From positions 1-64,000 of the forward strand of contig JAFWYD010000003.1 in assembly GCA_017517805.1 (NCBI GenBank): a stretch of 64,000 nucleotides of DNA. Direction: 5' to 3'. Positions 1 to 64,000 of the stretch are shown piece by piece. Numbering within the stretch: the first letter of the stretch is position 1; each line of letters begins with the position of its first letter. The DNA is from Akkermansia sp. Its GTDB lineage: Bacteria; Verrucomicrobiota; Verrucomicrobiia; Verrucomicrobiales; Akkermansiaceae. The position numbers and the translations under genes are program-made. The notes beneath the pieces were generated by a model, which worked only from the letters and a program-made list of their open reading frames with translations, ran no database searches and was not told the DNA's origin.

Positions 1-111
1 AAGTCTTTAGCAAGAATGAGAAAACAAGCAGCGTGGAATACGGCGGTACTGGAGGAGATTCTCTTTACTGCGTTTGCCACAGAAGAAGCAAAAGCGGAAA
101 GTCAACAATAA
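1..111 (+). CDS. 3' end of an unidentified gene (partial)
   Basis: An open frame runs from the first base to a TAA at 109-111 and encodes 36 residues rich in Ala, Glu and Gln. The start lies left of the window. The composition (a helical, charged tail ending in AESQQ) looks like a real protein C-terminus, but there is too little to name a family. A short GC hairpin followed by T residues lies just downstream at about 132-154 and could be its terminator. Confidence 0.5.
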   Translation, partial: KSLARMRKQAAWNTAVLEEILFTAFATEEAKAESQQ

Positions 112-131
112 AAAGAGTCATCGAAATGCGT

Positions 132-154
132 TTGCCCTGGCCACCGGGTTTTTT
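132..154 (+). terminator. possible terminator after the partial gene
   Basis: A short GC-rich hairpin (CCCTGG, CCA, CCGGG, with one bulge) is followed by six T residues. The stem is short, so this is only a candidate. Confidence 0.35.
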
Positions 155-182
155 GATTTGCGTTCAGCAGGCAAGATATGCT
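153..182 (+). promoter_or_regulatory. possible promoter of the prepilin peptidase gene
   Basis: TTGATT (153-158) and TATGCT (177-182) are 18 bases apart. The predicted transcript start lies after the upstream ATG at 178, which supports the later ATG at 205, where a TCAGGA sits 5 bases upstream. Confidence 0.35.
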
Positions 183-204
183 ATCCTCTCTGCGGTCAGG
201 ATAT

Positions 205-1338
205 ATGGAAGCAATTATCACATACACACAGGAGGTGACAGCGGTGGTGCCGTGGCTGCTGCCTTTGTTTTTCGGCCTGTTCGGGGCGTGTGTGGGTTCG
301 TTTCTGAATGTGGTGATATACCGCCTGCCGCGGGGGCTGAGTGTGAATGAACCCAGGCGGTCGTTCTGCCCGCAGTGCAAGGCCCCGATTCCCTGGTATC
401 TGAATCTGCCGGTGCTGAGTTATTTGATGCTGCGGGGGCGCACGGCATGCTGCGGGCGGCATTACACGGCGCGCTATTGTGTGGTAGAGCTGGCGTGTGC
501 GCTGCTTTTTGCGGCTGTGGCCTGGAATTTCTGCACGGATGATATCATCACCCAGGTGCTGCTGTGCGTGTGGGTGGCGGTGATGCTGGCATGTTTCTGC
601 ATCGATTGGGAGCAGATGGTGGTGCTGCCTTCGCTGGCGCTGGTGGCGGCGGTGGCGGGGGGGGGGGTGTCGCGGTTGTCTCCCTGGTTCAGCGGGGAGG
701 GTACGGAACTGCTGCAGGGGCTTATGAGCAGCCTGAGCGGCGCGTTCGGCGGCTTTCTGTTGTTTCGCCTGGTAGCGCTGGCCGGCAAGTTCCTTTTCGG
801 TCGCCGGCAGCAGGCTTTCGCTGCCCCGCAGGAGTGGTTGCTGCACCAGGCTGCTGATGGTGAGGATGTGGAGCTGCTGATTGGGCAGGAGCGCCTGCTG
901 TGGAGCGATTTGTTTCTGGAGAGCAGCAACCGCTTCACCCTGGTGGCGGGGACGGTGACTGGCCACGGTGCCGGGGCAGGGGAGTTGGTGTTCACGGTGG
1001 ATTCTCTCACGCTGCCGGATGGTACGCGCCTTTCGCTGGAGGAGCATGATGAACTGCGCGGCACCTGCTGCGGATACGCCGCCCGCAAGGAGGCCATGGG
1101 CAGCGGAGATGCCTGGCTTGCACTGGCTATCGGCGCGCTCTGCGGCTGGCAGGGGGTGGTGTTTGCGCTGGTGGGGGGCAGCTTTATCGGCATTGCTGCG
1201 GCGTTGGTGGCCCGCGTCGGGCGTGGCACGCCCATGCCTTTTGGCCCGGCGCTGATTGCCGCTGCCCTGGTCTGGTTGTTCTATGGCACCGAGCTCAGCT
1301 CGGCATACCTGGAGTGGGTTGAATCTCTTTTCTGGTGA
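205..1338 (+). CDS. A24-family prepilin peptidase (type IV leader peptidase/methyltransferase)
   Basis: This inner-membrane enzyme cleaves and N-methylates type IV pilin or pseudopilin precursors. Residues near 25-40 carry the GSFLNVVIYRLP signature, followed by CPQC and a displaced CC pair instead of the usual second CxxC. The two catalytic aspartates of the family fit CIDWEQ (about residue 132) and GSGDAW (about 302). At 377 residues it is longer than the usual 250-290, because a soluble segment of roughly 100 residues (about 195-300) separates the two halves of the A24 core. ATG 205 is preferred over an ATG at 178, which overlaps the putative -10 box. The gene ends 7 bases before dusB, so they are probably co-transcribed. 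The family call is firm; its pilin substrates are not in the window. Confidence 0.88.
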   Translation: MEAIITYTQEVTAVVPWLLPLFFGLFGACVGSFLNVVIYRLPRGLSVNEPRRSFCPQCKAPIPWYLNLPVLSYLMLRGRTACCGRHYTARYCVVELACALLFAAVAWNFCTDDIITQVLLCVWVAVMLACFCIDWEQMVVLPSLALVAAVAGGGVSRLSPWFSGEGTELLQGLMSSLSGAFGGFLLFRLVALAGKFLFGRRQQAFAAPQEWLLHQAADGEDVELLIGQERLLWSDLFLESSNRFTLVAGTVTGHGAGAGELVFTVDSLTLPDGTRLSLEEHDELRGTCCGYAARKEAMGSGDAWLALAIGALCGWQGVVFALVGGSFIGIAAALVARVGRGTPMPFGPALIAAALVWLFYGTELSSAYLEWVESLFW

Positions 1339-1345
1339 TTGGTGT

Positions 1346-2317
1346 ATGGCACTTCCTGATTTTTCAGCATTTCCGCTTTACCTGGCTCCCATGGCCGGGG
1401 TGACCGACCCGATTTTCCGCACCTTGTGCAAAGCTGAGGGTGCAGATGTGATGGTGACCGAGTTCGTATCGGCTGAGGGGGTGCTCCAGGCGTGGAGCCG
1501 CAACCGCCGATATGTGGAATTCGAGGATGCTCACCGGCCTCTGGGAATCCAGATTTTCGGCTCTGTGCCCGAGCATTGTGCCGCTGCGGCCCGTATCATC
1601 GTGGATGCTATGCAGCCGGATTTCCTGGATATCAACGCCGGTTGCCCGGTGCCCAAGGTGGTGGGGAAGAACGGTGGCTCTTCCCTGCTGAAGGATTTGC
1701 CCCTCTTGCAGCGTATTGCGGCGGCGGTGGTGCAGGAGCTGGGGACTGATTGCCCGGTGACAACGAAAATCCGCATCGGCTGGGACCAGGAGCATATCTG
1801 CGCACCTGAGGCGGTGCGCAGGCTGGAGGATGCCGGCGTGCAGGCCATTGCGATTCATGGCCGCACCCGCTCTCAACAGTATGGAGGTAGGGCCGATTGG
1901 GAGATGATTGACCGCTGCGCCCGCCTGGTGCACATTCCGGTGATTGGCAATGGCGATATCTGCACGCCGCAGGATGTGCAGCGTGCAAGAGAGACGACAG
2001 CTGTTTCAGCGGTGATGATTGGTCGCGCGGCCATGAATGCCCCCTGGTTGTTCCGCCAGGCGAAGGAATACCTGTGCACCGGCGTGGTGCCCGAGCCTCC
2101 TGCGGCTCCGGAACGCCTGGATTTCATGCTGCGCCATACTCGCATGGCGATTGAGAGCGGCCACTATGGCGATGAACTGGTGACAATGCGCGCCATGCGC
2201 TCCCGTCTCCTCGCTTATGCCAAGGGGATTCCCGGCACCAAGCCTCTGCGCCCCCGGCTCTCCCGCGTAGCATCGTATGCCGAGTTGACGTCGATTTTGG
2301 ATGAAGTCCGCGTGTAG
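1346..2317 (+). CDS. dusB: tRNA-dihydrouridine synthase (DusB-like)
   Basis: This FMN enzyme reduces specific uridines in the tRNA D-loop using NADPH. The TIM-barrel signatures appear in order: APMAGVTD near residue 12, DINAGCPVPK with the catalytic Cys at about residue 100, the IHGRTR phosphate-binding segment near 170, GNGDI near 200 and GRAAMNAPWL near 230. The 323-residue length is normal. The start MALPDFSAF is chosen because it lies just after the upstream stop; an earlier in-frame ATG would extend into the prepilin peptidase gene. Assignment to DusB rather than DusA or DusC rests on overall resemblance. Confidence 0.92.
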   Translation: MALPDFSAFPLYLAPMAGVTDPIFRTLCKAEGADVMVTEFVSAEGVLQAWSRNRRYVEFEDAHRPLGIQIFGSVPEHCAAAARIIVDAMQPDFLDINAGCPVPKVVGKNGGSSLLKDLPLLQRIAAAVVQELGTDCPVTTKIRIGWDQEHICAPEAVRRLEDAGVQAIAIHGRTRSQQYGGRADWEMIDRCARLVHIPVIGNGDICTPQDVQRARETTAVSAVMIGRAAMNAPWLFRQAKEYLCTGVVPEPPAAPERLDFMLRHTRMAIESGHYGDELVTMRAMRSRLLAYAKGIPGTKPLRPRLSRVASYAELTSILDEVRV

Positions 2318-2449
2318 CGCGGAGCTCGTTTCCAACAGACCCGGCAGGAAATTGCTCATGGATGGGCTCCCTGGCGGCGAAGCCGCAACGGGAAACAATA
2401 TCCCCGCCCTGCGGGCGGGGACGATAATTGCAGACCTGCTCCCGGGGAA

Positions 2450-3181
2450 TCACATCTTGAACTGCTCGCCCAGATAAATCTTACGGGTCTTCGGATCGTT
2501 GGCAATTTCATCGGCATTGCCTTCCTTGATGACCTTGCCCTCGAACAGGATGTAGGCGCGGTCCACAATGCCGAGCGTTTCGCGCACGTTGTGGTCGGTA
2601 ATCAGGATGGAAAGCCCATCGGTTTCGCGCAGGGAGGCGACAATGTGCTGGATGTCCTGCACGGCGATGGGATCCACACCGGCAAAGGGTTCATCGAGCA
2701 TGAGCAGTCTGGGGTTGGCTGCCAGCGCGCGGGCGATGGTGAGTCGGCGTTTCTCACCGCCGGAAAGCTGGATGGACTGGCTCTTGCGCAGGCGGGTGAT
2801 GTTGAAGCGCTCCAGCAACTCATCGCATTTGGCTTTCTTTTCCTTGCGGGTGAGGTCTGAGCGGGTTTCGAGGATGGCCATCAGGTTCTCATTGACGGTG
2901 AGTTTGCGGAAGATGGATTCTTCCTGCGGAAGATAGCCCATGCCCAGGCGGGCGCGCAGGTGCATCGGCAGCCCGGAGACATCTTTGCCGCAGAAATCAA
3001 CGGTGCCTGTATCCGGACGCACCAGCCCGGCTACCATGTAGAAGGAGGTGGTCTTGCCTGCGCCATTCGGCCCGAGCAGACCGACAATTTCGCCCTCGTG
3101 CACGGTGATGTTCACATCGCTGACGACCTGGCGCTCGCCGTATGATTTGCAGAGGCCTGTGGCCTTGAGAAGGATTTCCAT
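2450..3181 (-). CDS. lptB: LPS export ABC transporter ATPase LptB
   Basis: This is the cytoplasmic ATPase that powers LptFG extraction of lipopolysaccharide from the inner membrane. The 243 residues show Walker A GPNGAGKTT (about 37-45), the LSGGEKRR signature (about 140), Walker B LMLDEPFAGVDP (about 160) and an H-loop in LITDHNVRE. Family features include the early GLCKSYGERQVV strand and the ending YLGEQF. It lies 2 bases downstream of the OstA-like gene on the same strand, making a kdsA-lptC-lptA-lptB order like that of many Gram-negatives. The LptF and LptG permeases are not in the window. Confidence 0.95.
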   Translation of the reverse strand: MEILLKATGLCKSYGERQVVSDVNITVHEGEIVGLLGPNGAGKTTSFYMVAGLVRPDTGTVDFCGKDVSGLPMHLRARLGMGYLPQEESIFRKLTVNENLMAILETRSDLTRKEKKAKCDELLERFNITRLRKSQSIQLSGGEKRRLTIARALAANPRLLMLDEPFAGVDPIAVQDIQHIVASLRETDGLSILITDHNVRETLGIVDRAYILFEGKVIKEGNADEIANDPKTRKIYLGEQFKM

Positions 3182-3183
3182 AA

Positions 3184-5511
3184 TTATTGATTGGATTTCT
3201 GGGATTTCTGTTGTTCAATCTGCTGCTTGATATTGGTAGCGTGTGTGGTGTGGCGTGCGCCGGTGATGCTGGCGTTATTGTTGGCATCGATGCTGATGGC
3301 CGCACCTTCGCCGCTGGCCACATGAGTGTTGTTGGCATCTGCCAGGGTCACTTCCTTGCCCTTGAGAACCTTCATGCCGGAGGCTGCATCAACCTCCAGG
3401 AAATCACCCGTGGCGCGGAGCATGCGCCCGGTGCTGTCCTTGCCCGCCACGGCCACATTGCCGCGAGCGGTGGCGCGTTTGATGCCTCCGAGCATCTTGT
3501 CCTGCCCTTTGCCGGAAGTATCCATGGTCAGGCGCACGGGACCCGTGCACTGCATGGAGCCTTTTTCGGTCTGCACGGTGCAGCCCGAGTTGGTGGTTGC
3601 TTCCTGGATGCCGGTGTAGTTAAAGTTTCCGATGGGCGAGCCGCCCTTGGACGGTTGGGTTTCCTGCTTGTCACTGGTGAGTTTGGCACTCAGGGGACCT
3701 CTGGTGGTCAGGATGCCCGCTTCGCTGTTGATGCGGGTGGCGCTGCCGGTTTCCAGGCGGTCCTCGGCGCGTATGAGGCGCACATAGTCCCGGCAGCGGG
3801 CTGTGGTGGTGCCTTTATCGCTGAGCATGACGGCAGAAATGCGTTCGCCATTGAGCCTGATATCGCCGTTGGCCTGCATTTCCATGGTAGCCATCTTCCC
3901 TTCTGCCGGTGTGGCTTCAACCCGGTTGCCATTATACACAGCGGTGAGTTGCTGCCCAGGTGCGCTGGTGATGAGGGTTTCTCCTGTGTTGATATCGGTC
4001 TCTACGCTATCGGCTTTTAATTCGCCTATGCATTTACGGGTGGCGGGGGCATAGCGATGCGCGATGACATTGCCGCTTGCCTTGGCACGGGCGATTTCGC
4101 CAAATTGCGCAATGGCCAGATTGGGCATGCCCGGCTTCTGCTCGGGGACTTTTGCTCCCGGTTTGCGGGCCAGTACCAGGTGGGTGGGACCCTCGCTGCT
4201 GAAATCCATTTCGGTATCTGCGATGGTGATTCCCTTGTTTGTGGTAATCGTACCCAGATCTGCGCGGAAGATAACATTGTCATTCGCTTTGAAGGTGCCG
4301 GCAATCGGGCTGGCTCCTTTGTCGCCCCCGCGTGTATAGTTGCCGCTGATGTCGCTGCCGCGCAGCTCAATGTCGCCATTGGGAAGAAGGTGGATGCCTT
4401 CATTGGCATTGACGATGTACTCTCCGTATACGATGCGGCATTTGCCTCCTGTAAGCGAGCAGTCACCCGTCTTGCCATTGTAGCGCAGTTCGTCACCGTG
4501 GAGCTCGGTGCCTGGCTGGTCTTCCCTGGCGCGTTGCGAAGCCACGACCTGTCCCTTGGCGCTGGCGGTGTCGATGCCTTCAAATTTCAGTCCGGTGAAC
4601 TGGCTCATGAAGCCTTTCTTTTTGCCGGAATCGGTAGCCGCAGCCGGTGCCAGCCTGACGCAGAGCATTTCTGAGCAGGAGAGTGTGCCATCAGGATGAT
4701 TGAAGCTGCTTTTGCCGGGGATATGCAGAGTGCTGGTTGCCGCGTGGTAATACACATGCCCGCCGGAGGTGCAGAGCTCGGAGCGTTGTCCTTGCTCATC
4801 GACCATGGCAAGGTGGATGATGCCTCCTTCCAGCAGGATGTTGCCTGCGGCATCTGCCAGCAGCCGCGGGGCAGGGGCGCTGCCTTCTCCCGGTTTGATA
4901 CGGATGCTGTTCTTACCGTAATCGATGGCGATGTCCTTGCCCGGTGTCGGTGCGTACAGGAGAATCGTGTTGGAAATGGTATCTGCTATGGCGTGCTCGG
5001 TGTCGATGGCGGCTGGTTCGCCTTTGTACCCGCTTTCTTCTTCCTGCGCGGCTGGGTCTTCGGACGCCTGCTCCGGTGCGGGTGTTGCTGCATCAATAAC
5101 CTGACCTGGCGTTGCTTCTGCCGCAGGGTTATCTGCCTCGGATCCATCTATGGCCTTGCTTAGCCCCGGCAGGTGGATGTGCAGCTGTTGTGCTGCTTTG
5201 ATGCTGAGGCGTCGGTCGATGAATCTGACATTGCCCAGGTAGATGATACGGGAAGTATCTGCATCGAACATCATGCCCAGCTCCGACATGATTTTGGTGT
5301 CATCTGTCACCGTTTCATCCTCGTAGCTGTATTCGGCAGAGGGGGCGGGCAGCTCCACGCCCAGCTCTTTCAGGTCTCCGGTAATCCGGGAGAGATTGTT
5401 GCACCAAGTGTCTGCCTGGGTGCGGGCTTTCTGCAAATCGGCACTATAGTCTGCTGCTGATGCACAGAGCACGGGGATTGCCAGTGCTGCAATGACGGCG
5501 GCTTTAATCAT
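3184..5511 (-). CDS. LptA/OstA-like periplasmic protein, very large
   Basis: The 775-residue product begins with a signal peptide (MIKAAVIAALAIPVLCASA). It has repeated short beta-strand segments such as ADAAGNILLEGG, GDELRYNGKTGDCSLTGG and QANGDIRLNGE, the pattern of OstA/LptA beta-jellyroll domains that bridge LPS across the periplasm. A low-complexity Pro/Glu/Ala linker lies near residues 125-170. E. coli LptA has about 185 residues, so this looks like several OstA-like units in one chain. It sits between the LptC-like gene (4-base overlap upstream) and lptB, which supports an LPS-bridge role. The domain call comes from pattern and context, without a clean motif. Confidence 0.72.
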   Translation of the reverse strand: MIKAAVIAALAIPVLCASAADYSADLQKARTQADTWCNNLSRITGDLKELGVELPAPSAEYSYEDETVTDDTKIMSELGMMFDADTSRIIYLGNVRFIDRRLSIKAAQQLHIHLPGLSKAIDGSEADNPAAEATPGQVIDAATPAPEQASEDPAAQEEESGYKGEPAAIDTEHAIADTISNTILLYAPTPGKDIAIDYGKNSIRIKPGEGSAPAPRLLADAAGNILLEGGIIHLAMVDEQGQRSELCTSGGHVYYHAATSTLHIPGKSSFNHPDGTLSCSEMLCVRLAPAAATDSGKKKGFMSQFTGLKFEGIDTASAKGQVVASQRAREDQPGTELHGDELRYNGKTGDCSLTGGKCRIVYGEYIVNANEGIHLLPNGDIELRGSDISGNYTRGGDKGASPIAGTFKANDNVIFRADLGTITTNKGITIADTEMDFSSEGPTHLVLARKPGAKVPEQKPGMPNLAIAQFGEIARAKASGNVIAHRYAPATRKCIGELKADSVETDINTGETLITSAPGQQLTAVYNGNRVEATPAEGKMATMEMQANGDIRLNGERISAVMLSDKGTTTARCRDYVRLIRAEDRLETGSATRINSEAGILTTRGPLSAKLTSDKQETQPSKGGSPIGNFNYTGIQEATTNSGCTVQTEKGSMQCTGPVRLTMDTSGKGQDKMLGGIKRATARGNVAVAGKDSTGRMLRATGDFLEVDAASGMKVLKGKEVTLADANNTHVASGEGAAISIDANNNASITGARHTTHATNIKQQIEQQKSQKSNQ

Positions 5512-5990
5512 TTGTTCCGGCCTTTCTTCTGGTTCAGTTTGGCTGTCGAGATGATAGTGGTTACCGGGCCGCGCAGGAATCCCTTGCGGGTGGAGGTGTT
5601 GAAGATGACTCCGTTGCCTGTAGCCGAAAATCGCGGATCCTGCACCGATGCTTCACCGGTGGTATGCGCCGTCCTGGTGCTGAAGTGGTAGTGGATACTG
5701 TCTGCTTTCACATCGGTCTGGGCCCCATCGTTTCCGTAGAGTGAGGCGCTTAACTTCTCGAGAACGACTGATTTGCGAGTCTTGACGATGAGTTTTTCTG
5801 CCAGGAGCAAGGCACTGACCCGGTGGTTGTCGTAGCGGGGAATAGAAATCTTTTCCACCACGGAACCGACCGGAAGAAATTGTAGTGCCGGGAAATCATC
5901 GCTTGCGGCGGTATCCGGTGCCACCAGCTGCCCCATGCCTGGCAGGGGCAGCAGGTTGAGCGCGCAGAGCAGTATCAGGTGCTTTCTCAT
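5508..5990 (-). CDS. LptC-like small exported protein
   Basis: This 160-residue protein starts with a signal peptide or N-terminal anchor (MRKHLILLCALNLLPLPGMG). The rest is beta-rich (KADSIHYHFSTRTAHTTGEA, ending GFLRGPVTTIIS), which resembles one LptC/OstA jellyroll. Its last bases overlap the start of the larger OstA-like gene by 4 (ATGA), and its start abuts the kdsA stop, so it is translated in the kdsA-lpt operon. LptC links the LptBFG extractor to LptA. The assignment is mainly positional; sequence similarity alone would be weak. Confidence 0.6.
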   Translation of the reverse strand: MRKHLILLCALNLLPLPGMGQLVAPDTAASDDFPALQFLPVGSVVEKISIPRYDNHRVSALLLAEKLIVKTRKSVVLEKLSASLYGNDGAQTDVKADSIHYHFSTRTAHTTGEASVQDPRFSATGNGVIFNTSTRKGFLRGPVTTIISTAKLNQKKGRNK

Positions 5991-6814
5991 CAGATGCTGG
6001 CCATTTGCTCGCAGGCTTTGCGCACGAGCATGAGGTTGCTGAGAATCTTTTCGAGGTCCTTGAGGTAGACCTGGTTGGGACCATCGCTCATGGCGTGGTC
6101 GGGGTCCTTGTGCACCTCCATGAACACGCCATCGATACCCATGGTCATGGCGGCGTTGGCCAGCACAGGTGCCAGCTCGCGGTCGCCACCCGTGGCACCC
6201 CCCAGGCCACCCGGGCGCTGGACGGAGTGCGTGGCATCAAAGACGACCGGGCAGCCGAACTTCTTCATCCAGTACATACCGCGCATGTCGACGATGAGGT
6301 TGTTGTAGCCGAAGGAGGTGCCGCGCTCGCAGAGCATGTATTTATCGCAGCCGAAGGCTTCCATCTTCTCGCAGATGTTCTTGCAGTCCCAAGGTGCCAG
6401 GAACTGCCCCTTCTTGATGTTGACGGGGCGACCAGTCTTGGCGCAGGCTTCCAGCAGGTCGCTCTGGCGGCTCAGGAAAGCCGGCACCTGGAGCAAATCC
6501 ACAAACTGGGCAGCGTATTCGGCCTGCTGCTCGGTGTGCACATCGGTCACGACCGGGCATTTGAGTTCCTTGCCGATTTCGGAGAGGATGCGGCAGCCTT
6601 CCTCGATGCCGGGGCCGCGGAAACTCTTCACGCTGGTGCGGTTGGCCTTATCGTAGGAGGCCTTGAAGATGAACTGCACTCCCAGTCGGGTGCAGATTTC
6701 CTTGATGGCCGTGGCCATCTCCCAGGCAAAGGCTTCGTTCTCAAGAGAGCAGGGTCCGAGCAGGAAGAAGGGTTCCTGCCCGCCGATGACTACGTTCTGA
6801 ATGTTGAAAGACAT
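5990..6814 (-). CDS. kdsA: 3-deoxy-8-phosphooctulonate synthase
   Basis: KdsA condenses phosphoenolpyruvate with arabinose 5-phosphate to make KDO 8-phosphate for the LPS inner core. Visible signatures are LLGPCSLEN near the N-terminus, FKASYDKANRTS and FRGPG around residues 50-70, TDVHTEQQAEYAA, QVPAFLSRQSDLLEA and the C-terminal DGVFMEVHKDPDHAMSDGPNQ. The 274-residue length is typical. ATG 6814 (MSFNIQNV) is chosen because it matches the family N-terminus; the frame upstream is open for 45 codons but crosses the promoter at 6839-6867. It heads the lpt operon, coupling KDO synthesis to LPS transport. Confidence 0.96.
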   Translation of the reverse strand: MSFNIQNVVIGGQEPFFLLGPCSLENEAFAWEMATAIKEICTRLGVQFIFKASYDKANRTSVKSFRGPGIEEGCRILSEIGKELKCPVVTDVHTEQQAEYAAQFVDLLQVPAFLSRQSDLLEACAKTGRPVNIKKGQFLAPWDCKNICEKMEAFGCDKYMLCERGTSFGYNNLIVDMRGMYWMKKFGCPVVFDATHSVQRPGGLGGATGGDRELAPVLANAAMTMGIDGVFMEVHKDPDHAMSDGPNQVYLKDLEKILSNLMLVRKACEQMASI

Positions 6815-6838
6815 GGCAAAAGTTGTTTCGATGTGTAC

Positions 6839-6867
6839 ATTATGCCCCAAGCCCCAGTTGAAGTCAA
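6839..6867 (-). promoter_or_regulatory. promoter of the kdsA-lpt operon
   Basis: Reading the minus strand, TTGACT (6867-6862) and CATAAT (6844-6839) are separated by 17 bases. The predicted untranslated leader is about 17 bases with no clear ribosome binding site. Confidence 0.6.
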
Positions 6868-6928
6868 TGAGATTTCGCTTTGCGGGCCGTAAAATTGCCT
6901 GATTGCCGTGCGTCTTGTGATTTTGGGC

Positions 6929-6957
6929 TTGCATTTTGCGCGGGAACATTGTAATTT
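6929..6957 (+). promoter_or_regulatory. promoter of purH
   Basis: TTGCAT (6929-6934) and TAATTT (6952-6957) are 17 bases apart, upstream of ATG 6993. It is divergent from, and close to, the kdsA promoter. Confidence 0.5.
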
Positions 6958-6992
6958 ACGCCGCCGCTTTCGCGGAGCAACCAGAATCTATC

Positions 6993-8549
6993 ATGGAAAC
7001 AACACGAATTCAGCGCGCCCTGCTTTCCGTATCGGATAAGACCGGGCTTGATAAGTTTGCCAAGGGGCTTGTAGCCCAGAATGTTCAGCTTATTTCCACG
7101 GGTGGCACCTGCCGCTACTTGCAGGAACTGGGCCTGCCGGTTACCGAAATTTCTGATTACACAGGGGCCCCTGAACTGTTCGATGGCCGCGTGAAGACCC
7201 TGCACCCGAAGGTGCATGGAGGTCTGCTTCAGCGCCGCGACCTGGAGGAGCACCAGCAGCAGGCCAAGGATAACGATATCCCCACGATTGACCTGGTTTG
7301 CGTGAATCTCTACCCGTTCGAGGAGACGATTGCCAAGGAGGGGGTGACCTTGGCCGAGGCTATTGAGAAAATTGATATCGGCGGACCTTCGATGCTGCGT
7401 TCTGCTGCCAAGAATTATGCCTCTGTGACGGTAGTTTCTGACCCGGTTGATTATGATACCGTGCTGGAGGAAATGGAGAACCACCAGGGCAATACCACCC
7501 TGAAGACCCGTGAGAAACTGGCGGTGAAGGTGTTCATGCGCACTTCTTCCTACGATACCGCTATTTCCAACTACCTGGGTCACCGCGCTGAGGATAGTAC
7601 CAAGAATAACTTTACATTGTCTCTGCCTTTCAACCAGACGCTGCGTTATGGTGATAATCCCCACCAGCCCAGCGTGATGTATGGTAACTTCGATTCCATC
7701 TTCACCCCGCTTCAGGGTAAGGAACTTTCCTACACCAACATCCTCGACCTGGATGCCGCTGCTTCTCTCATCATGAACTTCCGCCGCCCGACGGTGGGTA
7801 TCCTGAAGCACACCAACCCCTGCGGTGTAGGCCAGGACGATGAGGACCTGGTGGAGGCATGGAAGCGCGCCTACCAGACAGATACGCAGGCTCCCTTCGG
7901 CGGTGTTATCGTGATGAACCGCCCGATGACTGAGGCTCTGGCCCGCATCGTGGGTGCCATCTTTACCGATGTGATTATCGCTCCCGACTATGAGCCCGAG
8001 GCTCGTGCCATCCTCACCAAGAAGAAGAACTGCCGCATCATGCGTATCGATATGGATGCCTGGCGCGAGTTCTGCAAGGTGCCTATGGTGCGCACCGCTC
8101 CTGGTGGCCTCATGACCGTGAAGCGCGATGACGAGGTGATGGGTCTGGATAACCTGGAAGCCAAGGTGGTGACCAAGCGTGTGCCTACTGCTGAGGAACT
8201 GGAGGCCATGCGCTTTGCATGGCGAGTGTGCAAGCAGGTGCATTCCAACGCCATCGTCTTCACCAACAAGAACGGCACGCTGGGTATCGGCGCCGGCCAG
8301 ATGAGCCGCGTGGATTCCGCCAAGATTGCCGTGTGGAAGGCTGGTCAGGCCGGGCTCGACCTCAAGGGTAGCGTGATTGCTTCCGATGGTCTGTTCCCCT
8401 TTGCTGATGGTCTGCAGACTGCCATCGATGCCGGTGCTACCGCCTGCATCCAGCCGGGTGGCTCCATCCGCGATGAAGAGGTGATTGCCGCCGCTGATGC
8501 TGCGGGTATTGCCATGGTCTTCACCGGTGCCCGCCACTTCCTGCACTAA
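6993..8549 (+). CDS. purH: bifunctional AICAR formyltransferase/IMP cyclohydrolase
   Basis: PurH catalyses the last two steps of purine synthesis, from AICAR through FAICAR to IMP. The N-terminal cyclohydrolase (MGS-like) domain shows [33 protein letters not shown] and [11 protein letters not shown]. The transformylase domain shows [66 protein letters not shown] and [13 protein letters not shown]. The length of 518 residues is standard. ATG 6993 fits the family start; an in-frame ATG 19 codons earlier overlaps the -35 region. A strong terminator follows. Confidence 0.97.
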
Positions 8550-8564
8550 AGCAGCAGATTTCGG

Positions 8565-8604
8565 AACCCCGGTTCTGCAAGCGGCAGGGCCGGGGTTCTT
8601 TTTT
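8565..8604 (+). terminator. terminator after purH
   Basis: AACCCCGG (8565-8572) pairs with CCGGGGTT (8590-8597), and a run of T residues follows. Confidence 0.8.
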
Positions 8605-8641
8605 CAACATCTCATCCATTTCTCAACTCTCATCATATAAT

Positions 8642-9382
8642 ATGCATCTCGGTGTCAATATTGACCACGTAGCAACCCTGCGCCAGGCGCGCTATGCCAC
8701 CATGCTCGATTCACACAACGTGGAGCCGGATATCGTGGCTGCAGCTCTTGCAGCCCAGGCGGGCGGGGCAGATTCCATCACTTTGCATGTGCGCGAAGAC
8801 CGCCGCCACATGCAGGATGCCGATGCCTTTGCCGTGCGCCGCGAGGTGAAGCTGCCGCTGAATCTGGAGATGGGGGCCACCCCGGCTATGTTGGAGTTTG
8901 CCCTGCGGCTCAAACCGGATTTTGTCTGCCTGGTGCCGGAGCGGCGCGAGGAGATTACCACCGAGGGCGGCCTCGATGTAGCCGGTCACCTGGAGGAACT
9001 GCGCCCGCTGGTGGCCGCTCTGTTGGCCAACGGCAGCAAGGTGAGTATGTTCATCGACCCTGATGCCGGGCAGGTGCGCGCCAGCGCTGCCCTGGGGGCT
9101 CCCATGGTCGAGCTGCACACGGGCCGCTTTGCCAATACTCTGGGCGAAGAGCGCGCCGCCGAGACAAAGCGCCTGGTGGAAGCTGCAGAGCTGGCCCATT
9201 CTCTGGGGATTGAGGTGCACGCCGGGCATGGCATTCAGGTGGGAAATCTTGCAGACCTGGCTGTGGTGCCGCATCTGACGGAGCTCAATATCGGCCACAC
9301 CATTATCTGCCGGGCTATCTTTACAGGCCTTACCGAGGCTGTGCGCGAGATGAAGACCGCCATCGGCGTTTACCGCTGGTGA
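8642..9382 (+). CDS. pdxJ: pyridoxine 5'-phosphate synthase
   Basis: PdxJ condenses 1-deoxyxylulose 5-phosphate with 3-amino-2-oxopropyl phosphate to give pyridoxine 5'-phosphate (DXP-dependent vitamin B6 pathway). The TIM-barrel signatures are LGVNIDHVATLRQAR at the N-terminus, ADSITLHVREDRRHMQD, LNLEMG near residue 80, FVCLVPERREEITTEGG, SMFIDPD, VELHTG, VHAGHG and LNIGHTIICRA. The length of 246 residues is normal. The start follows an AT-rich stretch directly, with no ribosome binding site. It is monocistronic between two terminators. Confidence 0.97.
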   Translation: MHLGVNIDHVATLRQARYATMLDSHNVEPDIVAAALAAQAGGADSITLHVREDRRHMQDADAFAVRREVKLPLNLEMGATPAMLEFALRLKPDFVCLVPERREEITTEGGLDVAGHLEELRPLVAALLANGSKVSMFIDPDAGQVRASAALGAPMVELHTGRFANTLGEERAAETKRLVEAAELAHSLGIEVHAGHGIQVGNLADLAVVPHLTELNIGHTIICRAIFTGLTEAVREMKTAIGVYRW

Positions 9383-9404
9383 GCGTTGCGCTGAGTATTT
9401 CGGG

Positions 9405-9441
9405 AAGCCTGGTGCAGCTTGCCTGCGTCAGGCTTTTTTTT
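9405..9441 (+). terminator. terminator after pdxJ
   Basis: AAGCCTG (9405-9411) pairs with CAGGCTT (9429-9435), followed by a T tract. Confidence 0.7.
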
Positions 9442-9472
9442 GTGCTCCAGCCTAATTTTGTGCGTTTTTATC

Positions 9473-9500
9473 TTGCAATGCGTTCAGGGCGTGTTATGAT
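9473..9500 (+). promoter_or_regulatory. leaderless-type promoter of the HU-like gene
   Basis: TTGCAA (9473-9478), 16 bases, then TATGAT (9495-9500). The ATG follows 8 bases after the -10 box, so the mRNA should begin at or very near the start codon. Confidence 0.7.
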
Positions 9501-9508
9501 GAAGACCT

Positions 9509-9823
9509 ATGAACAAGACTCAACTCGTTGACTGCATTCAGGCTAAACTCGGTGAGGGCGCTACCAAGAAGTGCGCAGAGACGGCTCTCAATGCCGTGCT
9601 CGGTGCTATCAAGGAGGCCGTCGCCACCGATAAGGTTCAGCTGGTCGGTTTCGGTACTTTCGAGATGAAGACCCGCGCAGCCCGCACGGGCCGCAATCCG
9701 CAGACCGGTGCCGCCATGAAGATTGAAGCTTCTCAGACTCTTTCCTTCAAGCCCTCCTCTGTGTTCAAGTCGGCCGTTCCTGCCAAGAAGACTTGCAAGA
9801 AGGGTGGCTGCAAGAAGAAGTAA
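9509..9823 (+). CDS. HU/IHF-family DNA-binding protein with a Cys-containing basic tail
   Basis: This is a nucleoid-associated protein of 104 residues. The HU core is clear: MNKTQLVDCIQ, GFGTFEMKTRAARTGRNPQTG (the DNA-binding arm, about residues 48-68) and the IEASQTLSFKPSS strand. Beyond the normal ~90-residue core it has a tail, PAKKTCKKGGCKKK, with two cysteines four residues apart. A third Cys (about residue 25) sits in a helix. HU proteins usually lack cysteine, so the tail is unusual. The gene stands alone between two terminators with a strong leaderless-type promoter, as expected for an abundant protein. Confidence 0.93.
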   Translation: MNKTQLVDCIQAKLGEGATKKCAETALNAVLGAIKEAVATDKVQLVGFGTFEMKTRAARTGRNPQTGAAMKIEASQTLSFKPSSVFKSAVPAKKTCKKGGCKKK

Positions 9824-9849
9824 GTCGCTTCTCGTACGAGTTTCCTCAG

Positions 9850-9891
9850 TCCCGTTGCCCGGCTCCGTCTCGCCGGGTCGCGGGATTTTTT
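9850..9891 (+). terminator. terminator after the HU-like gene
   Basis: A two-tier hairpin (TCCCG with CGGGA outside, CCCGGC with GCCGGG inside) is followed by six T residues. Confidence 0.8.
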
Positions 9892-10003
9892 GCGCATACA
9901 TGATGCTTGTTGGAGAAATACGGCCTGAAAATCCGGAATCTGCCTGGCAAGACCGGACTTTGTGATTTACATCGTGTGCGCAATATGGTAAACATATTGC
10001 GCT

Positions 10004-11182
10004 ATGGACTTAGAGCAACGCGAAATAAGTGCAGAAACGATTTCTCCGTACTTTGAACAGTACTTCGGTCACAAGCCCACGGTTGTTGCAGCCTCTCCCG
10101 GCCGCGTGAACCTCATCGGTGAACACACCGACTATAACAATGGCTTTGTGCTGCCGATGGCCCTCAATAATATCAACGTCATTGCCGTCGCTCCCTCTCC
10201 CACCGGCAAGCATCGCTGGATTGGTGCCCTGGGCGAGGATATGATTGAGATTGACCCGGCAGAGGTGACCAAACCTGGCGACCCCTTCTGGAGTAACTAT
10301 GTGCGCGGTGTCATCTGCATGCTGGAGCGCCGCGGTATCAAGGTGCCTGCGGTGGATATGCTGATTGATTCCAACGTGCCTCGCGGCGGTGGCCTTTCCT
10401 CCAGCGCTGCGTTTGAGGTATCGGCCTGTACTGCGCTGGCCGCTCTCTGCGGGGTTGAAGTCACACCCACCGATCGCGCCCTCATCGGCCAGGCTACGGA
10501 GCATGAGTTCGTGAATGTACCCTGCGGTATCATGGACCAGTTCATCTCGGCCAACGGCCGCAAGGACCACGCCCTCATGCTCGATTGCAAGGACCTTTCT
10601 TACAAGCTTATCCCCATGACGGACCCCGCCGTGAGTGTGCTGGTCATCGACTCTGCCGTGAAGCATTCCCTGGCCGATGGTGGCTATGCCGCCCGCCGCA
10701 AGAACTGCGAGGATGCCTGCGCCATCCTGGGCGTGCCTTCTCTGCGTGAGGCTACGCTGGAAATGCTCGAGGAGAAGAAAGCTGCCCTCGGTGACCTCTG
10801 CTACCGCCGCGCTCGCCACGTCATCGGCGAAAACCTGCGCGTTGCTTCCTTTGCCGAAGCGGTGCAGAAGGGCGATTGGGATGCTGCCGGTGTGGCCATG
10901 CGCGCCTCCCATGCTTCTCTGAAGGATGATTTCGAGGTTTCCTGCGGTGAGGTGGATACCCTGGTTTCCCTGGCCGATACAATCCCCTCCGCTGCGGCTG
11001 TCTATGGTGCCCGCATGACCGGTGGTGGTTTCGGCGGCTGCATCGTGGCGCTCGTCAAGAGCGAAGCCGTGCAGCAGGTAGCCGAGGAAATGATTGAGGC
11101 CTACCGCAATGCCCTCGGCATTGAGACCGATTATCTTATCACTCGTCCGGGCGAAGGTGCCCGTGTGCTTTACCAAGCCTGA
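10004..11182 (+). CDS. galK: galactokinase
   Basis: GalK phosphorylates galactose to galactose 1-phosphate with ATP, the entry to the Leloir pathway. GHMP-kinase motifs are present in order: SPGRVNLIGEHTDYNNG near residue 27-43 (galactokinase signature), PRGGGLSSSAAFEVS near 125 (ATP loop), GIMDQFISANG near 175 with the catalytic Asp, and MTGGGFGGC near 340. The 392 residues are typical. Only 17 bases separate it from the symporter gene, suggesting one operon for galactose uptake and phosphorylation. In a mucin-degrading relative the sugar would come from host glycans; that is inference. Confidence 0.96.
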   Translation: MDLEQREISAETISPYFEQYFGHKPTVVAASPGRVNLIGEHTDYNNGFVLPMALNNINVIAVAPSPTGKHRWIGALGEDMIEIDPAEVTKPGDPFWSNYVRGVICMLERRGIKVPAVDMLIDSNVPRGGGLSSSAAFEVSACTALAALCGVEVTPTDRALIGQATEHEFVNVPCGIMDQFISANGRKDHALMLDCKDLSYKLIPMTDPAVSVLVIDSAVKHSLADGGYAARRKNCEDACAILGVPSLREATLEMLEEKKAALGDLCYRRARHVIGENLRVASFAEAVQKGDWDAAGVAMRASHASLKDDFEVSCGEVDTLVSLADTIPSAAAVYGARMTGGGFGGCIVALVKSEAVQQVAEEMIEAYRNALGIETDYLITRPGEGARVLYQA

Positions 11183-11199
11183 TTCACAGAAAATATCTT

Positions 11200-13371
11200 A
11201 TGAAACAAATGCTGACAATGCTGGGCGCTCTGGCGCTCATGAGTGGCACCGCGCTGGCACAGGATGCCGCCGCTGCCGCCCCGGCGCAGGACGTGCTTCC
11301 CCTCTGGGAAATGATCGTCTTCTGCGTGGTTGTAGTAGGCGTAATCGCCCTGGGTATCTGTAAATCCGGAGACTCCGGCGAAAGCTCCGAAGAGAAGAAG
11401 GAAAAAGGCGCTGCCGATTACTTCCTGGCAGGTCGCGGCCTGAGCTGGTGGCTCGTGGGCTTCTCCCTGCTGGCGGCCAATATCTCGACCGAGCAGTTCG
11501 TGGGTATGAGCGGCCAGTCGGCTGACTGGCTGGGGCTTGCCATCGCCGGTTACGAATGGCTCGCTGCCATTGTGCTGGTCATCGTGGCCTTCACCTTCCT
11601 GCCCATGCTGCTCAAGCGCGGCGTGTTCACGATTCCGCAGTTCCTGGAGGAACGCTACAATGGTGTGGCCCGCGTCATCATGGCCCTGGTGAACCTGCTC
11701 ATCCTTGTGGGTGTGCCGACTGCCGCCGTGATTTATGCCGGTGCCAGCGTGGTGTCCGTGTACTTTGATCTTTCCGTTCCCACCGGCTGCCTCATCATTG
11801 CCGGTGCTGCCACGGTGTATGTGTATGTGGGTGGCCTGAAGGCCTGCGCCTGGACCGACCTCATCTGGGGTGCCGCCCTCATCGTGGGTGGCGGTGTGGT
11901 GGCCTACTATGCCATCATGGCCCTGGGGGCCTACCCGACCCTGCCCGAGAGCGTGGTGGCTACTGCTACCACCACCGCTAATACCAGCGCTGAGGCTCTG
12001 GCCTCCACCGGTTCCCAGTTCTGCGATGGCCTGAGCCGCATGGTGAACCTCAATGCGGGTGATGTGCAGGGTGCTACCAATGGCATTGGCGGCAAGCTGC
12101 ACATGATGCGCGAAGAGAGCGACCCCGTCATGCCCTGGACCGTGTACCTCCTGGGCCTCTGGATTCCCAACTTCTTCTACTGGGGCCTCAACCAGTACAT
12201 CATGCAGCGCACCCTGGCCTCCAAGAGTCTCGAAGAAGGCCAGCTGGGTATTGTGTTTGCCGCTTTCCTGAAGCTCCTCATTCCCTTCGTGGTCATCATC
12301 CCCGGCATCCTGGCCTACAACCTGTACAGCGATAAACTTGCTGCCAAGGCTGATTCCAACACCGCCGCCATCGTGGCTGCTGCCGGACAGTCTGGCAAGA
12401 AAGTGATTTACGACGTGGCCGCCAGCCGTCTCGTGCGTGCTGATGCCTCTGCCTCCTCCGTGGACTTCATCAAGAAGAACCTCGCCGCAGTCGGCGCTGC
12501 CGACCAGGTGCCGGCTCTCGAGGCCAAGGCTGCTGAGCTGGCTGCCATCCCCGCCAAGGACATCGCCGCCCGCGAAGCCAAGGCTAAGGAGATTCTGGCC
12601 ATCGACAAGGCCGCTACCAAGGCTGCCCGCTCCAACACCACGGAATATACCGTGACCACCACACTGGCTGCCTACCAGTATGACTACGCCTTCGCCACCC
12701 TGCTGCGCGAACTCCTTCCCGGCACCGGCTGGGCATGGTTTGTGCTGGCAGCCCTCTTCGGTGCTGTGGTGAGCTCCCTGGCTTCCATGCTCAACTCTGC
12801 CTCCACCCTCTTCACCATGGACCTCTACAACAAGTCCAAGGAAGTGGTCACCGGCAAGCCTGCTTCCGATAAGCAGCTCGTTGCCGTGGGCAAGGTGGCT
12901 GTGCTTGTCTGCGCCGTGATTGCCACAGTAGTGGCTCCCTTCCTGGATAATCCCGCCTTCGGTGGTATCTTCACCTTCATCCAGGAGTTCCAGGGCTTCC
13001 TCAGCCCCGGTGTGCTGGCCGTGTTCCTCTTCGGCTTCTTCGTACCCAAGTGCCCCCGCGTGTTCGGTTGGCTGGGTATCCTGGTCGGTGCTGTGGCTTA
13101 CACCGTTTTCAAGTGGGTTGCCATCTACAACGATATGGGGCAGGCTATCTTCGACTTCACCGGTGATTCCTTCCTCAACCGCATGGGCTACTCCCTCATC
13201 GTAGTCTGCGTGGTGGGCCTTATCCTCACCATCGTGAACTACCTCAAGGGTGGCGAAGCTGTGGTGCTGACCGACAAGGGTATCATCGAAATGAAGACCT
13301 CCGGCCGAGCCAAGGCTTTCGGTCTGGCGGTCATCGTCGCCACGGTGGCTCTTTATATCCTCTTCTGGTAA
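11200..13371 (+). CDS. sodium/solute symporter (SSS family, SGLT-like), probable galactose carrier
   Basis: This multi-pass inner-membrane protein has 723 residues. After a signal-like N-terminus and a first membrane segment comes the SSS hallmark: DYFLAGRGLSWWLVGFSLLAANISTEQFVG (about residues 70-105). Later family landmarks are GVFTIPQFLEERY (about 145), GGLKACAWTDLIWG (about 210) and YWGLNQYIMQRTLASKSL (about 325). A charged Ala/Lys-rich soluble insertion of about 110 residues (roughly 375-485) interrupts the membrane core, and the core then resumes with SSLASMLNSASTLFTMDLY. Vibrio SGLT carries galactose, and galK lies 17 bases upstream, so galactose is the best substrate guess; the sequence alone does not prove it. 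Confidence 0.88.
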   Translation: MKQMLTMLGALALMSGTALAQDAAAAAPAQDVLPLWEMIVFCVVVVGVIALGICKSGDSGESSEEKKEKGAADYFLAGRGLSWWLVGFSLLAANISTEQFVGMSGQSADWLGLAIAGYEWLAAIVLVIVAFTFLPMLLKRGVFTIPQFLEERYNGVARVIMALVNLLILVGVPTAAVIYAGASVVSVYFDLSVPTGCLIIAGAATVYVYVGGLKACAWTDLIWGAALIVGGGVVAYYAIMALGAYPTLPESVVATATTTANTSAEALASTGSQFCDGLSRMVNLNAGDVQGATNGIGGKLHMMREESDPVMPWTVYLLGLWIPNFFYWGLNQYIMQRTLASKSLEEGQLGIVFAAFLKLLIPFVVIIPGILAYNLYSDKLAAKADSNTAAIVAAAGQSGKKVIYDVAASRLVRADASASSVDFIKKNLAAVGAADQVPALEAKAAELAAIPAKDIAAREAKAKEILAIDKAATKAARSNTTEYTVTTTLAAYQYDYAFATLLRELLPGTGWAWFVLAALFGAVVSSLASMLNSASTLFTMDLYNKSKEVVTGKPASDKQLVAVGKVAVLVCAVIATVVAPFLDNPAFGGIFTFIQEFQGFLSPGVLAVFLFGFFVPKCPRVFGWLGILVGAVAYTVFKWVAIYNDMGQAIFDFTGDSFLNRMGYSLIVVCVVGLILTIVNYLKGGEAVVLTDKGIIEMKTSGRAKAFGLAVIVATVALYILFW

Positions 13372-13394
13372 AGATTATACCGGAACATATTTTC

Positions 13395-13432
13395 ATCCCC
13401 GCAGTCCATAAGGATTGCGGGGATATATTTTT
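13395..13432 (+). terminator. terminator of the galK-symporter operon
   Basis: ATCCCCGCAGTCC (13395-13407) pairs with GGATTGCGGGGAT (13412-13424) around ATAA, followed by a T-rich run. Confidence 0.85.
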
Positions 13433-13436
13433 ATTA

Positions 13437-13805
13437 TACCTGAGCGAAGCGAAGGTATTTCATCCACAGCCGAAGGCTGTGGGTTTCATGCCCTGTGCAA
13501 CAGGGCTTTCATACCGCCGGGACGGCGGTATTTCATCCACGCAAAGCGTGGATTTCATTGAGGCCCGCGCAGCGGGACGACTGCCCAACGGACTCTCTTC
13601 GATATTCTTCCGCGCGTCATACCTTCAGTCGGTCGCGCTGCTCCCTCAATGAAAACACACCTGCGGTGTGTATGAATTACCGCCGGGACGGCGGTATGAA
13701 AGCAGGGCGTTGCCCTGCATGAAATACGCCCTTTGGGCGTATGAAGGCCACCGCTGCGCGGTGGATGAGAGGCAGAAAAGCTTACGCTTTTCTGCCCCTG
13801 GGATG
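13437..13805. repeat. array of about eleven different palindromes joined by TTTCAT linkers
   Basis: The left half (13437-13560) holds short perfect hairpins such as CCACAGCCGAAGGCTGTGG, GCCCTGTGCAACAGGGC, ACCGCCGGGACGGCGGT and CCACGCAAAGCGTGG, each followed by TTTCAT. The right half (about 13645-13805) holds others joined by ATGAA, which is the same linker on the opposite strand. The unit ACCGCCGGGACGGCGGT occurs in both halves. The centre, about 13557-13650, is edged by CATTGAGG and its inverse CCTCAATG. The stems differ in sequence but share design, so this is neither CRISPR nor a simple tandem repeat. The last hairpin overlaps the 3' end of the Xer recombinase gene. Function unknown. Confidence 0.85.
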
Positions 13806-14696
13806 AAAACTTTGGTGCAGCGAGACCAGCCGCTTCTGGTCCACATGCGTATACACCTGGGTCGTGGAGAGGCTGGCATGCCCCAGCATATCCTGAATCA
13901 CTCGCAGATCAGCTCCATTTTCCAGCAGATGCGTGGCAAAAGAATGGCGCAGGATATGCGGGTACACATTCTCCGGAAGCCCGGCATCGCGGGCTCGTTC
14001 CTTGATAATCTGGCGGATGCGGTCGCGGGTGAGGCGTTCGCCCCGGTTGGAGAGAAAGAGCACATCTGCCCGCTTCCCGTTGCGGAGAAGCCTGGGACGC
14101 GCATGCTGCAGATAGCTGCGCAGCGCCCTGGCTGCCACACCGCCCAGCGGCACATAGCGGGTTTTATTTCCCTTGCCGGTGATGCGCAGGAACTCCTCCT
14201 CCCAATCCACCTGCTCAGCGCGCAGATTCACGAGCTCGCTCACACGCAGCCCGCTGCCATAGAGCATTTCCAGCATGGCGCGGTCGCGCGCGCCGAAGGG
14301 TATATCGGCCGGGTCGATGCTTTGCAGCAGGGTGTTCACAGCATCGGCCTGCAGAGTCTCAGGCAGGGGGCGCCCGGCGCGGCCGCATTCCAGCAGGGCT
14401 GCCGGGTTGGCCTGCACCACTTTCTCACGCGACAGATAGCGGAAAAATTGCCGCAGGTGTACCATCGCCACCCGGCACGATGAAGCTGCCAGACCGCACT
14501 CGCTGCGCAACCACCGGTGATAGGTGGCGAGTCGCTCTTCGGTAATGCCTTCCGGTGTGAGCTGATGCTCCGCGCACCAGTCAGCGAAACGCTCCAGAGT
14601 CTGCTGCACTGAGAGCCGGTAATTGGTACTCAGCCCCCGTTCTGCCGCCAGATACAGCAGAAAACTGCCTGTCAGGCTCGTGAAGGGGCGACTCAT
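13782..14696 (-). CDS. tyrosine site-specific recombinase (XerC/XerD type)
   Basis: This 304-residue protein has an N-terminal SAM-like core-binding domain (about 1-105) and a catalytic domain with all the expected residues: R151 (GSGLRVSEL), K175 (TGKGNKTR), H247 and R250 (HILRHSFATH), H273 (LGHASLSTT) and nucleophile Y282 (VYTHV). Such enzymes resolve chromosome dimers at dif during division. The ending SFHPRG is XerC/D-like, but the final residues and stop fall inside the terminal hairpin of the neighbouring palindrome array. XerC and XerD cannot be told apart here. No dif site was recognised. Confidence 0.92.
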   Translation of the reverse strand: MSRPFTSLTGSFLLYLAAERGLSTNYRLSVQQTLERFADWCAEHQLTPEGITEERLATYHRWLRSECGLAASSCRVAMVHLRQFFRYLSREKVVQANPAALLECGRAGRPLPETLQADAVNTLLQSIDPADIPFGARDRAMLEMLYGSGLRVSELVNLRAEQVDWEEEFLRITGKGNKTRYVPLGGVAARALRSYLQHARPRLLRNGKRADVLFLSNRGERLTRDRIRQIIKERARDAGLPENVYPHILRHSFATHLLENGADLRVIQDMLGHASLSTTQVYTHVDQKRLVSLHQSFHPRGRKA

Positions 14697-14708
14697 GGTG
14701 TGAGCGTA

Positions 14709-15392
14709 TTATTCGGCTGCACTACCGGCAGGCTCGGGCAGCTCGGCCGTCGGGGTAGGCAGAGAGGAATCCCCCTCTGAGGCAGGTGCCGGGGTGTTCA
14801 TCAACTCGCGGCGGCGGGCATTGAATTCATCCGACTTCTTGGATTTCTTGCTCACCACCAGTACCGTGCGGCCGCTGGTGTTGGTCATCAGCTTCTGGTC
14901 ACCGCCCATGAACTCCACATCGTCCCAACCATCGACTGGCGGGAGCATACCGGTGGAGGGCAGGGGGCCATCCCCCAGTATTTCGGCTGTAGAAACCAGC
15001 TTGACCGGATTCACGAAATCGGTTTCTCTCAGGAAACCCTTGTTCCCGTTATCCAGCTCTACGAAATAGTACAGCCCCTCGCAGGAGATGATTTTCGCCT
15101 GGGCAGATTCCACCATGCGGCCCTTGGCGCCTTCGTAATAATCCGGGTTGCGGTTGAAGAGATAAGCCTTGCCCTGCTGAATCTCCAGCGTCTCACCATC
15201 CTTGTACATGCCTTCCTTCACGTATTTGGCACGTGCCTCGGCGCGGACGGCATCCATGCCGGGAGGATCCAGCGGCGAGGGCTCCTGCAGGTAGATGGGA
15301 GTGTATTCACCAGGAGTGGTGAGTCGCTCCAGCATGCTGCACGATGTCAGTAGCGATACACTCAGCAGGAATAGAACGGTGCGGAATTTCAT
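14709..15392 (-). CDS. lipoprotein of unknown function
   Basis: The product starts MKFRTVLFLLSVSLLTSC, a lipoprotein signal peptide with a lipobox ending in Cys18, so it is expected to be lipid-anchored. The middle (about residues 80-145) has a beta-rich segment including YYFVELDNGNKGFLRETDFV, which resembles a small SH3-like fold; the ends are Pro/Ser/Thr-rich. About 227 residues. The start at 15392 is fixed by the signal peptide and by a leaderless-type promoter whose -10 box ends 7 bases upstream. It lies just upstream of the Xer gene (12-base gap) on the same strand. I do not recognise a family. Confidence 0.75.
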   Translation of the reverse strand: MKFRTVLFLLSVSLLTSCSMLERLTTPGEYTPIYLQEPSPLDPPGMDAVRAEARAKYVKEGMYKDGETLEIQQGKAYLFNRNPDYYEGAKGRMVESAQAKIISCEGLYYFVELDNGNKGFLRETDFVNPVKLVSTAEILGDGPLPSTGMLPPVDGWDDVEFMGGDQKLMTNTSGRTVLVVSKKSKKSDEFNARRRELMNTPAPASEGDSSLPTPTAELPEPAGSAAE

Positions 15393-15399
15393 GCGCGCG

Positions 15400-15428
15400 A
15401 TACTACCACCGATTGCCCCAAATAGCAA
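15400..15428 (-). promoter_or_regulatory. leaderless-type promoter of the lipoprotein gene
   Basis: Minus strand: TTGCTA (15428-15423), 17 bases, TAGTAT (15405-15400), then 7 bases to ATG 15392. Confidence 0.7.
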
Positions 15429-15502
15429 GTCTCTTTATCTAACCATTGTGTGCCGGCAAAAGGGTTTGTGAAGAATGCGGTCGCGTGTGCGGATCCTGGT
15501 TC

Positions 15503-15871
15503 TCATGCACCCATCAGAGCCTCGCGGTTCACAAAGAACACGGCCCCCATCACGCAGAAGAATGCCCAGAGGTAGTCCCATTTCCACTGCTCACCCATGT
15601 AGAAAATCATAAAGGGTACAAAAATACTCAGCGTGAGTGCCTCCTGCATAATCTTGAGCTGCGCCAGAGAGAGCCCGTAGGCTCGCCCCAGGTGGTTGGC
15701 CGGCACCATGAAGCAGTACTCAAACAAGGCCAGCCCCCAGCTCATCAGAATCAACTGCCACATGGGCGTGCTGGTGGCTTCTCCCGGTTTCCTCAGAAAA
15801 CCATACCACGCAAACGTCATCACGACGTTGCTCATAAACAACAGGCAGATGGATAAGGCAAGCTTGTACAT
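15503..15871 (-). CDS. DMT-like small membrane protein (DUF486 family)
   Basis: This 122-residue protein has four hydrophobic segments. The tail NHLGRAYGLSLAQLKIMQEALTLSIFVPF is characteristic of the DUF486 family, which is related to one half of drug/metabolite transporters. The substrate is unknown. ATG 15871 (MYKLALSIC) gives the family length; the frame is open further upstream but would run through the tRNA gene. A good sigma70-type promoter lies 12 bases before the ATG. Confidence 0.85.
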   Translation of the reverse strand: MYKLALSICLLFMSNVVMTFAWYGFLRKPGEATSTPMWQLILMSWGLALFEYCFMVPANHLGRAYGLSLAQLKIMQEALTLSIFVPFMIFYMGEQWKWDYLWAFFCVMGAVFFVNREALMGA

Positions 15872-15883
15872 GGAAGGGCCACT

Positions 15884-15912
15884 AAAATAGACCTGCCGCC
15901 TCCCATTGTCAA
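15884..15912 (-). promoter_or_regulatory. promoter of the DUF486 gene
   Basis: Minus strand: TTGACA (15912-15907), 17 bases, TATTTT (15889-15884), 12 bases before ATG 15871. Confidence 0.65.
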
Positions 15913-15928
15913 GTCTTTGTACAGCATA

Positions 15929-15973
15929 AACCCCGCAAATGCTGATAAATAAAGCACTTGCGGGGTTCTTTTT
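15929..15973. terminator. terminator hairpin downstream of tRNA-Thr
   Basis: AACCCCGCAAATGC (15929-15942) pairs, with one G-T pair, with GCACTTGCGGGGTT (15954-15967). The longer T run is on the plus strand, but the only nearby transcript reading into it is the minus-strand tRNA. Confidence 0.6.
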
Positions 15974-15978
15974 ACAAG

Positions 15979-16050
15979 AGCCGGATGTCAGGGTCGAACT
16001 GACGACCGTCCGATTACAAATCGGGTGCTCTACCACTGAGCTAATCCGGC
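15979..16050 (-). tRNA. tRNA-Thr (anticodon UGU)
   Basis: On the minus strand a 72-base cloverleaf is complete. The acceptor GCCGGAT pairs with ATCCGGC, the D stem is GCTC/GAGC, the anticodon stem CCCGA/TCGGA has one C-A mismatch at its base, the loop TTTGTAA contains anticodon TGT, and the T stem is GTCAG/CTGAC around TTCGACC. The discriminator is U and CCA is not encoded. Confidence 0.95.
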
Positions 16051-16063
16051 AGATTGCGGGGGC

Positions 16064-16092
16064 ATTCTACACGACTTCAATTTGCCATGCAA
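16064..16092 (-). promoter_or_regulatory. promoter of tRNA-Thr
   Basis: Minus strand: TTGCAT (16092-16087), 17 bases, TAGAAT (16069-16064), 13 bases before the mature 5' end. Confidence 0.7.
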
Positions 16093-16117
16093 GCTTTTTT
16101 TTCGTTGCAGACAAGAA

Positions 16118-17107
16118 TCAGAAGTAGAACCCGCAGTCGATGCCGATGGCGATGACGAAGTCATCCACGATTTCTACGCCATGGGTTGCATCATGTATCT
16201 GGCGGGCATTGTTGCCGGAGTGGGAGCACTGCACCCAGGGTTTGATGTAGAAGCGGGCATCGCGGCCAAGGCTGCCCGAATGAGTGAAGGGCAGCAGGGC
16301 CGCCTTCACACGGTACGCATCAATCCCATCGGCCCGGTTGCTCCAGTAGCCGAATGACGGTGCCAGGCCGGCAGAGACTTCCAGGTCTGCCCCAAGTGTG
16401 CTGCCGCTGAAAATATCGGTAAAACGGTAACCAGCCTCGATATCGGCATACACTCCGGTGAGCCCGGCCACTCCCGCGCCTATTTCCACTTTGCCGAAGA
16501 ACCCGCGCTGGTGGTCGTTGTAGCTCACGCTGGCCGAGATATCATGCGTGCTGTGGTGTCCGGCTCCGCCGAATTCGCGGGCCATGTAGCCTTCCAGCCC
16601 ACCGTGCCGGAAATTGTAGCCTAACTCAGCCACCAGGTTCGGGAAGATTTCCTTGCTGAGCGCATAGCTGAAACGGGTTGCCCGCGGGGTTGAAAGCGCG
16701 CTTTCAGAGTCCCAGATGATGCCGTATTCTCCGTGAATCCGGTGTTGGATGCCGCAATGGAACAAGTCCCGCCCGGGCAGGGTATACGATGCGCTCAGGG
16801 AGGAATACCCGCCTTTGCTGAGGGAATCGCGCACCCCCAGGCCTCGTACTGTGTAGGCCGAGCTGTAGGCATTCAGGTTCACATACCCGCGGGAGAAGGA
16901 GGCCTCTTCGATGACCGGTAACTCTGGCATGGCCACGGAAGCTGACTCTGCCTCCACCAGGGCGGGGGCGGGCTCCTCTTCCGGCTCCGGGGCGCTTTCG
17001 TAACTTACCCCGCTGTATTCGATAGGACCATCGGGAATGATGGGGGGCATATCGTTGGCATACAGGGGCAGGGCGGCGGTGAGCACGAGTAGGGCATGGT
17101 TCCTCAT
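16118..17107 (-). CDS. outer-membrane beta-barrel protein, unknown role
   Basis: The 329-residue product has a signal peptide (MRNHALLVLTAALPLYA), then a Pro/Glu/Ala-rich linker (about 20-65), then alternating strands (SASYTLPGRDLFHCGIQ, LVAELGYNFRHGG, DISASVSYNDHQ, DIEAGYRF, DLEVSAGLAPSFGYW) and a terminal aromatic residue (GIDCGFYF). This is the layout of an outer-membrane barrel with a C-terminal Phe for Bam-dependent insertion. Similar proteins occur as presumed porin or adhesin-like barrels; no specific family is recognised. A -10 box (TACAAT) ends 10 bases before the ATG. Confidence 0.75.
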   Translation of the reverse strand: MRNHALLVLTAALPLYANDMPPIIPDGPIEYSGVSYESAPEPEEEPAPALVEAESASVAMPELPVIEEASFSRGYVNLNAYSSAYTVRGLGVRDSLSKGGYSSLSASYTLPGRDLFHCGIQHRIHGEYGIIWDSESALSTPRATRFSYALSKEIFPNLVAELGYNFRHGGLEGYMAREFGGAGHHSTHDISASVSYNDHQRGFFGKVEIGAGVAGLTGVYADIEAGYRFTDIFSGSTLGADLEVSAGLAPSFGYWSNRADGIDAYRVKAALLPFTHSGSLGRDARFYIKPWVQCSHSGNNARQIHDATHGVEIVDDFVIAIGIDCGFYF

Positions 17108-17117
17108 ATGCCCGGCA

Positions 17118-17146
17118 TTGTATCTCCTGTGCTTTCTGTCTGCAAG
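17118..17146 (-). promoter_or_regulatory. promoter of the outer-membrane protein gene
   Basis: Minus strand: TTGCAG (17146-17141), 17 bases, TACAAT (17123-17118), 10 bases before ATG 17107; the predicted leader is only about 3 bases. Confidence 0.6.
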
Positions 17147-17300
17147 CGCAAATCACGTATCCGCGTCAAATAACCAGCGAATGCAGATTTCAGAACGCAG
17201 AAGGGAAGGCATGCGCACCGGGTTCAGGTATCGTATGGGCAGATAAATCGCCGGAGATGGTTCGGAAAGTTTGGCATAATGATAAAACATCATTCTGAAA

Positions 17301-17327
17301 AGCCTGAGCGTTTCTCAGGCTTTTTTT
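17301..17327 (+). terminator. terminator with no assigned upstream gene
   Basis: AGCCTGAG (17301-17308) pairs with CTCAGGCT (17314-17321), followed by seven T residues. Nearly the same stem is used after the zincin gene (55943-55971). Confidence 0.7.
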
Positions 17328-17335
17328 CGGATTTT

Positions 17336-17357
17336 CATACCGCCGGGAGGCTGTATG
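17336..17357 (+). repeat. 22-base hairpin with CCGGGAGG loop (copy 1)
   Basis: CATAC and GTATG close a loop holding CCGGGAGG. A 22-base relative with the same loop lies at 55979-56000, also 8-9 bases after a similar terminator. Confidence 0.6.
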
Positions 17358-17400
17358 CTTGCTTCCATTCAGTATTCAGAAAATTGCATTTATAAAAGGT

Positions 17401-17428
17401 TTGACTTGCAAATGCTTCGCATTATAAT
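17401..17428 (+). promoter_or_regulatory. leaderless-type promoter of the STN-like gene
   Basis: TTGACT (17401-17406), 16 bases, TATAAT (17423-17428), then 7 bases to ATG 17436. Confidence 0.75.
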
Positions 17429-17435
17429 GGCGGAG

Positions 17436-18881
17436 ATGATGGATGCGTTGAAAGCTCGTGGAATGAAGGCCGCTTTATATGTGGCGCTCTTGCTTCTTCT
17501 GCCCGCCATGCCGGCGGGGGCAGAGACGGAGGGGTTTATAGGGGAGGGTAAGAAAAAAGCCCTGCAGGTGGTGGATTCCCTCATGAAGCACCGCCGCCAG
17601 GATGTGCGAGAGGCTGAGGCGGCGGCTGAGCTGGAGGCTGAGAGAAAGGCAGCCCCCGATGTCTTGAAGAAAAAGACCAGCTCGAAGGCAAAGGCTGATG
17701 AGGCCGAGGTGCCACAGCTGCGCGTGGTGGAGACGCTTCTGAAGGGGCGCATGCCCGCAGTACAGGTGCCCGATGGTACCAAGCTCAAGACGGCTGTTGA
17801 GGTGGTATTGGAGAAAATTAGGGATAAGGCCGGCTCGGTGGAGTTCACCTGCCCGGAGGTGCGTGAGTATACGCGCAAGAAAAGTGCTAAGAAGGTGAAG
17901 GAGGAGGTGCGCGTGCGCGGTGAGGTGAATATCAGCGGGTGCACTGCGGCTGAGGCCCTGGAGCTGCTGTGCGATGCCGCCGCCTGCCAGTATATCGTGC
18001 GCGGCGACCAGGTGGTGATAGAATCGCTGGATTACCAGCCGGTGACCGAGGTGCTCATCTACCCGGACAAGGTGTTTCACCAGTGCTTCACCTCGCAGCG
18101 CATGAACCCGGATCCCCGCCAGCCTGGCAAAAAATGGGCACGCCAGTACCGCATTACCCAGAAGGTGCACCTCCGCCACCGGGGAAATTGCCGCGGTGTG
18201 TATGAGTTCGACCGCTTCCGCCTGGAGCTCACCGGCTCGCCCCGCCGCATCATGGAGTGCAAGGAAGACCTCGATGAGCTTTACCAAAAATGGTTGCGCT
18301 CCCAGAATGCCAAGGATTACCATGCCCAGGACCCCGGTAGCCGCCGCTACAAACTCGAAAGCAAAATGGCTGCCTTCCCCATGGTGCCGGTGGAGTTTGA
18401 AGCTGGTGCCTCGCTCGAGTCTGTCCTGGAATATGTTTCACTCTGCAGCCGCTTCGGTAAATATAAATTCCCGGCCCGCATCACGGCCGATAAGAAAGAG
18501 ATGCAGCGCGACCTCGACCATAAGCTGGTGATTCAGCACGATTCGCTGCTGGAGGCTCTCTTCCGCATCTGCGATGCCTTCAGAGGCTCCTACACCATGC
18601 GCGGCAGCAAAGTGACCATTCACCCCGAAAAACTCGAGAAGCGCCGCTACCAGATGACTCAGAATTGGGAGTCGTTGCTCAGAGATGAGACTGGAAGGTT
18701 TCTGCAGACGGAAGATGCGAAGGTTGAGTCGGCATTGCGTGAGTTGGGTATTATCTTCCCGGTGCATGGTGGTGCCTCCTACGACAGCAAGACGAACATC
18801 CTGACCGTCGATGCTTCGCCTGCCAATATCCACCAGCTCAACCGTCTGGTCCGGTATACCGTTATCATTGAGAATGATTGA
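17436..18881 (+). CDS. secreted protein with secretin/TonB N-terminal-like domains
   Basis: About 481 residues. A signal peptide (hydrophobic ALYVALLLLLPAMPAGA) is followed by a Lys/Glu/Ala-rich, probably helical segment (about 35-110). Two STN-like modules follow: ISGCTAAEALELLCDAAACQY (about 165) and the segment starting GASLESVLEYVSLCSRFG (about 320). A third unit, FPVHGGASYDSKTNILTVDA (about 442), matches the end of secretin short domains where the next step is usually a ring interface. No secretin beta-domain follows, so it cannot form a secretin pore. It may be an accessory to a secretion or pilus system; the true role is unknown. ATG 17436 is chosen because the -10 box ends 7 bases before it; an in-frame ATG at 17463 is an alternative. 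Confidence 0.7.
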   Translation: MMDALKARGMKAALYVALLLLLPAMPAGAETEGFIGEGKKKALQVVDSLMKHRRQDVREAEAAAELEAERKAAPDVLKKKTSSKAKADEAEVPQLRVVETLLKGRMPAVQVPDGTKLKTAVEVVLEKIRDKAGSVEFTCPEVREYTRKKSAKKVKEEVRVRGEVNISGCTAAEALELLCDAAACQYIVRGDQVVIESLDYQPVTEVLIYPDKVFHQCFTSQRMNPDPRQPGKKWARQYRITQKVHLRHRGNCRGVYEFDRFRLELTGSPRRIMECKEDLDELYQKWLRSQNAKDYHAQDPGSRRYKLESKMAAFPMVPVEFEAGASLESVLEYVSLCSRFGKYKFPARITADKKEMQRDLDHKLVIQHDSLLEALFRICDAFRGSYTMRGSKVTIHPEKLEKRRYQMTQNWESLLRDETGRFLQTEDAKVESALRELGIIFPVHGGASYDSKTNILTVDASPANIHQLNRLVRYTVIIEND

Positions 18882-18912
18882 GGCGATAACAGCTCTTTTC
18901 CGAACTTTGAAA

Positions 18913-18941
18913 TTGACTTTATAGGCATCCGGGTGCATCAT
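18913..18941 (+). promoter_or_regulatory. leaderless-type promoter of the LOG-family gene
   Basis: TTGACT (18913-18918), 17 bases, CATCAT (18936-18941), then 7 bases to ATG 18949. The -10 box is imperfect. Confidence 0.5.
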
Positions 18942-18948
18942 ACAGAGT

Positions 18949-20040
18949 ATGAGACAACCTGAATTCCTCGCCGCTCGCGATATCAACAGCCGGGCAGAGA
19001 CGCACACCTCCTTCTCCATCCCCGTGAGTACCGGCAACCCGGTGCTCGATGCGAACTTGTTCGACCTCTCCCGCCGTTTCTGTGGCAATCATTCGCCCGA
19101 TACCGTGCTGCAGATGCTCGCTACTGTGGTGAATGCTGCGGCTAGTCCGCTGGGGGAGCACGACCTCGAAATCATGAACCGCGCTATGGAGGAGATGTTC
19201 CGGGCAGACTCCATGTTCCTCCCCTATGAAAACCGCCGTAAGATTGCCTGTTTCGGCTCGGCTCGCATCAAGGAATCCGACCCGAGCTACATCCAGGCTC
19301 GCGCCTTTGCCGACCTCGTATCCAGTCAGGGCTATATGGTCATCACCGGCGGCGGCCCCGGGCTCATGCAGGCCTGCAACGAAGGTGCCACCGAGGAGCA
19401 TTCCTTCGGCCTCAATATCACGTTGCCCTACGAGCAACACCCCAATCCCATCATGGCGGGTAGCGATAAGATGATGAATTTCTACTACTTCTTCACCCGC
19501 AAGCTCAACTTCCTCAAACAGAGCGATGCCCTGGTCGCCTTCCCCGGGGGCTTCGGCACCATGGATGAAATCTTCGAGGCCATCACCCTCATCCAGACCG
19601 GTAAATGCACCATCTTCCCCGTGGTGCTTATGGACCCGCCCGGGGAATCATACTGGCACCGCTGGATTCACTTCATCGAAAAGGAACTCCTTGAAGCCGG
19701 TCTCATTTCGCCGGAGGATATGAAGCTCCTCTACGTTTCCAAGGATGCAGAGGATGCCTACCACCATATTGCCGCCTTCTACAGCCGCTACCACTCCTAC
19801 TACTTCGAAGGAGAGGCCCTCTCCATCCGCCTTTCTCACCCGCTGGCAGAGTCCTCTCTCCCCTGGCTGCTCGAGGACTTTGACGATATCATGCCCCTTA
19901 AGGATCTCCAGCAGCTCCCCTCAGACTCTGCCGACCCCGATGAACGCCTCGGCTTCCTCTACCGCCTCCGCTTCACGTTCAAACGCGGTAACTATGCCCG
20001 CCTCCGCGAGCTCATCGATGCCATCAACGACCTGGACTGA
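18949..20040 (+). CDS. LOG-family (TIGR00730-type) Rossmann-fold protein
   Basis: The nucleotide-binding core carries the family signatures GGGPGLMQACNEGA (about residue 134) and PGGFGTMDEIFEAITLIQ (about 200), the motif shared with LONELY GUY cytokinin riboside monophosphate phosphoribohydrolases, formerly misnamed lysine decarboxylases. In bacteria these enzymes hydrolyse nucleoside monophosphates to base and ribose phosphate. At 363 residues it is longer than the classic ~190-residue enzyme, with an N-terminal extension of ~95 residues and a C-terminal one, as in the large LOG subgroup. The natural substrate is not predictable here. Confidence 0.88.
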   Translation: MRQPEFLAARDINSRAETHTSFSIPVSTGNPVLDANLFDLSRRFCGNHSPDTVLQMLATVVNAAASPLGEHDLEIMNRAMEEMFRADSMFLPYENRRKIACFGSARIKESDPSYIQARAFADLVSSQGYMVITGGGPGLMQACNEGATEEHSFGLNITLPYEQHPNPIMAGSDKMMNFYYFFTRKLNFLKQSDALVAFPGGFGTMDEIFEAITLIQTGKCTIFPVVLMDPPGESYWHRWIHFIEKELLEAGLISPEDMKLLYVSKDAEDAYHHIAAFYSRYHSYYFEGEALSIRLSHPLAESSLPWLLEDFDDIMPLKDLQQLPSDSADPDERLGFLYRLRFTFKRGNYARLRELIDAINDLD

Positions 20041-20047
20041 GAGGGCG

Positions 20048-20126
20048 TGATTAGTGATTAATGTGAAGTTTCCTGCGCTTTGCGCAGGGACAATGAAAAG
20101 CCCCGGAGAATCTCTCCGGGGCTTTT
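20048..20126 (+). repeat. 3' module, left copy: heptamers, GCGC hairpin, terminator
   Basis: In order: TGATTAG, TGATTAA, TGTGAAG (20048-20068), a hairpin CCTGCGC-TTT-GCGCAGG (20072-20088), then a terminator. The same order with the identical hairpin recurs inverted at 26700-26794, next to the metallophosphoesterase gene. Confidence 0.8.
20096..20126. terminator. bidirectional terminator between the LOG and PEP-CTERM genes
   Basis: AAAAGCCCCGGAGA (20096-20109) pairs perfectly with TCTCCGGGGCTTTT (20113-20126). It can serve both convergent genes. Confidence 0.9.
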
Positions 20127-20181
20127 GGTGAAGTGGTGCTTCACTTCGGCCAGTTGCGGCCTTGGCACGCCAAAGTCTCGT

Positions 20182-20862
20182 TTAGTGACGACGGCGGCGG
20201 GCAGCCAGACCAGCAAGAGCCAGCAGGCTCAGCGTAGCCGTGGTAGGCTCGGGAACAAGAGCTGCACTCATGGCTTTTGCATCATTCAATGTTGTGTAGA
20301 TTGAACTTACCTCGTAATTTTTTACGTAGGTTTCATTCACTTCGATACCCGTTGCCGCAAAGCCGGAAACGCCACTAAATACGATGTTGGATTTCGTTTC
20401 TCCTGTTGTTGTTGCGGCTGTGCCATCCAGATATGCTATGGTAATTGCCGTATTGACTGTAGTGGCTCCTGTTTCGGGAGTACTGAAGGAATACACCAGG
20501 GATACAGCCCCGATGTTATCCCAATTCGTAGATGAGGTAAAGATGGCTCCAAGGCCAGTATCTGTAGCTTGGGAAGAGCTATTGCCTTTCACCCAACTGC
20601 TCCATACACCTGTAGTATCGCTACTAGAGGAGCCATTATTGGCTAACCCCAGCTGACCAGCCTCGTTGTTTGCCCAACTCCCTGTAAACATGAAGAAATT
20701 GGGCTTCGTTGACCCATTTCCAGTAAAGTTAACGTCACTAATGGATTCCAGTGCATCCACGTTGAACGTGAGTGCTATGGTAGCCGTTTTAGTGGTAGCA
20801 AACGAATCTGCGCCGCAGGCCAACCCTCCAAGAGCCAGCAAGGTAATAAGTGTCTTTTTCAT
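20182..20862 (-). CDS. PEP-CTERM sorted surface protein (copy 1)
   Basis: The 226-residue product has an N-terminal signal peptide (MKKTLITLLALGGLACGA), a beta-rich Ser/Thr/Asn-rich body and the C-terminal sorting signal: VPEPTTA, a hydrophobic helix (LSLLALAGLAA) and RRRRH. Such proteins are cut and anchored or released by an exosortase; none is in the window. The body is unlike that of its neighbours, though the ends are nearly identical to copies 2 and 3. The ATG at 20862 is fixed by the signal peptide shared by all copies. It carries the ~110-base conserved leader upstream. Confidence 0.9.
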   Translation of the reverse strand: MKKTLITLLALGGLACGADSFATTKTATIALTFNVDALESISDVNFTGNGSTKPNFFMFTGSWANNEAGQLGLANNGSSSSDTTGVWSSWVKGNSSSQATDTGLGAIFTSSTNWDNIGAVSLVYSFSTPETGATTVNTAITIAYLDGTAATTTGETKSNIVFSGVSGFAATGIEVNETYVKNYEVSSIYTTLNDAKAMSAALVPEPTTATLSLLALAGLAARRRRH

Positions 20863-20975
20863 TTTATTTGTTTTTTCTTTGCTTGTGTCTAGGTTATGCA
20901 GCCCGGCGGGTGTACTTCCTCGCGCGATGGAATGGCATCCCCTCACAGGCTCACGCGCGTAGTGTATCGCATTTC
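20863..20975 (-). promoter_or_regulatory. conserved PEP-CTERM leader, copy 1
   Basis: From the box GAAATGCGATACACTACG to the ATG this ~110-base stretch is almost identical to the ones at 23589-23699 and 26072-26184, and is recognisable at 26490-26600. It holds a 14-codon frame at 20938-20894 (MPFHRARKYTRRAA). No convincing -35 box precedes it, so the promoter type is uncertain. Confidence 0.8.
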
Positions 20976-21201
20976 AGAGTAGATATTCGCATTGTATGAA
21001 GATTGGCTTCTACTGCCCTTTTAGAAAGAGCAAATATAATGTCATCTATGGGCTTCCATTGATACACTATGAGCCTATCAACATTTCTCGCCATACACAA
21101 CACGGCTGAAGACCCCTGAAGAAAGGAAGGCAGATATATGCTACACATGTCTTGGTGTCGCTGCGAATTTTGTTGGCGTATATGGTGTTTTTTAATATTC
21201 G
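20976..21201. other. intergenic stretch between the PEP-CTERM leader and abiE
   Basis: A+T-rich relative to the flanking housekeeping genes. I see no supported gene, RNA or clear repeat; a minus-strand frame spanning it has no family features. Confidence 0.4.
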
Positions 21202-21229
21202 TTGACAAATGATATAATTTGTCTATAAT
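21202..21229 (+). promoter_or_regulatory. promoter of the abiE operon
   Basis: TTGACA (21202-21207), 16 bases, TATAAT (21224-21229), a near-consensus sigma70 promoter. A second TATAAT lies at 21213-21218. The start of transcription should be near 21236. Confidence 0.75.
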
Positions 21230-21257
21230 TTGTCCAAAAAAGCATCATTTCTCCTCC

Positions 21258-21803
21258 TTGAAAACAAAATCAACCAAATCACCCTCCAGAGGGACTCTCT
21301 ATTATCGGGAGAGCGTGGGCAAGCTGATTAAGGTTATGCCCGGCTTTTTTGTGTCTGCTGATTCTGTCCTTAGCGACGTAAATATGATGCAGTGGATTCA
21401 TGCTAAGCAACCTGAGGCTGTGATGAACTTAATCTCAGCGTTATCTTTTCATGGGCTGACCACACAAATCCCCGCCTATCTTTCTGTGGCTCTTCCCAGG
21501 GGGAAAGTCATTCCTAAAAATTTTGTGACTCCCGTAAAAGTCTGGTATACAAAGAATGAATGGCTTCTCTGCGGTGTCACACAATACTCAGGAGCGTTTG
21601 GCCCCTACCTCGTTACCTCGCCGGAACGAACACTTATAGATTGCTTCCGCTATAGAAACAAGATAGGGCTGGATATTTTTCTGGAATCCTTGCAAATCGG
21701 CATCAGGGAGAAAAGCTTTAATCTGAATCAGCTCGCAGAACTGGGCGATATTTTCAAAGTCTCAGCACTTATGAAACCCTACATCAAAACCGCAGTTTCA
21801 TGA
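21258..21803 (+). CDS. AbiEi-family antitoxin/transcriptional repressor (type IV toxin-antitoxin)
   Basis: AbiEi proteins neutralise the AbiEii nucleotidyltransferase toxin and repress their own promoter. The core here matches: GKLIKVMPGFFVSADSVL, the central segment (MNLISALSFHGLTTQIPAYLSVALP) and SPERTLIDCFRYRNKIGLDIFLESL. The N-terminus is short: the first helices of the usual winged helix are missing or degenerate. The strong promoter at 21202-21229 rules out starts before about 21236; TTG 21258 is the first candidate, ATG 21336 is a shorter one. It overlaps the toxin gene by 4 bases. Family call firm, start uncertain. Confidence 0.75.
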   Translation: MKTKSTKSPSRGTLYYRESVGKLIKVMPGFFVSADSVLSDVNMMQWIHAKQPEAVMNLISALSFHGLTTQIPAYLSVALPRGKVIPKNFVTPVKVWYTKNEWLLCGVTQYSGAFGPYLVTSPERTLIDCFRYRNKIGLDIFLESLQIGIREKSFNLNQLAELGDIFKVSALMKPYIKTAVS

Positions 21804-22696
21804 ATATCCGTCAGTTATTACAGCTTAAGGCCCGGAATGAGGGTATAGCGTATCGGCAGATATTGACCCACTATGCCATGGAACGATTCTTGTACCGCCT
21901 TTCAACCTCGTCCTCAGCAAACAGATTTTACCTGAAGGGCGGAATGCTGCTTATGGGGATGGGGGCGGTACCTGCACGCACGACCATGGACATTGACCTG
22001 CTGGGCAGAATCGACCACAACCCGGAAAACATCAAAAAGACTTTCAACAGCATTCTGCATACCAACGCTCAGGCAAAAGACCAGGTGACTTTCTCCTCAG
22101 ATTTTAAGATTGCCGAAATCATGAAGGATGCCTTGTACTCGGGAATCCGGGTGAGTCTCAACGCCTCTGTCTGCGGTGACTCCTGCCCCATCTCCATCGA
22201 TATTGGTTTCAGTGATGAAATTTACCCGGAACCCATTTTGATGGAATACCCGCCTTTGTTGCCAGAGGTGCCGCCAGTCCGCCTGCTGTGCTACACGAAG
22301 GAATCCATGGTGGCAGAGAAATGGCAGGCAATGGTTCAACTGGGACGTTTCAATTCACGTATGAAGGATTTTTACGACCTCTGGTTCTTGTCCCGCTCGT
22401 ATCATTTCCAATATCAGACCTTGAGAGATGCTGTAGAACGCACTTTCCAACGCCGTGGTACAGAAAAAGAGCAATACCAGGTTCTGTTCGAATCAGCATA
22501 TTCCAACACTCAACAGCCAGAATGGTCGGCCTATGTATCAAAGTTGAAAGCCGCTTCTTTCCATCGGAAACTGACTGCAGTCCTGCCATCTCGAGATCTG
22601 ACTGAGGTCCTGGCAGAAATCCGTGCATGGCTAGAACCCGTCATGAACGAAGCTGCCCCTTTTACGAGGTGGAAGCCGGGTAAGGGCTGGCAGTAA
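21800..22696 (+). CDS. AbiEii/AbiGii-family nucleotidyltransferase toxin
   Basis: The 298-residue protein is the toxin half of an AbiE type IV system, a DNA polymerase-beta-like nucleotidyltransferase. Motif I is visible as KGGMLLMGMG (residues 46-55), followed by the metal-binding DID (D64, D66) in TTMDIDLLG. Motif III is the VAEKWQAMVQLGRFNSRMKDFYDLWFL stretch (about 170-200) containing the conserved EK and KDFYDL. AbiE systems block phage by halting growth of infected cells. Its ATG overlaps the antitoxin stop (ATGA), typical for the pair. The plus orientation is opposite to the surrounding PEP-CTERM genes, consistent with insertion into that cluster. Confidence 0.92.
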   Translation: MNIRQLLQLKARNEGIAYRQILTHYAMERFLYRLSTSSSANRFYLKGGMLLMGMGAVPARTTMDIDLLGRIDHNPENIKKTFNSILHTNAQAKDQVTFSSDFKIAEIMKDALYSGIRVSLNASVCGDSCPISIDIGFSDEIYPEPILMEYPPLLPEVPPVRLLCYTKESMVAEKWQAMVQLGRFNSRMKDFYDLWFLSRSYHFQYQTLRDAVERTFQRRGTEKEQYQVLFESAYSNTQQPEWSAYVSKLKAASFHRKLTAVLPSRDLTEVLAEIRAWLEPVMNEAAPFTRWKPGKGWQ

Positions 22697-22722
22697 GATA
22701 TCAACCTCTTGGTGTTTAATGA

Positions 22723-22754
22723 AAAGCCCATGAGGGAGTCTCCTCATGGGCTTT
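22723..22754. terminator. bidirectional terminator between abiE and PEP-CTERM copy 2
   Basis: AAAGCCCATGAGG pairs with CCTCATGGGCTTT around six bases; a T run exists in both directions. Confidence 0.85.
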
Positions 22755-22781
22755 CGAAATTGGTTTATACTTGTGTAAAAG

Positions 22782-23588
22782 TTACTTGCGGCGGCGGCGG
22801 GCGGCCAGACCAGCGAGAGCCAGCAGACTCAGCGTGGCCGTGGCCGGCTCGGGGATAGAGGGAAGAACACCTTTATTCAGCTCCCATGCCTGATCTGCAG
22901 TTGCATAACCGTCATTGATGGTAAGTGCATCCAGGTAAGTTGTTGTGTAGCGGATTTCGGTTACGTCATACTTGTTATCAACCCACCGGGTGCCGTCATT
23001 ACCTGCGTTCAATGTTACAATGCTGCCATCATTCATGGCAACAGAGAAATAAATCTGAACACCGAGGGGAGCGGTTCTGGAACTGATTCCATTATAAGTA
23101 ACGGTAAGTGCAGCACCTGCTGCATTTGTCCAGTCGATGCTGGTCAGAGCGCTTGTAGCGGCAGTCCCATTAGAACCAAATACCGTTGCGCCTGTTGAGG
23201 TGAATGCAGAAGCGTCATCGGCGCTCTTAAAGTAGAAGCCACCGGTTGTAATGTTGCCGCTGCCATTGCTGTTGTTGTTGACGCTGATATTGACGGTATG
23301 ATCTACGTTTTCGGTACCAGCATCATCGACTTTCCATGAGAGCAGCGGAATCTTGCTGGCTCCGTTGGTGGACTTGCCTGTTGTAAAGACAGACAAAGCT
23401 TCAACATCCAAGGTTAGAACGGCTGAAAAGGCCTGCTTAAAGGAATCGTTGGTCAGAATAGTGGTCGCATCAATGACCGTTGGGGTATCCTGCAGGGTGA
23501 TTTCTGAAGGATTTGCCAGTTGTTTATCGCTCAAAGCGCCCATGGATACACCACCAAGCGCCAGAAGTGTAACGATTGTCTTTTTCAT
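22782..23588 (-). CDS. PEP-CTERM sorted surface protein (copy 2)
   Basis: The 268-residue product has a signal peptide (MKKTIVTLLALGGVSMGA), a Thr/Asn/Ser-rich beta body, and the ending IPEPATA, LSLLALAGLAA, RRRRK. It is expected to be exported by Sec and processed by an exosortase. Its signal peptide, sorting tail and upstream leader match copies 1 and 3, while the body does not, as though the ends are kept and the middle diversified. No catalytic domain is visible. Function may be surface display or matrix, by analogy only. Confidence 0.9.
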   Translation of the reverse strand: MKKTIVTLLALGGVSMGALSDKQLANPSEITLQDTPTVIDATTILTNDSFKQAFSAVLTLDVEALSVFTTGKSTNGASKIPLLSWKVDDAGTENVDHTVNISVNNNSNGSGNITTGGFYFKSADDASAFTSTGATVFGSNGTAATSALTSIDWTNAAGAALTVTYNGISSRTAPLGVQIYFSVAMNDGSIVTLNAGNDGTRWVDNKYDVTEIRYTTTYLDALTINDGYATADQAWELNKGVLPSIPEPATATLSLLALAGLAARRRRK

Positions 23589-23699
23589 TTTGTTTGGTTT
23601 CTTTGCTTGTGTCTAGGTTATGCAGCCCGGCGGGTGTACTTCCTCGCGCGATGGAATGGCATCCCCTCACAGGCTCACGCGCGTAGTGTATCGCATTTC
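23589..23699 (-). promoter_or_regulatory. conserved PEP-CTERM leader, copy 2
   Basis: Virtually identical to copy 1 from GAAATGCGATACACTACG onward, including the 14-codon frame at 23662-23618 encoding the same peptide. Confidence 0.8.
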
Positions 23700-23899
23700 G
23701 GATGCTCGATTTCGGCAACTGCGCTTATTCGCCAGGGATGCCCAACGAGATTGAGCTAAGCCGCATCCGGAAATGCCTGAAATTGTTATGATGCAACCCT
23801 ATATACAAAGAAGCTAATTGTGCTACTCGGAATACGGGGACGTAGAGATGTCAATATTGATGCAGTTGCTTTTACTTAGAATTTGGAAAACGAGTCCCA
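23700..23899. other. intergenic stretch upstream of the DUF4143 gene
   Basis: Two hundred bases without a supported gene between the copy 2 leader and the 43-base palindrome. No clear repeat or terminator seen. Confidence 0.4.
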
Positions 23900-23942
23900 A
23901 ATTCCCGCGAATCGGGAATTTGATTCCCGATTCGCGGGAATT
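23900..23942. repeat. perfect 20-bp inverted repeat next to the DUF4143 promoter
   Basis: AATTCCCGCGAATCGGGAAT (23900-23919) is followed by TTG and its exact reverse complement (23923-23942). Each arm contains the core TTCCCGCGAATCGGGAA, which recurs after the gene at 25249-25265. It ends 3 bases before the -35 box, so it could be an operator, a recombination site or both. Confidence 0.95.
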
Positions 23943-23945
23943 GTA

Positions 23946-23974
23946 TTGACAAAACCTATCTCAGATGCGAGAAT
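23946..23974 (+). promoter_or_regulatory. leaderless-type promoter of the DUF4143 gene
   Basis: TTGACA (23946-23951), 17 bases, GAGAAT (23969-23974), then 7 bases to ATG 23982. Confidence 0.65.
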
Positions 23975-23981
23975 ACATGTC

Positions 23982-25223
23982 ATGAAAGCGAGGCGTAAAT
24001 TGACGTATTTAGAACGGTCTGCAGAAACGCAGGTAAATTCTCTGAGCCGTTTTTTTCCCTGCGTAATGGTAACAGGGGCCCGTCAGGTAGGCAAATCTAC
24101 CATGCTGAAGAAATTGATGCCGGAAGGGATGCGTTATGTTTCATTGGACGATTATTTGGTGGCAGAATATGCCCGAAAAGATCCGAAAGGTTTCCTGGAT
24201 GAATGGGGGCATCCTCTTTGCATAGATGAAATTCAGTACGCACCGGGACTTTTAAGGGGAATCAAGCTGAAAGTGGATGAATCCGGGCAGGAACCCGGCA
24301 TGTACTGGCTCACTGGCTCCCAGCGTTTTGTGATGATGAAAGGTGTAAGCGAAAGTCTTGCCGGACGCATCGGAATAGTGGATTTGCACAGCCTTTCTCA
24401 GCGGGAAACCGGGCAGGAAAATCTTAGCTGTTGCCCTTTTAATCCCGAGCATCCGGCTATGCAGATGCAGCAGAACAATATCTGTGGTGTGACTGAGCTG
24501 TTTGAAAGAATCTATCGTGGTGGCTATCCGCGCCTGATTCAGCAGTCTGCCCTTAGTCCTGCGGCCTATTTTAGCGCCTATGTGCAGACTTATGTAGAGC
24601 GTGATGTACAGGCTCTCACCCAGGTGAGCAATCAGGCTTCCTTTATGAAGTTAATGCGCTCAGCTGCTATGCGGACAGGTCAGCAACTCGTTTATAGTGA
24701 TTTAGCACGTGATGCAGGTATTTCTCCTAAGACCGCTGCAGCCTGGGTTTCTATTCTTCAGGCATCCGGAATTGTAGAATTGCTGGAACCTTATTACATC
24801 AACACTACTAAAAGACTAGCCAAAACTCCAAAGCTGTATTTCATGGATACAGGGTTATGCTGCTGGCTGGCTGGTTGGGAAAATGCCACCCAGCTCATGA
24901 ATAGTGGCTACGCCGGTGCTATCCTGGAAACGTGGGTGTATGGACAATTGGTTCGTAGTTATGCTAATGCAGGTCAGGCTTGTCGTCTTACATATTACCG
25001 AGATAGAAATGGAGCGGAGGTAGATTTCGTGCTCGAAAAAAATGGATGTCTGTATCCCATGGAAGTAAAGCGAAGCAGCTCACCTTCTACTCATGATTTG
25101 CGCTGGGTGTCACAGATTCCGACTGGTAGTGCAGAATTGAAACCAGGAATTATTTTCTGCACGGCTGATTCCTTTATTCCTATGCCCTTTGGGGCGGCAG
25201 GATTCCCTATTTCTGCTTTATAG
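23982..25223 (+). CDS. AAA_14/DUF4143 ATPase with nuclease-like C-terminal domain
   Basis: The 413-residue protein opens with a P-loop domain: Walker A TGARQVGKST (about 31-40) and Walker B LCIDEIQ (about 79-85), with a sensor-like WLTGSQ. The middle (about 215-290) contains a winged-helix-like segment (LVYSDLARDAGISPKTAAAW). The C-terminal DUF4143 part carries GAEVDFVLE and EVK (about 344-364), the spacing of a PD-(D/E)XK nuclease core. Such genes are multicopy and patchy in gut bacteria; their biological role is not established. Here it is a single gene with palindromes on both sides, plus strand inside a minus-strand PEP-CTERM cluster. ATG 23982 is supported by the promoter; an earlier in-frame ATG (23883) would read through the palindrome. 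Confidence 0.87.
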   Translation: MKARRKLTYLERSAETQVNSLSRFFPCVMVTGARQVGKSTMLKKLMPEGMRYVSLDDYLVAEYARKDPKGFLDEWGHPLCIDEIQYAPGLLRGIKLKVDESGQEPGMYWLTGSQRFVMMKGVSESLAGRIGIVDLHSLSQRETGQENLSCCPFNPEHPAMQMQQNNICGVTELFERIYRGGYPRLIQQSALSPAAYFSAYVQTYVERDVQALTQVSNQASFMKLMRSAAMRTGQQLVYSDLARDAGISPKTAAAWVSILQASGIVELLEPYYINTTKRLAKTPKLYFMDTGLCCWLAGWENATQLMNSGYAGAILETWVYGQLVRSYANAGQACRLTYYRDRNGAEVDFVLEKNGCLYPMEVKRSSSPSTHDLRWVSQIPTGSAELKPGIIFCTADSFIPMPFGAAGFPISAL

Positions 25224-25247
25224 CAAAGCAGATGTTGTTAAAATACA

Positions 25248-25266
25248 GTTCCCGCGAATCGGGAAC
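25248..25266. repeat. third copy of the DUF4143-flanking palindrome core
   Basis: GTTCCCGCGAATCGGGAAC shares the 17-base core TTCCCGCGAATCGGGAA with both arms of the upstream inverted repeat. It starts 24 bases after the ATPase stop codon. Confidence 0.9.
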
Positions 25267-25288
25267 GTCAGGAAGAGTTATAACATGC

Positions 25289-25323
25289 AAAAAGCCCTTG
25301 GGGATGTCTCCCCAAGGGCTTTT
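25289..25323. terminator. bidirectional terminator between the DUF4143 gene and PEP-CTERM copy 3
   Basis: AAAGCCCTTGGGG pairs with CCCCAAGGGCTTT, with A and T runs on both sides. Confidence 0.85.
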
Positions 25324-25351
25324 CTGATAGCATTTGTCGCGGTCTCGCGCT

Positions 25352-26071
25352 TTACTTGCGGCGACGGCGGGCGGCCAGGCCAGCCAGGGCCAGCAGGCTC
25401 AGCGTAGCGGTGGCAGGCTCGGGAATGGGAGCAGCCACTGCAGCGGCGTTGGAAAGAGCCTTCATATCGGTCTCCGAGCCCCCCATATAATTGTTGAAGT
25501 AGTAGCTGCTGGACACAGCATCACCGAAGGACAATGCATCAGCAGCAGCTGAACCGGACTTAAGAGTCCCAGCAGTCACATAGCTGTCGATAATAGCGTT
25601 ACCGTTAGTGTCAATCAGGGTGAATGCCACGGCGGTACCACTTGTTGCACCAAAGGAATAAACAAGACCAGCAGAGGCAATATTATCCCAGCCGGTACCT
25701 GCAGCATCACCATTCAGGTCGGAAAGATTGTCTGCTCCTTGCCAGGTAAGACTGTTCCAATTTGTTGTATTACCCCAGCGAGCGTACAGACCGGAGGTGT
25801 TAATTTTATTACCGCTAGAGCCACCATTCACAGTAACGCCGGTCTGTGTGCCGTTACATGTATAACTCACAATATCTGTGCCCCAGGCAGGCGTCTGCCC
25901 TTTCTCTAACAATGTTTGAAGCTCAGTAACGTCAAGCGTAAGAGCAACAGTGAAATTGTTGCCCAGCGTGTTGTAACCAGTATTGCCGCCCGTTACGAAG
26001 GCTGCCTCTTCCAGAGTCACACCCATGGCGCAAGAGGCTGCGGCCAGCAGGGTAATAAGTGTCTTTTTCAT
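25352..26071 (-). CDS. PEP-CTERM sorted surface protein (copy 3)
   Basis: The 239-residue product has a signal peptide (MKKTLITLLAAASCAMG), a Gly/Thr/Asn-rich beta body, and the tail IPEPATA, LSLLALAGLAA, RRRRK. Its body resembles copy 1 in general style (for example GWDNIASAGLVYSFG here versus NWDNIGAVSLVYSFS in copy 1), suggesting those two share ancestry beyond the ends. Predicted to be exported and exosortase-processed. Upstream is the third intact copy of the leader. Confidence 0.9.
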   Translation of the reverse strand: MKKTLITLLAAASCAMGVTLEEAAFVTGGNTGYNTLGNNFTVALTLDVTELQTLLEKGQTPAWGTDIVSYTCNGTQTGVTVNGGSSGNKINTSGLYARWGNTTNWNSLTWQGADNLSDLNGDAAGTGWDNIASAGLVYSFGATSGTAVAFTLIDTNGNAIIDSYVTAGTLKSGSAAADALSFGDAVSSSYYFNNYMGGSETDMKALSNAAAVAAPIPEPATATLSLLALAGLAARRRRK

Positions 26072-26184
26072 TTTGTTTGGTTTTCTTTGATTGTGTTTAA
26101 GTTATGCAGCCTGGTGGGCTCGCTTCCTCGCGCGATGGAATGGCATCCCCTCACAGGCTTACGCGCGTAGTGTATCGCATTTCA
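26072..26184 (-). promoter_or_regulatory. conserved PEP-CTERM leader, copy 3
   Basis: Same layout as copies 1 and 2. It is more diverged in the middle, but the 14-codon frame at 26146-26102 is kept (MPFHRARKRAHQAA) with the same length and stop. Confidence 0.8.
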
Positions 26185-26480
26185 GAAGAGAAAAGAAAAA
26201 CATGTAAGCATCACGTTATTCTACATTCTACCAAAGTGGACTTTGAATTATAAAAAGTGGTTCTATTATAGGGGGGGTAGAAAAATGCTTAATTGAAAAA
26301 ATAAATGGCAATGAATTATATTAGTATAAAAAAACACATTGTTACAAATATGCAGATTATGTATTTCGAGAAATATTATTACGAGTGTAATTTTATCGTG
26401 AATTTTTAACTAATAAAAACCGCTAACAAAATCGCCCTAAGTTCAAAATAAATAGCGATTAACGGCAAAAAAATCTGTAC
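26185..26480. other. strongly A+T-rich spacer between two divergent leaders
   Basis: Nearly 300 bases of very A+T-rich DNA with many A and T tracts and no supported gene, in otherwise GC-rich surroundings. It separates the minus-strand leader of copy 3 from the plus-strand leader of the collapsed copy. Confidence 0.6.
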
Positions 26481-26600
26481 ATCGCATCTGAAATGCGATA
26501 TACCGCGCGAGTAGGCCTGTGAGGGGATGCCTTCCATCGCGCGAGGAAGTACATCTGCTGGGCAGCATAACCTAGACACAAGCAAAGAAAACCAAATAAA
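26481..26600 (+). promoter_or_regulatory. conserved PEP-CTERM leader, copy 4 (degenerate)
   Basis: The box at 26490-26500 forms the perfect palindrome ATCGCAT-CTGAA-ATGCGAT (26481-26499). Downstream it follows the other leaders, but one base is lost within the 14-codon frame (starting 26527), which shifts it. Confidence 0.7.
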
Positions 26601-26675
26601 ATGAAAAAGACGTTTATTACCTTGCTGGTCTTGCTGCCCGCCGCCATCGTCACTAAAGTGACTATGGTGTGTTAA
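26601..26675 (+). pseudogene. collapsed PEP-CTERM gene (internal deletion)
   Basis: The first nine codons encode MKKTFITLL, the PEP-CTERM signal peptide start. Then the sequence jumps directly to the DNA of the sorting tail: read in another frame, 26627-26656 gives LAGLAARRHRH and a stop. The junction falls on CTTGCTGG, an 8-base word present both in the signal-peptide region and in the tail region of the intact genes. So the whole body was lost by deletion between short repeats, leaving a 24-codon out-of-frame remnant. The intact leader and terminator still bracket it. Confidence 0.85.
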
Positions 26676-26699
26676 GACTACAAGATGCACCATTTCACC

Positions 26700-26732
26700 A
26701 AAAGCCCCCGGAGGATTACTCCGGGGGCTTTT
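26700..26732. terminator. bidirectional terminator
   Basis: AAAAGCCCCCGGAG (26700-26713) pairs with CTCCGGGGGCTTTT (26719-26732). It serves the remnant on plus and the metallophosphoesterase operon on minus. Confidence 0.9.
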
Positions 26733-26739
26733 TATTACC

Positions 26740-26794
26740 CCTGCGCAAAGCGCAGGAAACTTCAAATTAATCATTATTCACTAATCACTATTCA
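26740..26794 (-). repeat. 3' module, right copy: heptamers and GCGC hairpin
   Basis: Read on the minus strand: TGAATAG, TGATTAG, TGAATAA, TGATTAA (26794-26767), TTTGAAG, then the hairpin CCTGCGC-TTT-GCGCAGG (26756-26740) and the terminator. This is the inverted counterpart of 20048-20126. Confidence 0.8.
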
Positions 26795-27605
26795 CTTCAA
26801 TGATGTTTACTTCCGGGGGGCAGAAGAAGCGCATGCGGAGGATGGCGCCGACGCCGCGAGTGACAAAGATGCGGCGGTTGCCTTCGAAATCGAAGAGGCC
26901 GGCGGGCATGGAGGAGCGCAGGGAGATGAAATCACCGGTGAAGGGGTTGCCGAGCTGGCCTCCGTGAGTGTGGCCGGAGAGCATGAGGTCCCAGTCGTAG
27001 CGGCATAGTTGCCAGCGGCTTTCGGGGTCGTGCGAGAGGAGGAGCACGGGGTGCTGCTCCTGCCCAGGGGGGAGCATGCAGGTGGCCGGGGCATCATCTC
27101 CTTCGTTCCAGTCGCCCAGGCCGATGATGCGGAGGATGCGGCCACCTGGGGTAGGCCAGTCGATGGCCTGGTTGCGGAGGATGGGGACTCCGGCGGTGGC
27201 AAAGGCTCGCTCTACTTGCTCGAGTTTTTCGTAGTCCTGGTTGCCGAGTATGGCATAGGTGGGGGCGATGGAGCGGAGCTTTTTGAGACCATTGACGGCC
27301 CATCTGGTGCGCATGAATCGCTCGGTGACCATGATGAAATCGCCGCCGAAGATGATGAGGTCTGGTTTGGCGGCTTCGATGTGGTCAATGGCTTTGCTGA
27401 AGAGTTCGGCATCGTTATGCAGGTCGGCAAAGAAGGCGATGCGCAGGGGGCCGGCACCGGGCAGGGCGCTCTGAGGAAGCTGGATGCGGTTGCACTGCAG
27501 CTGCGCTGCGCTGTATTCCCCGAAATATTTGCTTCCCAGGCCGCAGATAAGCGCCAGCAGGGTGAAAATAATGAGCCATTTGCGGAGTTTTCTTCTGCAG
27601 GACAT
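26781..27605 (-). CDS. membrane-anchored metallophosphoesterase (YaeI/YkuE-like)
   Basis: The 274-residue protein has one N-terminal membrane anchor (about 10-25) and a calcineurin-type dinuclear metal site: D61 and H63 (FADLHND), D89 (FGGDF), N122 (GNQD), H192 (LSHD), H212 and H214 (SGHTHGG). The usual GNHD/E motif reads GNQD here, so the catalytic His is Gln. Relatives include phosphodiesterases and lipid A-precursor hydrolases; the substrate is not predictable. The last codons and stop (VNSD, TAG) lie in a heptamer array. It follows the M29 aminopeptidase gene by 15 bases, so an operon is likely. Confidence 0.88.
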   Translation of the reverse strand: MSCRRKLRKWLIIFTLLALICGLGSKYFGEYSAAQLQCNRIQLPQSALPGAGPLRIAFFADLHNDAELFSKAIDHIEAAKPDLIIFGGDFIMVTERFMRTRWAVNGLKKLRSIAPTYAILGNQDYEKLEQVERAFATAGVPILRNQAIDWPTPGGRILRIIGLGDWNEGDDAPATCMLPPGQEQHPVLLLSHDPESRWQLCRYDWDLMLSGHTHGGQLGNPFTGDFISLRSSMPAGLFDFEGNRRIFVTRGVGAILRMRFFCPPEVNIIEVNSD

Positions 27606-27620
27606 GGGGGGTGATGATGT

Positions 27621-28724
27621 TTAGTTTGCGTTGAAAATGCTCAGCTTCGGGTCGAGGAAGAGGCCGTCTTTGCGGATGAGGGTGTCATCGAACCAGATTT
27701 CGCCGCCGCCGTATTCGGGGCGCTGGATGCAGACGAGGTCCCAATGGACGGCTGAGTTGTTGCCGTTGGGGGCTTCATCGTAGGCCTGGCCGGGGGTGAG
27801 GTGGAAGGAGCCGGCGATTTTTTCGTCGAAGAGGATATCGCGCATGGGGCGCAGGATATGCGGGTTGAGGCCAAGGGCGAATTCACCGATGTAGCGGGCA
27901 CCTGCATCGGAGTCCAGGATTTTGTTGAGGGCCTCTTCGTTGCCGTTGCAATGGGCTTCGATGATTTTGCCGTTTTCGAAGCGGAAGCGCACGCCATCGA
28001 AGGGGATGCCATGGTAGATGCTGGGGGCGTTGTAGGTGATGGTGCCGTTGATGCTGTCGCGCACGGGGGCGGTGTAGACTTCGCCATCGGGGATGTTGCA
28101 GTCGCCGCAGCAGGGAATGGCGGGTATGCCTTTGATGGAGAAGCTGAGGTCGGTGCCGGGGCCGGTGATGCGGACTCGGTCGGTCTGTTCCATGAGGTGT
28201 TTGAGCTGCAGCATGGCATCGCGCATGGCGGCGTAGTCGGCCAGGCAGCAGCGGAAGTAGAAGTCTTCGAAGTCTTCGGTGCTCATGCCGGCGGCCTGGG
28301 CCATGCTGGGGGTGGGCCAGGCGAGAACGGTCCATTTGCGGCGGTTGCAGGTAATATCGCTGGCGGGTTTGAGATGGCGGCTGACGATTTGCATGCGCTC
28401 GCCTGGCACATCGGCGCTTTCGAAGGTGTTGGCATCGGCGTAGAAGCAGATGTGCACCTGCATGTCTTCGGCGCGTTGCAGGCGGTAGCGGCCATCGAGT
28501 TCGTATTGTTCATCGGTGGCGCCGGCGGCGAGTTCTTTGGAGACGAGGGCGTGCGAGAGGTCGACGTGGGGGATGCCTCCCGCGCGGCGTACGGCGCGGA
28601 TGAGTTCGATGACCATGGCATCGGGGATGTCTTGCATGCGGAGGTTTACATGCTCGCCGGGCTGTACGCGCACGGAGTAGTTGACGACCTGGTCTGCCAG
28701 CTGAGTATAACGAGGATCCTTCAT
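27621..28724 (-). CDS. M29-family aminopeptidase (copy 1)
   Basis: This 367-residue cytosolic metalloexopeptidase is of the AmpS/aminopeptidase T type. Visible family segments: QPGEHV at the N-terminus, TDRVRITGPGTDLSFSIKG (about 185), NIPDGEVYTAP with a metal-binding Glu (about 225), GEFALGLNPHI with a second Glu (about 285), and FHLTPGQAYDEAPNGNNSAVHWDLV (about 310-335), which supplies the metal-binding His and HxD. It removes N-terminal residues from peptides. A paralogue with the same length lies upstream (29237-30346), separated only by the four-helix-bundle gene, so the pair probably arose by tandem duplication. Heptamer repeats lie directly before its start. Confidence 0.9.
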   Translation of the reverse strand: MKDPRYTQLADQVVNYSVRVQPGEHVNLRMQDIPDAMVIELIRAVRRAGGIPHVDLSHALVSKELAAGATDEQYELDGRYRLQRAEDMQVHICFYADANTFESADVPGERMQIVSRHLKPASDITCNRRKWTVLAWPTPSMAQAAGMSTEDFEDFYFRCCLADYAAMRDAMLQLKHLMEQTDRVRITGPGTDLSFSIKGIPAIPCCGDCNIPDGEVYTAPVRDSINGTITYNAPSIYHGIPFDGVRFRFENGKIIEAHCNGNEEALNKILDSDAGARYIGEFALGLNPHILRPMRDILFDEKIAGSFHLTPGQAYDEAPNGNNSAVHWDLVCIQRPEYGGGEIWFDDTLIRKDGLFLDPKLSIFNAN

Positions 28725-28730
28725 GGGGAG

Positions 28731-28772
28731 TGATTAGGGATTAATGATTAGTGATTAATGGAAAGTGGAGGA
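28731..28772 (+). repeat. phased heptamer array, six units
   Basis: TGATTAG, GGATTAA, TGATTAG, TGATTAA, TGGAAAG and TGGAGGA follow one another without a phase break. It starts 7 bases upstream of the copy 1 aminopeptidase start codon. Confidence 0.8.
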
Positions 28773-28829
28773 CGGTGGTGGATAATCGGGGGCTGATGTG
28801 GGGATTGGAACAAGCTAAGGATTTATTAG

Positions 28830-28848
28830 TAATTAATCACTAATCATT
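28830..28848. repeat. 19-bp direct repeat, left copy
   Basis: TAATTAATCACTAATCATT, identical to 29227-29245. It contains the stop codon of the four-helix-bundle gene (28844-28846). Confidence 0.95.
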
Positions 28849-29227
28849 TTTTTAATCTCTTTTGGACGGTCAGGGATGAGGCGGTCATGATGGCGGCTAT
28901 TTGGCGCGCTTCGTCCAGTAGTGAAGACAGTTTGGCTTCTGGTAGGATTTCTCCCGCAATGAGGTATTCTATCCACAGGATGGACTCATCGGCTTCTTCC
29001 TGGCAGATTTTGATTTTGTTGTAGAAATCAGCTTCACTTTTGGCGAGGCATGCGGCGCGATAGTTGGCGGCAACGGAAGTAGCACTGCGGAGCAGTTGTT
29101 TTCCTAGTACTTTGGCTACGGTCGTATTGGGAAGTTGTTTCCACATGCGTATGACGCGCAATCCAAAATCTTTGGTGCGCTGCCTTAAATCCGCGTGTTT
29201 TCTTTCATCTGCCATTGCTGCATCCAT
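28844..29227 (-). CDS. four-helix bundle protein (S23-like)
   Basis: The 127-residue, all-helical product has the family pattern: RTKDFGLRVIRMWKQLPNT, GKQLLRSATSVAANYRAACLAKSEADF, CQEEADESILWIEYLI and a C-terminal helix. Relatives are found in intervening sequences of 23S rRNA genes and, as Avd, beside diversity-generating reverse transcriptases, where they bind nucleic acid; many others have no known role. No reverse transcriptase or rRNA lies nearby. The gene is exactly framed by 19-bp direct repeats: its stop lies in the left copy and the last base of its start codon overlaps the right copy. It looks like a cassette inserted between two aminopeptidase paralogues. Confidence 0.9.
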   Translation of the reverse strand: MDAAMADERKHADLRQRTKDFGLRVIRMWKQLPNTTVAKVLGKQLLRSATSVAANYRAACLAKSEADFYNKIKICQEEADESILWIEYLIAGEILPEAKLSSLLDEARQIAAIMTASSLTVQKRLKK

Positions 29228-29245
29228 AATTAATCACTAATCATT
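29227..29245. repeat. 19-bp direct repeat, right copy
   Basis: TAATTAATCACTAATCATT, identical to 28830-28848. It holds the stop codon (TAG, 29239-29237) of the upstream aminopeptidase gene. Confidence 0.95.
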
Positions 29246-30346
29246 GTTCGGATTCAGAATTTCCAATTCTGAATCCGTAAAGATTCCGTCTTTGCGGATG
29301 AGCTCGTCGTCGAACCAGATTTCGCCGCCGCCGTAGTCGGGACGCTGGATGCAGACCATGTCCCAGTGGACCTGGGAGCGGTTGCCGTTGTCGCAGTTTT
29401 CGTAGGCCTGGCCGGGGGTGAAGTGGAAGGAACCGCCGATTTTTTCGTCGAAGAGGATATCGCGCATGGGCTGCAGGATATAGGGGTTGACACCGAGGGC
29501 GAATTCGCCGATGTAGCGGGAGCCGTCGTCGGTGTCGAGGATTTTGTTGAGGGCTTCTTCGTTGCCGTTGCAGTGGGCTTCTACGATTTTGCCGTCCTTG
29601 AAGGTGAGGCGGATGCCATCGAAGGGGATGCCTTGGAAGAGGGTGGGGGCGGTGTAGTGGATGGTGCCGTTCACGCTGTCTTTGATGGGGGCAGTGAAGA
29701 CTTCGCCATCGGGGATGTTCATTTCGCCGGAGCAGGGGTGCGCGGGCATGCCTTTGATGGAGAAGGTGAGGTCGGTGCCGGGGCCGGTGATGCGGACGCG
29801 GTCGGTGCGCATCATGCGGGCTGCGAGTTTGTCCATGGCAACGCGGAGCTGGGCGTAGTCTGCCAGGCAGCAGCGGAAGTAGAAGTCTTCAAAGGCTTCG
29901 GTGCTCATGCCGGCGCCCTGGGCCATGCTGGGGGTGGGCCAGCGCAGGACACACCATTTGGTTTTGCAGACGCGGTGGTTGTGCACCGGGCGCATGTGGC
30001 GCTGGGCCAGGGCCATTTTATCGGCGGGGACGCTGGAGTTTTCAAAGCTGTTGTGGCCGCCTCGGATGGCGATGTAGGCATCCATGGCCTGCATTTCGGC
30101 GAGTTCAAAACCGGCGATGGAGGCGTATTGTTCATCGGTGGCACCGGCGAACATTTCGCGGGTGATGCGGCTGTGGCGCAGGTTGATGTGGGGGTGGGCT
30201 CCGGCTTCGCGCACGGCCCGGATGAGTTCGATGCCGATTTCATCGGGTGCGTCGATGATTTCGAGCAGGACGTGTTCGCCGGGTTGCACGCGGCAGGAGT
30301 GGCGGATGAGGTTCTGGGCAAGCTGTGTGGTGCGAGGATCGGTCAT
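29237..30346 (-). CDS. M29-family aminopeptidase (copy 2)
   Basis: The 369-residue paralogue of copy 1 keeps the same metal-ligand segments: NIPDGEVFTAP, GEFALGVNPYI and FHFTPGQAYENCDNGNRSQVHWDMV. It differs mainly in residues 60-140. Both copies keep the catalytic set, so neither looks decayed. Stop TAG lies within TGATTAG of the right direct repeat. A seven-unit heptamer array begins 7 bases before its start. Two near-identical enzymes suggest either dosage or slightly different peptide preference; that is inference. Confidence 0.9.
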   Translation of the reverse strand: MTDPRTTQLAQNLIRHSCRVQPGEHVLLEIIDAPDEIGIELIRAVREAGAHPHINLRHSRITREMFAGATDEQYASIAGFELAEMQAMDAYIAIRGGHNSFENSSVPADKMALAQRHMRPVHNHRVCKTKWCVLRWPTPSMAQGAGMSTEAFEDFYFRCCLADYAQLRVAMDKLAARMMRTDRVRITGPGTDLTFSIKGMPAHPCSGEMNIPDGEVFTAPIKDSVNGTIHYTAPTLFQGIPFDGIRLTFKDGKIVEAHCNGNEEALNKILDTDDGSRYIGEFALGVNPYILQPMRDILFDEKIGGSFHFTPGQAYENCDNGNRSQVHWDMVCIQRPDYGGGEIWFDDELIRKDGIFTDSELEILNPNND

Positions 30347-30352
30347 GGGGAG

Positions 30353-30401
30353 TGATTGGTGATTAGTGAAGGATGAAGGATGAAGGATGAAAGGTGAAAG
30401 G
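30353..30401 (+). repeat. phased heptamer array, seven units of changing sequence
   Basis: TGATTGG, TGATTAG, three TGAAGGA, two TGAAAGG, all in one 7-base phase and each starting with TGA on the plus strand. It lies between aroB and the copy 2 aminopeptidase. Confidence 0.85.
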
Positions 30402-30412
30402 TGGTGGGGGGA

Positions 30413-31519
30413 TTATTGGGGGAGGAGGTGGGTGAGGGCATCGCGGAGGTCCTGCCGGGTGATGTCTTTGCTGAGGATGGGGTACCCGAGTTGTTTGAGG
30501 AGGACGAAGCGGATGCTGCCGTTCTGGAATTTCTTGTCGCTGGCGGTGAGGGCAAGGGCGTGGTCGATATCGACACCTGCGGGGAGGGTGAGGGGGAGTT
30601 CCAGCGCGCGCAGGGTGTCGAGGATATCGCGTTCTTCGGCGGCGCTGAGGCCGGCGTGCTGCCGCGAGAGGTGGAGGGCGGCCCGCAGCCCGAGGCTGAC
30701 GGCTTCGCCATGCAGGAGTTCGCCATAGGGCAGGGAGGCTTCGATGCCATGGCCGATGGTGTGACCCAGGTTGAGGAAGGCGCGGATGCCGAGGGTTTCT
30801 TTTTCGTCTTCTTCGACGATGCGGGCTTTGATGGCGATGTTGGCGGCGATGATGTCGGGGAGGCGGTCGATGGTGCTGAGGGTGAAGCCGAGGTCGATTT
30901 CATCGGCCAGCTCGCGCAGGGTGTGGATCATGCCGGGTTTGCGGATGGCGGCGTGCTTGACCATTTCGGCCATGCCTTCGCGGATGAGTCGCGGGGAGAG
31001 GGTGGTGAGGGTGGTGGGGTCGATGAGGACGAGCCGGGGCTGGTGGAAGGCGCCGATGAGGTTTTTGCCGCAGGGGATGTCGACTGCGGTCTTGCCGCCC
31101 ACGGAGCTATCGACCTGGGCCATGACGCTGGTGGGTATCTGCACGAAGGGGATGCCGCGGTAGTAGATGCTGGCGATGAAGCCTGCCATGTCGCCCACGA
31201 CACCGCCGCCCAGGGCGACAACGAAGCTGGTGCGGTCGTGCCCTTCGGTGACCATTTCGCAGATGATTTCTTCTACAGTGGCGAGGTTTTTTTGGGCTTC
31301 TCCGGCGGGGAAGCTGTGCAGGCTGGTGGTGAAGCCGGAGTCTTCAAGGCTCAGCCGCACGCGTTCGGCATAGAGCGGGCCGACGTTGGTGTCGGTGATG
31401 ATGGCGGCTTTGCCCTCCAGCCGGGCGTTGCTGCAGAGGTAGCCGATGGATTCAAGAGCGCCGTTGGAGACGTGGACTTCGTATGACTCGGGACCAAGGG
31501 ATAGGGATACGTTCGCCAT
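30413..31519 (-). CDS. aroB: 3-dehydroquinate synthase
   Basis: AroB makes 3-dehydroquinate from DAHP, the second shikimate step, using NAD and a divalent metal. Motifs are clear: FVVALGGGVVGDMAGFIASIYYRGIPFVQIPTSVMAQVDSSVGGKTAVD spans about residues 90-140 (the NAD and substrate site), NLIGAFHQP follows, and NLGHTIGHGIEA (about 255) supplies metal-binding His residues. About 368 residues, normal. ATG 31519 is set by a leaderless-type promoter ending 6 bases before it; the frame upstream is open but crosses the promoter. AroD, the next pathway enzyme, is also in the window (57548-58240). Confidence 0.96.
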   Translation of the reverse strand: MANVSLSLGPESYEVHVSNGALESIGYLCSNARLEGKAAIITDTNVGPLYAERVRLSLEDSGFTTSLHSFPAGEAQKNLATVEEIICEMVTEGHDRTSFVVALGGGVVGDMAGFIASIYYRGIPFVQIPTSVMAQVDSSVGGKTAVDIPCGKNLIGAFHQPRLVLIDPTTLTTLSPRLIREGMAEMVKHAAIRKPGMIHTLRELADEIDLGFTLSTIDRLPDIIAANIAIKARIVEEDEKETLGIRAFLNLGHTIGHGIEASLPYGELLHGEAVSLGLRAALHLSRQHAGLSAAEERDILDTLRALELPLTLPAGVDIDHALALTASDKKFQNGSIRFVLLKQLGYPILSKDITRQDLRDALTHLLPQ

Positions 31520-31525
31520 GTGTTC

Positions 31526-31553
31526 ATTATATCGGACTGGGGCGCTGATGCAA
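31526..31553 (-). promoter_or_regulatory. leaderless-type promoter of aroB
   Basis: Minus strand: TTGCAT (31553-31548), 16 bases, TATAAT (31531-31526), then 6 bases to ATG 31519. Confidence 0.8.
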
Positions 31554-31792
31554 GGAGATAAAGCGTCAGAGGGCAATGGATGGGGCTGTTTCAGATTGGT
31601 GCTGGAAAAAGAATAAGCGGTTTCCTGAAACAGCCTCAATCGGGTATTCTGCGCATTTTATATGCGATGGCAAGAATGAATATCATAATTGCTTGTATAA
31701 AAGCATTTTTTGAACTTTTATCAAGCAAATAAACTGTGCGTACGTGTGTTTAGTGTTGATTCAATGTGCAGATATTAAGTGTGTAATGAGTA
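31554..31792. other. intergenic region with an 11-bp inverted repeat
   Basis: No gene supported. GGCTGTTTCAG (31584-31594) is the reverse complement of CTGAAACAGCC (31625-31635), with 30 bases between. It could be the stem of a small RNA or a regulator site; no T tract follows. Confidence 0.5.
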
Positions 31793-31811
31793 ATCGCATA
31801 TAAAATGCGAT
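31793..31811. promoter_or_regulatory. AATGCGATA box upstream of the large PEP-CTERM gene
   Basis: ATCGCAT-ATAAA-ATGCGAT is a perfect 7-bp inverted repeat. The right half continues as AAATGCGATAAACTAC, the same box that opens the four leaders at 20-26.6 kb. The rest of the leader is not conserved here. Confidence 0.65.
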
Positions 31812-31894
31812 AAACTACCCACGAATTGAGCGTTGGCCGACAGCCTTGCGTGGTTGGCATATGCTCTTCACTCATTAACTCAATACTCAGGAAT

Positions 31895-33766
31895 ATGAAA
31901 TTACATTTACCAAAACTACTTAGTGTGGCAGTAATGTCAGCTCTCGCCCTGCCGACAATGGGCGCGGTGTTGACATCAGCCAATGTTGTTACTCCTGTTG
32001 AAGGAGGAGATTCTTATCTTAATGTCGGTACGGAGGTTGATGTTGATACCTGGTCCGGCGATTTAGTCATTGGCGACACGTCCGAATCTACGGGTGACGT
32101 TGATAATGTGGGCGCTTTCAATGATGACTGGGACTGGGTGACACCAGATAAGACCGTTCTCACGAGTGAATTGAAGGTTGAAGGCAACATTACTGTTCAA
32201 GGCAATGGTAAGGTAGTGTTGGGCGGCTATTTTAGCGATACTCGTTATATGGGGCTGGAGGCCAAGGGGGATATCACCGTCAACGGTGGCAGTCTCACGG
32301 CAACAAAAATTATAGCCAACAATCTGGTAGTAAACGGAGGTACGGTATCGACCCACACCGCTGGTTGTAACAACGGGGTCTCTAGTGTTGGCGTTGCCAT
32401 GACAAACTTGCAGTCATATATCAAAAACAGCTTGATTGTTAATGGCGGGTCTCTCTCCTTTGGCTATGCTGCTGATGATATCAAGGGCAATGGAGGAAAC
32501 CATGACCGCATGACTACTTTCGGGGATATGGTTAGTGGCCCTGTCTCTATACTGCAGACTGGTGGAACCATGCGCGTTTATGGTGATATGGGCCTGTGGG
32601 ACGGTGCTACTGTTACGCAGCAGGATGATGCGGGCATGTTGATGCTTCGAGATACGGTATGGCTGGATTCCTCCGGTACTACGACCTTTGATCAAAGTGC
32701 AGATTCCGCTACGTTGGTTATAGGTAGATTGGAAAGCTCCAAAACAAAAAATGTTCATGGCATTGTGTTCAATCAAAGTGGTGACGGGTTGATTCACCTT
32801 GCTTATGGCAGCAATTTTGCAAAGGAGGGTACCATCGCTTTTAATCAAATGGGTAACGGTACTATCAATATCGGTGGTGGCCATGATACTGCTTTGACTG
32901 GCGCATTACCCACCGATTATGCGTTAGACAAAGTTGAGTCGGATATCAGCACGTCATCGTTCGAAGGCAGAAACACCACCTACACACTCGACCAATCCGG
33001 CGCTGGTACCATTAACGTAAATGGTGCGTTGAACGCTGATGTAGTGAAGGTCAGCGGCGAGAGTAAGCTTAATCTCAATGAGGATGTAAGCATCAACAGT
33101 CTCACCCAGAGCGAGAGGGGGAAGATTACCGTGGCTGAAGGCAAAACGCTGACGGCGGGGGAACTGACCATTGAGGGCGGTGTGTTTGAGAACAAGGGCA
33201 CCATTGAGGGTGATGTGTTCATGAGCAGCGGCTCATTCACGATGGCAGATGAAGCGGTGGCTGGTGGTTTGACGGCTACAAGCGGCACGATTTATCTGCA
33301 AGGCGATGTCACTTTCACGGGTGTTGTCAGTCTGGGGAATGTGAATTCTTCTGCTGTGCAGGCGCTGCTGAGCGGTGAGAGTTCTCCCGCGTTGACGGTC
33401 TATATTGCGCAGGGGGCCAACATTGTGTTGGATAATTCCCTGCTGTCGGTGGAGGGGCAGCAGTTCGTGATGGGTGATGATACGCAGATAGTCGTGGACC
33501 TGGGTTCTCAGGATTCGGATTATGTGGGTGGGGCTCCTCTTTTTACGCTGAGTGGAAAAGACGGAGAGACCCTGACTAACACCGCCTCGGCACTCGAGGA
33601 TAAGTTGCAAATTACCTGGCAGGATAGTACCGGCACACAGCAGACAGTAAGCGGTTCTTCCGTTGAAGGCAGCATTGCCATTCAGGTTGTCCCGGAGCCT
33701 GCCACTGCAATTCTCGGTTTCCTGGCTTTGGCTGCCTGGGCTGCCCGTCGTCGTCGGCAGGCATGA
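31895..33766 (+). CDS. large PEP-CTERM protein, adhesin/autotransporter-like repeats
   Basis: The 623-residue product starts with a signal peptide (MKLHLPKLLSVAVMSALALPTMGA). The body has many short Gly/Asn/Thr-rich strands (GNGKVVLGGYF, GDITVNGGSLTATKIIANNLVVNGG, DQSGAGTINVNGALNADVV, EGKTLTAGELTIEGG), the pattern of a parallel beta-helix such as passenger domains of autotransporters. It ends VPEPATA, ILGFLALAAWAA, RRRRQA. There is no barrel, so display depends on the exosortase pathway. Its codon use and sorting tail differ somewhat from the island copies. Role probably surface or glycan-related; not proven. ATG 31895 fits the signal peptide. Confidence 0.88.
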   Translation: MKLHLPKLLSVAVMSALALPTMGAVLTSANVVTPVEGGDSYLNVGTEVDVDTWSGDLVIGDTSESTGDVDNVGAFNDDWDWVTPDKTVLTSELKVEGNITVQGNGKVVLGGYFSDTRYMGLEAKGDITVNGGSLTATKIIANNLVVNGGTVSTHTAGCNNGVSSVGVAMTNLQSYIKNSLIVNGGSLSFGYAADDIKGNGGNHDRMTTFGDMVSGPVSILQTGGTMRVYGDMGLWDGATVTQQDDAGMLMLRDTVWLDSSGTTTFDQSADSATLVIGRLESSKTKNVHGIVFNQSGDGLIHLAYGSNFAKEGTIAFNQMGNGTINIGGGHDTALTGALPTDYALDKVESDISTSSFEGRNTTYTLDQSGAGTINVNGALNADVVKVSGESKLNLNEDVSINSLTQSERGKITVAEGKTLTAGELTIEGGVFENKGTIEGDVFMSSGSFTMADEAVAGGLTATSGTIYLQGDVTFTGVVSLGNVNSSAVQALLSGESSPALTVYIAQGANIVLDNSLLSVEGQQFVMGDDTQIVVDLGSQDSDYVGGAPLFTLSGKDGETLTNTASALEDKLQITWQDSTGTQQTVSGSSVEGSIAIQVVPEPATAILGFLALAAWAARRRRQA

Positions 33767-33807
33767 GGCGATTCGCTTGCCTGTTGACCCTGTTTCGATG
33801 AATGTCC

Positions 33808-33842
33808 CCCCCGGAGGGTTTCCCTCCGGGGGAGCTTTATTG
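33808..33842 (+). terminator. terminator after the large PEP-CTERM gene
   Basis: CCCCCGGAGGG pairs with CCCTCCGGGGG around TTT, followed by a T-containing stretch. Confidence 0.75.
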
Positions 33843-33867
33843 GGTGAATTGAGGGTGCAGGAGGGAT

Positions 33868-33899
33868 AATAAAATCCCCGCAAGCCGGGGCTTGCGGGG
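33868..33899 (-). terminator. terminator of the nuo operon
   Basis: CCCCGCAAGCC and GGCTTGCGGGG form an 11-bp stem; on the minus strand it is followed by ATTTTATT. Confidence 0.75.
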
Positions 33900-33928
33900 A
33901 GGTTGAGGGGTGAGGGTTGCTGTATTTA

Positions 33929-35380
33929 TCAGCTCATGATGAGGAGCAGGGGCATGGTGCCCAGGTAGATGAGAGCGAGGGCGCAGAGGGTGAGCACGAT
34001 GCCGGTGCACACCGGCACCTGCAGGGCTTTTTCACCAGGCTGGGCTTTCTCCCAGTACATGGCACGGATTATCTTGAAGTAGTAGTAGAAGCCGGTGGCG
34101 GCGGTGATGACCATGATGGGCAGCAGCCAGCAGATGCCGCACCAGTTCCCGATGGCGGTGATGGCTGCCACGAAGGAGTACATCTTCACCATGAAGCCCA
34201 TGGTGAGCGGTACGCCTGCCAGGGAGGCAAAGCAGACGGTGATGAGGAAGGCCGTGCGCGGGTTGCTCTTGCCCAGACCGCGGAAGGCGGCGATTTCTTC
34301 GCTGCCACGCTGGATGCGAATCATGGCGATGGCATAGAAGGCTGCCAGGGTGGCCAGGGCATAGGCGAGCAGGTACTGACCCACCAGATTCACCATGAGG
34401 GGGTTGATATTCAGGAAGAATACCACGATGAAGCCGGCCTGGGCGATGGAGGAGTAACCCAGGAGTCGCTTGAGGTTGGTCTGGCGCAGCGCACCGAGGT
34501 TGCCGATGATGAGGGTGGCTGCCGCAATGATGGCAAAGCTCCATACGATGATTTTGCCGATGATGCTGCCCGGGGCGCAGAAGGGGGCAAAGGGCAGCGC
34601 CAGCGCGCAGAGCACGATGAAGCCGGCGGTCTTGGAGGCTACTGCCAGGAAGGCGGTGGTGGGGGTGGGAGCTCCCTGGTACACATCGGGAATCCAGACG
34701 TGCATGGGGGCTGCACCTACTTTGAAGAGTGCTCCTGCAAAGAGCAGGGCGGTGGCCAGCATGAAGCCGACGGCCAGCTGCGGTGTGCCTGCTACGCCTC
34801 CCTTGAGGGCGGAAAGGACAATCTCGGGGCCGATGTTGAAGCTGCCGACCATGCCGAAGTACCAGGCGGTGCCGTAGACGAGGATGCCGGTGCTCAGGGC
34901 ACCGAGTACCAGGTATTTGATACCTGCTTCGATGGAACCCTGGTTGCGGCGGAAGTAGCCTGCCAGCACGTACGAGGTGAGGGTGACGACTTCGAGGCTC
35001 ACGAAGAGCATGACCAGGTCGCGCGCCTGGGTGAGGCACAGGATACCAGCGCAGGCGACGAGCGGCAGGGCGTAGAATTCGCCCGTGCCTTCTTCATTGC
35101 CGGCCCCGGCGATGGATTCGCAACTGATCTTCTTGTAGTCGAAGGCCAGGAGCAGGGAAAGCCCGGTTGCGATGGCGGCGATGCATCCCAGGAAGTTGGA
35201 GGGGCTGCCGGTGTAGAGGTAATAGGCCGCTACAAAGGTTCCCACGGCTCCGGTGCAGGCGTAGATGCGCTTGGGAAGCCTGGGCAGCAGGGCATCTGCC
35301 AGGATGAGCAGGGCTGCCAGACCCACCAGGGCGAATGCCGGTGCGAACTGACACCATGTGTAGGTTGATACGATGTTCAT
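33929..35380 (-). CDS. nuoN: NADH-quinone oxidoreductase subunit N
   Basis: NuoN is one of three antiporter-like, proton-translocating membrane subunits of complex I. The 483 residues are almost wholly hydrophobic, with about 14 helices. Landmarks: TSYVLAGYFRRNQGSIEAGIKYLVLGALSTGILVYG (about 140-175), KVGAAPMHVWIPDVYQGAPTPTTAFLAVASKTAGF (about 235-270) including the channel Lys, and LLGYSSIAQAGFI (about 315). It is the last gene of the operon, followed by a terminator. Length normal. Confidence 0.95.
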   Translation of the reverse strand: MNIVSTYTWCQFAPAFALVGLAALLILADALLPRLPKRIYACTGAVGTFVAAYYLYTGSPSNFLGCIAAIATGLSLLLAFDYKKISCESIAGAGNEEGTGEFYALPLVACAGILCLTQARDLVMLFVSLEVVTLTSYVLAGYFRRNQGSIEAGIKYLVLGALSTGILVYGTAWYFGMVGSFNIGPEIVLSALKGGVAGTPQLAVGFMLATALLFAGALFKVGAAPMHVWIPDVYQGAPTPTTAFLAVASKTAGFIVLCALALPFAPFCAPGSIIGKIIVWSFAIIAAATLIIGNLGALRQTNLKRLLGYSSIAQAGFIVVFFLNINPLMVNLVGQYLLAYALATLAAFYAIAMIRIQRGSEEIAAFRGLGKSNPRTAFLITVCFASLAGVPLTMGFMVKMYSFVAAITAIGNWCGICWLLPIMVITAATGFYYYFKIIRAMYWEKAQPGEKALQVPVCTGIVLTLCALALIYLGTMPLLLIMS

Positions 35381-35413
35381 ATGTTGCTCAATGTTGGGGT
35401 GTCAGAGTTATCT

Positions 35414-36889
35414 TTAGAGGCAGGTGGGAGGCACGATGCCGAAGAGGACGATGAAGGCTGCCAGGAAGCAGGCTGCTATGATGTCGAGCGTGCTGAGCTG
35501 AGTGGCGCGTTCGGAGGCGGCGGCTACCGGCCCTTCGAAGATGCGGCGGAAGGCGCGCAGCATGTAGATGGCGCTGATGACCAGCCCCCACAGGGCTCCA
35601 ATGGTGGCAAGCTGCACCGGGCCGAGACCTCCGAAGAAGTTGGCGACGCAGGCCAGCCAGCAGTCGCAGTTGACGGTGGCGGGTTGCCAGCCGGCAAAGC
35701 AGGAAACGAAGATGCTGAACTCACCTACGAAGTTGGCCAGCAGGGGCAGGCCGATGGAGGCCATGCCAGCAAGGCCGAAGAGGAAGCCCAGCGCCGGCAG
35801 CTTGCTGCCCAGGCCCCCCATGGAGTCGAGTTCCAGGGTGCGGGTCTGGGCTTCGATCTGCCCGGTGAGCAGGAAGAGCAGCGCGATGGTGAGACCGTGG
35901 GCCAGCATGAGCATGGCGGCCCCCTGGAAGGCGAGCTCGTTGTTGCCGTTGCAGGCGATGTAGGCGGCAAAGGCCAGGAAGATGTAGCCCATGTGCATCA
36001 CGGAGGAGTTACCGAGCATGTTGTCGAGGCGGCTCTGGGAGATGGTCACATAGCCCACCCAGAGCACGTTGCCCAGCAGCATGATGAGCAGCCAGTTGTT
36101 CCAGCAGCCGAAGAGTTCCTGGCACTTCGGGCCGAAGACGTAGGCCAGGGTGAAGAGACCGTACAGGCCAAACTTCTTGAGCACGCCTGCATGCAGCATG
36201 GCGATGGGCGCGGGGGCGCTGGCATAGGCCGGAGCTGCCCAGGTGTGGAATGGGAACAGGGAAACCAGCGCGCCAAAGCCTGCGATGAGCAGGGCTGCGA
36301 TGATGCAGGCTGAGCTCGGCATGAGTCCTGCCTGCACGGAGGCGTTCATGGCGCTGAAGCTCCAGGCGTGCATCTCGGCGCAGAGGATGAGCAGACCGGC
36401 CAGCAGTACCATGGAGGCGATGCCCAGGTAGATGGTGGCGGTCCAGGCAATGTGGCGGCGGTCGCCGCGGCCGTAGCAGCCAATCATGATGAAGGTCGGG
36501 ATGAGGGCCAGCTCATGGAAGCCGTAGAAGGCCAGGATGCTGTCGGACATGAAGGCTCCCATGGCACCGGTGGAAATCAGCAGGGCGGAGATGGCCCAGC
36601 TGCGCTCGGCATCCGCATCGGGGGCTTTCATGCCGGCGATGGCGGCAAAGGTGACCAGAATGGTCAACAGTACCATGATGCGGCTCAGCGGCAGCCCGAG
36701 GGTGAGCTGCACCGGGGTGCCGCAGAAGGTGGACAGGCACTCGCTGCAGCATTCCGGAGCCAGGATGGCATACATGCCCAGAATGAGGGTGAGGGAGGCG
36801 CTGACCAGGGCTGTGAGACGGCCCGGGGTCTTGAGCAGCCCGATACAGGCCGCTGCAATCACGGGTATAAGAATAAGCCAGATAAGCAT
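35414..36889 (-). CDS. nuoM: NADH-quinone oxidoreductase subunit M
   Basis: This antiporter-like membrane subunit of complex I has 491 residues and about 14 helices. Family landmarks: FYGFHELALIPTFIMIGCYG (about 135) with the key Glu, FPFHTWAAPAYASAPAPIAMLHAGVLKKFGLYGL (about 220-255) and SVMHMGYIFLAF (about 300). It sits between nuoL and nuoN with a 33-base gap to nuoN. Length is typical. Confidence 0.95.
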   Translation of the reverse strand: MLIWLILIPVIAAACIGLLKTPGRLTALVSASLTLILGMYAILAPECCSECLSTFCGTPVQLTLGLPLSRIMVLLTILVTFAAIAGMKAPDADAERSWAISALLISTGAMGAFMSDSILAFYGFHELALIPTFIMIGCYGRGDRRHIAWTATIYLGIASMVLLAGLLILCAEMHAWSFSAMNASVQAGLMPSSACIIAALLIAGFGALVSLFPFHTWAAPAYASAPAPIAMLHAGVLKKFGLYGLFTLAYVFGPKCQELFGCWNNWLLIMLLGNVLWVGYVTISQSRLDNMLGNSSVMHMGYIFLAFAAYIACNGNNELAFQGAAMLMLAHGLTIALLFLLTGQIEAQTRTLELDSMGGLGSKLPALGFLFGLAGMASIGLPLLANFVGEFSIFVSCFAGWQPATVNCDCWLACVANFFGGLGPVQLATIGALWGLVISAIYMLRAFRRIFEGPVAAASERATQLSTLDIIAACFLAAFIVLFGIVPPTCL

Positions 36890-36904
36890 ATGGGTGAAAA
36901 TAGT

Positions 36905-38752
36905 TTAGAATTGGAAGGCAAGGAGGAGTACGAGGATGACCAGGCCAATGCCGGTGATGAGGGTGTAGGCCCGCAGGGATCCGCACTGAATCCAGCTGCA
37001 AAGGTAGCCGATGCGGACGGTGAGCCACATGATGCCCTGGCAGAGGATGCCGCGGATGATGTAGGAATCCAGGAACTGCATGAGGTGGGCAAAGCCTTGC
37101 TGGAGCCCGCCGATGAGCACCTTGTCGTACAGCGCGTCAATGTAGAGACGGTTGCGGAGTGCCTTGGAGATGCAGTTGCCGGCCAGCGGGTCCTTGGTGC
37201 GGCCACCCAGGCCGTAGATGGCTACCGCCAGCAGGATACCCACTACCAGCGAGCCCATGCTCGCATAGAAGGGCAGGCCCAGCTCAAAGCCATGGGCGTG
37301 GAAACCGTTGGCGGGAACCAGGTCGTTGGCAATGAATCCATAGCCGGAGATGATGGCCATGACTGCCAGCACCAGCAGCGGCAGTGCCATGGTGAAGCCG
37401 GCTTCCTTCGCGTGCTCGGCACCGTGCTCGCGGGCCGGACCCATGAAGGCGACGATGCAGAGGCGCAGCATGTAGAAGGTGGTCAGGGCGGCTACACCGG
37501 CACCTACCCAGAAGAAGACCGGGTACTTGGCCAGGGCGGCTTCGAGGATGGCTTCCTTCGAGAAGAACCCGGAGAAGCCCGGGATGGCGATGAGCGCGCA
37601 GGTGCCCATCATGAAGCAGAGTACGGTGAGCGGCATGCGCTTGGAGAGGCCTCCCATCTTCCAGATGTCCTGCTCGTGGTGGCAGCAGACGATGATGGCG
37701 CCGGCACCCAGGAAGAGCAGGGCCTTGAACCAGGCGTGTGTGTAGAGGTGGAACATGGCGGCTTCTCCGGCCAGCAGGCCGACGGCCATGACCATGTAGC
37801 CCAGCTGGGAGAGGGTGGAGTAGGCCAGGATGCGCTTGATGTCATCCTGCTGCACGGCCATGATGGCAGCCAGTACGGCGGTGATGGCACCTACGCTTGC
37901 AATGATGCAGCAGGCTGTCTCGGTGAAGGCTTCGGCACCCATGCTCACTTGCAGGCGCACCAGCATGTAGACACCGGCGGCCACCATGGTGGCGGCATGG
38001 ATGAGGGCTGATACCGGGGTGGGGCCTTCCATAGCATCGGGCAGCCACACATGCAGCGGGAACTGGGCGGATTTACCCACGGCACCGCAGAAGAGGCATA
38101 TGATGGTGACGGTCAGCACGGCCGGGGCAATGCCGGCGGCCTTGCCGCTCATATCGGCAAAGTTCATGGTGCCGAAGAGCCCCAGGGTGAGCAGGATACC
38201 CAGCAGGAAGCCGAAGTCGCCCACACGGTTGGTGATGAAGGCTTTCTTGGCGGCATCGGCAGCGCTGTCCTTGTCGAACCAGTGGCCGATGAGCAGGTAG
38301 GAGGAGAAGCCTACCATTTCCCAGCCGATGAAGGTCATGGCCAGGTTGCTTGCCAACACGATGGTGCTCATGCTGAACATGAAGATGCTCAGACCTGCGT
38401 AGTAGCGGCTCAGGTTGGAGGAGTCGCCCTTCATGTAGCCAATCGAGAAGAAATGCACCAGCAGCCCGATGCCGGTGACAACCAGCATCATGCGCATGGC
38501 CATCGGGTCCATGAGAAGGCCCAGGTGCAGGTTGAGCTGCTCCAGGGAGCTGGGCATCCAGGTGTAGGTGTCCGGGGTGCCGGTCTGCAGACCGGTAAGG
38601 TAGGCGATGCAGAGCCCGAGGGTGCCGGCTGCGGAAAGCAGCGACAGCGTGGCTGCCAGTCGGGGATGCTTGTTGAGGCATACCCAGTCGATGGCGGCTA
38701 CCACCAGGGGCAGCAGCAGGAATAACCAGGGGAGATTATGAATCATGTTCAT
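36905..38752 (-). CDS. nuoL: NADH-quinone oxidoreductase subunit L
   Basis: NuoL, 615 residues, is the distal antiporter-like subunit of complex I with the long lateral helix at its C-terminus. Landmarks: RYYAGLSIFMFSMSTIVLASNLAMTFIGWEMVGFSSYLLIGHW (about 115-160), FPLHVWLPDAMEGPTPVSALIHAATMVAAGVYMLVR (about 235-275) and ILAYSTLSQLGYMVMAVG (about 315). The C-terminal ~100 residues are polar then hydrophobic, as expected for the lateral helix. It is 8 bases downstream of nuoK. Confidence 0.96.
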   Translation of the reverse strand: MNMIHNLPWLFLLLPLVVAAIDWVCLNKHPRLAATLSLLSAAGTLGLCIAYLTGLQTGTPDTYTWMPSSLEQLNLHLGLLMDPMAMRMMLVVTGIGLLVHFFSIGYMKGDSSNLSRYYAGLSIFMFSMSTIVLASNLAMTFIGWEMVGFSSYLLIGHWFDKDSAADAAKKAFITNRVGDFGFLLGILLTLGLFGTMNFADMSGKAAGIAPAVLTVTIICLFCGAVGKSAQFPLHVWLPDAMEGPTPVSALIHAATMVAAGVYMLVRLQVSMGAEAFTETACCIIASVGAITAVLAAIMAVQQDDIKRILAYSTLSQLGYMVMAVGLLAGEAAMFHLYTHAWFKALLFLGAGAIIVCCHHEQDIWKMGGLSKRMPLTVLCFMMGTCALIAIPGFSGFFSKEAILEAALAKYPVFFWVGAGVAALTTFYMLRLCIVAFMGPAREHGAEHAKEAGFTMALPLLVLAVMAIISGYGFIANDLVPANGFHAHGFELGLPFYASMGSLVVGILLAVAIYGLGGRTKDPLAGNCISKALRNRLYIDALYDKVLIGGLQQGFAHLMQFLDSYIIRGILCQGIMWLTVRIGYLCSWIQCGSLRAYTLITGIGLVILVLLLAFQF

Positions 38753-38760
38753 GCTGGTAA

Positions 38761-39078
38761 TTAGTCTTTAAGTGTGTTGAGAGCCGTGCTTTCCACCGAG
38801 CGACGCGCACGGAACATGGCAACGATGAGGGCAAGGCCGATGGCAACTTCTGCTGCGGCGATGCCGGTGATGAAGAGCGAGAGGACCTGGGCATCATACA
38901 CGGGTACGCCCGCGGTGCCTTGTGCGCGGGAGAATGCTACCAGCGCCACGTTGGCGGCGGTGAGCATCATCTCCAGGCACATGAACACAACGATGATGTT
39001 CTTGCGGATGAGCACCCCGGCCAGGCCGATGGAGAACAGGATGCCCGACAGAATCAGGTAATGTGCTAACGGTATCAT
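38761..39078 (-). CDS. nuoK: NADH-quinone oxidoreductase subunit K
   Basis: This 105-residue protein has three membrane helices. The conserved Glu in VVFMCLEMMLTAANVALVAFSR (about 33-52) and the later AAEVAIGLALIVAMFR (about 75-90) match NuoK/MrpC, where these acids lie on the central proton path of complex I. Normal length. It is 15 bases downstream of nuoJ. Confidence 0.96.
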   Translation of the reverse strand: MIPLAHYLILSGILFSIGLAGVLIRKNIIVVFMCLEMMLTAANVALVAFSRAQGTAGVPVYDAQVLSLFITGIAAAEVAIGLALIVAMFRARRSVESTALNTLKD

Positions 39079-39093
39079 GGGTTGGGAAATGGG

Positions 39094-39777
39094 TTAGTCT
39101 TTGCGGATTTTGCGGGCGAGAGCCACAGCCCCCACCGTGCCGGAAAGCAGGGCGAAGCTGAGGATGACGAAGGGAATGTTGTAGTGCGTGAAAAGGCACT
39201 TGCCGAGCAGTTTCACATCGGGGATGCTGGTGGCTGCAGCGGCATCTGCTTCGCTGATGGAGGGATTCTCCATGCGGGCGGCTGCTGCGGCGCTCAGCTC
39301 AGGCAGACTGCCGCCGTATGGGGCAGCGGCCACGGCGGTTTCGCTGGTGGCCCTGGCATCGCCGATGAGGAGTTCACCGAAGCTGTCGCACATGGTGACC
39401 ACCGGGCAGGTGCCGCTGGTGGCTCCCGGAAGCCCCAGGGAGATGTTGATGGTGAGCCCGGCGAAGAAACCGGCGATGAGCACGCCGATAGCCGCGTGGA
39501 TGTAGCTGCCGCGGCTCTTGTCTTCATCGTGGATGTCGAGCATCATCACCACGAAGAGGAAGAGCACCAGGATGGCTCCTGCGTAGACGATGAGCTGCAC
39601 GATACCCAGGAACTGGGCACCCATGCCGAAGAAGATGGCGGCAACCATGGCGAAGCTCAGCGCCATGCACATGGCAGAGTTCACCGGGTTGCGGAAAGCT
39701 ACCACACCAACGGCGCAGAGCACGGCAATGGCCGCCAGCAGGTAGAACAGGATCTGACAAAGGGATGATTCAAACAT
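39094..39777 (-). CDS. nuoJ: NADH-quinone oxidoreductase subunit J, with insertion
   Basis: NuoJ is a five-helix membrane subunit. The N-terminal part is typical: NPVNSAMCMALSFAMVAAIFFGMGAQFLGIVQLIVYAGAILVLFLFVVMM (about 30-80). Between the fourth and fifth helices there is a polar, Ala-rich insertion of about 60-70 residues (about 115-190) that standard NuoJ lacks. The last helix resumes as IPFVILSFALLSGTVGAVALAR. The total of 227 residues exceeds the usual 165-185 accordingly. Confidence 0.93.
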   Translation of the reverse strand: MFESSLCQILFYLLAAIAVLCAVGVVAFRNPVNSAMCMALSFAMVAAIFFGMGAQFLGIVQLIVYAGAILVLFLFVVMMLDIHDEDKSRGSYIHAAIGVLIAGFFAGLTINISLGLPGATSGTCPVVTMCDSFGELLIGDARATSETAVAAAPYGGSLPELSAAAAARMENPSISEADAAAATSIPDVKLLGKCLFTHYNIPFVILSFALLSGTVGAVALARKIRKD

Positions 39778-39786
39778 AACGGTATT

Positions 39787-40353
39787 TTATTTGTACTGGT
39801 TCCACTTGTTGACGAGACCCTTGCGCGTGCCGCCCAGGCGGTACAGGGTTTCCTTGTCGCGGATGGCCTGCTTGCGGTCGGTGAGGGTGATGAGGTATTC
39901 CTTGGAAAGGAAGATGGCTTGCTCCGGGCAGGCTTCCTGGCACATGCCGCAGTAGATGCAGCGCAGCATGTCGATTTCGAACTTGGCCGGGGCTTTTTCC
40001 TGCTTCTGGCAGTTGCTGGTGGGATCCACCGCACCGGGGGTGATGGTGATGGCGCGTGCCGGGCAGATGAATTCGCAGAGCTGGCAGGAGACGCAGCGTT
40101 CGCGTCCGTCTTCGCCGCGCACGAGCGTGGGGGCTCCGCGGTAGTATTCCGGCAGGCGGGAATCCCAGCGTTCATCGGGGAACTGCATGCAGACACCCAC
40201 ACCCTTGGTGCTGAAATCTTTCTTGCCGCGGCTCTTGCCCAGCAGGGAGAGCACCAGGTGACGCATGGTGATGGCAAGCCCCTTTACGAGCTCGACCACA
40301 TACACCTTGTCCAGCAGGCTGAACTTGGGGCGTTTAATCTTGATGTAGGACAT
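39787..40353 (-). CDS. nuoI: NADH-quinone oxidoreductase subunit I
   Basis: NuoI is the peripheral-arm subunit with two 4Fe-4S clusters. Both ferredoxin motifs are present: CVSCQLCEFICP (about 78-89) and CIYCGMCQEACP (about 132-143). The 188 residues are typical. It passes electrons from NuoG towards the quinone site at NuoD/NuoB/NuoH. A 15-base gap separates it from nuoH upstream. Confidence 0.96.
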   Translation of the reverse strand: MSYIKIKRPKFSLLDKVYVVELVKGLAITMRHLVLSLLGKSRGKKDFSTKGVGVCMQFPDERWDSRLPEYYRGAPTLVRGEDGRERCVSCQLCEFICPARAITITPGAVDPTSNCQKQEKAPAKFEIDMLRCIYCGMCQEACPEQAIFLSKEYLITLTDRKQAIRDKETLYRLGGTRKGLVNKWNQYK

Positions 40354-40368
40354 ATTCAGGAAAGGGGG

Positions 40369-41631
40369 TTATTTGACAAAATAGAGGACGGCAGCGGCCA
40401 GGAAGATGTTGGCCACGGTGATTTCAAGGAAATAGAGCCAGCCAAGTTTCATCACCTGGTCCCAGCGGAAGCGCGGCAGCGTCCAGCGCACCCACACGAA
40501 GAACACGATGAAGGCCAGCAGTTTCACGATGAACATGCAGAACTGGCAGAGCACGGCCAGCCAGTCGCAGTAGGCGGCCAGGGCGGCATCTGCCCCGAAA
40601 CCGATGGACCAGCCACCCAGGAACAGGGTGACCACCACGGCAGAGCCGATGACCATGGCGGCGTATTCGCCCATGAAGAAGGAGGCAAACTTCATGGAGG
40701 AGTATTCGGCGTGGTAGCCGGCCACAAGGTCGGTTTCACACTCGGCCATGTCGAAGGGGGTACGGTTGGCTTCGGCAAAGACGCAGGTGACGAAGACGAT
40801 GAAGCTGATGCCCAGCGGAAGCATCATGGCCCAGCGTTGCCAGCTGAGGCCTTCGCCCCAGAGGGGAAGGAGGGTCCAGCCGTTGTCTGCCTGGAATTGT
40901 ACAATCTGCTGCAGGTTCAGGGTGCCGAACATCATGAGCAGCGGGATGATGGAAAGCCCCATGGCCACTTCGTAGGAAATGAGCTGGGCCGTGGCGCGCA
41001 GACCACCCAGGAAGGGGAACTTGGAGTTGGAGGACCAGCCGGCGAGTGTCAGACCGTACACGGAGAGGCCGGAGATGGCGAAAATCCACAGCGGGCCGAT
41101 GTCGAGCTGGGCTACGCACATGGAGATGTTGCCGTAGCAGGTGTTCACCTCAGAGGCAAAGGGCACGACTGCGGCTGCCACCAGGGGTGGCCCAAGCACC
41201 AGCATCGGTGCCAGGATGAAGTAGAACTTGCGAACGTAGGAGGGGGTGGTCTCCTGCTTCAGGAAGAGTTTGCCGCCGTCCAGACAGGGCTGGATGAGGC
41301 CCCAGCAGGGGATTTCACGATCCAGTCGCAGCCAGGTGCAGAGCTTGGCAATCCAGCAGCTTTCGGGGATGCCGAAGAAGTGCAGCCAGTTCTTGAGAGG
41401 CTGCTTTTCCTTGCTGCCGAAACGCTCCAGCAGGAAGAGGGGCAGACCCGCGCGGTTGGGACCGGGGCGGTCCTGAATCCAGCCTGCTACGCGGCGCTCA
41501 ATCCACACGGAGAGCACCACAAAAGCCAGAATAACGGCAAACATGAGGACCAGCTTGAGCAGGGTGTGAATCAGGTAGAACCAGATTTCATTGCTCATGA
41601 GGTCGTTGTACCAATCGATAATAGCGTCCAT
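40369..41631 (-). CDS. nuoH: NADH-quinone oxidoreductase subunit H, with insertion
   Basis: NuoH is the membrane subunit forming part of the quinone chamber. Landmarks: IERRVAGWIQDRPGPNRAG (about 45-63), then GLIQPCLDGGKLFLKQETTP (about 110), FAEANRTPFDMAECETDLVAGYHAEYSSMKFASFFMGEYAAM (about 285-330) with the acidic loop, and RWTLPRFRWDQVMKLGW at the end. Normally GPNR is followed at once by the GLLQP segment; here about 45 residues intervene (about 64-108), rich in Trp and Cys. Total 420 versus about 325-350. The insertion would face the cytoplasm near the quinone entry. Confidence 0.94.
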   Translation of the reverse strand: MDAIIDWYNDLMSNEIWFYLIHTLLKLVLMFAVILAFVVLSVWIERRVAGWIQDRPGPNRAGLPLFLLERFGSKEKQPLKNWLHFFGIPESCWIAKLCTWLRLDREIPCWGLIQPCLDGGKLFLKQETTPSYVRKFYFILAPMLVLGPPLVAAAVVPFASEVNTCYGNISMCVAQLDIGPLWIFAISGLSVYGLTLAGWSSNSKFPFLGGLRATAQLISYEVAMGLSIIPLLMMFGTLNLQQIVQFQADNGWTLLPLWGEGLSWQRWAMMLPLGISFIVFVTCVFAEANRTPFDMAECETDLVAGYHAEYSSMKFASFFMGEYAAMVIGSAVVVTLFLGGWSIGFGADAALAAYCDWLAVLCQFCMFIVKLLAFIVFFVWVRWTLPRFRWDQVMKLGWLYFLEITVANIFLAAAVLYFVK

Positions 41632-41654
41632 TTGAGGTATGCGGTGTTAGCGGT

Positions 41655-43385
41655 TTATTTCTTGGCTTTTTCGCGTTCAATGAGGGGGATGGTCACGCCG
41701 GTTTCCATGATGACCTTGCCTTCGTTGCCGATGTTGCCCCAGGTGATGCCGTTGAGCGGTTCGAATTCCTGGGCCATTTCATCCAGCACCGACATGGGGG
41801 TGGGGCAGGCAATCACGCGCACGCAGTCGCAGCCCAGCCCTTCGGAGAGGTTACGGCAGATTTCCCAGTCGGGGCGGGAATCACCAATGGGCTCGATGGC
41901 CTTGTTGAGCCGCTGGATGCGGCCGGTCACGTTGATCATGGTGCCGTATTTCTCTGCGAAGGTGACACCCGGCAGCACCACATCGGCTGCCTTGGTGGTG
42001 GTGTTTTCGCTGTGGTGCACCACGAGGAGGTACTCCAGTCCTGCGAGGTCTTCGGTGGTGAAGCCTGCTTCTTCGGTGAGGTCTTCGCCCAGCACAATCA
42101 TGAAGCGGATGCTGTTGTTGCGCACTCCGCGGCGGATGTTGGCCAGGCCGGCACCAGTCTTGCCGAGGATGAGTTTGGCACCGTTGGTGTTCGGGTTGCG
42201 GTCCTCGCTCACGAGCATGCCGTCGTTCTCTCCCTTGCGGGGGACGATGTCCATCTTGGTGATACCCAGCTGCTTGGTAAGGGCTCGCACCATGTAGAGC
42301 TCTTCGTTGGTCATGCGGGCAGAGCAGATGAGGGCGGTTTCTGCCGGGGCCATGCGGTGCAGCTGCTCTACTACCATGGCGATGGTGGCATCCCAGGTGG
42401 AGGGGCGCTGCTCAGCACCGGCATCTGTCTTCACCAGCGGGGTGGTGATGCGGGTGTCGGCGTTGATGAACTTGTAGTTGAGGCGGTGGTCATCAGGCAT
42501 CCAGCAGCTGTTCACGGCATCGTTCTGGCGCGGGGTGATGCGGTAGACCTGTTGCTCGCGGGTCCAGATGTTGATGTTGGTGCCGGTGCCGCAGTTGACA
42601 TCGATGGTCGGGGTGCTCTTGAGGAACCACACGCGCATCTTGAAGCGGAAGTCCTTGCTGGTCATGGCACCCACGGGGCAGATATCCACTACGTTCATGG
42701 AGTAGTTGCTGTCCAGCTGGGTGCCGGGGTAGCAGGCGATGGCGTTGTGTGTGCCACGCCCCACGACACCGAGTACATCCTGCCCGGCAATTTCCTTCAT
42801 GAATCGCACGCAGCGGCGGCAGAGCACGCAGCGTTCCTGGTCGAGGTTCACGCGCGGGCCGATGGAAAGGTTCTTGCCCTTCTTGGTCTTTTCTTCGGTG
42901 AAGCGGTGGGTGCCGCTGCCGTAGTCGGTGGTGTATTCCTGGAGTTTGCACTCACCGGCCTGGTCGCAGATGGGGCAGTCCAGCGGGTGGTTGGAAAGCA
43001 GGAATTCCAGCACACCGCGGCGGGCTTCCTCGGTGAGCTTGCTGGTGGTGCGGATGCCCATATTTTCGGCCACGGTGTTGGCGCAGGCGATGATGGCGCG
43101 GGGCATCCAGCTGATGGGCAGGTAGCCGTCGTCGCCATACTGCGGGGTGGTGCCGGGGGCCTGGCGCGGGGGCATGCCTTGCTCAACAAGGCACATGCGG
43201 CAGGAACCGGCAACGGAAAGTTTGGGGTGGTAGCAGAAGCAGGGTACATGCGCGCCTACTGAGTTGCAGGCATCTGCAATGCGCGTTCCCTTCGGGAAGC
43301 GGTACCATTTGCCGTTGATCTGGACGTTCACCTTGCCTTCGGCGGCGGCGGCGTCTTTCGGCAGAATTGCGGGGGGTGTACTCAT
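41655..43385 (-). CDS. nuoG: NADH-quinone oxidoreductase subunit G
   Basis: NuoG is the large iron-sulfur subunit. N-terminal 2Fe-2S ligands lie in CNSVGAHVPCFCYHPKLSVAGSCRMC (about 35-60), followed by the HPLDCPICDQAGEC cluster site (about 135-150) and CVLCRRCVRF (about 190). The molybdopterin-oxidoreductase-like part follows (INADTRITTPLVKT, LLVVHHSENTTTKAADVVLPGVTFAEKYGTMINVTGRIQ). At 576 residues it is shorter than the 800-900 of many bacteria, with the C-terminal domains trimmed. ATG 43385 (MSTPPAIL) is chosen because the frame upstream overlaps nuoF. Confidence 0.94.
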   Translation of the reverse strand: MSTPPAILPKDAAAAEGKVNVQINGKWYRFPKGTRIADACNSVGAHVPCFCYHPKLSVAGSCRMCLVEQGMPPRQAPGTTPQYGDDGYLPISWMPRAIIACANTVAENMGIRTTSKLTEEARRGVLEFLLSNHPLDCPICDQAGECKLQEYTTDYGSGTHRFTEEKTKKGKNLSIGPRVNLDQERCVLCRRCVRFMKEIAGQDVLGVVGRGTHNAIACYPGTQLDSNYSMNVVDICPVGAMTSKDFRFKMRVWFLKSTPTIDVNCGTGTNINIWTREQQVYRITPRQNDAVNSCWMPDDHRLNYKFINADTRITTPLVKTDAGAEQRPSTWDATIAMVVEQLHRMAPAETALICSARMTNEELYMVRALTKQLGITKMDIVPRKGENDGMLVSEDRNPNTNGAKLILGKTGAGLANIRRGVRNNSIRFMIVLGEDLTEEAGFTTEDLAGLEYLLVVHHSENTTTKAADVVLPGVTFAEKYGTMINVTGRIQRLNKAIEPIGDSRPDWEICRNLSEGLGCDCVRVIACPTPMSVLDEMAQEFEPLNGITWGNIGNEGKVIMETGVTIPLIEREKAKK

Positions 43386-43402
43386 GGGTTCAGTAAAAGG
43401 GG

Positions 43403-44812
43403 TTAGTCTTCGCGGGTCAGGAACTTGCGGGCTTCCTTGGCTTCTTCCGAGTGCGGCTTGAGTGCGTTGATCGGCTTGGTGAGTGCCAGGAATTCCTCGC
43501 GGAACTTGGTGGTGAAGGCCTGGGTGGGCCAGGAGCATGCCTCGCCGAAGGCGCAGACGGTGCGGCCGCAAATGTTGTCGGCCACGCTCTTGAGCAGATC
43601 CACATCTTCCGGGGAGGCCTTGCCTTCGCAGATGCGGGTGGAGAGCTTGAGCATCCAGGGGTTGCCTTCGCGGCAGGGCGAGCACTGCCCGCAGGATTCC
43701 CAGGCGTAGAAGCGGTTGATGTTGTTGAGCACCTTGGGCATGCTGCGGCTGTCGTCCATCACGATGATGCCGCCCGAACCACTCATGGAGCCATGCTGGG
43801 CGATGCTGTCCAGATCCAGCGGAACATCGAAGATGCTCATGGCGCGTACCGAGCCATCGCTGTTGCGGCCCTTGAGCACTTCATCGCAGCGCATGACTTT
43901 GGCCGAGGCACCACCGGGGATGATGGCCTTGAACTTGCGGCCGCGCTTCGGCCCGCCGCACACGTCGTACAGCAGCTCACCGAAGGTCATGGAGCCGGAG
44001 ATGATTTCGTAGTAACCCGGGCGCTTCACATCGCCGGAGACACCGATGATGCGGGTGCCGGGGGAGCGCTGGGCTCCTTCTGCGGCATAGGCTTCTCCAC
44101 CACGCATGAGCACCTGGCGGACCTGGCAGAGGGATTCCACGTTGTTGACGATGGTGGGGCAGCCATACAGACCAATGGCGGCCGGGAAATAGGGCGGCTT
44201 GATGCGCGGATACGGGCGCAGGCCTTCGATGGAGTTGATGAGACCCGTTTCCTCACCGCAGATGTAGGCACCGGCACCGCGGTGCAGGATAATCTTGAGG
44301 TCGTAGCCCTTGCCCAGGATATTTTCACCCAGGAAGCCTGCTTCCTCGGCTTCGCTGAGAGCCTTCTGCATGATTTTGGCGGCTTCCGGGAACTCTTCGC
44401 GCATGTAGATGACACCGTAGTGGGCCTGCACGGCGTAGCAGGCAATAATCATGCCTTCGATGAGCTGGTGCGGATCCTGGTGCACCACGAAGCGGTCCTT
44501 GAAGGTGCCGGGCTCGGATTCATCGCAGTTGCAGACGACGTAGACGGGCTTGGTGTTGCCCTTGGGGATGAAGGTCCATTTCACGCCGGTGGGGAAACCT
44601 GCACCACCACGGCCTCGCAGTCCGCTCTTCTTCACCTCTTCGGTGACAGCGGCGGGCTCCATTTCCATGGCCTTCCTGAGGGTTTCATAACCGCCGTCCT
44701 TGATGAAGCATTTGATGGAGGGGTCGTAGCCCTTGCGGTCGATGTTGCGGAAAATACGGCGAGTCTCGCGCGGGTGCGGTTCCCTGCCGGGTTTGTAGGT
44801 GATTTCGCTCAT
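43403..44812 (-). CDS. nuoF: NADH-quinone oxidoreductase subunit F
   Basis: NuoF is the NADH-oxidising subunit with FMN and a 4Fe-4S cluster. Landmarks: GLRGRGGAGFPTGVKW (about 65-80, NADH/FMN loop), CNCDESEPGTFKDR (about 95-107), RGAGAYICGEETGLINSIEG (about 180-200), and ESCGQCSPCREG (about 365-376) for the N3 cluster. The length of 469 is slightly above the ~440 norm. It receives electrons from NADH and passes them to NuoG. Confidence 0.97.
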   Translation of the reverse strand: MSEITYKPGREPHPRETRRIFRNIDRKGYDPSIKCFIKDGGYETLRKAMEMEPAAVTEEVKKSGLRGRGGAGFPTGVKWTFIPKGNTKPVYVVCNCDESEPGTFKDRFVVHQDPHQLIEGMIIACYAVQAHYGVIYMREEFPEAAKIMQKALSEAEEAGFLGENILGKGYDLKIILHRGAGAYICGEETGLINSIEGLRPYPRIKPPYFPAAIGLYGCPTIVNNVESLCQVRQVLMRGGEAYAAEGAQRSPGTRIIGVSGDVKRPGYYEIISGSMTFGELLYDVCGGPKRGRKFKAIIPGGASAKVMRCDEVLKGRNSDGSVRAMSIFDVPLDLDSIAQHGSMSGSGGIIVMDDSRSMPKVLNNINRFYAWESCGQCSPCREGNPWMLKLSTRICEGKASPEDVDLLKSVADNICGRTVCAFGEACSWPTQAFTTKFREEFLALTKPINALKPHSEEAKEARKFLTRED

Positions 44813-44828
44813 GGTTCGCTAAAGGGGG

Positions 44829-45410
44829 TTACTTCTTAGGCTGGTACTTGGCGATAATCTCGTCAATCTTCTTGGTGGTGACCTGCGAGTAGAGCACGTC
44901 ATTCACCATCACATTGGGGCCGAAGCCGCAGTTGGCCAGGCACTCCACAGGCTCGACGCTGAACAGACCATCCGGGCTCACCAGCATGGGCTCCTCATCG
45001 CTCATATCAGCGAAGTTCACGCCAATCTTCTCGCAGATGTAGGGGATGAGTTCCTCACCGCCGGAAAGAGAGCAGGCGATGGTGCGGCATACGCGGAAAT
45101 GGTACTTGCCGGGGCACATGGTGTGGATGCCGGGGTAGAAGGTGACGATGCCGGCCACGTGGATGGGCGTGCTGTTGCACATTTCGGCAATCCAGGGCAT
45201 GGCATCGGCGGAGATGTAGCCGAACTTTTCCTGCACCAGGTGGATGATGGGTAGAACGGCAGACTGTTCCTTGCCTTCCGGGTACTGGGCCACGAGAGCC
45301 TTGGCTTCTTTCACCAGGCTGGGGGTCACCTTGAATTTCGGGAAATGCTGCTCACCGGGAGACGGCTTGGCTGCCGTGATGGCATCAATCGCGTTGGGGG
45401 TATCAGACAT
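44829..45410 (-). CDS. nuoE: NADH-quinone oxidoreductase subunit E
   Basis: NuoE is the thioredoxin-like 2Fe-2S subunit next to NuoF. Cluster ligands are visible as CRTIAC (about 100-105) and CLANCG (about 155-160). The N-terminal helices include AVLPIIHLVQEKFGYISADAMPWIAEMC, typical for the family. The 193 residues are a little longer than usual because of both ends. It sits 16 bases upstream of nuoF. Confidence 0.96.
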   Translation of the reverse strand: MSDTPNAIDAITAAKPSPGEQHFPKFKVTPSLVKEAKALVAQYPEGKEQSAVLPIIHLVQEKFGYISADAMPWIAEMCNSTPIHVAGIVTFYPGIHTMCPGKYHFRVCRTIACSLSGGEELIPYICEKIGVNFADMSDEEPMLVSPDGLFSVEPVECLANCGFGPNVMVNDVLYSQVTTKKIDEIIAKYQPKK

Positions 45411-45449
45411 GATAAGTGGTTTCGTTGTCAGAGAGTTTTCAGATTCGGT

Positions 45450-46694
45450 TTAGCGGTCGCATTCGCCCTGTACGAAGTCGAAGGAACCAAGGATGGCACC
45501 GATGTCGCTCACCAGGTGGCCGGGAAGCAGCTCGGGCAGGATGGAAAGGGTGCAGTACGAGGGGCTGCGCATCTTCAGTCGGTTGGCGATGCCGCCGCCC
45601 TGTGAATCCAGGAAGAAGCCCAGCTCGCCCTTCGGGTTTTCGGCGGCAAAGTAAACCTGGCCTGCCGGGGCATTTACGCATTCGGTGGTCACCATGAACT
45701 GGCGGATGAGTTCTTCGATACCCTGCATGGCATCGGCCTTCCTGGGCAGGATGCCCTTGTCGAGCTGCACCCAGATGGGGCCTCCCGGCATGGTGGCAAT
45801 CACCTGGCGGATGATGCGTACCGACTGGCGGATTTCTTCCATGCGCACCTGGAAGCGGGCGTAGCAGTCGCCTTCTTCGGCCACGGGTACATCGAATTCA
45901 TACTTTTCGTAGCCCAGGTAGGGATTGGTCTTGCGCAGGTCGCGCTGCACGCCGCTGGCGCGCAGGTTGTTGCCGGTCATGCCGTTCTGCAGGGCCATCT
46001 CCTTGGTGATGACACCAACGCCGACCAGGCGGTCGATGAAAATCTTGTTGTGCAGCAGGAGTTTCTCCATCTCATCCACGGTGCGCAGGGCGCTGTCGCA
46101 GAAATCGAGAATCTGCTTCTCAATACCCTTGGGCAGGTCGCGGGTCATGCCGCCGATGCGGGTGTAGCTGGAGGTGAAGCGGGCTCCGCAAATCTGTTCG
46201 TACAGGTTGTGCACACGCTCTTTTTCCTCGAAGGCATAGAGGAAGGCGGTCATGGCACCGGTATCCATGGCGTATACGCCTGTACCCAGGAAGCAGGAGG
46301 AAATGCGGGAAAGCTCGCAGCACAGCACGCGGATGGCCTGGCCTCGCTCCGGCAGTTCCCAGCCCAGCAGCTTTTCCACCGCGCAGGCGTAGGCGATGTT
46401 GTTGCTCATCGGGGCCAGGTAGTCCATGCGGTCCGTGTAGGTCACGAACTGGTTGTAGTGGCAGTTCTCCGCAATCTTCTCCATGCCGCGGTGCAGGTAG
46501 CCAATCACGGGGTCGCAGGATACTATCTCCTCACCGTCAATGACCAGCTTCAGGCGCAGCACGCCGTGTGTCGCCGGGTGCGAGGGGCCTACGTTCAGGG
46601 TTACCAGCTCGCCACGATCATCTGCATCGTTCTTCAGATAATCCATCGCAGCGCTCGCTACATCAGGCACTTGTATAAATTTTGTCGTGTTCAT
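45450..46694 (-). CDS. nuoD: NADH-quinone oxidoreductase subunit D
   Basis: NuoD is the 49-kDa-type subunit lining the quinone cavity. Landmarks: LNVGPSHPATHGVLRL near the N-terminus (about 40), GYLHRGMEKIAEN (about 75), RMDYLAPMSNNIAYACAVEKLLG (about 100), TGNNLRASGVQRDLRK (about 255) and the ending VQGECDR. ATG 46694 (MNTTKFIQ) is chosen over a GTG at 46715. It is the first gene of the operon; nuoA, nuoB and nuoC are absent and NuoD is not fused to NuoC. Complex I therefore needs those subunits from elsewhere in the genome. Confidence 0.96.
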   Translation of the reverse strand: MNTTKFIQVPDVASAAMDYLKNDADDRGELVTLNVGPSHPATHGVLRLKLVIDGEEIVSCDPVIGYLHRGMEKIAENCHYNQFVTYTDRMDYLAPMSNNIAYACAVEKLLGWELPERGQAIRVLCCELSRISSCFLGTGVYAMDTGAMTAFLYAFEEKERVHNLYEQICGARFTSSYTRIGGMTRDLPKGIEKQILDFCDSALRTVDEMEKLLLHNKIFIDRLVGVGVITKEMALQNGMTGNNLRASGVQRDLRKTNPYLGYEKYEFDVPVAEEGDCYARFQVRMEEIRQSVRIIRQVIATMPGGPIWVQLDKGILPRKADAMQGIEELIRQFMVTTECVNAPAGQVYFAAENPKGELGFFLDSQGGGIANRLKMRSPSYCTLSILPELLPGHLVSDIGAILGSFDFVQGECDR

Positions 46695-46739
46695 AACCTG
46701 GGAATACGGGGCCACCTGCGGCCACAGTTACGCGTACAC

Positions 46740-46768
46740 ATTAAACACCTTTCTGTTGTAAAGTGCAA
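46740..46768 (-). promoter_or_regulatory. promoter of the nuoDEFGHIJKLMN operon
   Basis: Minus strand: TTGCAC (46768-46763), 17 bases, TTTAAT (46745-46740). The predicted leader is about 39 bases with AGG just before ATG 46694. Confidence 0.7.
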
Positions 46769-46864
46769 GCCTAAAGTCGACACGTATACCAGAAATCAGG
46801 CGCTCTTAATGTGTTAGTTTTGGCAAACAAATGGTGCTTTTTTGGAGTAAGTCACGCTTGTTTC

Positions 46865-46892
46865 TTGAAAACGGCAGAAAGGTGGGTATGAT
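46865..46892 (+). promoter_or_regulatory. leaderless-type promoter of the 46899 gene
   Basis: TTGAAA (46865-46870), 16 bases, TATGAT (46887-46892), then 6 bases to ATG 46899. Confidence 0.75.
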
Positions 46893-46898
46893 ACGGCT

Positions 46899-47351
46899 AT
46901 GAGCAAGGTGACAGCAGAGCAGCTTGATATGGTCCGGCAATGGGCAGCCGAAGGAATAGATTTGAATGGTATTCAGAAGCATCTGGCAAGTGAGTGCGAT
47001 GTGCATCTGACGTATATGGACGTGCGGTTCCTGCTGCTTGATTACGGGATTGAGATAGCAACCCCGAGCGCGGCGGAACCTGCTCCGGCGGCAGAATCTG
47101 CGTCTGCCGCTCCCGTTGCATTTCCCGAGGAGCCAGCTCCTGCCGGTCGTGCGGTTGAGGTGACGCTGGATGAGTTGACGATACCCGGGACTCTGGTTTC
47201 AGGCAAGGTGAAGTTTGCATCCGGTACCACCGGGGCCTGGCAGATTGATCAGTTTGGCCGCTTTGCATGGAGCGAGCTGAATGGTCAGCCCACGCCGGAG
47301 GAGTTGCAACAGCTGCAGCAGGAACTTACCCGCCTGCTCAGTCGCATGTAA
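46899..47351 (+). CDS. conserved-looking protein of unknown function
   Basis: The 150-residue product has three parts. The N-terminal ~50 residues look like a small helical, possibly helix-turn-helix, unit (VTAEQLDMVRQWAAEGIDLNGIQKHLA...). An Ala/Pro/Glu-rich linker spans about 52-85. The C-terminal ~65 residues contain a beta-like core (VTLDELTIPGTLVSGKVKFASGTTGAWQIDQFGRFAWSE) and a Gln/Leu-rich helix. No signal peptide. Good leaderless promoter and terminator support expression. I do not recognise a family; a regulatory role would be a guess from the N-terminus. Confidence 0.65.
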   Translation: MSKVTAEQLDMVRQWAAEGIDLNGIQKHLASECDVHLTYMDVRFLLLDYGIEIATPSAAEPAPAAESASAAPVAFPEEPAPAGRAVEVTLDELTIPGTLVSGKVKFASGTTGAWQIDQFGRFAWSELNGQPTPEELQQLQQELTRLLSRM

Positions 47352-47410
47352 AGAAGAAACTACCGGGCGAGGGAAGAGAGGTTTTTCTGAGCGAATTCAA
47401 CAAATAACAA

Positions 47411-47444
47411 AGACCCCCGGCGGTGCACCTGCCGGGGGTCTTCT
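47411..47444. terminator. bidirectional terminator
   Basis: GACCCCCGGC and GCCGGGGGTC form a strong stem between the convergent 46899 and 47899 genes. Confidence 0.85.
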
Positions 47445-47467
47445 GATAAAGTTTGTTGTAGCCGGAA

Positions 47468-47899
47468 TTAGTCGTTGGAGAGACGGCAGTAATCATACTT
47501 GCTCTGGAAGCCGAGTTCCTCCGGGAATTCGGAGAAACCGCCCCACACGTTGTATTCCTTGAGACCGCTGCGACCGCAGGAATCCTGGTAGCAGGGCTTG
47601 TAGGTGCACTTGTAGGTGGGAGCCCAGAAGGTCACGAGTTCGTAGAAACCGTAGCCGATGCGGGAGAAGGTGCGGCCGATACCGTCCACAACGCCGACGG
47701 AAGCTCCGGCGTAATTGCCATCAGCCTCATTCCAGCGGATGATGGTAGTGGGGATTTCTTCTGTAGCGTAGAGGATGTTGCCAATGGCACGACCCAGCTT
47801 GCGGGTGGAGGTGTACTCTGAGGCGGGCGGTGCCTGAATGTCGGCATACGTCGTGCCGGCCAGAGCCAAGAGAATTGTTGAAAGGAGTAAGCGCTTCAT
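47468..47899 (-). CDS. exosortase-system-associated protein, TIGR04073-like
   Basis: The 143-residue exported protein has a signal peptide (MKRLLLSTILLALAGTTYA). The core matches what I recall of TIGR04073: RKLGRAIGNILYATEEIPTTIIRWNEADGNYAGASVGVVDGIGRTFSRIGYGFYELVTFWAPTY (about 33-95), a small-residue-rich amphipathic region tied to genomes with PEP-CTERM/exosortase. A C-terminal part with several Cys (CTYKPCYQDSCG, YDYC) is extra. It fits the many PEP-CTERM genes in this window. The exact role is unknown in the family. Confidence 0.75.
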   Translation of the reverse strand: MKRLLLSTILLALAGTTYADIQAPPASEYTSTRKLGRAIGNILYATEEIPTTIIRWNEADGNYAGASVGVVDGIGRTFSRIGYGFYELVTFWAPTYKCTYKPCYQDSCGRSGLKEYNVWGGFSEFPEELGFQSKYDYCRLSND

Positions 47900-47975
47900 G
47901 ACGCAATCACAAATACCACATCATCCCGTCTGCTGCAAGCAAAAAAGTCAACTTTTCACGCCTGAAGGGTAAAAT

Positions 47976-49223
47976 TTATCCTAAAAGGGCTGAAATATCG
48001 GTCTGCGTTTCCTCATCGGTGAGATAACAGCCGGTATCGGACCCATACCAGTGGCCGTTTGCAAAGGCTGCTCTGGTGCGGAATCCCCCGCCGCAGAGGG
48101 CGAAGTGTTTGCAGGTGGCGCAGCGGCCGCTGAGCTTTTTCTGGCGCTCCAGCGGGTCATCGCTACCGCGAAGTTCCTGGAGTATGGCGGCTGAGGGGGT
48201 GTTGGCGGCTTCCCAGACTTCTGAGAATTTCTGCGTCTTGACATTGCCGAGGGTGACACCCTGCCAGAATTGGTCGGGGTGGATGTTGCCCTGGGTATCG
48301 ATATTGGCAATTCCGCGGCCGGAGCTGTTGGCTCCGCCTCCGTTCCAGCTGAGCAGGCGCAGGGTTTCCTTGGCCAGGGGGTGGCCTTCGCGCAGCTGTC
48401 GCAGCAGCAGGTAGATGCCGTCTGCCGGCTGGGTGACGGTGAGTAGTTCACGGGTCTGCCCGGCGGCATGCCAAGCCTCGGCTCTTGCTATGAGCATATC
48501 GAGCGCGGCGCGGGCTTCTTCCGGTTTCAGACTGGAGACATCGACCCCGCGCCCCGTGGGAACCAGGTGGTAGAAGCAGACGCGCTGGATACCTTCAGTC
48601 TCGATGAAGTTGAGAATCTGCTCCATGCTTTGCACATTGTTGCGGGTAAGGGTGAGACGAAGCCCCGTTTTCTGGCCTGTTTCTTCGCAGAGTTTGAAGC
48701 CGCGGATAGCTCCTTCGAATGCTCCTTTCACGCCCCGGAACTGGTCGTGCACGGTCCCGATACCATCCAGCGAGATGCCCACGTAGGCCACGCCGAGCTC
48801 CTTGAACAGGCGTGCGTATTCCGGGGTGATGCGGGTGCCGTTGGTGGAGATAGTCACTTTGAGCCCCTTTTCTGTGGCTCGCTGCAGAATCTGCGGCAGC
48901 TGGGGGTGGAGCAGGGGCTCGCCGCCCGAGAGAAGCAGGGCGTTCACTTTGTAGGCGGCAAGATCATCGATGACATCGCAGCACTGCTCCCAGTTGAGTT
49001 CTCCGGGGTAGCGTTCGGCGTGCGAATCGGCATAGCAATGCACGCAGCGCAGATTGCAGGTGCGGGTGATATTCCATACCACGATGGGTTTGCGGGCGCG
49101 GGAGGAAGTGGGGGTGCAGGCGGCGGTGCTGCTGTTGGCGGCGGTGTCGCCGTGTCCCTGGCCGTAGCGGATGTGGTCTGCCGGCTGGGCTGCACCCGTC
49201 CAGAGTTTGGTGATGTTGATCAT
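47976..49223 (-). CDS. ahbC: radical SAM enzyme, AhbC-like (12,18-didecarboxysiroheme deacetylase)
   Basis: In the siroheme-dependent heme pathway AhbC removes two acetate side chains from didecarboxysiroheme to give iron-coproporphyrin III. The N-terminus (INITKLWTGAAQPADHIRYG) is the AhbC/NirJ-type start, followed by VVWNITRTCNLRCVHCYADS with the SAM-cluster CxxxCxxC (about residues 56-63). The C-terminus has a SPASM-like CATCKHFALCGGG and a final Cys (about 375-405). 415 residues. It overlaps the upstream radical SAM gene by 4 bases, so they are co-translated. No AhbA/AhbB genes are nearby. Confidence 0.82.
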   Translation of the reverse strand: MINITKLWTGAAQPADHIRYGQGHGDTAANSSTAACTPTSSRARKPIVVWNITRTCNLRCVHCYADSHAERYPGELNWEQCCDVIDDLAAYKVNALLLSGGEPLLHPQLPQILQRATEKGLKVTISTNGTRITPEYARLFKELGVAYVGISLDGIGTVHDQFRGVKGAFEGAIRGFKLCEETGQKTGLRLTLTRNNVQSMEQILNFIETEGIQRVCFYHLVPTGRGVDVSSLKPEEARAALDMLIARAEAWHAAGQTRELLTVTQPADGIYLLLRQLREGHPLAKETLRLLSWNGGGANSSGRGIANIDTQGNIHPDQFWQGVTLGNVKTQKFSEVWEAANTPSAAILQELRGSDDPLERQKKLSGRCATCKHFALCGGGFRTRAAFANGHWYGSDTGCYLTDEETQTDISALLG

Positions 49224-50305
49224 GACTGGGGAGAATCACCGCGCAGGGCGGTGGGTATGTAGTTGCAAAGGGGTTCGGCTGCCATCATATCGCCGGTGCT
49301 GCCGTATGCTCGTGCCCGGGAACCACCGCAAATGCGGCGGTATTCGCATAGCCCGCATTTGCCGCCGATGCCATCGTCATTGCGCAGCTGCACGAAGAGT
49401 GGGTGGTGGCGGTAGGTGTCGGCCAGATTATCGGTGCGCACGTTGCCTGCTGTGATGGGCAGGAATCCACTCGGCTGGATTTCCCCCACATGCGAGATGA
49501 AGAGCACTCCCTTGCCGTCGCGTGTGGGAACCAGGTGGCGCGGGGCGGGAGTGCCGCTTTGCCGGGCTGCCTGCATGAGGGCCCGGCGGTAGTGGTGACC
49601 TTCGGTGGTCTTGATGGCAAAGGGAAGTTCGCTGCGCAGTTGCAGCAGACGCTGCCAAAGGGTTTCCAGTTCTGCTGCTGCGGGCAGTTCCTCCAGCGTG
49701 GCGCGGCCGGTGGGAACCAGCAGGAAAACACTCCACACATCCGGCCGGATTTCCTTGAGCAACTGCACAAAGCCCTCCAGCTCGGGTAGTGTGGTGCGCG
49801 AGATGGTGGTGTTGATCTGCAGCTGGATGCCGGCTTCTCTGGCCATGCGGGCGGCCTGGAGTGTGCGCTCGAAGGTGTGCGGCACCCGGCGGAATGCATC
49901 GTGGGTTTCCTGGGTGGCACCATCCAGACTCAGGCTCATGCTGACCACGCCCGCGGCGCGCAGCCGGTGAAAGTCGGTGTTCAACAGTCGGTTCGTGGCA
50001 GCGGGACTGAGCGCGACTCTCAGCCCTTTGGAGGCGGCGCGCTCGATGATGTCGAAGATATCCCGCCGCATCATGGGGTCGCCCCCGGTCAATACCAGCA
50101 TGGGGGGTGCCAGCTCGGCTATTTCATCTACCAGCGCGAGCGCTTCCTCGTGGCTCAGCTCCCTGGGGTGGGCTTGCGGCTGGGCTATGGCCCGGCAGTG
50201 CTGGCACGCCAGAGCGCATGCCCGGGTCACCTCCCAGAAGAGGATGAACGGACGCTCGGCAAAATCGCACATAGGCAGATGCTGGGGGTGTTTTTTCGCA
50301 GGCAC
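49220..50305 (-). CDS. radical SAM/SPASM protein, TIGR04053/AhbD-like
   Basis: The protein has ERPFILFWEVTRACALACQHCRA with CxxxCxxC, then LTGGDPMMR, a typical radical SAM barrel, and a SPASM-type cluster region (CGLCEYRRICGGSRARAYG and a final Cys). It resembles the TIGR04053 group and AhbD, the heme synthase that decarboxylates two propionates of iron-coproporphyrin III. Pairing with an AhbC-like gene favours a heme role, but TIGR04053 members are not all proven heme synthases. Start: GTG 50305 lies 6 bases after a -10 box (TACAAT). An ATG at 50335 overlaps the -35 box and is rejected; ATG 50272 is an alternative. 361 residues with the GTG start. Confidence 0.8.
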   Translation of the reverse strand: MPAKKHPQHLPMCDFAERPFILFWEVTRACALACQHCRAIAQPQAHPRELSHEEALALVDEIAELAPPMLVLTGGDPMMRRDIFDIIERAASKGLRVALSPAATNRLLNTDFHRLRAAGVVSMSLSLDGATQETHDAFRRVPHTFERTLQAARMAREAGIQLQINTTISRTTLPELEGFVQLLKEIRPDVWSVFLLVPTGRATLEELPAAAELETLWQRLLQLRSELPFAIKTTEGHHYRRALMQAARQSGTPAPRHLVPTRDGKGVLFISHVGEIQPSGFLPITAGNVRTDNLADTYRHHPLFVQLRNDDGIGGKCGLCEYRRICGGSRARAYGSTGDMMAAEPLCNYIPTALRGDSPQS

Positions 50306-50311
50306 GCGCGC

Positions 50312-50340
50312 ATTGTACACGCTCGCGCTCCCCATTGCAA
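50312..50340 (-). promoter_or_regulatory. leaderless-type promoter of the radical SAM pair
   Basis: Minus strand: TTGCAA (50340-50335), 17 bases, TACAAT (50317-50312), then 6 bases to GTG 50305. Confidence 0.65.
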
Positions 50341-50405
50341 GTCCGGATTCTGCCCCTCCTGGTGCGAGTTTGTCAGCAATTTTTTGGAAATATGCGACAA
50401 AATAC

Positions 50406-50434
50406 TTGACAGGAACTCTCAATTGCTGTATCTT
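50406..50434 (+). promoter_or_regulatory. promoter of rpsU
   Basis: TTGACA (50406-50411), 17 bases, TATCTT (50429-50434). The leader is about 37 bases and lacks a Shine-Dalgarno sequence. Confidence 0.7.
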
Positions 50435-50477
50435 GCCTCCCCGTTCCCGGACAACATATCAACAACATCACAATATC

Positions 50478-50720
50478 ATGCGTTCCGTATCTGTACGTAA
50501 AGGAGAACCGATCGATCGCGCTCTGAAGCGCCTCAAGACTAAGCTCGACACCGAGGGTATCCTCGAGGAGATGCGCCGTCGTCGCGCTTTTGAAAGCCCC
50601 ATGGATGAGAAGCGCCGCAAGGCTCGTTCTGCCAGCAAGCGTAACAAGGTGAAGTGGCACTTCACCAACAAGGAGGAGATTCCGGCTGCTGCCGTGACCC
50701 CCGCCGCTGTTGAGGCCTAA
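50478..50720 (+). CDS. rpsU: 30S ribosomal protein S21
   Basis: S21 binds the platform of the small subunit near the anti-Shine-Dalgarno end of 16S rRNA and helps initiation. The 80 residues start MRSVSVRKGEPIDRALKRLKTK and have the basic KRRKARSASKRNKVKW stretch typical of the family. The C-terminal VTPAAVEA tail is extra. It stands alone with its own promoter and a strong terminator. Since few genes here show Shine-Dalgarno sites, the role of S21 in this organism is of interest. Confidence 0.96.
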   Translation: MRSVSVRKGEPIDRALKRLKTKLDTEGILEEMRRRRAFESPMDEKRRKARSASKRNKVKWHFTNKEEIPAAAVTPAAVEA

Positions 50721-50748
50721 CCCCCACTCGTTCGGGAAAGTTTTCAGA

Positions 50749-50786
50749 GGAGGATAAACCGGAAGGTTTATCCTCCTTGATTTTTT
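50749..50786 (+). terminator. terminator of rpsU
   Basis: GGAGGATAAACC (50749-50760) pairs perfectly with GGTTTATCCTCC (50765-50776), followed by a T run. Confidence 0.92.
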
Positions 50787-50807
50787 GTCAGCGGGTAGAG
50801 CGGGCGC

Positions 50808-50836
50808 TTGCCTGCTGCCGGGCTGTCTGCTATGAT
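50808..50836 (+). promoter_or_regulatory. leaderless-type promoter of the O-antigen ligase-like gene
   Basis: TTGCCT (50808-50813), 17 bases, TATGAT (50831-50836), then 7 bases to ATG 50844. Confidence 0.7.
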
Positions 50837-50843
50837 GCTGCGC

Positions 50844-52925
50844 ATGGCTGAGGTGAAACATCAAATACGATTCACAGAGAGTATGCCGGGGCGTGTGGCC
50901 GGGTGCTTGCTTGCGGCGTTGTGGATATACTCGATGAGCGGGGTGGATTCCCACGCGTTCAGCGCCTTTCCTGCCTGTGTGGTGCTGGTTGCTGTGTTGC
51001 TGTGTGCTGTGGTGGGTGTGTTGATGGGGCGTTCCCTGGTGCAGATGCCCTGGCTGGGCTGGCTTTCTCTGGTCCTGGGGGCTTTCTTCATGGTTCGCTG
51101 CCTCAATAGTTACTCTCAAGTGGAGTCCTGGTATGAGGCATCCACCATTCTGGCTGGTTTTGTCTACTATGTAGCCGGCGTTTATGCTGCTCAGAACCGC
51201 AACCATACGAATCTGGTGCTGGTGGTTGGACTGGCTCTTTTGCTCAATGTGCTGATGCTGTGGATGGCCAGGCAGCCATGGTTCTGCATTGAATGGACGG
51301 GGCGCGCGCAATTTACGCCCGAGGGCAAGAATGCCATCCCCATGACATTGTTTATCTACAAGAACTTTTCAGGAGCCTTTCTATTGACTTGTGGCCTGGC
51401 GCTGGGCGGCTGGGCGTTGTGGCAGGCTCATGGGAAGAATCGTTTCCTGCTGCTGGCGATTGTGCTGCTGTCTGTTGTGGCTTCGTTCCTTTGCCAGACC
51501 CGGGCTCCGCTATTCCTGCTGCCGTTGGGGATTCTCTTGCTCTGGGCTCTGGATACGGTGGTGGAGTTGTATGCAGGCAGGCCAATGGGGCGGATGCGGT
51601 ATCTGACTGGTTTCATATTGCTCGTATTCCTCGGTTTCATCCTGAGCGGCCTCTTTTTCAATGATTCAGTCGGTCGCTTTTTTTCAGATATTGACTCGCA
51701 CCTCCGGTACAGAATATGGGCTTCAGCCTGCGAGTTGATACCGCAGGCCCCATCCTGGGGATTCGGAGCCGGAGCATTGGAATGGGAAATTGTGCCTTAT
51801 TATAACGAGTGGAAATTGCCGAATTACGCCCATAATGAGTATATTCAGGCGTGGGTGGATTATGGCGTGATTGGTATAGCCGGCATGCTTGCGGTCATTG
51901 TGCTGCATGTGGTGCGAGGCTGCCGCTGTATAGCCTCTCACCAGGTTGGGGCTGAGCGCCGGGCTCTGGCGGGGTGCGCCATAGTGGTGCTGCTGTTGCA
52001 GGCTGCTTATGCTGTGGCCGATTTCCCCTGGCATGCATTTGCTTTTGTTTCGATGACTGCTTTCGTGTGCGGTATTCTGGCCTCCCCTTTCCCGTATCAG
52101 GGTGAATCGACACTCGATAATCCTAGCGGATTGGTGCGTGTGCGGGCTCAGAAGAACTTGGGGAAATGTATGGTATCGGGCTTTATTCTTGCTTTGGGTG
52201 GAGTGGCGGTCTGGCTGGGCTTGAAATTGTATATCCCCTGGAAGACCCAGTGGGAATACAATGCACTATGCAAGTCTTCGGAGGATCCGTATGCGCATAA
52301 GCGCCGTGCTTGCATTGCCCGTTTGCTGCCGCAGTACCCGTGCCCGGCACTCATGGATACATACTACATGCTGCCGCCATATCAGACCAACTGGGCAGAG
52401 CGTGAGCGCCTGCTCAAGATTGCGCTGGCAGGTAACCCCAGGCAGTTGTTTACACTTACCTTGTTGGTTGATGCGCTGGGCAAGCAGGGGAAATATGCGG
52501 AGGCTGAATCGCTGATGCGGGAGAATTACGCAGGCGACTGCATGCGCGGAACCATGTTGACGAACTGGCCGGCGTTCTATACATTGAATCTGCTGATGTG
52601 GGCGCGCGAGGATATGCGGAATTCGCGCTTCGCTTCCGCTCTTTCCAAGTTTGAGTACGCTATGTGTATCAATTCCTGGAGGCGCACCGATTTTAATCTG
52701 CCTTACTGGGGGAAGGATATGCCGTGGAAAGAACACGGTGGAATCAAACCATGGCTGCCCGGGTTTATCAAATCATGCCAACGCGATGTGCGACTTCTCC
52801 GCATGCTGGGTGTTCAGCCCGATGATGCATGGCAGCAGCCCATGACTCCGGGGGGGCACCCGTCTCTTTACCGTGCTGTTGTGGAGAAAGCTCGGCAAAC
52901 AAACATAAAGAAACCGCAAAAGTGA
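50844..52925 (+). CDS. O-antigen ligase/Wzy-like membrane protein with a C-terminal TPR-like part
   Basis: About 693 residues. The first ~430 contain 11-12 hydrophobic helices and a periplasmic loop with the Wzy/WaaL-type features: FIYKNFSGAFLLTCGLALGG (about 170), RYRIWASACELIPQAPSWGFGAGALEW (about 287) and LPNYAHNEYIQAWVDYGVIGIAGM (about 325), where the H-N-E is the conserved motif of the O-antigen ligase fold. After a last helix (about 435) comes a soluble ~240-residue part with helical, TPR-like pairs. Such enzymes polymerise or attach O-antigen-like glycans on the periplasmic side. Whether it is ligase or polymerase cannot be told. ATG 50844 follows the promoter pattern. Confidence 0.8.
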   Translation: MAEVKHQIRFTESMPGRVAGCLLAALWIYSMSGVDSHAFSAFPACVVLVAVLLCAVVGVLMGRSLVQMPWLGWLSLVLGAFFMVRCLNSYSQVESWYEASTILAGFVYYVAGVYAAQNRNHTNLVLVVGLALLLNVLMLWMARQPWFCIEWTGRAQFTPEGKNAIPMTLFIYKNFSGAFLLTCGLALGGWALWQAHGKNRFLLLAIVLLSVVASFLCQTRAPLFLLPLGILLLWALDTVVELYAGRPMGRMRYLTGFILLVFLGFILSGLFFNDSVGRFFSDIDSHLRYRIWASACELIPQAPSWGFGAGALEWEIVPYYNEWKLPNYAHNEYIQAWVDYGVIGIAGMLAVIVLHVVRGCRCIASHQVGAERRALAGCAIVVLLLQAAYAVADFPWHAFAFVSMTAFVCGILASPFPYQGESTLDNPSGLVRVRAQKNLGKCMVSGFILALGGVAVWLGLKLYIPWKTQWEYNALCKSSEDPYAHKRRACIARLLPQYPCPALMDTYYMLPPYQTNWAERERLLKIALAGNPRQLFTLTLLVDALGKQGKYAEAESLMRENYAGDCMRGTMLTNWPAFYTLNLLMWAREDMRNSRFASALSKFEYAMCINSWRRTDFNLPYWGKDMPWKEHGGIKPWLPGFIKSCQRDVRLLRMLGVQPDDAWQQPMTPGGHPSLYRAVVEKARQTNIKKPQK

Positions 52926-53024
52926 AAAAAATAGCCCGCATATGTGTTTTCAGCTTGCAAAAGCCGAAAAAAAATGCAATATAAAAGGAAATCCGCATCA
53001 GCGGCACCAGACTTTACTGACGTT

Positions 53025-53846
53025 ATGAGCACTCCTCCTCTTCCTCCGACTCCTCCGCGCCCTGTTCCTCCCACGGCTCCCGTACCCCCTGTAGCCCCGC
53101 GCCCCGTGCCGCCGACTGCACCACGCCCCGCCGTACCGGCTGCGCCGACTGCACCTATTGCTCCCCGTCCTGCTGCAGTGCCGCCTAGCGGCCCCCGCGC
53201 CTCTGCAACGACCGTGCCGCTGGCTCCCCCCCGTCCTGCAGCTCCTGCCGCTCCTGCAGCTCCCGCCGCTCCGGCCGCGCCTGTACCCCCCACGGCTCCG
53301 CGCATGACCCCGACGATGCCTCTTCAGGTGCCGACCCGTCCGGTGATGCCCGCCGCCCCGGCAGCTCCCGCCGCCCCGGCTGCTCCTGCTCCCTCTGCTG
53401 CTCCGGTGCCTCCCTCTTCCCCCGTGGCTCCGGCTTCTGCCCCCACGCCCACGACTGCTATGCCCACGGCCACGGCCCCGCTTCCCAAGGCTGGAGCCAA
53501 GCCCGCCAAGCCGGGTGTCAAGGCAGGTGGTGCCAAGTCCGCCGCTTCCAAGCCCGGTGCCAAGACCAAGAAGAAGCCCGTAGAGGTTATCGAGGAGGAT
53601 GAAGAGGAGAAGCCCACACATCCTACCGTGCTCGTGGTGGCGGTTATCGCTCTCCTTGTAGCCCTTTTCTTCTGCTACCAGCAGTACAGCGTCGATACCA
53701 CCTTCGGTCGCATTACCGAGCCCACCTTCGGCTGGCCGGCTGACGGTTCTGAGGAAGGTGGCGATATGGCCGCTGAAGAAGAAGCACCCGAAGAGGAAGC
53801 TTCTGATGAAGAAGGTGGCGAAGAGGAAGCTGAGGAAGAAGAATAA
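53025..53846 (+). CDS. Pro/Ala-rich single-pass membrane protein, unknown function
   Basis: The 273-residue product begins with ~150 residues of Pro/Ala/Val/Thr (PPLPPTPPRPVPPTAPVPP and so on). A Lys/Ala-rich segment follows (about 150-195), then an acidic EEDEEE, one membrane helix (TVLVVAVIALLVALFFCYQQY, about 208-228) and an acidic Glu-rich C-terminus. The polarity (basic just before the helix, acidic after) suggests the Pro-rich part is cytoplasmic or the tail periplasmic, but this is not certain. Low complexity makes homology unreliable. A frame 27 codons longer exists; ATG 53025 is the clear start of the low-complexity product. The function is unknown. Confidence 0.7.
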   Translation: MSTPPLPPTPPRPVPPTAPVPPVAPRPVPPTAPRPAVPAAPTAPIAPRPAAVPPSGPRASATTVPLAPPRPAAPAAPAAPAAPAAPVPPTAPRMTPTMPLQVPTRPVMPAAPAAPAAPAAPAPSAAPVPPSSPVAPASAPTPTTAMPTATAPLPKAGAKPAKPGVKAGGAKSAASKPGAKTKKKPVEVIEEDEEEKPTHPTVLVVAVIALLVALFFCYQQYSVDTTFGRITEPTFGWPADGSEEGGDMAAEEEAPEEEASDEEGGEEEAEEEE

Positions 53847-53887
53847 AAATTCAACGGAAGTTCCCTCTCGGGTTTCTCACCCTCACC

Positions 53888-54211
53888 ATGGCATTACAGA
53901 TTACAGACAGCAACTTCGCGACGGAGGTCCTCGAAAGCCCCGTGCCGGTACTGGTGGATTTCTGGGCTCCCTGGTGTGGTCCCTGCAAGATGATTTCTCC
54001 CATTGTGGATCAGATTGCAGCCGAGTTGGCCGGGCAGGCCAGGGTCTGCAAGGTGAATGTGGACGATGAGGATACCCAGGAACTCTGCAACCGCTTCAAT
54101 ATCCGCTCCATTCCCACGCTCATGTTCTTCCGGGGCGGGGAGTTGGTGGATACCGTGGTGGGTGCCACTTCCAAGGAAAACCTGGTGGCGCGTCTGCGAG
54201 CCTGCATGTAA
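53888..54211 (+). CDS. trxA: thioredoxin (WCGPC)
   Basis: The 107-residue protein has the classic active site FWAPWCGPCKMISP (about 24-37), with the cis-Pro in SIPTLMFF (about 75). It reduces disulfides in cytosolic proteins with thioredoxin reductase. 41 bases follow the Pro-rich gene, so co-transcription is possible. A paralogue follows after a terminator. Confidence 0.95.
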   Translation: MALQITDSNFATEVLESPVPVLVDFWAPWCGPCKMISPIVDQIAAELAGQARVCKVNVDDEDTQELCNRFNIRSIPTLMFFRGGELVDTVVGATSKENLVARLRACM

Positions 54212-54244
54212 CGTAAGCGCCACCGCATGAACATCTGAAAAAGC

Positions 54245-54280
54245 AGCACCGCCGGTGGCTCAGCCCTGGCGGTGCTTTTT
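54245..54280 (+). terminator. terminator of trxA
   Basis: AGCACCGCC pairs with GGCGGTGCT, followed by TTTT. Confidence 0.8.
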
Positions 54281-54314
54281 ACCCCGACACAATAAACGAA
54301 AAACAAACACATAT

Positions 54315-54638
54315 ATGGCACTCAAAGAAGTAACAGAGAGCACGTTTGAGGCTGAAGTCCTCAATTCCCCCGTACCCGTCCTAGTGGATTTCTGGGCCAC
54401 CTGGTGCGGCACATGCAAGATGATGATGCCTGCCGTGGAGCAGGTGGGCGCAGCCTTGGGCACCGAAGCCAAGGTCGTGAAAGTTGACGCAGGTCAGCCC
54501 GCCGGTCAGGCTATTGCGGTGCGTTACGGCGTGCGTTCCCTGCCTACCTTCATCATCTTCAAGGGTGGTGAAGTGGTGAACACCATCACCGGCATGACCA
54601 CCAAGGATAAGCTCATTGCTGCCATCAAGGCTGCATAA
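54315..54638 (+). CDS. thioredoxin-like protein (WCGTC)
   Basis: The 107-residue paralogue of the preceding thioredoxin has the active site FWATWCGTCKMMMP, with Thr in place of the second variable Pro. The Pro-to-Thr change in CGPC normally shifts redox potential to more oxidising, so it may have a different partner. The cis-Pro segment is SLPTFIIF. ATG 54315 fits the family start. A terminator follows. Confidence 0.9.
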   Translation: MALKEVTESTFEAEVLNSPVPVLVDFWATWCGTCKMMMPAVEQVGAALGTEAKVVKVDAGQPAGQAIAVRYGVRSLPTFIIFKGGEVVNTITGMTTKDKLIAAIKAA

Positions 54639-54663
54639 ATCTGACAGAGGTCTTATATCCATT

Positions 54664-54696
54664 GCGCATTGCAGCACAATCTGCAATGCGCTTTTT
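54664..54696 (+). terminator. terminator after the second thioredoxin
   Basis: GCGCATTGCAG (54664-54674) and CTGCAATGCGC (54681-54691), then TTTTT. Confidence 0.9.
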
Positions 54697-54697
54697 C

Positions 54698-54726
54698 TTG
54701 CTAGATTGGGGAAAATATGGTAGAAT
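54698..54726 (+). promoter_or_regulatory. leaderless-type promoter of the zincin gene
   Basis: TTGCTA (54698-54703), 17 bases, TAGAAT (54721-54726), then 7 bases to ATG 54734. Confidence 0.75.
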
Positions 54727-54733
54727 GCCACCC

Positions 54734-55918
54734 ATGAAAGCAACGACCTGGATTGCCTCTGTGAGCATGCTGCTCCCGCTGGTGCAGGCAGAGGTGCCTG
54801 CCCGTTTCTCTGACCGCGCCAAGGAATTGCTGGCCGACTCCGTGGCGGTGGCTCCTGCAGAACACCCCCTCAACATCGTCTATTTCCTTGGAAATGACAA
54901 TGAACCGGTAGCAGACTACGAGCGCCGCCTTAGCGAACTCATGCTCTATGTGCAGCAGTTTTATGCCAAGGAAATGACCCGCAACGGCTTCCCTGGCCGC
55001 AGCTTCGGGCTGGAGCGCCTGGAGAACGGCAATGTGAAACTCCACCTGGTGCGCGGTAAGCGGCCTTCCCGCGAGTACGCCTACGCCACGGGACACAACT
55101 TCTGCATGGCCGATATTAAGGAATATGCCGAAGCTAATCCCGGCACCCTGCGCAGCGAGCACATCCTCGTCATCATGCCTACCTTTTACAATGAGGAGTA
55201 CAACGACATGAGCCCTGGCGGCGTGCCCTTCTACGGTCTGGGTCGCAACTGTTTTGCTCTCGACTACGCTCATTTCGACATCAGGCACCTGGGGCAGAAT
55301 ACTCCCGAAGGCCGCCTGCTCACCAAGTGGCTCGGCGGTCTGGCTCACGAGCTGGGGCATGGCCTCAACCTCCCGCATAATGAGGCTACCGTGACCGATA
55401 AAGCCGCCATGGGAACCCCGCTTATGGGCGCGGGTAACTACACCTTTGGTATGTCGCCCACCTATCTTACGCTCAATTCGGCACGCCTGCTCGACCGCTG
55501 CCAGGTCTTTGCCCCGGCGGGCGATGCCACCCGCTTCTACGCCGAATGCCCCAAGCCCGAAATCAAGTACTCCCGCCTTCAATGGAAAGGTGACACTCTG
55601 GAACTCGATCTCACCTGCACCAACTGCGCCTATGTGAACGTCCTGGTGCAGGACCCTCCCTACCAGGTGAACCGCGATTACGATGCCGTTGCCTTCTGCT
55701 CAGAGCAAGTGGCTGAAAATCAGTACAAAGTCACCATCCCTCTTGCGGAACTGGCTGCCCGCCAGAACACCGGTAAGGCAGAGCAGGGCATCGATGTGCT
55801 CCTTGTTCAGCCCAACGGTAACCGCTACCGCTGGCGCACCGTCTTCGACTGGTCGAAACTCAAGCCGGGCGATTGCATCCCCATGAATCCCGCAGAAAAC
55901 TTCTGGGGTGGATATTAA
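54734..55918 (+). CDS. secreted zinc metallopeptidase (metzincin-like)
   Basis: The 394-residue product has a signal peptide (MKATTWIASVSMLLPLVQA). The zinc site is HELGHGLNLPH (residues 205-215): H205, catalytic E206, H209 and H215, with Asn where many metzincins have Gly. A likely Met-turn lies in AMGTPLMGAGNY (about 225-235). The C-terminal ~130 residues are beta-rich. The size, signal peptide and motif position resemble secreted mucin-targeting O-glycopeptidases such as OgpA of A. muciniphila as I remember it, but I cannot align them; a general secreted peptidase is the safe call. The gene stands alone between terminators. Confidence 0.8.
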   Translation: MKATTWIASVSMLLPLVQAEVPARFSDRAKELLADSVAVAPAEHPLNIVYFLGNDNEPVADYERRLSELMLYVQQFYAKEMTRNGFPGRSFGLERLENGNVKLHLVRGKRPSREYAYATGHNFCMADIKEYAEANPGTLRSEHILVIMPTFYNEEYNDMSPGGVPFYGLGRNCFALDYAHFDIRHLGQNTPEGRLLTKWLGGLAHELGHGLNLPHNEATVTDKAAMGTPLMGAGNYTFGMSPTYLTLNSARLLDRCQVFAPAGDATRFYAECPKPEIKYSRLQWKGDTLELDLTCTNCAYVNVLVQDPPYQVNRDYDAVAFCSEQVAENQYKVTIPLAELAARQNTGKAEQGIDVLLVQPNGNRYRWRTVFDWSKLKPGDCIPMNPAENFWGGY

Positions 55919-55942
55919 GGAAGGAAAGTCTGGGGAAACAAA

Positions 55943-55971
55943 AAAGCCTGAGAGTATCTCAGGCTTTTTTT
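55943..55971 (+). terminator. terminator of the zincin gene
   Basis: AAGCCTGAGA (55944-55953) and TCTCAGGCTT (55957-55966), then T residues. The stem resembles the one at 17301-17327. Confidence 0.85.
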
Positions 55972-55978
55972 GAACCTC

Positions 55979-56000
55979 CATGCTACCGGGAGGCAGCATG
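55979..56000 (+). repeat. 22-base hairpin with CCGGGAGG loop (copy 2)
   Basis: CATGCT and AGCATG close a loop with CCGGGAGG, 8 bases after the terminator T run. Same length and loop as 17336-17357. Confidence 0.6.
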
Positions 56001-56022
56001 CAAACGTTTGATTCTGCGTTCC

Positions 56023-57063
56023 TCAAATCGGTTGCTGCTGGGTGATGCAGTGAATCGCGCCTCCCTCAATCACCAGGCGGCGGGCATCAATCCCCACCAC
56101 GCGGCGACCGGGAAAAGCCTCGCGCAGAATCCCCAGCGCGCGGTCATCCTCCTTCGGCTGCATGAAGATGGGCACAATTACGCTGCCATTGCAAATCAGG
56201 AAATTGGCATAGCTGGCTGGCAGCTGCTCCAGGCGCCAGTCCTGCGCCACCAGCGGCTGCGGCATAGGCAGGGGAATCACCTCCACCCGGTGGCCGGAGG
56301 GTGTGCGCAGATCCTGCAGGCGTTCGTTGTTCTCAGCGAGCGCCCGGTAGTGGGGGGAATGCGCATCCGGCTCCACGATGGAGACCACCGCCTCCGGATT
56401 CACAAAACGCACCATATCGTCAATATGGCCATCCGTATCATCTCCTTCAATCCCGCTGCCCAGCCAGAACACATGCGTGGTACCCAGCAGACGGTGCATT
56501 TCTGCCTCCACCTCAGTCTTCGTGCAGCCCGGGTTGCGGTTCGGATTCAGCAGCACTGCTTCCGTAGTCAGCACCAGTCCCTCGCCATTGCCCTCAATTG
56601 CGCCGCCCTCCAGAATCATCTCGCTGCGCACCTGTGGCAGCCCCAGACTCTCTGCAATGCGGGCCGGTACCTCATTATCCAGGTTCCAGGGTGCAAACTT
56701 GCCACCCCAGGCATTGAAGGTCCAGTTGGCCAGCTGCATGCCCCCATCAACCCGTTTCGTAAAAATCGGGCCATGGTCGCGGCACCACACATCATTTGTC
56801 GGGTGGTCGAATAAACGGAACCGCTCCACCCCGTGGCCGCGCAGCAGTTTTTCGAGGCCGGCGTGCAGCGGCGCCGCTGCGTTGATACGCACCTCAGCCT
56901 CCTGTGCAATAGCCGCCGCCAGCTCGGCATAGCGCCCGTGCAGCTCCTGCAAGCCACCCTGCCACAAATCATCCCGGTGCGGCCAGGAGAGCCACACCGC
57001 CTCCTGCTGTTCCCATTCGGCAGGCCAGCGCAGCTGGCTTCCCTGCATCGCTTCCATCGTCAT
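56023..57063 (-). CDS. aguA: agmatine deiminase (PAD-porph family)
   Basis: This family hydrolyses agmatine to N-carbamoylputrescine and ammonia, a step from arginine towards putrescine. Motifs: WPAEWEQQEAVWLSWPHR (about 12-30), TNDVWCRDHGPIF (about 88-100), FNAWGGKF (about 115), LEGGAIEGNGEG (about 150), GDDTDGHIDDMVRF (about 205) and the catalytic Cys in EGGAIHCITQQQP near the end. About 346 residues, typical. ATG 57063 is chosen because the upstream gene ends at 57071; a longer frame overlaps it. It shares an operon with the Minf_1886-like gene. Confidence 0.93.
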   Translation of the reverse strand: MTMEAMQGSQLRWPAEWEQQEAVWLSWPHRDDLWQGGLQELHGRYAELAAAIAQEAEVRINAAAPLHAGLEKLLRGHGVERFRLFDHPTNDVWCRDHGPIFTKRVDGGMQLANWTFNAWGGKFAPWNLDNEVPARIAESLGLPQVRSEMILEGGAIEGNGEGLVLTTEAVLLNPNRNPGCTKTEVEAEMHRLLGTTHVFWLGSGIEGDDTDGHIDDMVRFVNPEAVVSIVEPDAHSPHYRALAENNERLQDLRTPSGHRVEVIPLPMPQPLVAQDWRLEQLPASYANFLICNGSVIVPIFMQPKEDDRALGILREAFPGRRVVGIDARRLVIEGGAIHCITQQQPI

Positions 57064-57070
57064 CTTCACA

Positions 57071-57454
57071 TCAAGCTGTTTGAATTGTCTCGTAAGGTGC
57101 ATTCAGCAGCATGGCCACCGGGGTCAGCCCGTCAAACTGTTCGCGCTTGTCCCCCTCCTGTTTGCCGAACACCCCCACCTCAATCAGATTATACACCAGA
57201 TCCCCCACATGCGTCGATTCCGAAATGCCCCATTGTTCCATCACCGCCATGGCCAGCGGACCATACTCCTCCAGCGCATAAGAACAGAAACCGAAATACA
57301 GCTCCTCTGCACTCAGATGCGGATTCTCTGCCGGTTTGCGGCATTTCTCCACCGTGGCATCCAGCGCCGCGCGTATGAAAAAGTAGGCATCTGCCGGATA
57401 ATCCTCCGTGCGTTGCATAATCTGCTCCACCGCATCTTCAAAACTCTGTGCCAT
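57071..57454 (-). CDS. Minf_1886-like conserved protein of Verrucomicrobia/Planctomycetes
   Basis: The 127-residue helical protein matches what I recall of the Minf_1886 family (TIGR04138, confined to Verrucomicrobia and Planctomycetes): FEDAVEQIMQRTEDYPADAYFFIRAALDATVEKC, a central HLSAEELYFGFCSYALEEYGPLAMAVMEQWGI and THVGDLVYNLIEVGVFGKQEGDKREQFDG. No function is known. It precedes the agmatine deiminase gene by 7 bases. A leaderless-type promoter places its start at 57454. Confidence 0.8.
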   Translation of the reverse strand: MAQSFEDAVEQIMQRTEDYPADAYFFIRAALDATVEKCRKPAENPHLSAEELYFGFCSYALEEYGPLAMAVMEQWGISESTHVGDLVYNLIEVGVFGKQEGDKREQFDGLTPVAMLLNAPYETIQTA

Positions 57455-57460
57455 ACGCGC

Positions 57461-57489
57461 ATGCTATCATGTTCCCCCTGCCAACGCAA
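57461..57489 (-). promoter_or_regulatory. leaderless-type promoter of the Minf_1886-like gene
   Basis: Minus strand: TTGCGT (57489-57484), 17 bases, TAGCAT (57466-57461), then 6 bases to ATG 57454. Confidence 0.65.
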
Positions 57490-57511
57490 TAGCAAATCAT
57501 TGCATATTCAC

Positions 57512-57540
57512 TTGTCAGCGCGGCTCGTTTGGTATAGAAT
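57512..57540 (+). promoter_or_regulatory. leaderless-type promoter of aroD
   Basis: TTGTCA (57512-57517), 17 bases, TAGAAT (57535-57540), then 7 bases to ATG 57548. Confidence 0.7.
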
Positions 57541-57547
57541 ATGCGGC

Positions 57548-58240
57548 ATGAATGCGCAGCCTCGCCTTTCCTTCACCCGCCCGCTGGTGGTGGGTTCTGT
57601 TTCCGACCTTGCCGCCTGGCAGGCAGCCTGTGCTGCGGAATCGCTGCCTTGCGACGTGGTGGAGCTGCGCGCCGATGGGCTGCCGGCTGATACGGATTGG
57701 GCAGCCCTGGCGCAGATGCGCTGCTGCCGCCCGGTGCTGGTCACCGTGCGCCACGAGAGCGAGGGCGGCCTGCGTCCCATGAGCACCGCGGAGCGAGTGC
57801 AGATTGCCCGCAGCCTGCTGCCCCTGGCCGCTGCGCTGGATTGGGAGATTGCCCAGCTGACCGAAGTGCCGGAGCTGGTGGACGAAGCCCGCGCCGTCGG
57901 GGTACCCATCATCGCCTCGGCCCACGATTTTGAACAGACCCCCGCCCTGGAAACCCTGCTGGAAAAAGAACAGCAGGCCCGCGCCCTGGGGGCCACCGTG
58001 GCCAAGTTCGCCTTCCGCCTGCACAGCGCGGAGGATATGATGGTGGGTGTGCAGCTCCTGCGCCGCGCCACTGGCTCCACCACCGCCATGGGCATGGGCC
58101 CGCTCGGCGCCGTCAGCCGCCTCCTCTACGCGCAGCACGGTGCCTGCCTTGTCTACGGCTATCTGGGCGACACCCCCACCGCCCCCGGCCAGTGGTCAGC
58201 CTCCCTCTGCCGCCAGGCGCTCAACGAGATTGACAATTGA
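57548..58240 (+). CDS. aroD: type I 3-dehydroquinate dehydratase
   Basis: AroD dehydrates 3-dehydroquinate to 3-dehydroshikimate, the third shikimate step, by a Schiff-base mechanism. Visible residues: VVELRADGLP (about 37-46), VTVRHESEGG (about 65), the catalytic His in IASAHDFEQTP (about 125) and the Schiff-base Lys in ATVAKFAFRLHSAEDM (about 150). The end, PTAPGQWSASLCRQAL, fits the substrate-lid region. 230 residues, typical. The stop lies in a four-unit heptamer array (TGACAAT, TGACGAA, TGACGAT, TGACAAT). Confidence 0.94.
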   Translation: MNAQPRLSFTRPLVVGSVSDLAAWQAACAAESLPCDVVELRADGLPADTDWAALAQMRCCRPVLVTVRHESEGGLRPMSTAERVQIARSLLPLAAALDWEIAQLTEVPELVDEARAVGVPIIASAHDFEQTPALETLLEKEQQARALGATVAKFAFRLHSAEDMMVGVQLLRRATGSTTAMGMGPLGAVSRLLYAQHGACLVYGYLGDTPTAPGQWSASLCRQALNEIDN

Positions 58241-58258
58241 CGAATGACGATTGACAAT
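58231..58258 (+). repeat. phased heptamer array at the aroD stop, four units
   Basis: TGACAAT, TGACGAA, TGACGAT and TGACAAT run in phase. The aroD stop TGA (58238-58240) is the first three bases of the second unit. Confidence 0.75.
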
Positions 58259-58318
58259 TGAGGCGTTCCCTGCGGCTGCTGCCACAATCGATGCCTACGG
58301 ACTCAGGCCTGCGCATAC

Positions 58319-58837
58319 TCACAAGAGCGTGAGCGTAATCATGATGCCCATGATGATGAGCTTGGCCAGCACGCCGGCGAGCAGGCCCAGGGTGGCTCCG
58401 AAGCCGGATTTTGCGGAGTCTCTGGCGGTTTTGCTCTGGAACTTGTACTCTGCAATGAAGGCACCCACAAAAGGCCCGATGATGATACCGAAGGGGAAGA
58501 TGAAGAAGGCACCCACGATGAGGCCAATCATGCTTCCCCAGAAAGCCTGCTTGCTGCCGCCGAACTTGCGGGCACCCAGAGCTGTGGTGATGTTATCGGC
58601 CAGCGTTCCGAGCACCGCCAGCGCCAGCAGAATGCCCCAGAACCACCAGGCGGGGTAGGGCTCGCCAGCGGCCAGCGCATAACACACGCTGCCCCCCAGC
58701 GCCACCAGGCAACCAGGGTAGGGCAGCACCGCCCCCATAAAGCCGGCGATATACAGCAACACCGCAGCCGCATACAACGCCCCGCTCAGGTAATCCACCC
58801 CCGCCAGCCAATTCCAGAACTCACTCAACATCCCCAT
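58319..58837 (-). CDS. DUF456 family membrane protein
   Basis: The 172-residue protein has four to five membrane helices. The signature region is NITTALGARKFGGSKQAFWGSMIGLIVGAFFIFPFGIIIGPFVGAFIAEY (about 80-130), Gly-rich and typical of DUF456. The role is unknown; such proteins are proposed as small-molecule or glycosyl-carrier related, without proof. It is preceded on the minus strand by the 24-unit heptamer array, which fills the gap to typA, suggesting one transcript. Confidence 0.85.
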   Translation of the reverse strand: MGMLSEFWNWLAGVDYLSGALYAAAVLLYIAGFMGAVLPYPGCLVALGGSVCYALAAGEPYPAWWFWGILLALAVLGTLADNITTALGARKFGGSKQAFWGSMIGLIVGAFFIFPFGIIIGPFVGAFIAEYKFQSKTARDSAKSGFGATLGLLAGVLAKLIIMGIMITLTLL

Positions 58838-58841
58838 TTTC

Positions 58842-59009
58842 CACTAATCACTAAACACTAAACACTAAACACTAATCACTAAACACTAAACACTAAACAC
58901 TAATCACTAAACACTAATCACTAAACACTAAACACTAAACACTAAACACTAAACACTAATCACTAATCACTAATCACTAATCACTAATCACTAATCACTA
59001 ATCACTAAT
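58842..59009 (-). repeat. 24-unit tandem heptamer array between typA and the DUF456 gene
   Basis: On the plus strand, CACTAAT and CACTAAA alternate irregularly for exactly 24 units with no phase break. On the minus strand this reads as TGATTAG and TGTTTAG repeats that begin in the stop codon of typA and run up to 4 bases from the next ATG. Likely grown by replication slippage, so its length probably varies between strains. Confidence 0.97.
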
Positions 59010-60847
59010 CATTGCCCCAGGTTCGCTTCCTGGATGCCGGCGCGCTTGCGGGCCGTGGCATCCAGAATACGCTTGCGCATGCGGATGAAGTGCGGGGTGG
59101 CCTCCACCAGCTCATCCGGCTCAATATATTCGATGGCGCGCTCCAGCGAGAAAACGCGCGGGGGCGTGAGCTGGATGGAATCGTTCTTCGTGGCCGAGCG
59201 GTGGTTCGTGAGGTGCTTCTCGCGCGTCGGGTTCACCGGAATATCGATGGGTTTCGGGTTTTCGCCCACAATCATGCCTTCATACACCTCATCGCCCGGA
59301 GAAATGAACAACGAACCACGCTCCTCCATAGCCTGCAGGGCGTAGGGGCGGGCAATGCCGTTCTCCATGGAGATGAGCGTGCTGGTCTGGCGGGTGGTGA
59401 TTTCGCCGGCGTAGGGGGCGTACTCCTTGAACAAATGCGAGAAAATACCATGGCCGCTCGTCAGGTTCACCAGCTCAAACTCGAAGCCGATGAGCCCGCG
59501 CGTGGGAATGGTGGCCTGAATAGTCGTGCGGCCATTGCCGCTCGCCTCCATGTTCTCCAGGATGCCGCGGCGGTTGCCCAGGATGCGCACCGTGCCGTTG
59601 GCGCATTCGTCCGGCACTTCGATGAAAACCGTCTCGAAAGGCTCGCAATTCACGCCGTCAATCTCGCGCACAATCACCTTCGGGCGGGAAACCAGCACCT
59701 CGTAATTCTCGCGGCGCATCTGCTCCACCAGAATCGCAATCTGCATCGTACCGCGGGCCGACACCATGAACACACCGGCCAGGTCCGTATCTTCCACCTT
59801 GATGGATATATTCGTGCGCATCTCGCGCATCAGGCGGTCGCGAATCACGCGGCTTGTCACATTCTTACCATCGCGGCCACCCAGCGGCCCATCGTTGATG
59901 CTGAACTCCATCTGCACCGTCGGCGGCTCAATCTTCACAAAGGGCAGGGGTTCGCCCTCCGGGGCAGCCGTCAGCGTCTGGCCGATATCCACATCCTCGA
60001 ACCCGGAAAGACCGATAATGTTACCCGCCTCGCCCACCGTCGAGTCCGTCGTCTGCAAACCGCTGTACTCAAAAAGCTTTGTCACCTTCGCCTGCACCCG
60101 GCTGCCATCCTGGCGGATCAGGTGCAGCGTGTCGCCCTTCTGCACGCGGCCACTCGTGATGCGGCCCACCGCCACGCGCCCCACATAATCATCCCAATCG
60201 ATATTGGAAATCAGCATCTTGAATGGCTTATCCGGGTCGGCATCCTGCGGGGCGGGGATGTGCTTCACAATCTGGTGCAGCAGCGGACTGCAATCCACCG
60301 GTGCCTCGCCCTCCGGGTTATTCATGAAATACCCATCGCGAGCCGAACCATACACAAACGGAGCCTCAAACTGCTCTTCCGTGGCATTCAGATCCAGCAA
60401 CAACTCCAGCACCTGGTCATGCACCTTCATCGGGTCCGCATGCGGACGGTCGATCTTATTGATGACCACGATAGGCAGCAAGCCCTCCTCCAGCGCCTTG
60501 CGCAGCACAAAACGCGTCTGCGCCTGCGGCCCCTCGTAAGCATCCACCACCAGAATCACGCCATCCACCATCTTCATCACACGCTCCACCTCCGCGCCGA
60601 AATCCGCGTGTCCCGGCGTATCCACGATATTAATCGTGTAGTCATTCCAGTGAATCGACGTATTCTTCGCCTTAATCGTGATACCCTTCTCGCGCTCCAG
60701 ATCCATCGAATCCATGGCGCGCTCCTGCACCTCCTGATTCTCGCGATACGTGCCACCAGCCTTAAGCAGCTGGTCCACCAGCGTTGTCTTACCGTGGTCT
60801 ACATGGGCGATAATAGCCAGATTGCGGAATTTACTCGGGTCACTCAT
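59009..60847 (-). CDS. typA: ribosome-associated GTPase TypA/BipA
   Basis: This translational GTPase of the EF-G group helps large-subunit assembly and stress growth. Motifs: [17 protein letters not shown] (G1, about 9-25), [16 protein letters not shown]-type switch I ([19 protein letters not shown], about 45), DTPGHADFG (G3, about 78-86), NKIDR (G4, about 133). The C-terminal BipA domains show [33 protein letters not shown] and [17 protein letters not shown]. 612 residues, normal. The stop codon TGA is formed by the first bases of the heptamer array. Confidence 0.96.
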
Positions 60848-61124
60848 AACAAAAAATATACCTTACCGCCACATACTGCGGCTGCGCCGCAGAGTCTAGC
60901 ACACTCATCCCCGCTTGAAAAGCCCAAAGTGAGGTGCGAAGTGCGAAGTGGGAAGTCCGAAGTGGAAAATCGCCACAGACTTTAGCGCGTGCCTGTCTCG
61001 GCGTAGCAAGAGTCCGCAGGGCTACGCGGAGACGGAAAAAGCCCAAAGAGAGGGAAAGTGCGAATTATGAATTACCAGTTGTGGAGTAAGCCGCCGGAGT
61101 TGATGGATGGTGGCTCGCTGGTAA
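60848..61124. other. spacer between typA and the SNF2 gene: heptamers and a long hairpin
   Basis: It holds a phased heptamer array at 60935-60969 (TGCGAAG twice, TGGGAAG, TCCGAAG, TGGAAAA). A 13-bp near-perfect inverted repeat follows (60995-61007 with 61021-61033, one mismatch). No gene supported; the hairpin lacks a T tract, so it is not a clear terminator. Confidence 0.7.
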
Positions 61125-64000
61125 TCAATTCAGTAACTCCATGAGTTCCTGCACGGAGAAGGTGGTGGTGTCGGTATCTCGTTCATTGATGATGGAGTCA
61201 AACATCTCGCGTTTGCGGGCATGCAGGGCCAGTACTTTTTCTTCGATGGTATCAGCGCAGACCAGTCGGCATATAGTGACGGCTTTCTGCTGACCGATGC
61301 GGTGGGTGCGGTCTGCGGCCTGGTCTTCCACGGCTGGGTTCCACCAGGGGTCGAGCAGAATCACATAATCAGCCGCCGTCAGGTTGAGCCCGATGCCGCC
61401 GGCTTTGAGCGAAATGAGGAAGAAGTCGGTTTCGCCTTGTTGGAATGTATCGACCAGTTGCGTGCGTCTGGCGGCCGGGGTGGAGCCATCGAGGTACAGG
61501 AAGGAGTGTTGCTCCTCCTTGCAGAGTTGCTGTACGTGAGCCAGCACATCAGTAAACTGGCTGAAGATGAGAGCCCGGTGGCCGCTGGCTTTCAGCTCGG
61601 AGGCGAGTTCGCGCAGAGCCTCCAGTTTTGCAGGGTGTTCGATGCCGCATTCCGGCGCAATGAGCCGGGGATGACAGCACAGCCGCCGCAGACGGGTCAG
61701 GAGGGCCAGCACCTGGAAGCGCGCAGAATCCTGGTTCACCTGCTCCAGGGCCTCGCGGCGGACTGATTCGTACAGGGCGCGTTCATCCGGGCTCAAATCC
61801 ACGTGGATGGTCTGCTCTGTTTTTTCAGGAAGTTCGTCGAGAACATCGTTTTTGAGACGCCGAAGGATGAATGGCGCCACTAATTTGCGAAGCTGGCCGG
61901 GGGCATTCTTGAAGCGAGCCATGAAGGACCCATGGGCTCCCAGGTAGTCCGGGTTGAGGAATTCCATGAGGCTCCAGAGCTCCATCAGGTTATTTTCCAA
62001 CGGGGTGCCGGTGGCTGCAATGCGGTAGCGCGCCTGCAAGCGCCGGGTGGATTCAGCCCTCTGGCTCTGGCTGTTTTTAATGGCCTGCGCCTCATCCAGC
62101 ACCACCACATTCCACTGCATGCTGCTCAGGAGTTCCGCTTCGCTGACCAGCAGACCATAGCTGCACACCAGCACATCCCGGGGACCGAGGTTCCGGAGAG
62201 TTGCTTTGCGCTGGGGGGTATTCAGCCCCCACAGACGCAACGTGGGGGTGAAACGGGCCGCTTCGCGCACCCAGTTGCCACATACAGAGGCTGGCGCCAG
62301 CACAAGACTGGGACCCTCCTGGGCGCGGGCCAGCAGTACTGCGAGAACTTGGAGGGTCTTGCCCAGGCCCATGTCATCGGCCAGACACGCTCCCAGACCA
62401 CATCCGGTCTGCTGCATGAGCCAGCGGAACCCGTGCAGCTGGTAATCCCGCAAGTTAGCCTGCAACGCACGGGGCAGGGAGGGTGCGCTGCATTGCTCTG
62501 CCTTTTCTCGAAACTCCGCAACGTGTTTTTCCAGCGCATCGGGGAGCTGCCCGGCGGGGCTGTTTCTGGCCAGCAGCGCTATGGCTGCCGGGGTGAGTGA
62601 GAGCTTTTTCCGGATTTTTCCGTTCTTGTCGGGGGCTGGTTGCAGGGCGCTGAGTGTCTCGAGCTGGCGGCAGATATGGGACGTCAGCTTCAGGTAATGC
62701 CCTTCATCGAGCTGCAGGTAGCTGCCTCGTCGATTGCGGTACAGCTGAAGCAACTCTGTGAATCCCAGCACCTTCTGCTCATCCACTTGAACCTTGCCGC
62801 TGATTTCAAGCCAGTAATCAACGCCTTCGGAGCAGGAAATCTGGAAGGCCTTCATGCTGCTCAGCGTACTCAGCGACAGAGCGCAGCCCACCGGCCAGCG
62901 CACCTCTGCCTCCCCGGCTTCCAGCTCTTGCAATTCATGCAGCACCTCCAGCGCGCTTTCTAAATCCTGCGTTTGCAGATTCAAATCAGCAGAGATATGC
63001 TCATGCAGGGTGGGGCATTGCTGCATCAGTTTCGCTACTTGTGATTTTTCGTGGGTCAGGTGGCGCTTGAGCAGCATTTGTTCCGTCCCCCGCGTGATGA
63101 CCTGCTGGGAATCTCCCTTGCCCGGGAGCAGGAGGGGAGCCCCCTCATACGGTTCGATGCGGATGTTGCCGCTCAGGTTACCATGCTCGCCCTTCAGATT
63201 GATGACGAGGCGGGATGCTGATACCAGCTCCGGCAGGTGTTCGTGCGTGAATTGCAAATCGCCGCTCAGGGTGAAATGCGAATCGAGTGCACGCAATGCC
63301 TGGGTAATCTTATCCTTGGCACTCAGCGGGAATTGTAATTTATTCTTTCCTCCGATGTGCGTGATGAGTTCTCTCAGTTTGATGACCCCGGAGGAGGGAA
63401 GGCACAGGTCAAACGTATTCTCGCCTGTGCGCACCAGATGCACCTGGTGCGCCTCTTCCGGCAGCGCCACCTCCATCTTCTGACCCGTCTTCCGTATCAC
63501 CAGTTTAGGAGTTGTGGCGGTGAGTACAGCCTGTTGTGTCTCCTCCCCTGCCATCAGCACGCGCACATAGGGGTGGCGACAAAGCTCCTCCGCAGCCTGC
63601 ATCGGCAGGTAATAGTAGTCCTCGTAGTAGGATAGCTTATGTTCAACCCGGCTGAGAAGCCGCTTATCTTCAGGCGTCACCCATTCTTCGTAGTTCCCCT
63701 GAAGCAGGGAAAACAGCCCAATCTGCCTGCCCTTCGATAAGCCCCCCTTGGCTGTGCGTTTGCGGAGCAAGGGAGAAATGGCACTCACAATCCCCTGAGC
63801 ATCGGCCTCAACCCTCCATTCCAGACGCCCGTCGTCGGTTTCCTTAGAGCCATCCGGGGATGATAACTCCTGCGCCAGCTTCAGAAACTTTTCCACCAGC
63901 AAATCTTCAGCATTAGAGAAAACCGATACTCCCGGAAGCTTGGGTAAATCCTGGCGGCTATTGATGATATCCAGAAGCCTGGCGCGTTCCTCCGCGCGCA
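61125..64000 (-). CDS. SNF2-family DEAD/DEAH helicase (5' end outside the window)
   Basis: More than 950 residues are visible and the frame stays open to the right edge, so the start lies outside. The C-terminal half has the SWI2/SNF2 motor: ADDMGLGKTLQVL (motif I), VVLDEAQAIKN (II), ATGTPLENNLMELWSL (III), LRRLKNDVLDELPEKTEQ, and in the second lobe ALIFSQFTD, DFFLISLKAGGIGLNLTAADYVILLDPWWNPAVEDQAADRTHRIGQQKAV (V-VI). The N-terminal ~450 residues form a weakly conserved region seen in bacterial SNF2 helicases, including HHxxD-like repeats. Such ATPases remodel protein-DNA complexes or act with RNA polymerase; many are in defence islands, but nothing nearby supports that here. Confidence 0.92.
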   Translation of the reverse strand, partial: RAEERARLLDIINSRQDLPKLPGVSVFSNAEDLLVEKFLKLAQELSSPDGSKETDDGRLEWRVEADAQGIVSAISPLLRKRTAKGGLSKGRQIGLFSLLQGNYEEWVTPEDKRLLSRVEHKLSYYEDYYYLPMQAAEELCRHPYVRVLMAGEETQQAVLTATTPKLVIRKTGQKMEVALPEEAHQVHLVRTGENTFDLCLPSSGVIKLRELITHIGGKNKLQFPLSAKDKITQALRALDSHFTLSGDLQFTHEHLPELVSASRLVINLKGEHGNLSGNIRIEPYEGAPLLLPGKGDSQQVITRGTEQMLLKRHLTHEKSQVAKLMQQCPTLHEHISADLNLQTQDLESALEVLHELQELEAGEAEVRWPVGCALSLSTLSSMKAFQISCSEGVDYWLEISGKVQVDEQKVLGFTELLQLYRNRRGSYLQLDEGHYLKLTSHICRQLETLSALQPAPDKNGKIRKKLSLTPAAIALLARNSPAGQLPDALEKHVAEFREKAEQCSAPSLPRALQANLRDYQLHGFRWLMQQTGCGLGACLADDMGLGKTLQVLAVLLARAQEGPSLVLAPASVCGNWVREAARFTPTLRLWGLNTPQRKATLRNLGPRDVLVCSYGLLVSEAELLSSMQWNVVVLDEAQAIKNSQSQRAESTRRLQARYRIAATGTPLENNLMELWSLMEFLNPDYLGAHGSFMARFKNAPGQLRKLVAPFILRRLKNDVLDELPEKTEQTIHVDLSPDERALYESVRREALEQVNQDSARFQVLALLTRLRRLCCHPRLIAPECGIEHPAKLEALRELASELKASGHRALIFSQFTDVLAHVQQLCKEEQHSFLYLDGSTPAARRTQLVDTFQQGETDFFLISLKAGGIGLNLTAADYVILLDPWWNPAVEDQAADRTHRIGQQKAVTICRLVCADTIEEKVLALHARKREMFDSIINERDTDTTTFSVQELMELLN

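Follow-up and report, generated by a model that had tools for sequence, protein, structure and literature searches.

The DUF4143 gene in the 64,000-nucleotide Akkermansia sp. sequence analysed here (the window, meaning the whole stretch) is, on balance, best regarded as the single gene of a mobile cassette, in which a palindrome, a promoter, a gene for a DUF4143 ATPase-nuclease and a further palindrome follow each other, with the ends and the operator putatively bound by the encoded protein. The bracket of palindromes itself is real, specific and conserved. It is built from the 17-mer TTCCCGCGAATCGGGAA, which was located at 23902-23918 (plus strand), 23924-23940 (minus strand) and 25249-25265 (plus strand), giving the following arrangement:

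23900-23942, no strand assigned: upstream palindrome AATTCCCGCGAATCGGGAAT-TTG-ATTCCCGATTCGCGGGAATT, two inverted 17-mers within perfect 20-bp arms
23946-23974, plus strand: promoter identified by eye, with the -35 box TTGACA (23946-23951), a 17-bp spacer and the -10 box GAGAAT (23969-23974)
23982-25223, plus strand: DUF4143/AAA_14 gene (PADLOC PDC-S01, 413 aa), assigned by profile matches
25249-25265, plus strand: downstream half palindrome (a single 17-mer), starting 25 bp past the stop codon

The three copies framing the gene, reported in a preliminary description of this DNA, were all located at these sites, and they are the only exact copies in the whole 2.45-Mb assembly, which holds one further copy with two mismatches; shuffling of the window gave a mean of 0.15 matches to the 17-mer even when three mismatches were allowed. 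The first two copies constitute the perfect 43-bp palindrome (20-bp arms, 3-bp loop) that had been described, and TTGACA begins 3 bp beyond its edge. The third copy does lie downstream, at a spacing of 25 bp and not the 24 bases first given; where the focal locus has this half palindrome, a complete palindrome of 39-49 bp is found in most close relatives. The ATG at 23982 sits about where transcription should begin, so the focal transcript is probably leaderless. Gene strands confirmed that the gene is a lone plus-strand insert among minus-strand PEP-CTERM genes, and an Rfam search of window positions 20000-30000 matched no family.

The surroundings of the gene contain other repeats and inserts. 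The leaders of PEP-CTERM genes (window 20829-20978, 23578-23705 and 26484-26611) are approximately 90% identical repeats of 125-150 bp. An AbiEi/AbiEii toxin-antitoxin pair (21219-22696) is inserted in the same PEP-CTERM cluster, and comparison of its two flanks revealed no match between them; the equivalent interval of genome G213 carries a different nucleotidyltransferase pair resembling AbiE. A 127-aa ORF at 28844-29227, resembling a four-helix bundle (S23-type), has a 17-bp word common to its two flanks, and similar ORFs occur near the DUF4143 elements of loci L048 and L055.

Close relatives of the focal gene were found in Akkermansia-type gut MAGs from ruminants and other animals. The clade considered (at least 48% identity) has 57 members with enough flanking DNA. 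The upstream palindrome is present in 44 of the 57; in 32 of them TTGAC is no more than 25 bp from the right edge of the palindrome, and in 25 the distance is only 1-4 bp. A second, near-identical palindrome follows 0-30 bp past the stop codon in many clade members. A matching downstream copy is missing from roughly half of the clade and from the majority of other DUF4143 genes. The arms vary by subfamily (GCGAAT, GCAAAT, GAAATT, GAAAAT, CTGAAAAT and unrelated ones) and are matched within each gene. A paralogue in the focal genome (G000:C44, 62% identical) carries TTTCCTGAAAATCGGGAATGTCATTCCCGATTTTCAGGAAA upstream and identical arms after its stop codon, such that the palindromes of two paralogues of one genome differ between the genes and match within each of them. 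Because this same-genome paralogue has its own matched palindrome, the palindrome evidently follows the protein subfamily, as judged from the sequences compared, and not the host. Two further DUF4143 genes were noted on the way. One (L080/L009, G000:C53) has a palindrome with 26-bp arms of unrelated sequence immediately upstream. The other (L259:2296-4223, G204:C1), from a different subfamily (~26% identical), adjoins the tail of uvrB and is bracketed by two palindrome-bearing repeats of ~220-256 bp; G198 and G205 have a palindrome without a gene after uvrB.

To quantify the bracket, the two 150-bp flanks of each gene were compared and the longest identical word that they have in common was recorded. 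Such a word of at least 12 bp was found in 28 of the 57 clade members versus 4 of 282 control ORFs from the same loci (p=5e-21), and of these four positive controls one resembles CRISPR repeats and another is a SoFic gene. Among 109 other DUF4143 genes, taken from Verrucomicrobiota, viral contigs and plasmids, 13 share a word of at least 12 bp (p=3e-5), with longest words of, for example, 54, 44, 33, 29 and 28 bp. When 847 kb comprising 628 ORFs were scanned, on contigs chosen partly for carrying elements, shared words of at least 20 bp occurred only at DUF4143 genes, a tandem array aside. Across 76 genomes of the genus, the palindrome patterns either flank DUF4143 genes or stand solo, and a reversed control pattern gave no matches. 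Both outcomes that the preliminary description named as refuting its idea were checked for and did not materialise: in the focal genome the palindrome is not scattered away from DUF4143 genes, and homologues carry co-varying flanking palindromes.

Comparison of loci suggests that these units move. The unit of L123 (G205, beside mnmE) is 98% identical to that of L125 (G204) in unrelated flanks, with the homology breaking on the left at the palindrome and on the right 23 bp beyond the right palindrome. Between L043 and L045 an identity of 99% extends as far as the outer edge of the palindrome, past which the two differ, and other DUF4143 copies adjoin fhs, guaA, ppdk, mnmG and recA. The recA locus offers a graded series: L127 (G213) has palindrome, gene and palindrome; its closest relative, L195 (G202), with flanks 95-96% identical, has exactly one solo palindrome; and the more distant L197, L199, L200 and L221 have neither gene nor palindrome. 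Beside guaA, the gene is present in G215, G203 and G222, and G223 carries a half palindrome at that position; upstream of one conserved gene solo palindromes stand in G199 and G219 and a DUF4143 gene in G183. In L272 a palindrome is fused to the 3' remnant of a DUF4143 gene. The solo palindromes L181:5023-5064 and L183:4702-4743 retain perfect arms at the same spot in flanks that are only 66% identical. At fhs, guaA and ppdk the majority of orthologous loci show just ordinary terminator-like hairpins, which fits naive sites. Judged by these comparisons, the unit acts like a mobile cassette; the single-gene mobile unit envisaged in the preliminary description gains support from the near-identical units at unrelated loci and from the recA series. 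A clean empty site, which it had proposed to look for, was not found for the focal copy: the interval at the LOG-phosphodiesterase locus of G213 is without the focal gene and holds other cargo, and its intergenic DNA has diverged too far for a junction to be placed. The comparisons identified no target-site duplication, recA being the sole well-matched occupied/solo pair and the naive flanks being too diverged for the junction. In many cases related copies have just one flank in common and break at the palindrome edge, which may reflect real recombination or rearrangement, or errors in MAG assembly. Beside one DUF4143 element (L112:2618-2803 and 6324-6508), a palindrome and ~150 bp of its flank occur a second time at a distance of 2.3 kb.

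The perfect arms enclose a palindrome centre of 7-11 nt that is quick to change or invert. Within one gene, the two centres are nevertheless identical, directly or inverted, in 5 of 22 cases (null expectation 0.68, p=2e-4). That an inserting unit takes over its centres from the target sequence was considered and rejected because they alter or invert even between same-locus orthologues that are 93-96% identical (L134/L138 and L142/L143). Fast change combined with a match within genes points to recombination or cleavage at the centres, by the encoded or by host enzymes.

The focal protein matches AAA_14 (PF13173; E=2e-23, 83 bits) and DUF4143 (PF13635; E=4e-47, 160 bits) in Pfam, as well as PDC-S01 in PADLOC (PDLC04790; E=3e-111, 370 bits, residues 8-413). 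Its domains are a STAND-like AAA ATPase (~10-185), a winged helix (~215-300) and a C-terminal PD-(D/E)XK core. This composition, proposed earlier from the translation, is borne out by profiles and fold, with a correction to the nuclease residues, which are E361 and K363 (motif E361-x-K363) in place of E362 and K364, along with E346, D348 and the additional E316. Across 35 sequences G32, K38, D82, E83, R129, D348, E361 and K363 are invariant, leaving both the Walker A/B and the PD-(D/E)XK motifs intact. In an AlphaFold2 model (pLDDT 91, pTM 0.91) the C-terminal part has the helix-strand-strand-strand order of PD-(D/E)XK nucleases, and this core is predicted to cut DNA. Structure comparison, which covers mainly residues 4-313, gave the archaeal ATPases 2qen (Z 14.6) and 2fna (Z 14.2), with ~250 residues aligned through the AAA and then the winged-helix part; this part also resembles NLR/STAND ATPases, including the fold common to Avs5, and the structural matches include the MuB ATPase. 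A phmmer search of the PDB with the focal protein returned no real relative.

The winged-helix ATPase probably recognises and binds the palindromes that its gene carries. If the protein does so, the upstream palindrome beside the -35 box would be its operator and the two copies together would be the cassette ends; loss of the gene, whether it is excised or the two copies recombine, would then leave one palindrome behind. The upstream copy is no terminator of the focal gene because it is located upstream of the promoter.

SoFic-type Fic genes of the same genus (PADLOC SoFic; L267:1950-3272 and L355-L384) have a palindrome of their own, GGCTAATT...AATTAGCC, which precedes the -35 box and recurs directly behind the stop codon. 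Their flanks share words of up to 48 bp, and in one 90% identical pair the homology ends at start-103 and stop+48. SoFic has a Fic AMP-transferase fold unrelated to AAA or PD-(D/E)XK and contains no nuclease; it does have a C-terminal winged-helix-like domain, so the factor common to both gene types is a DNA-binding domain together with a palindrome abutting the promoter. Since SoFic genes are bracketed without a nuclease, the nuclease is possibly irrelevant to the bracket, and an operator role is favoured; the notion of an autoregulated unit, raised in the preliminary description, is likewise strengthened by analogy with these Fic genes. The SoFic bracket also suggests a common, undescribed mode by which single-gene units spread.

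Autoregulation without dedicated mobility, although unlikely in our estimate, is the strongest competing explanation. The winged-helix protein would repress its own promoter via the upstream palindrome, the downstream copy would block read-through or close a DNA loop, ordinary horizontal transfer and homologous recombination would account for the spread of the gene, and a solo palindrome would be the scar of a deletion between two 40-bp repeats. In favour of this, most members have the palindrome immediately beside the -35 box, SoFic shares the architecture with a winged-helix-like C-terminus and no nuclease, recombination of two direct copies would yield the recA solo site directly, and a palindrome joined to a 3' gene remnant exists in L272. 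However, units of 98-99% identity at unrelated loci, with homology that stops at the palindrome edges, are unexpected from ordinary recombination tracts, and solo palindromes keep perfect arms amid flanks of only 66% identity.

A second explanation takes the gene as an ordinary anti-phage gene, with the palindromes serving as a self-DNA mark or sensor and with the mobility of any defence gene. It draws on the PADLOC assignment, on the wide distribution of PDC-S01 as a candidate system (PMC12988326, PMC13356809) and on the STAND-like fold common to Avs5 and NLR ATPases. PDC-S01, described as an ATPase fused to PD-(D/E)XK, was identified by guilt-by-embedding and placed fourth by frequency among prokaryotic defence systems, most candidates of this kind still awaiting validation (PMC12988326), and a rumen survey found no individual locus more often (PMC13356809). 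Against this, PDC-S01 is a guilt-by-embedding candidate without validation (PMC12988326), and the insertions adjoin the core genes recA, guaA, mnmG, mnmE and fhs and move as one gene. We regard this explanation as improbable, though the cassette may have a defence effect. Because PDC-S01 ranks fourth commonest without experimental validation, the defence status of its members needs re-examination; should they prove to be mobile cassettes that carry their own brackets, censuses of defence systems would be counting mobile genes, and DUF4143 proteins, unexplained in their tens of thousands, would gain a concrete, testable substrate, the palindrome adjoining each gene. That unrelated genes merely happen to be surrounded by generic repeats, terminator hairpins or assembly artefacts is very improbable, for although palindromes can mislead assembly and several flank mismatches are one-sided, the pattern is absent from control ORFs and gene-specific copies recur across many independent assemblies.

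Within the preferred reading of a mobile cassette, the part played by the nuclease is more speculative. That the PD-(D/E)XK domain cuts the palindromes and so drives movement, or a homing-like spread into solo palindromes, is conceivable but doubtful, as the SoFic bracket points to the operator role instead. More tentative again is the proposal that a new class of mobile element is moved by DUF4143/PDC-S01 proteins, one-chain fusions of ATPase, winged helix and nuclease that would recognise and cut their own palindromes, move from palindrome to palindrome and have been counted among the commonest prokaryotic defence systems, with the bracketed SoFic genes sharing the same ecology of single-gene cassettes ended by operators.

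Among the closest known systems is the PDC-S01 family, its HMM matching the focal protein over the full length; the accounts found treat it as defence and leave flanking palindromes, solo sites and cassette behaviour unmentioned, and a literature search that covered few subscription papers found none linking DUF4143 with palindromes. The archaeal STAND-like ATPases SSO1545 and PABY2304 align through AAA and winged helix over ~250 residues (Z 14-15) at 15-17% identity, and we know of no bracket or mobility for them. The unit is unlike a homing endonuclease gene, as the examined insertions are intergenic and whole palindromes are kept on both sides. As regards the terminal inverted repeats at opposite ends of a classical DDE insertion sequence, each end of the unit is a palindrome in itself. 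TnsA/TnsC-type and other AAA-assisted transposition combines a PD-(D/E)XK nuclease with an AAA regulator; in the focal unit both functions reside in one chain, there is no adjacent DDE transposase and the ends are palindromes. In REP/BIME-RAYT and IS200/IS605 systems a single gene for a Y1/HUH transposase is bounded by subfamily-matched palindromes, and gene-less palindromes occur elsewhere. The focal unit resembles them in both respects, but it has few solo copies per genome and, in place of a Y1/HUH transposase, a gene for AAA_14 plus DUF4143 as the only gene inside.
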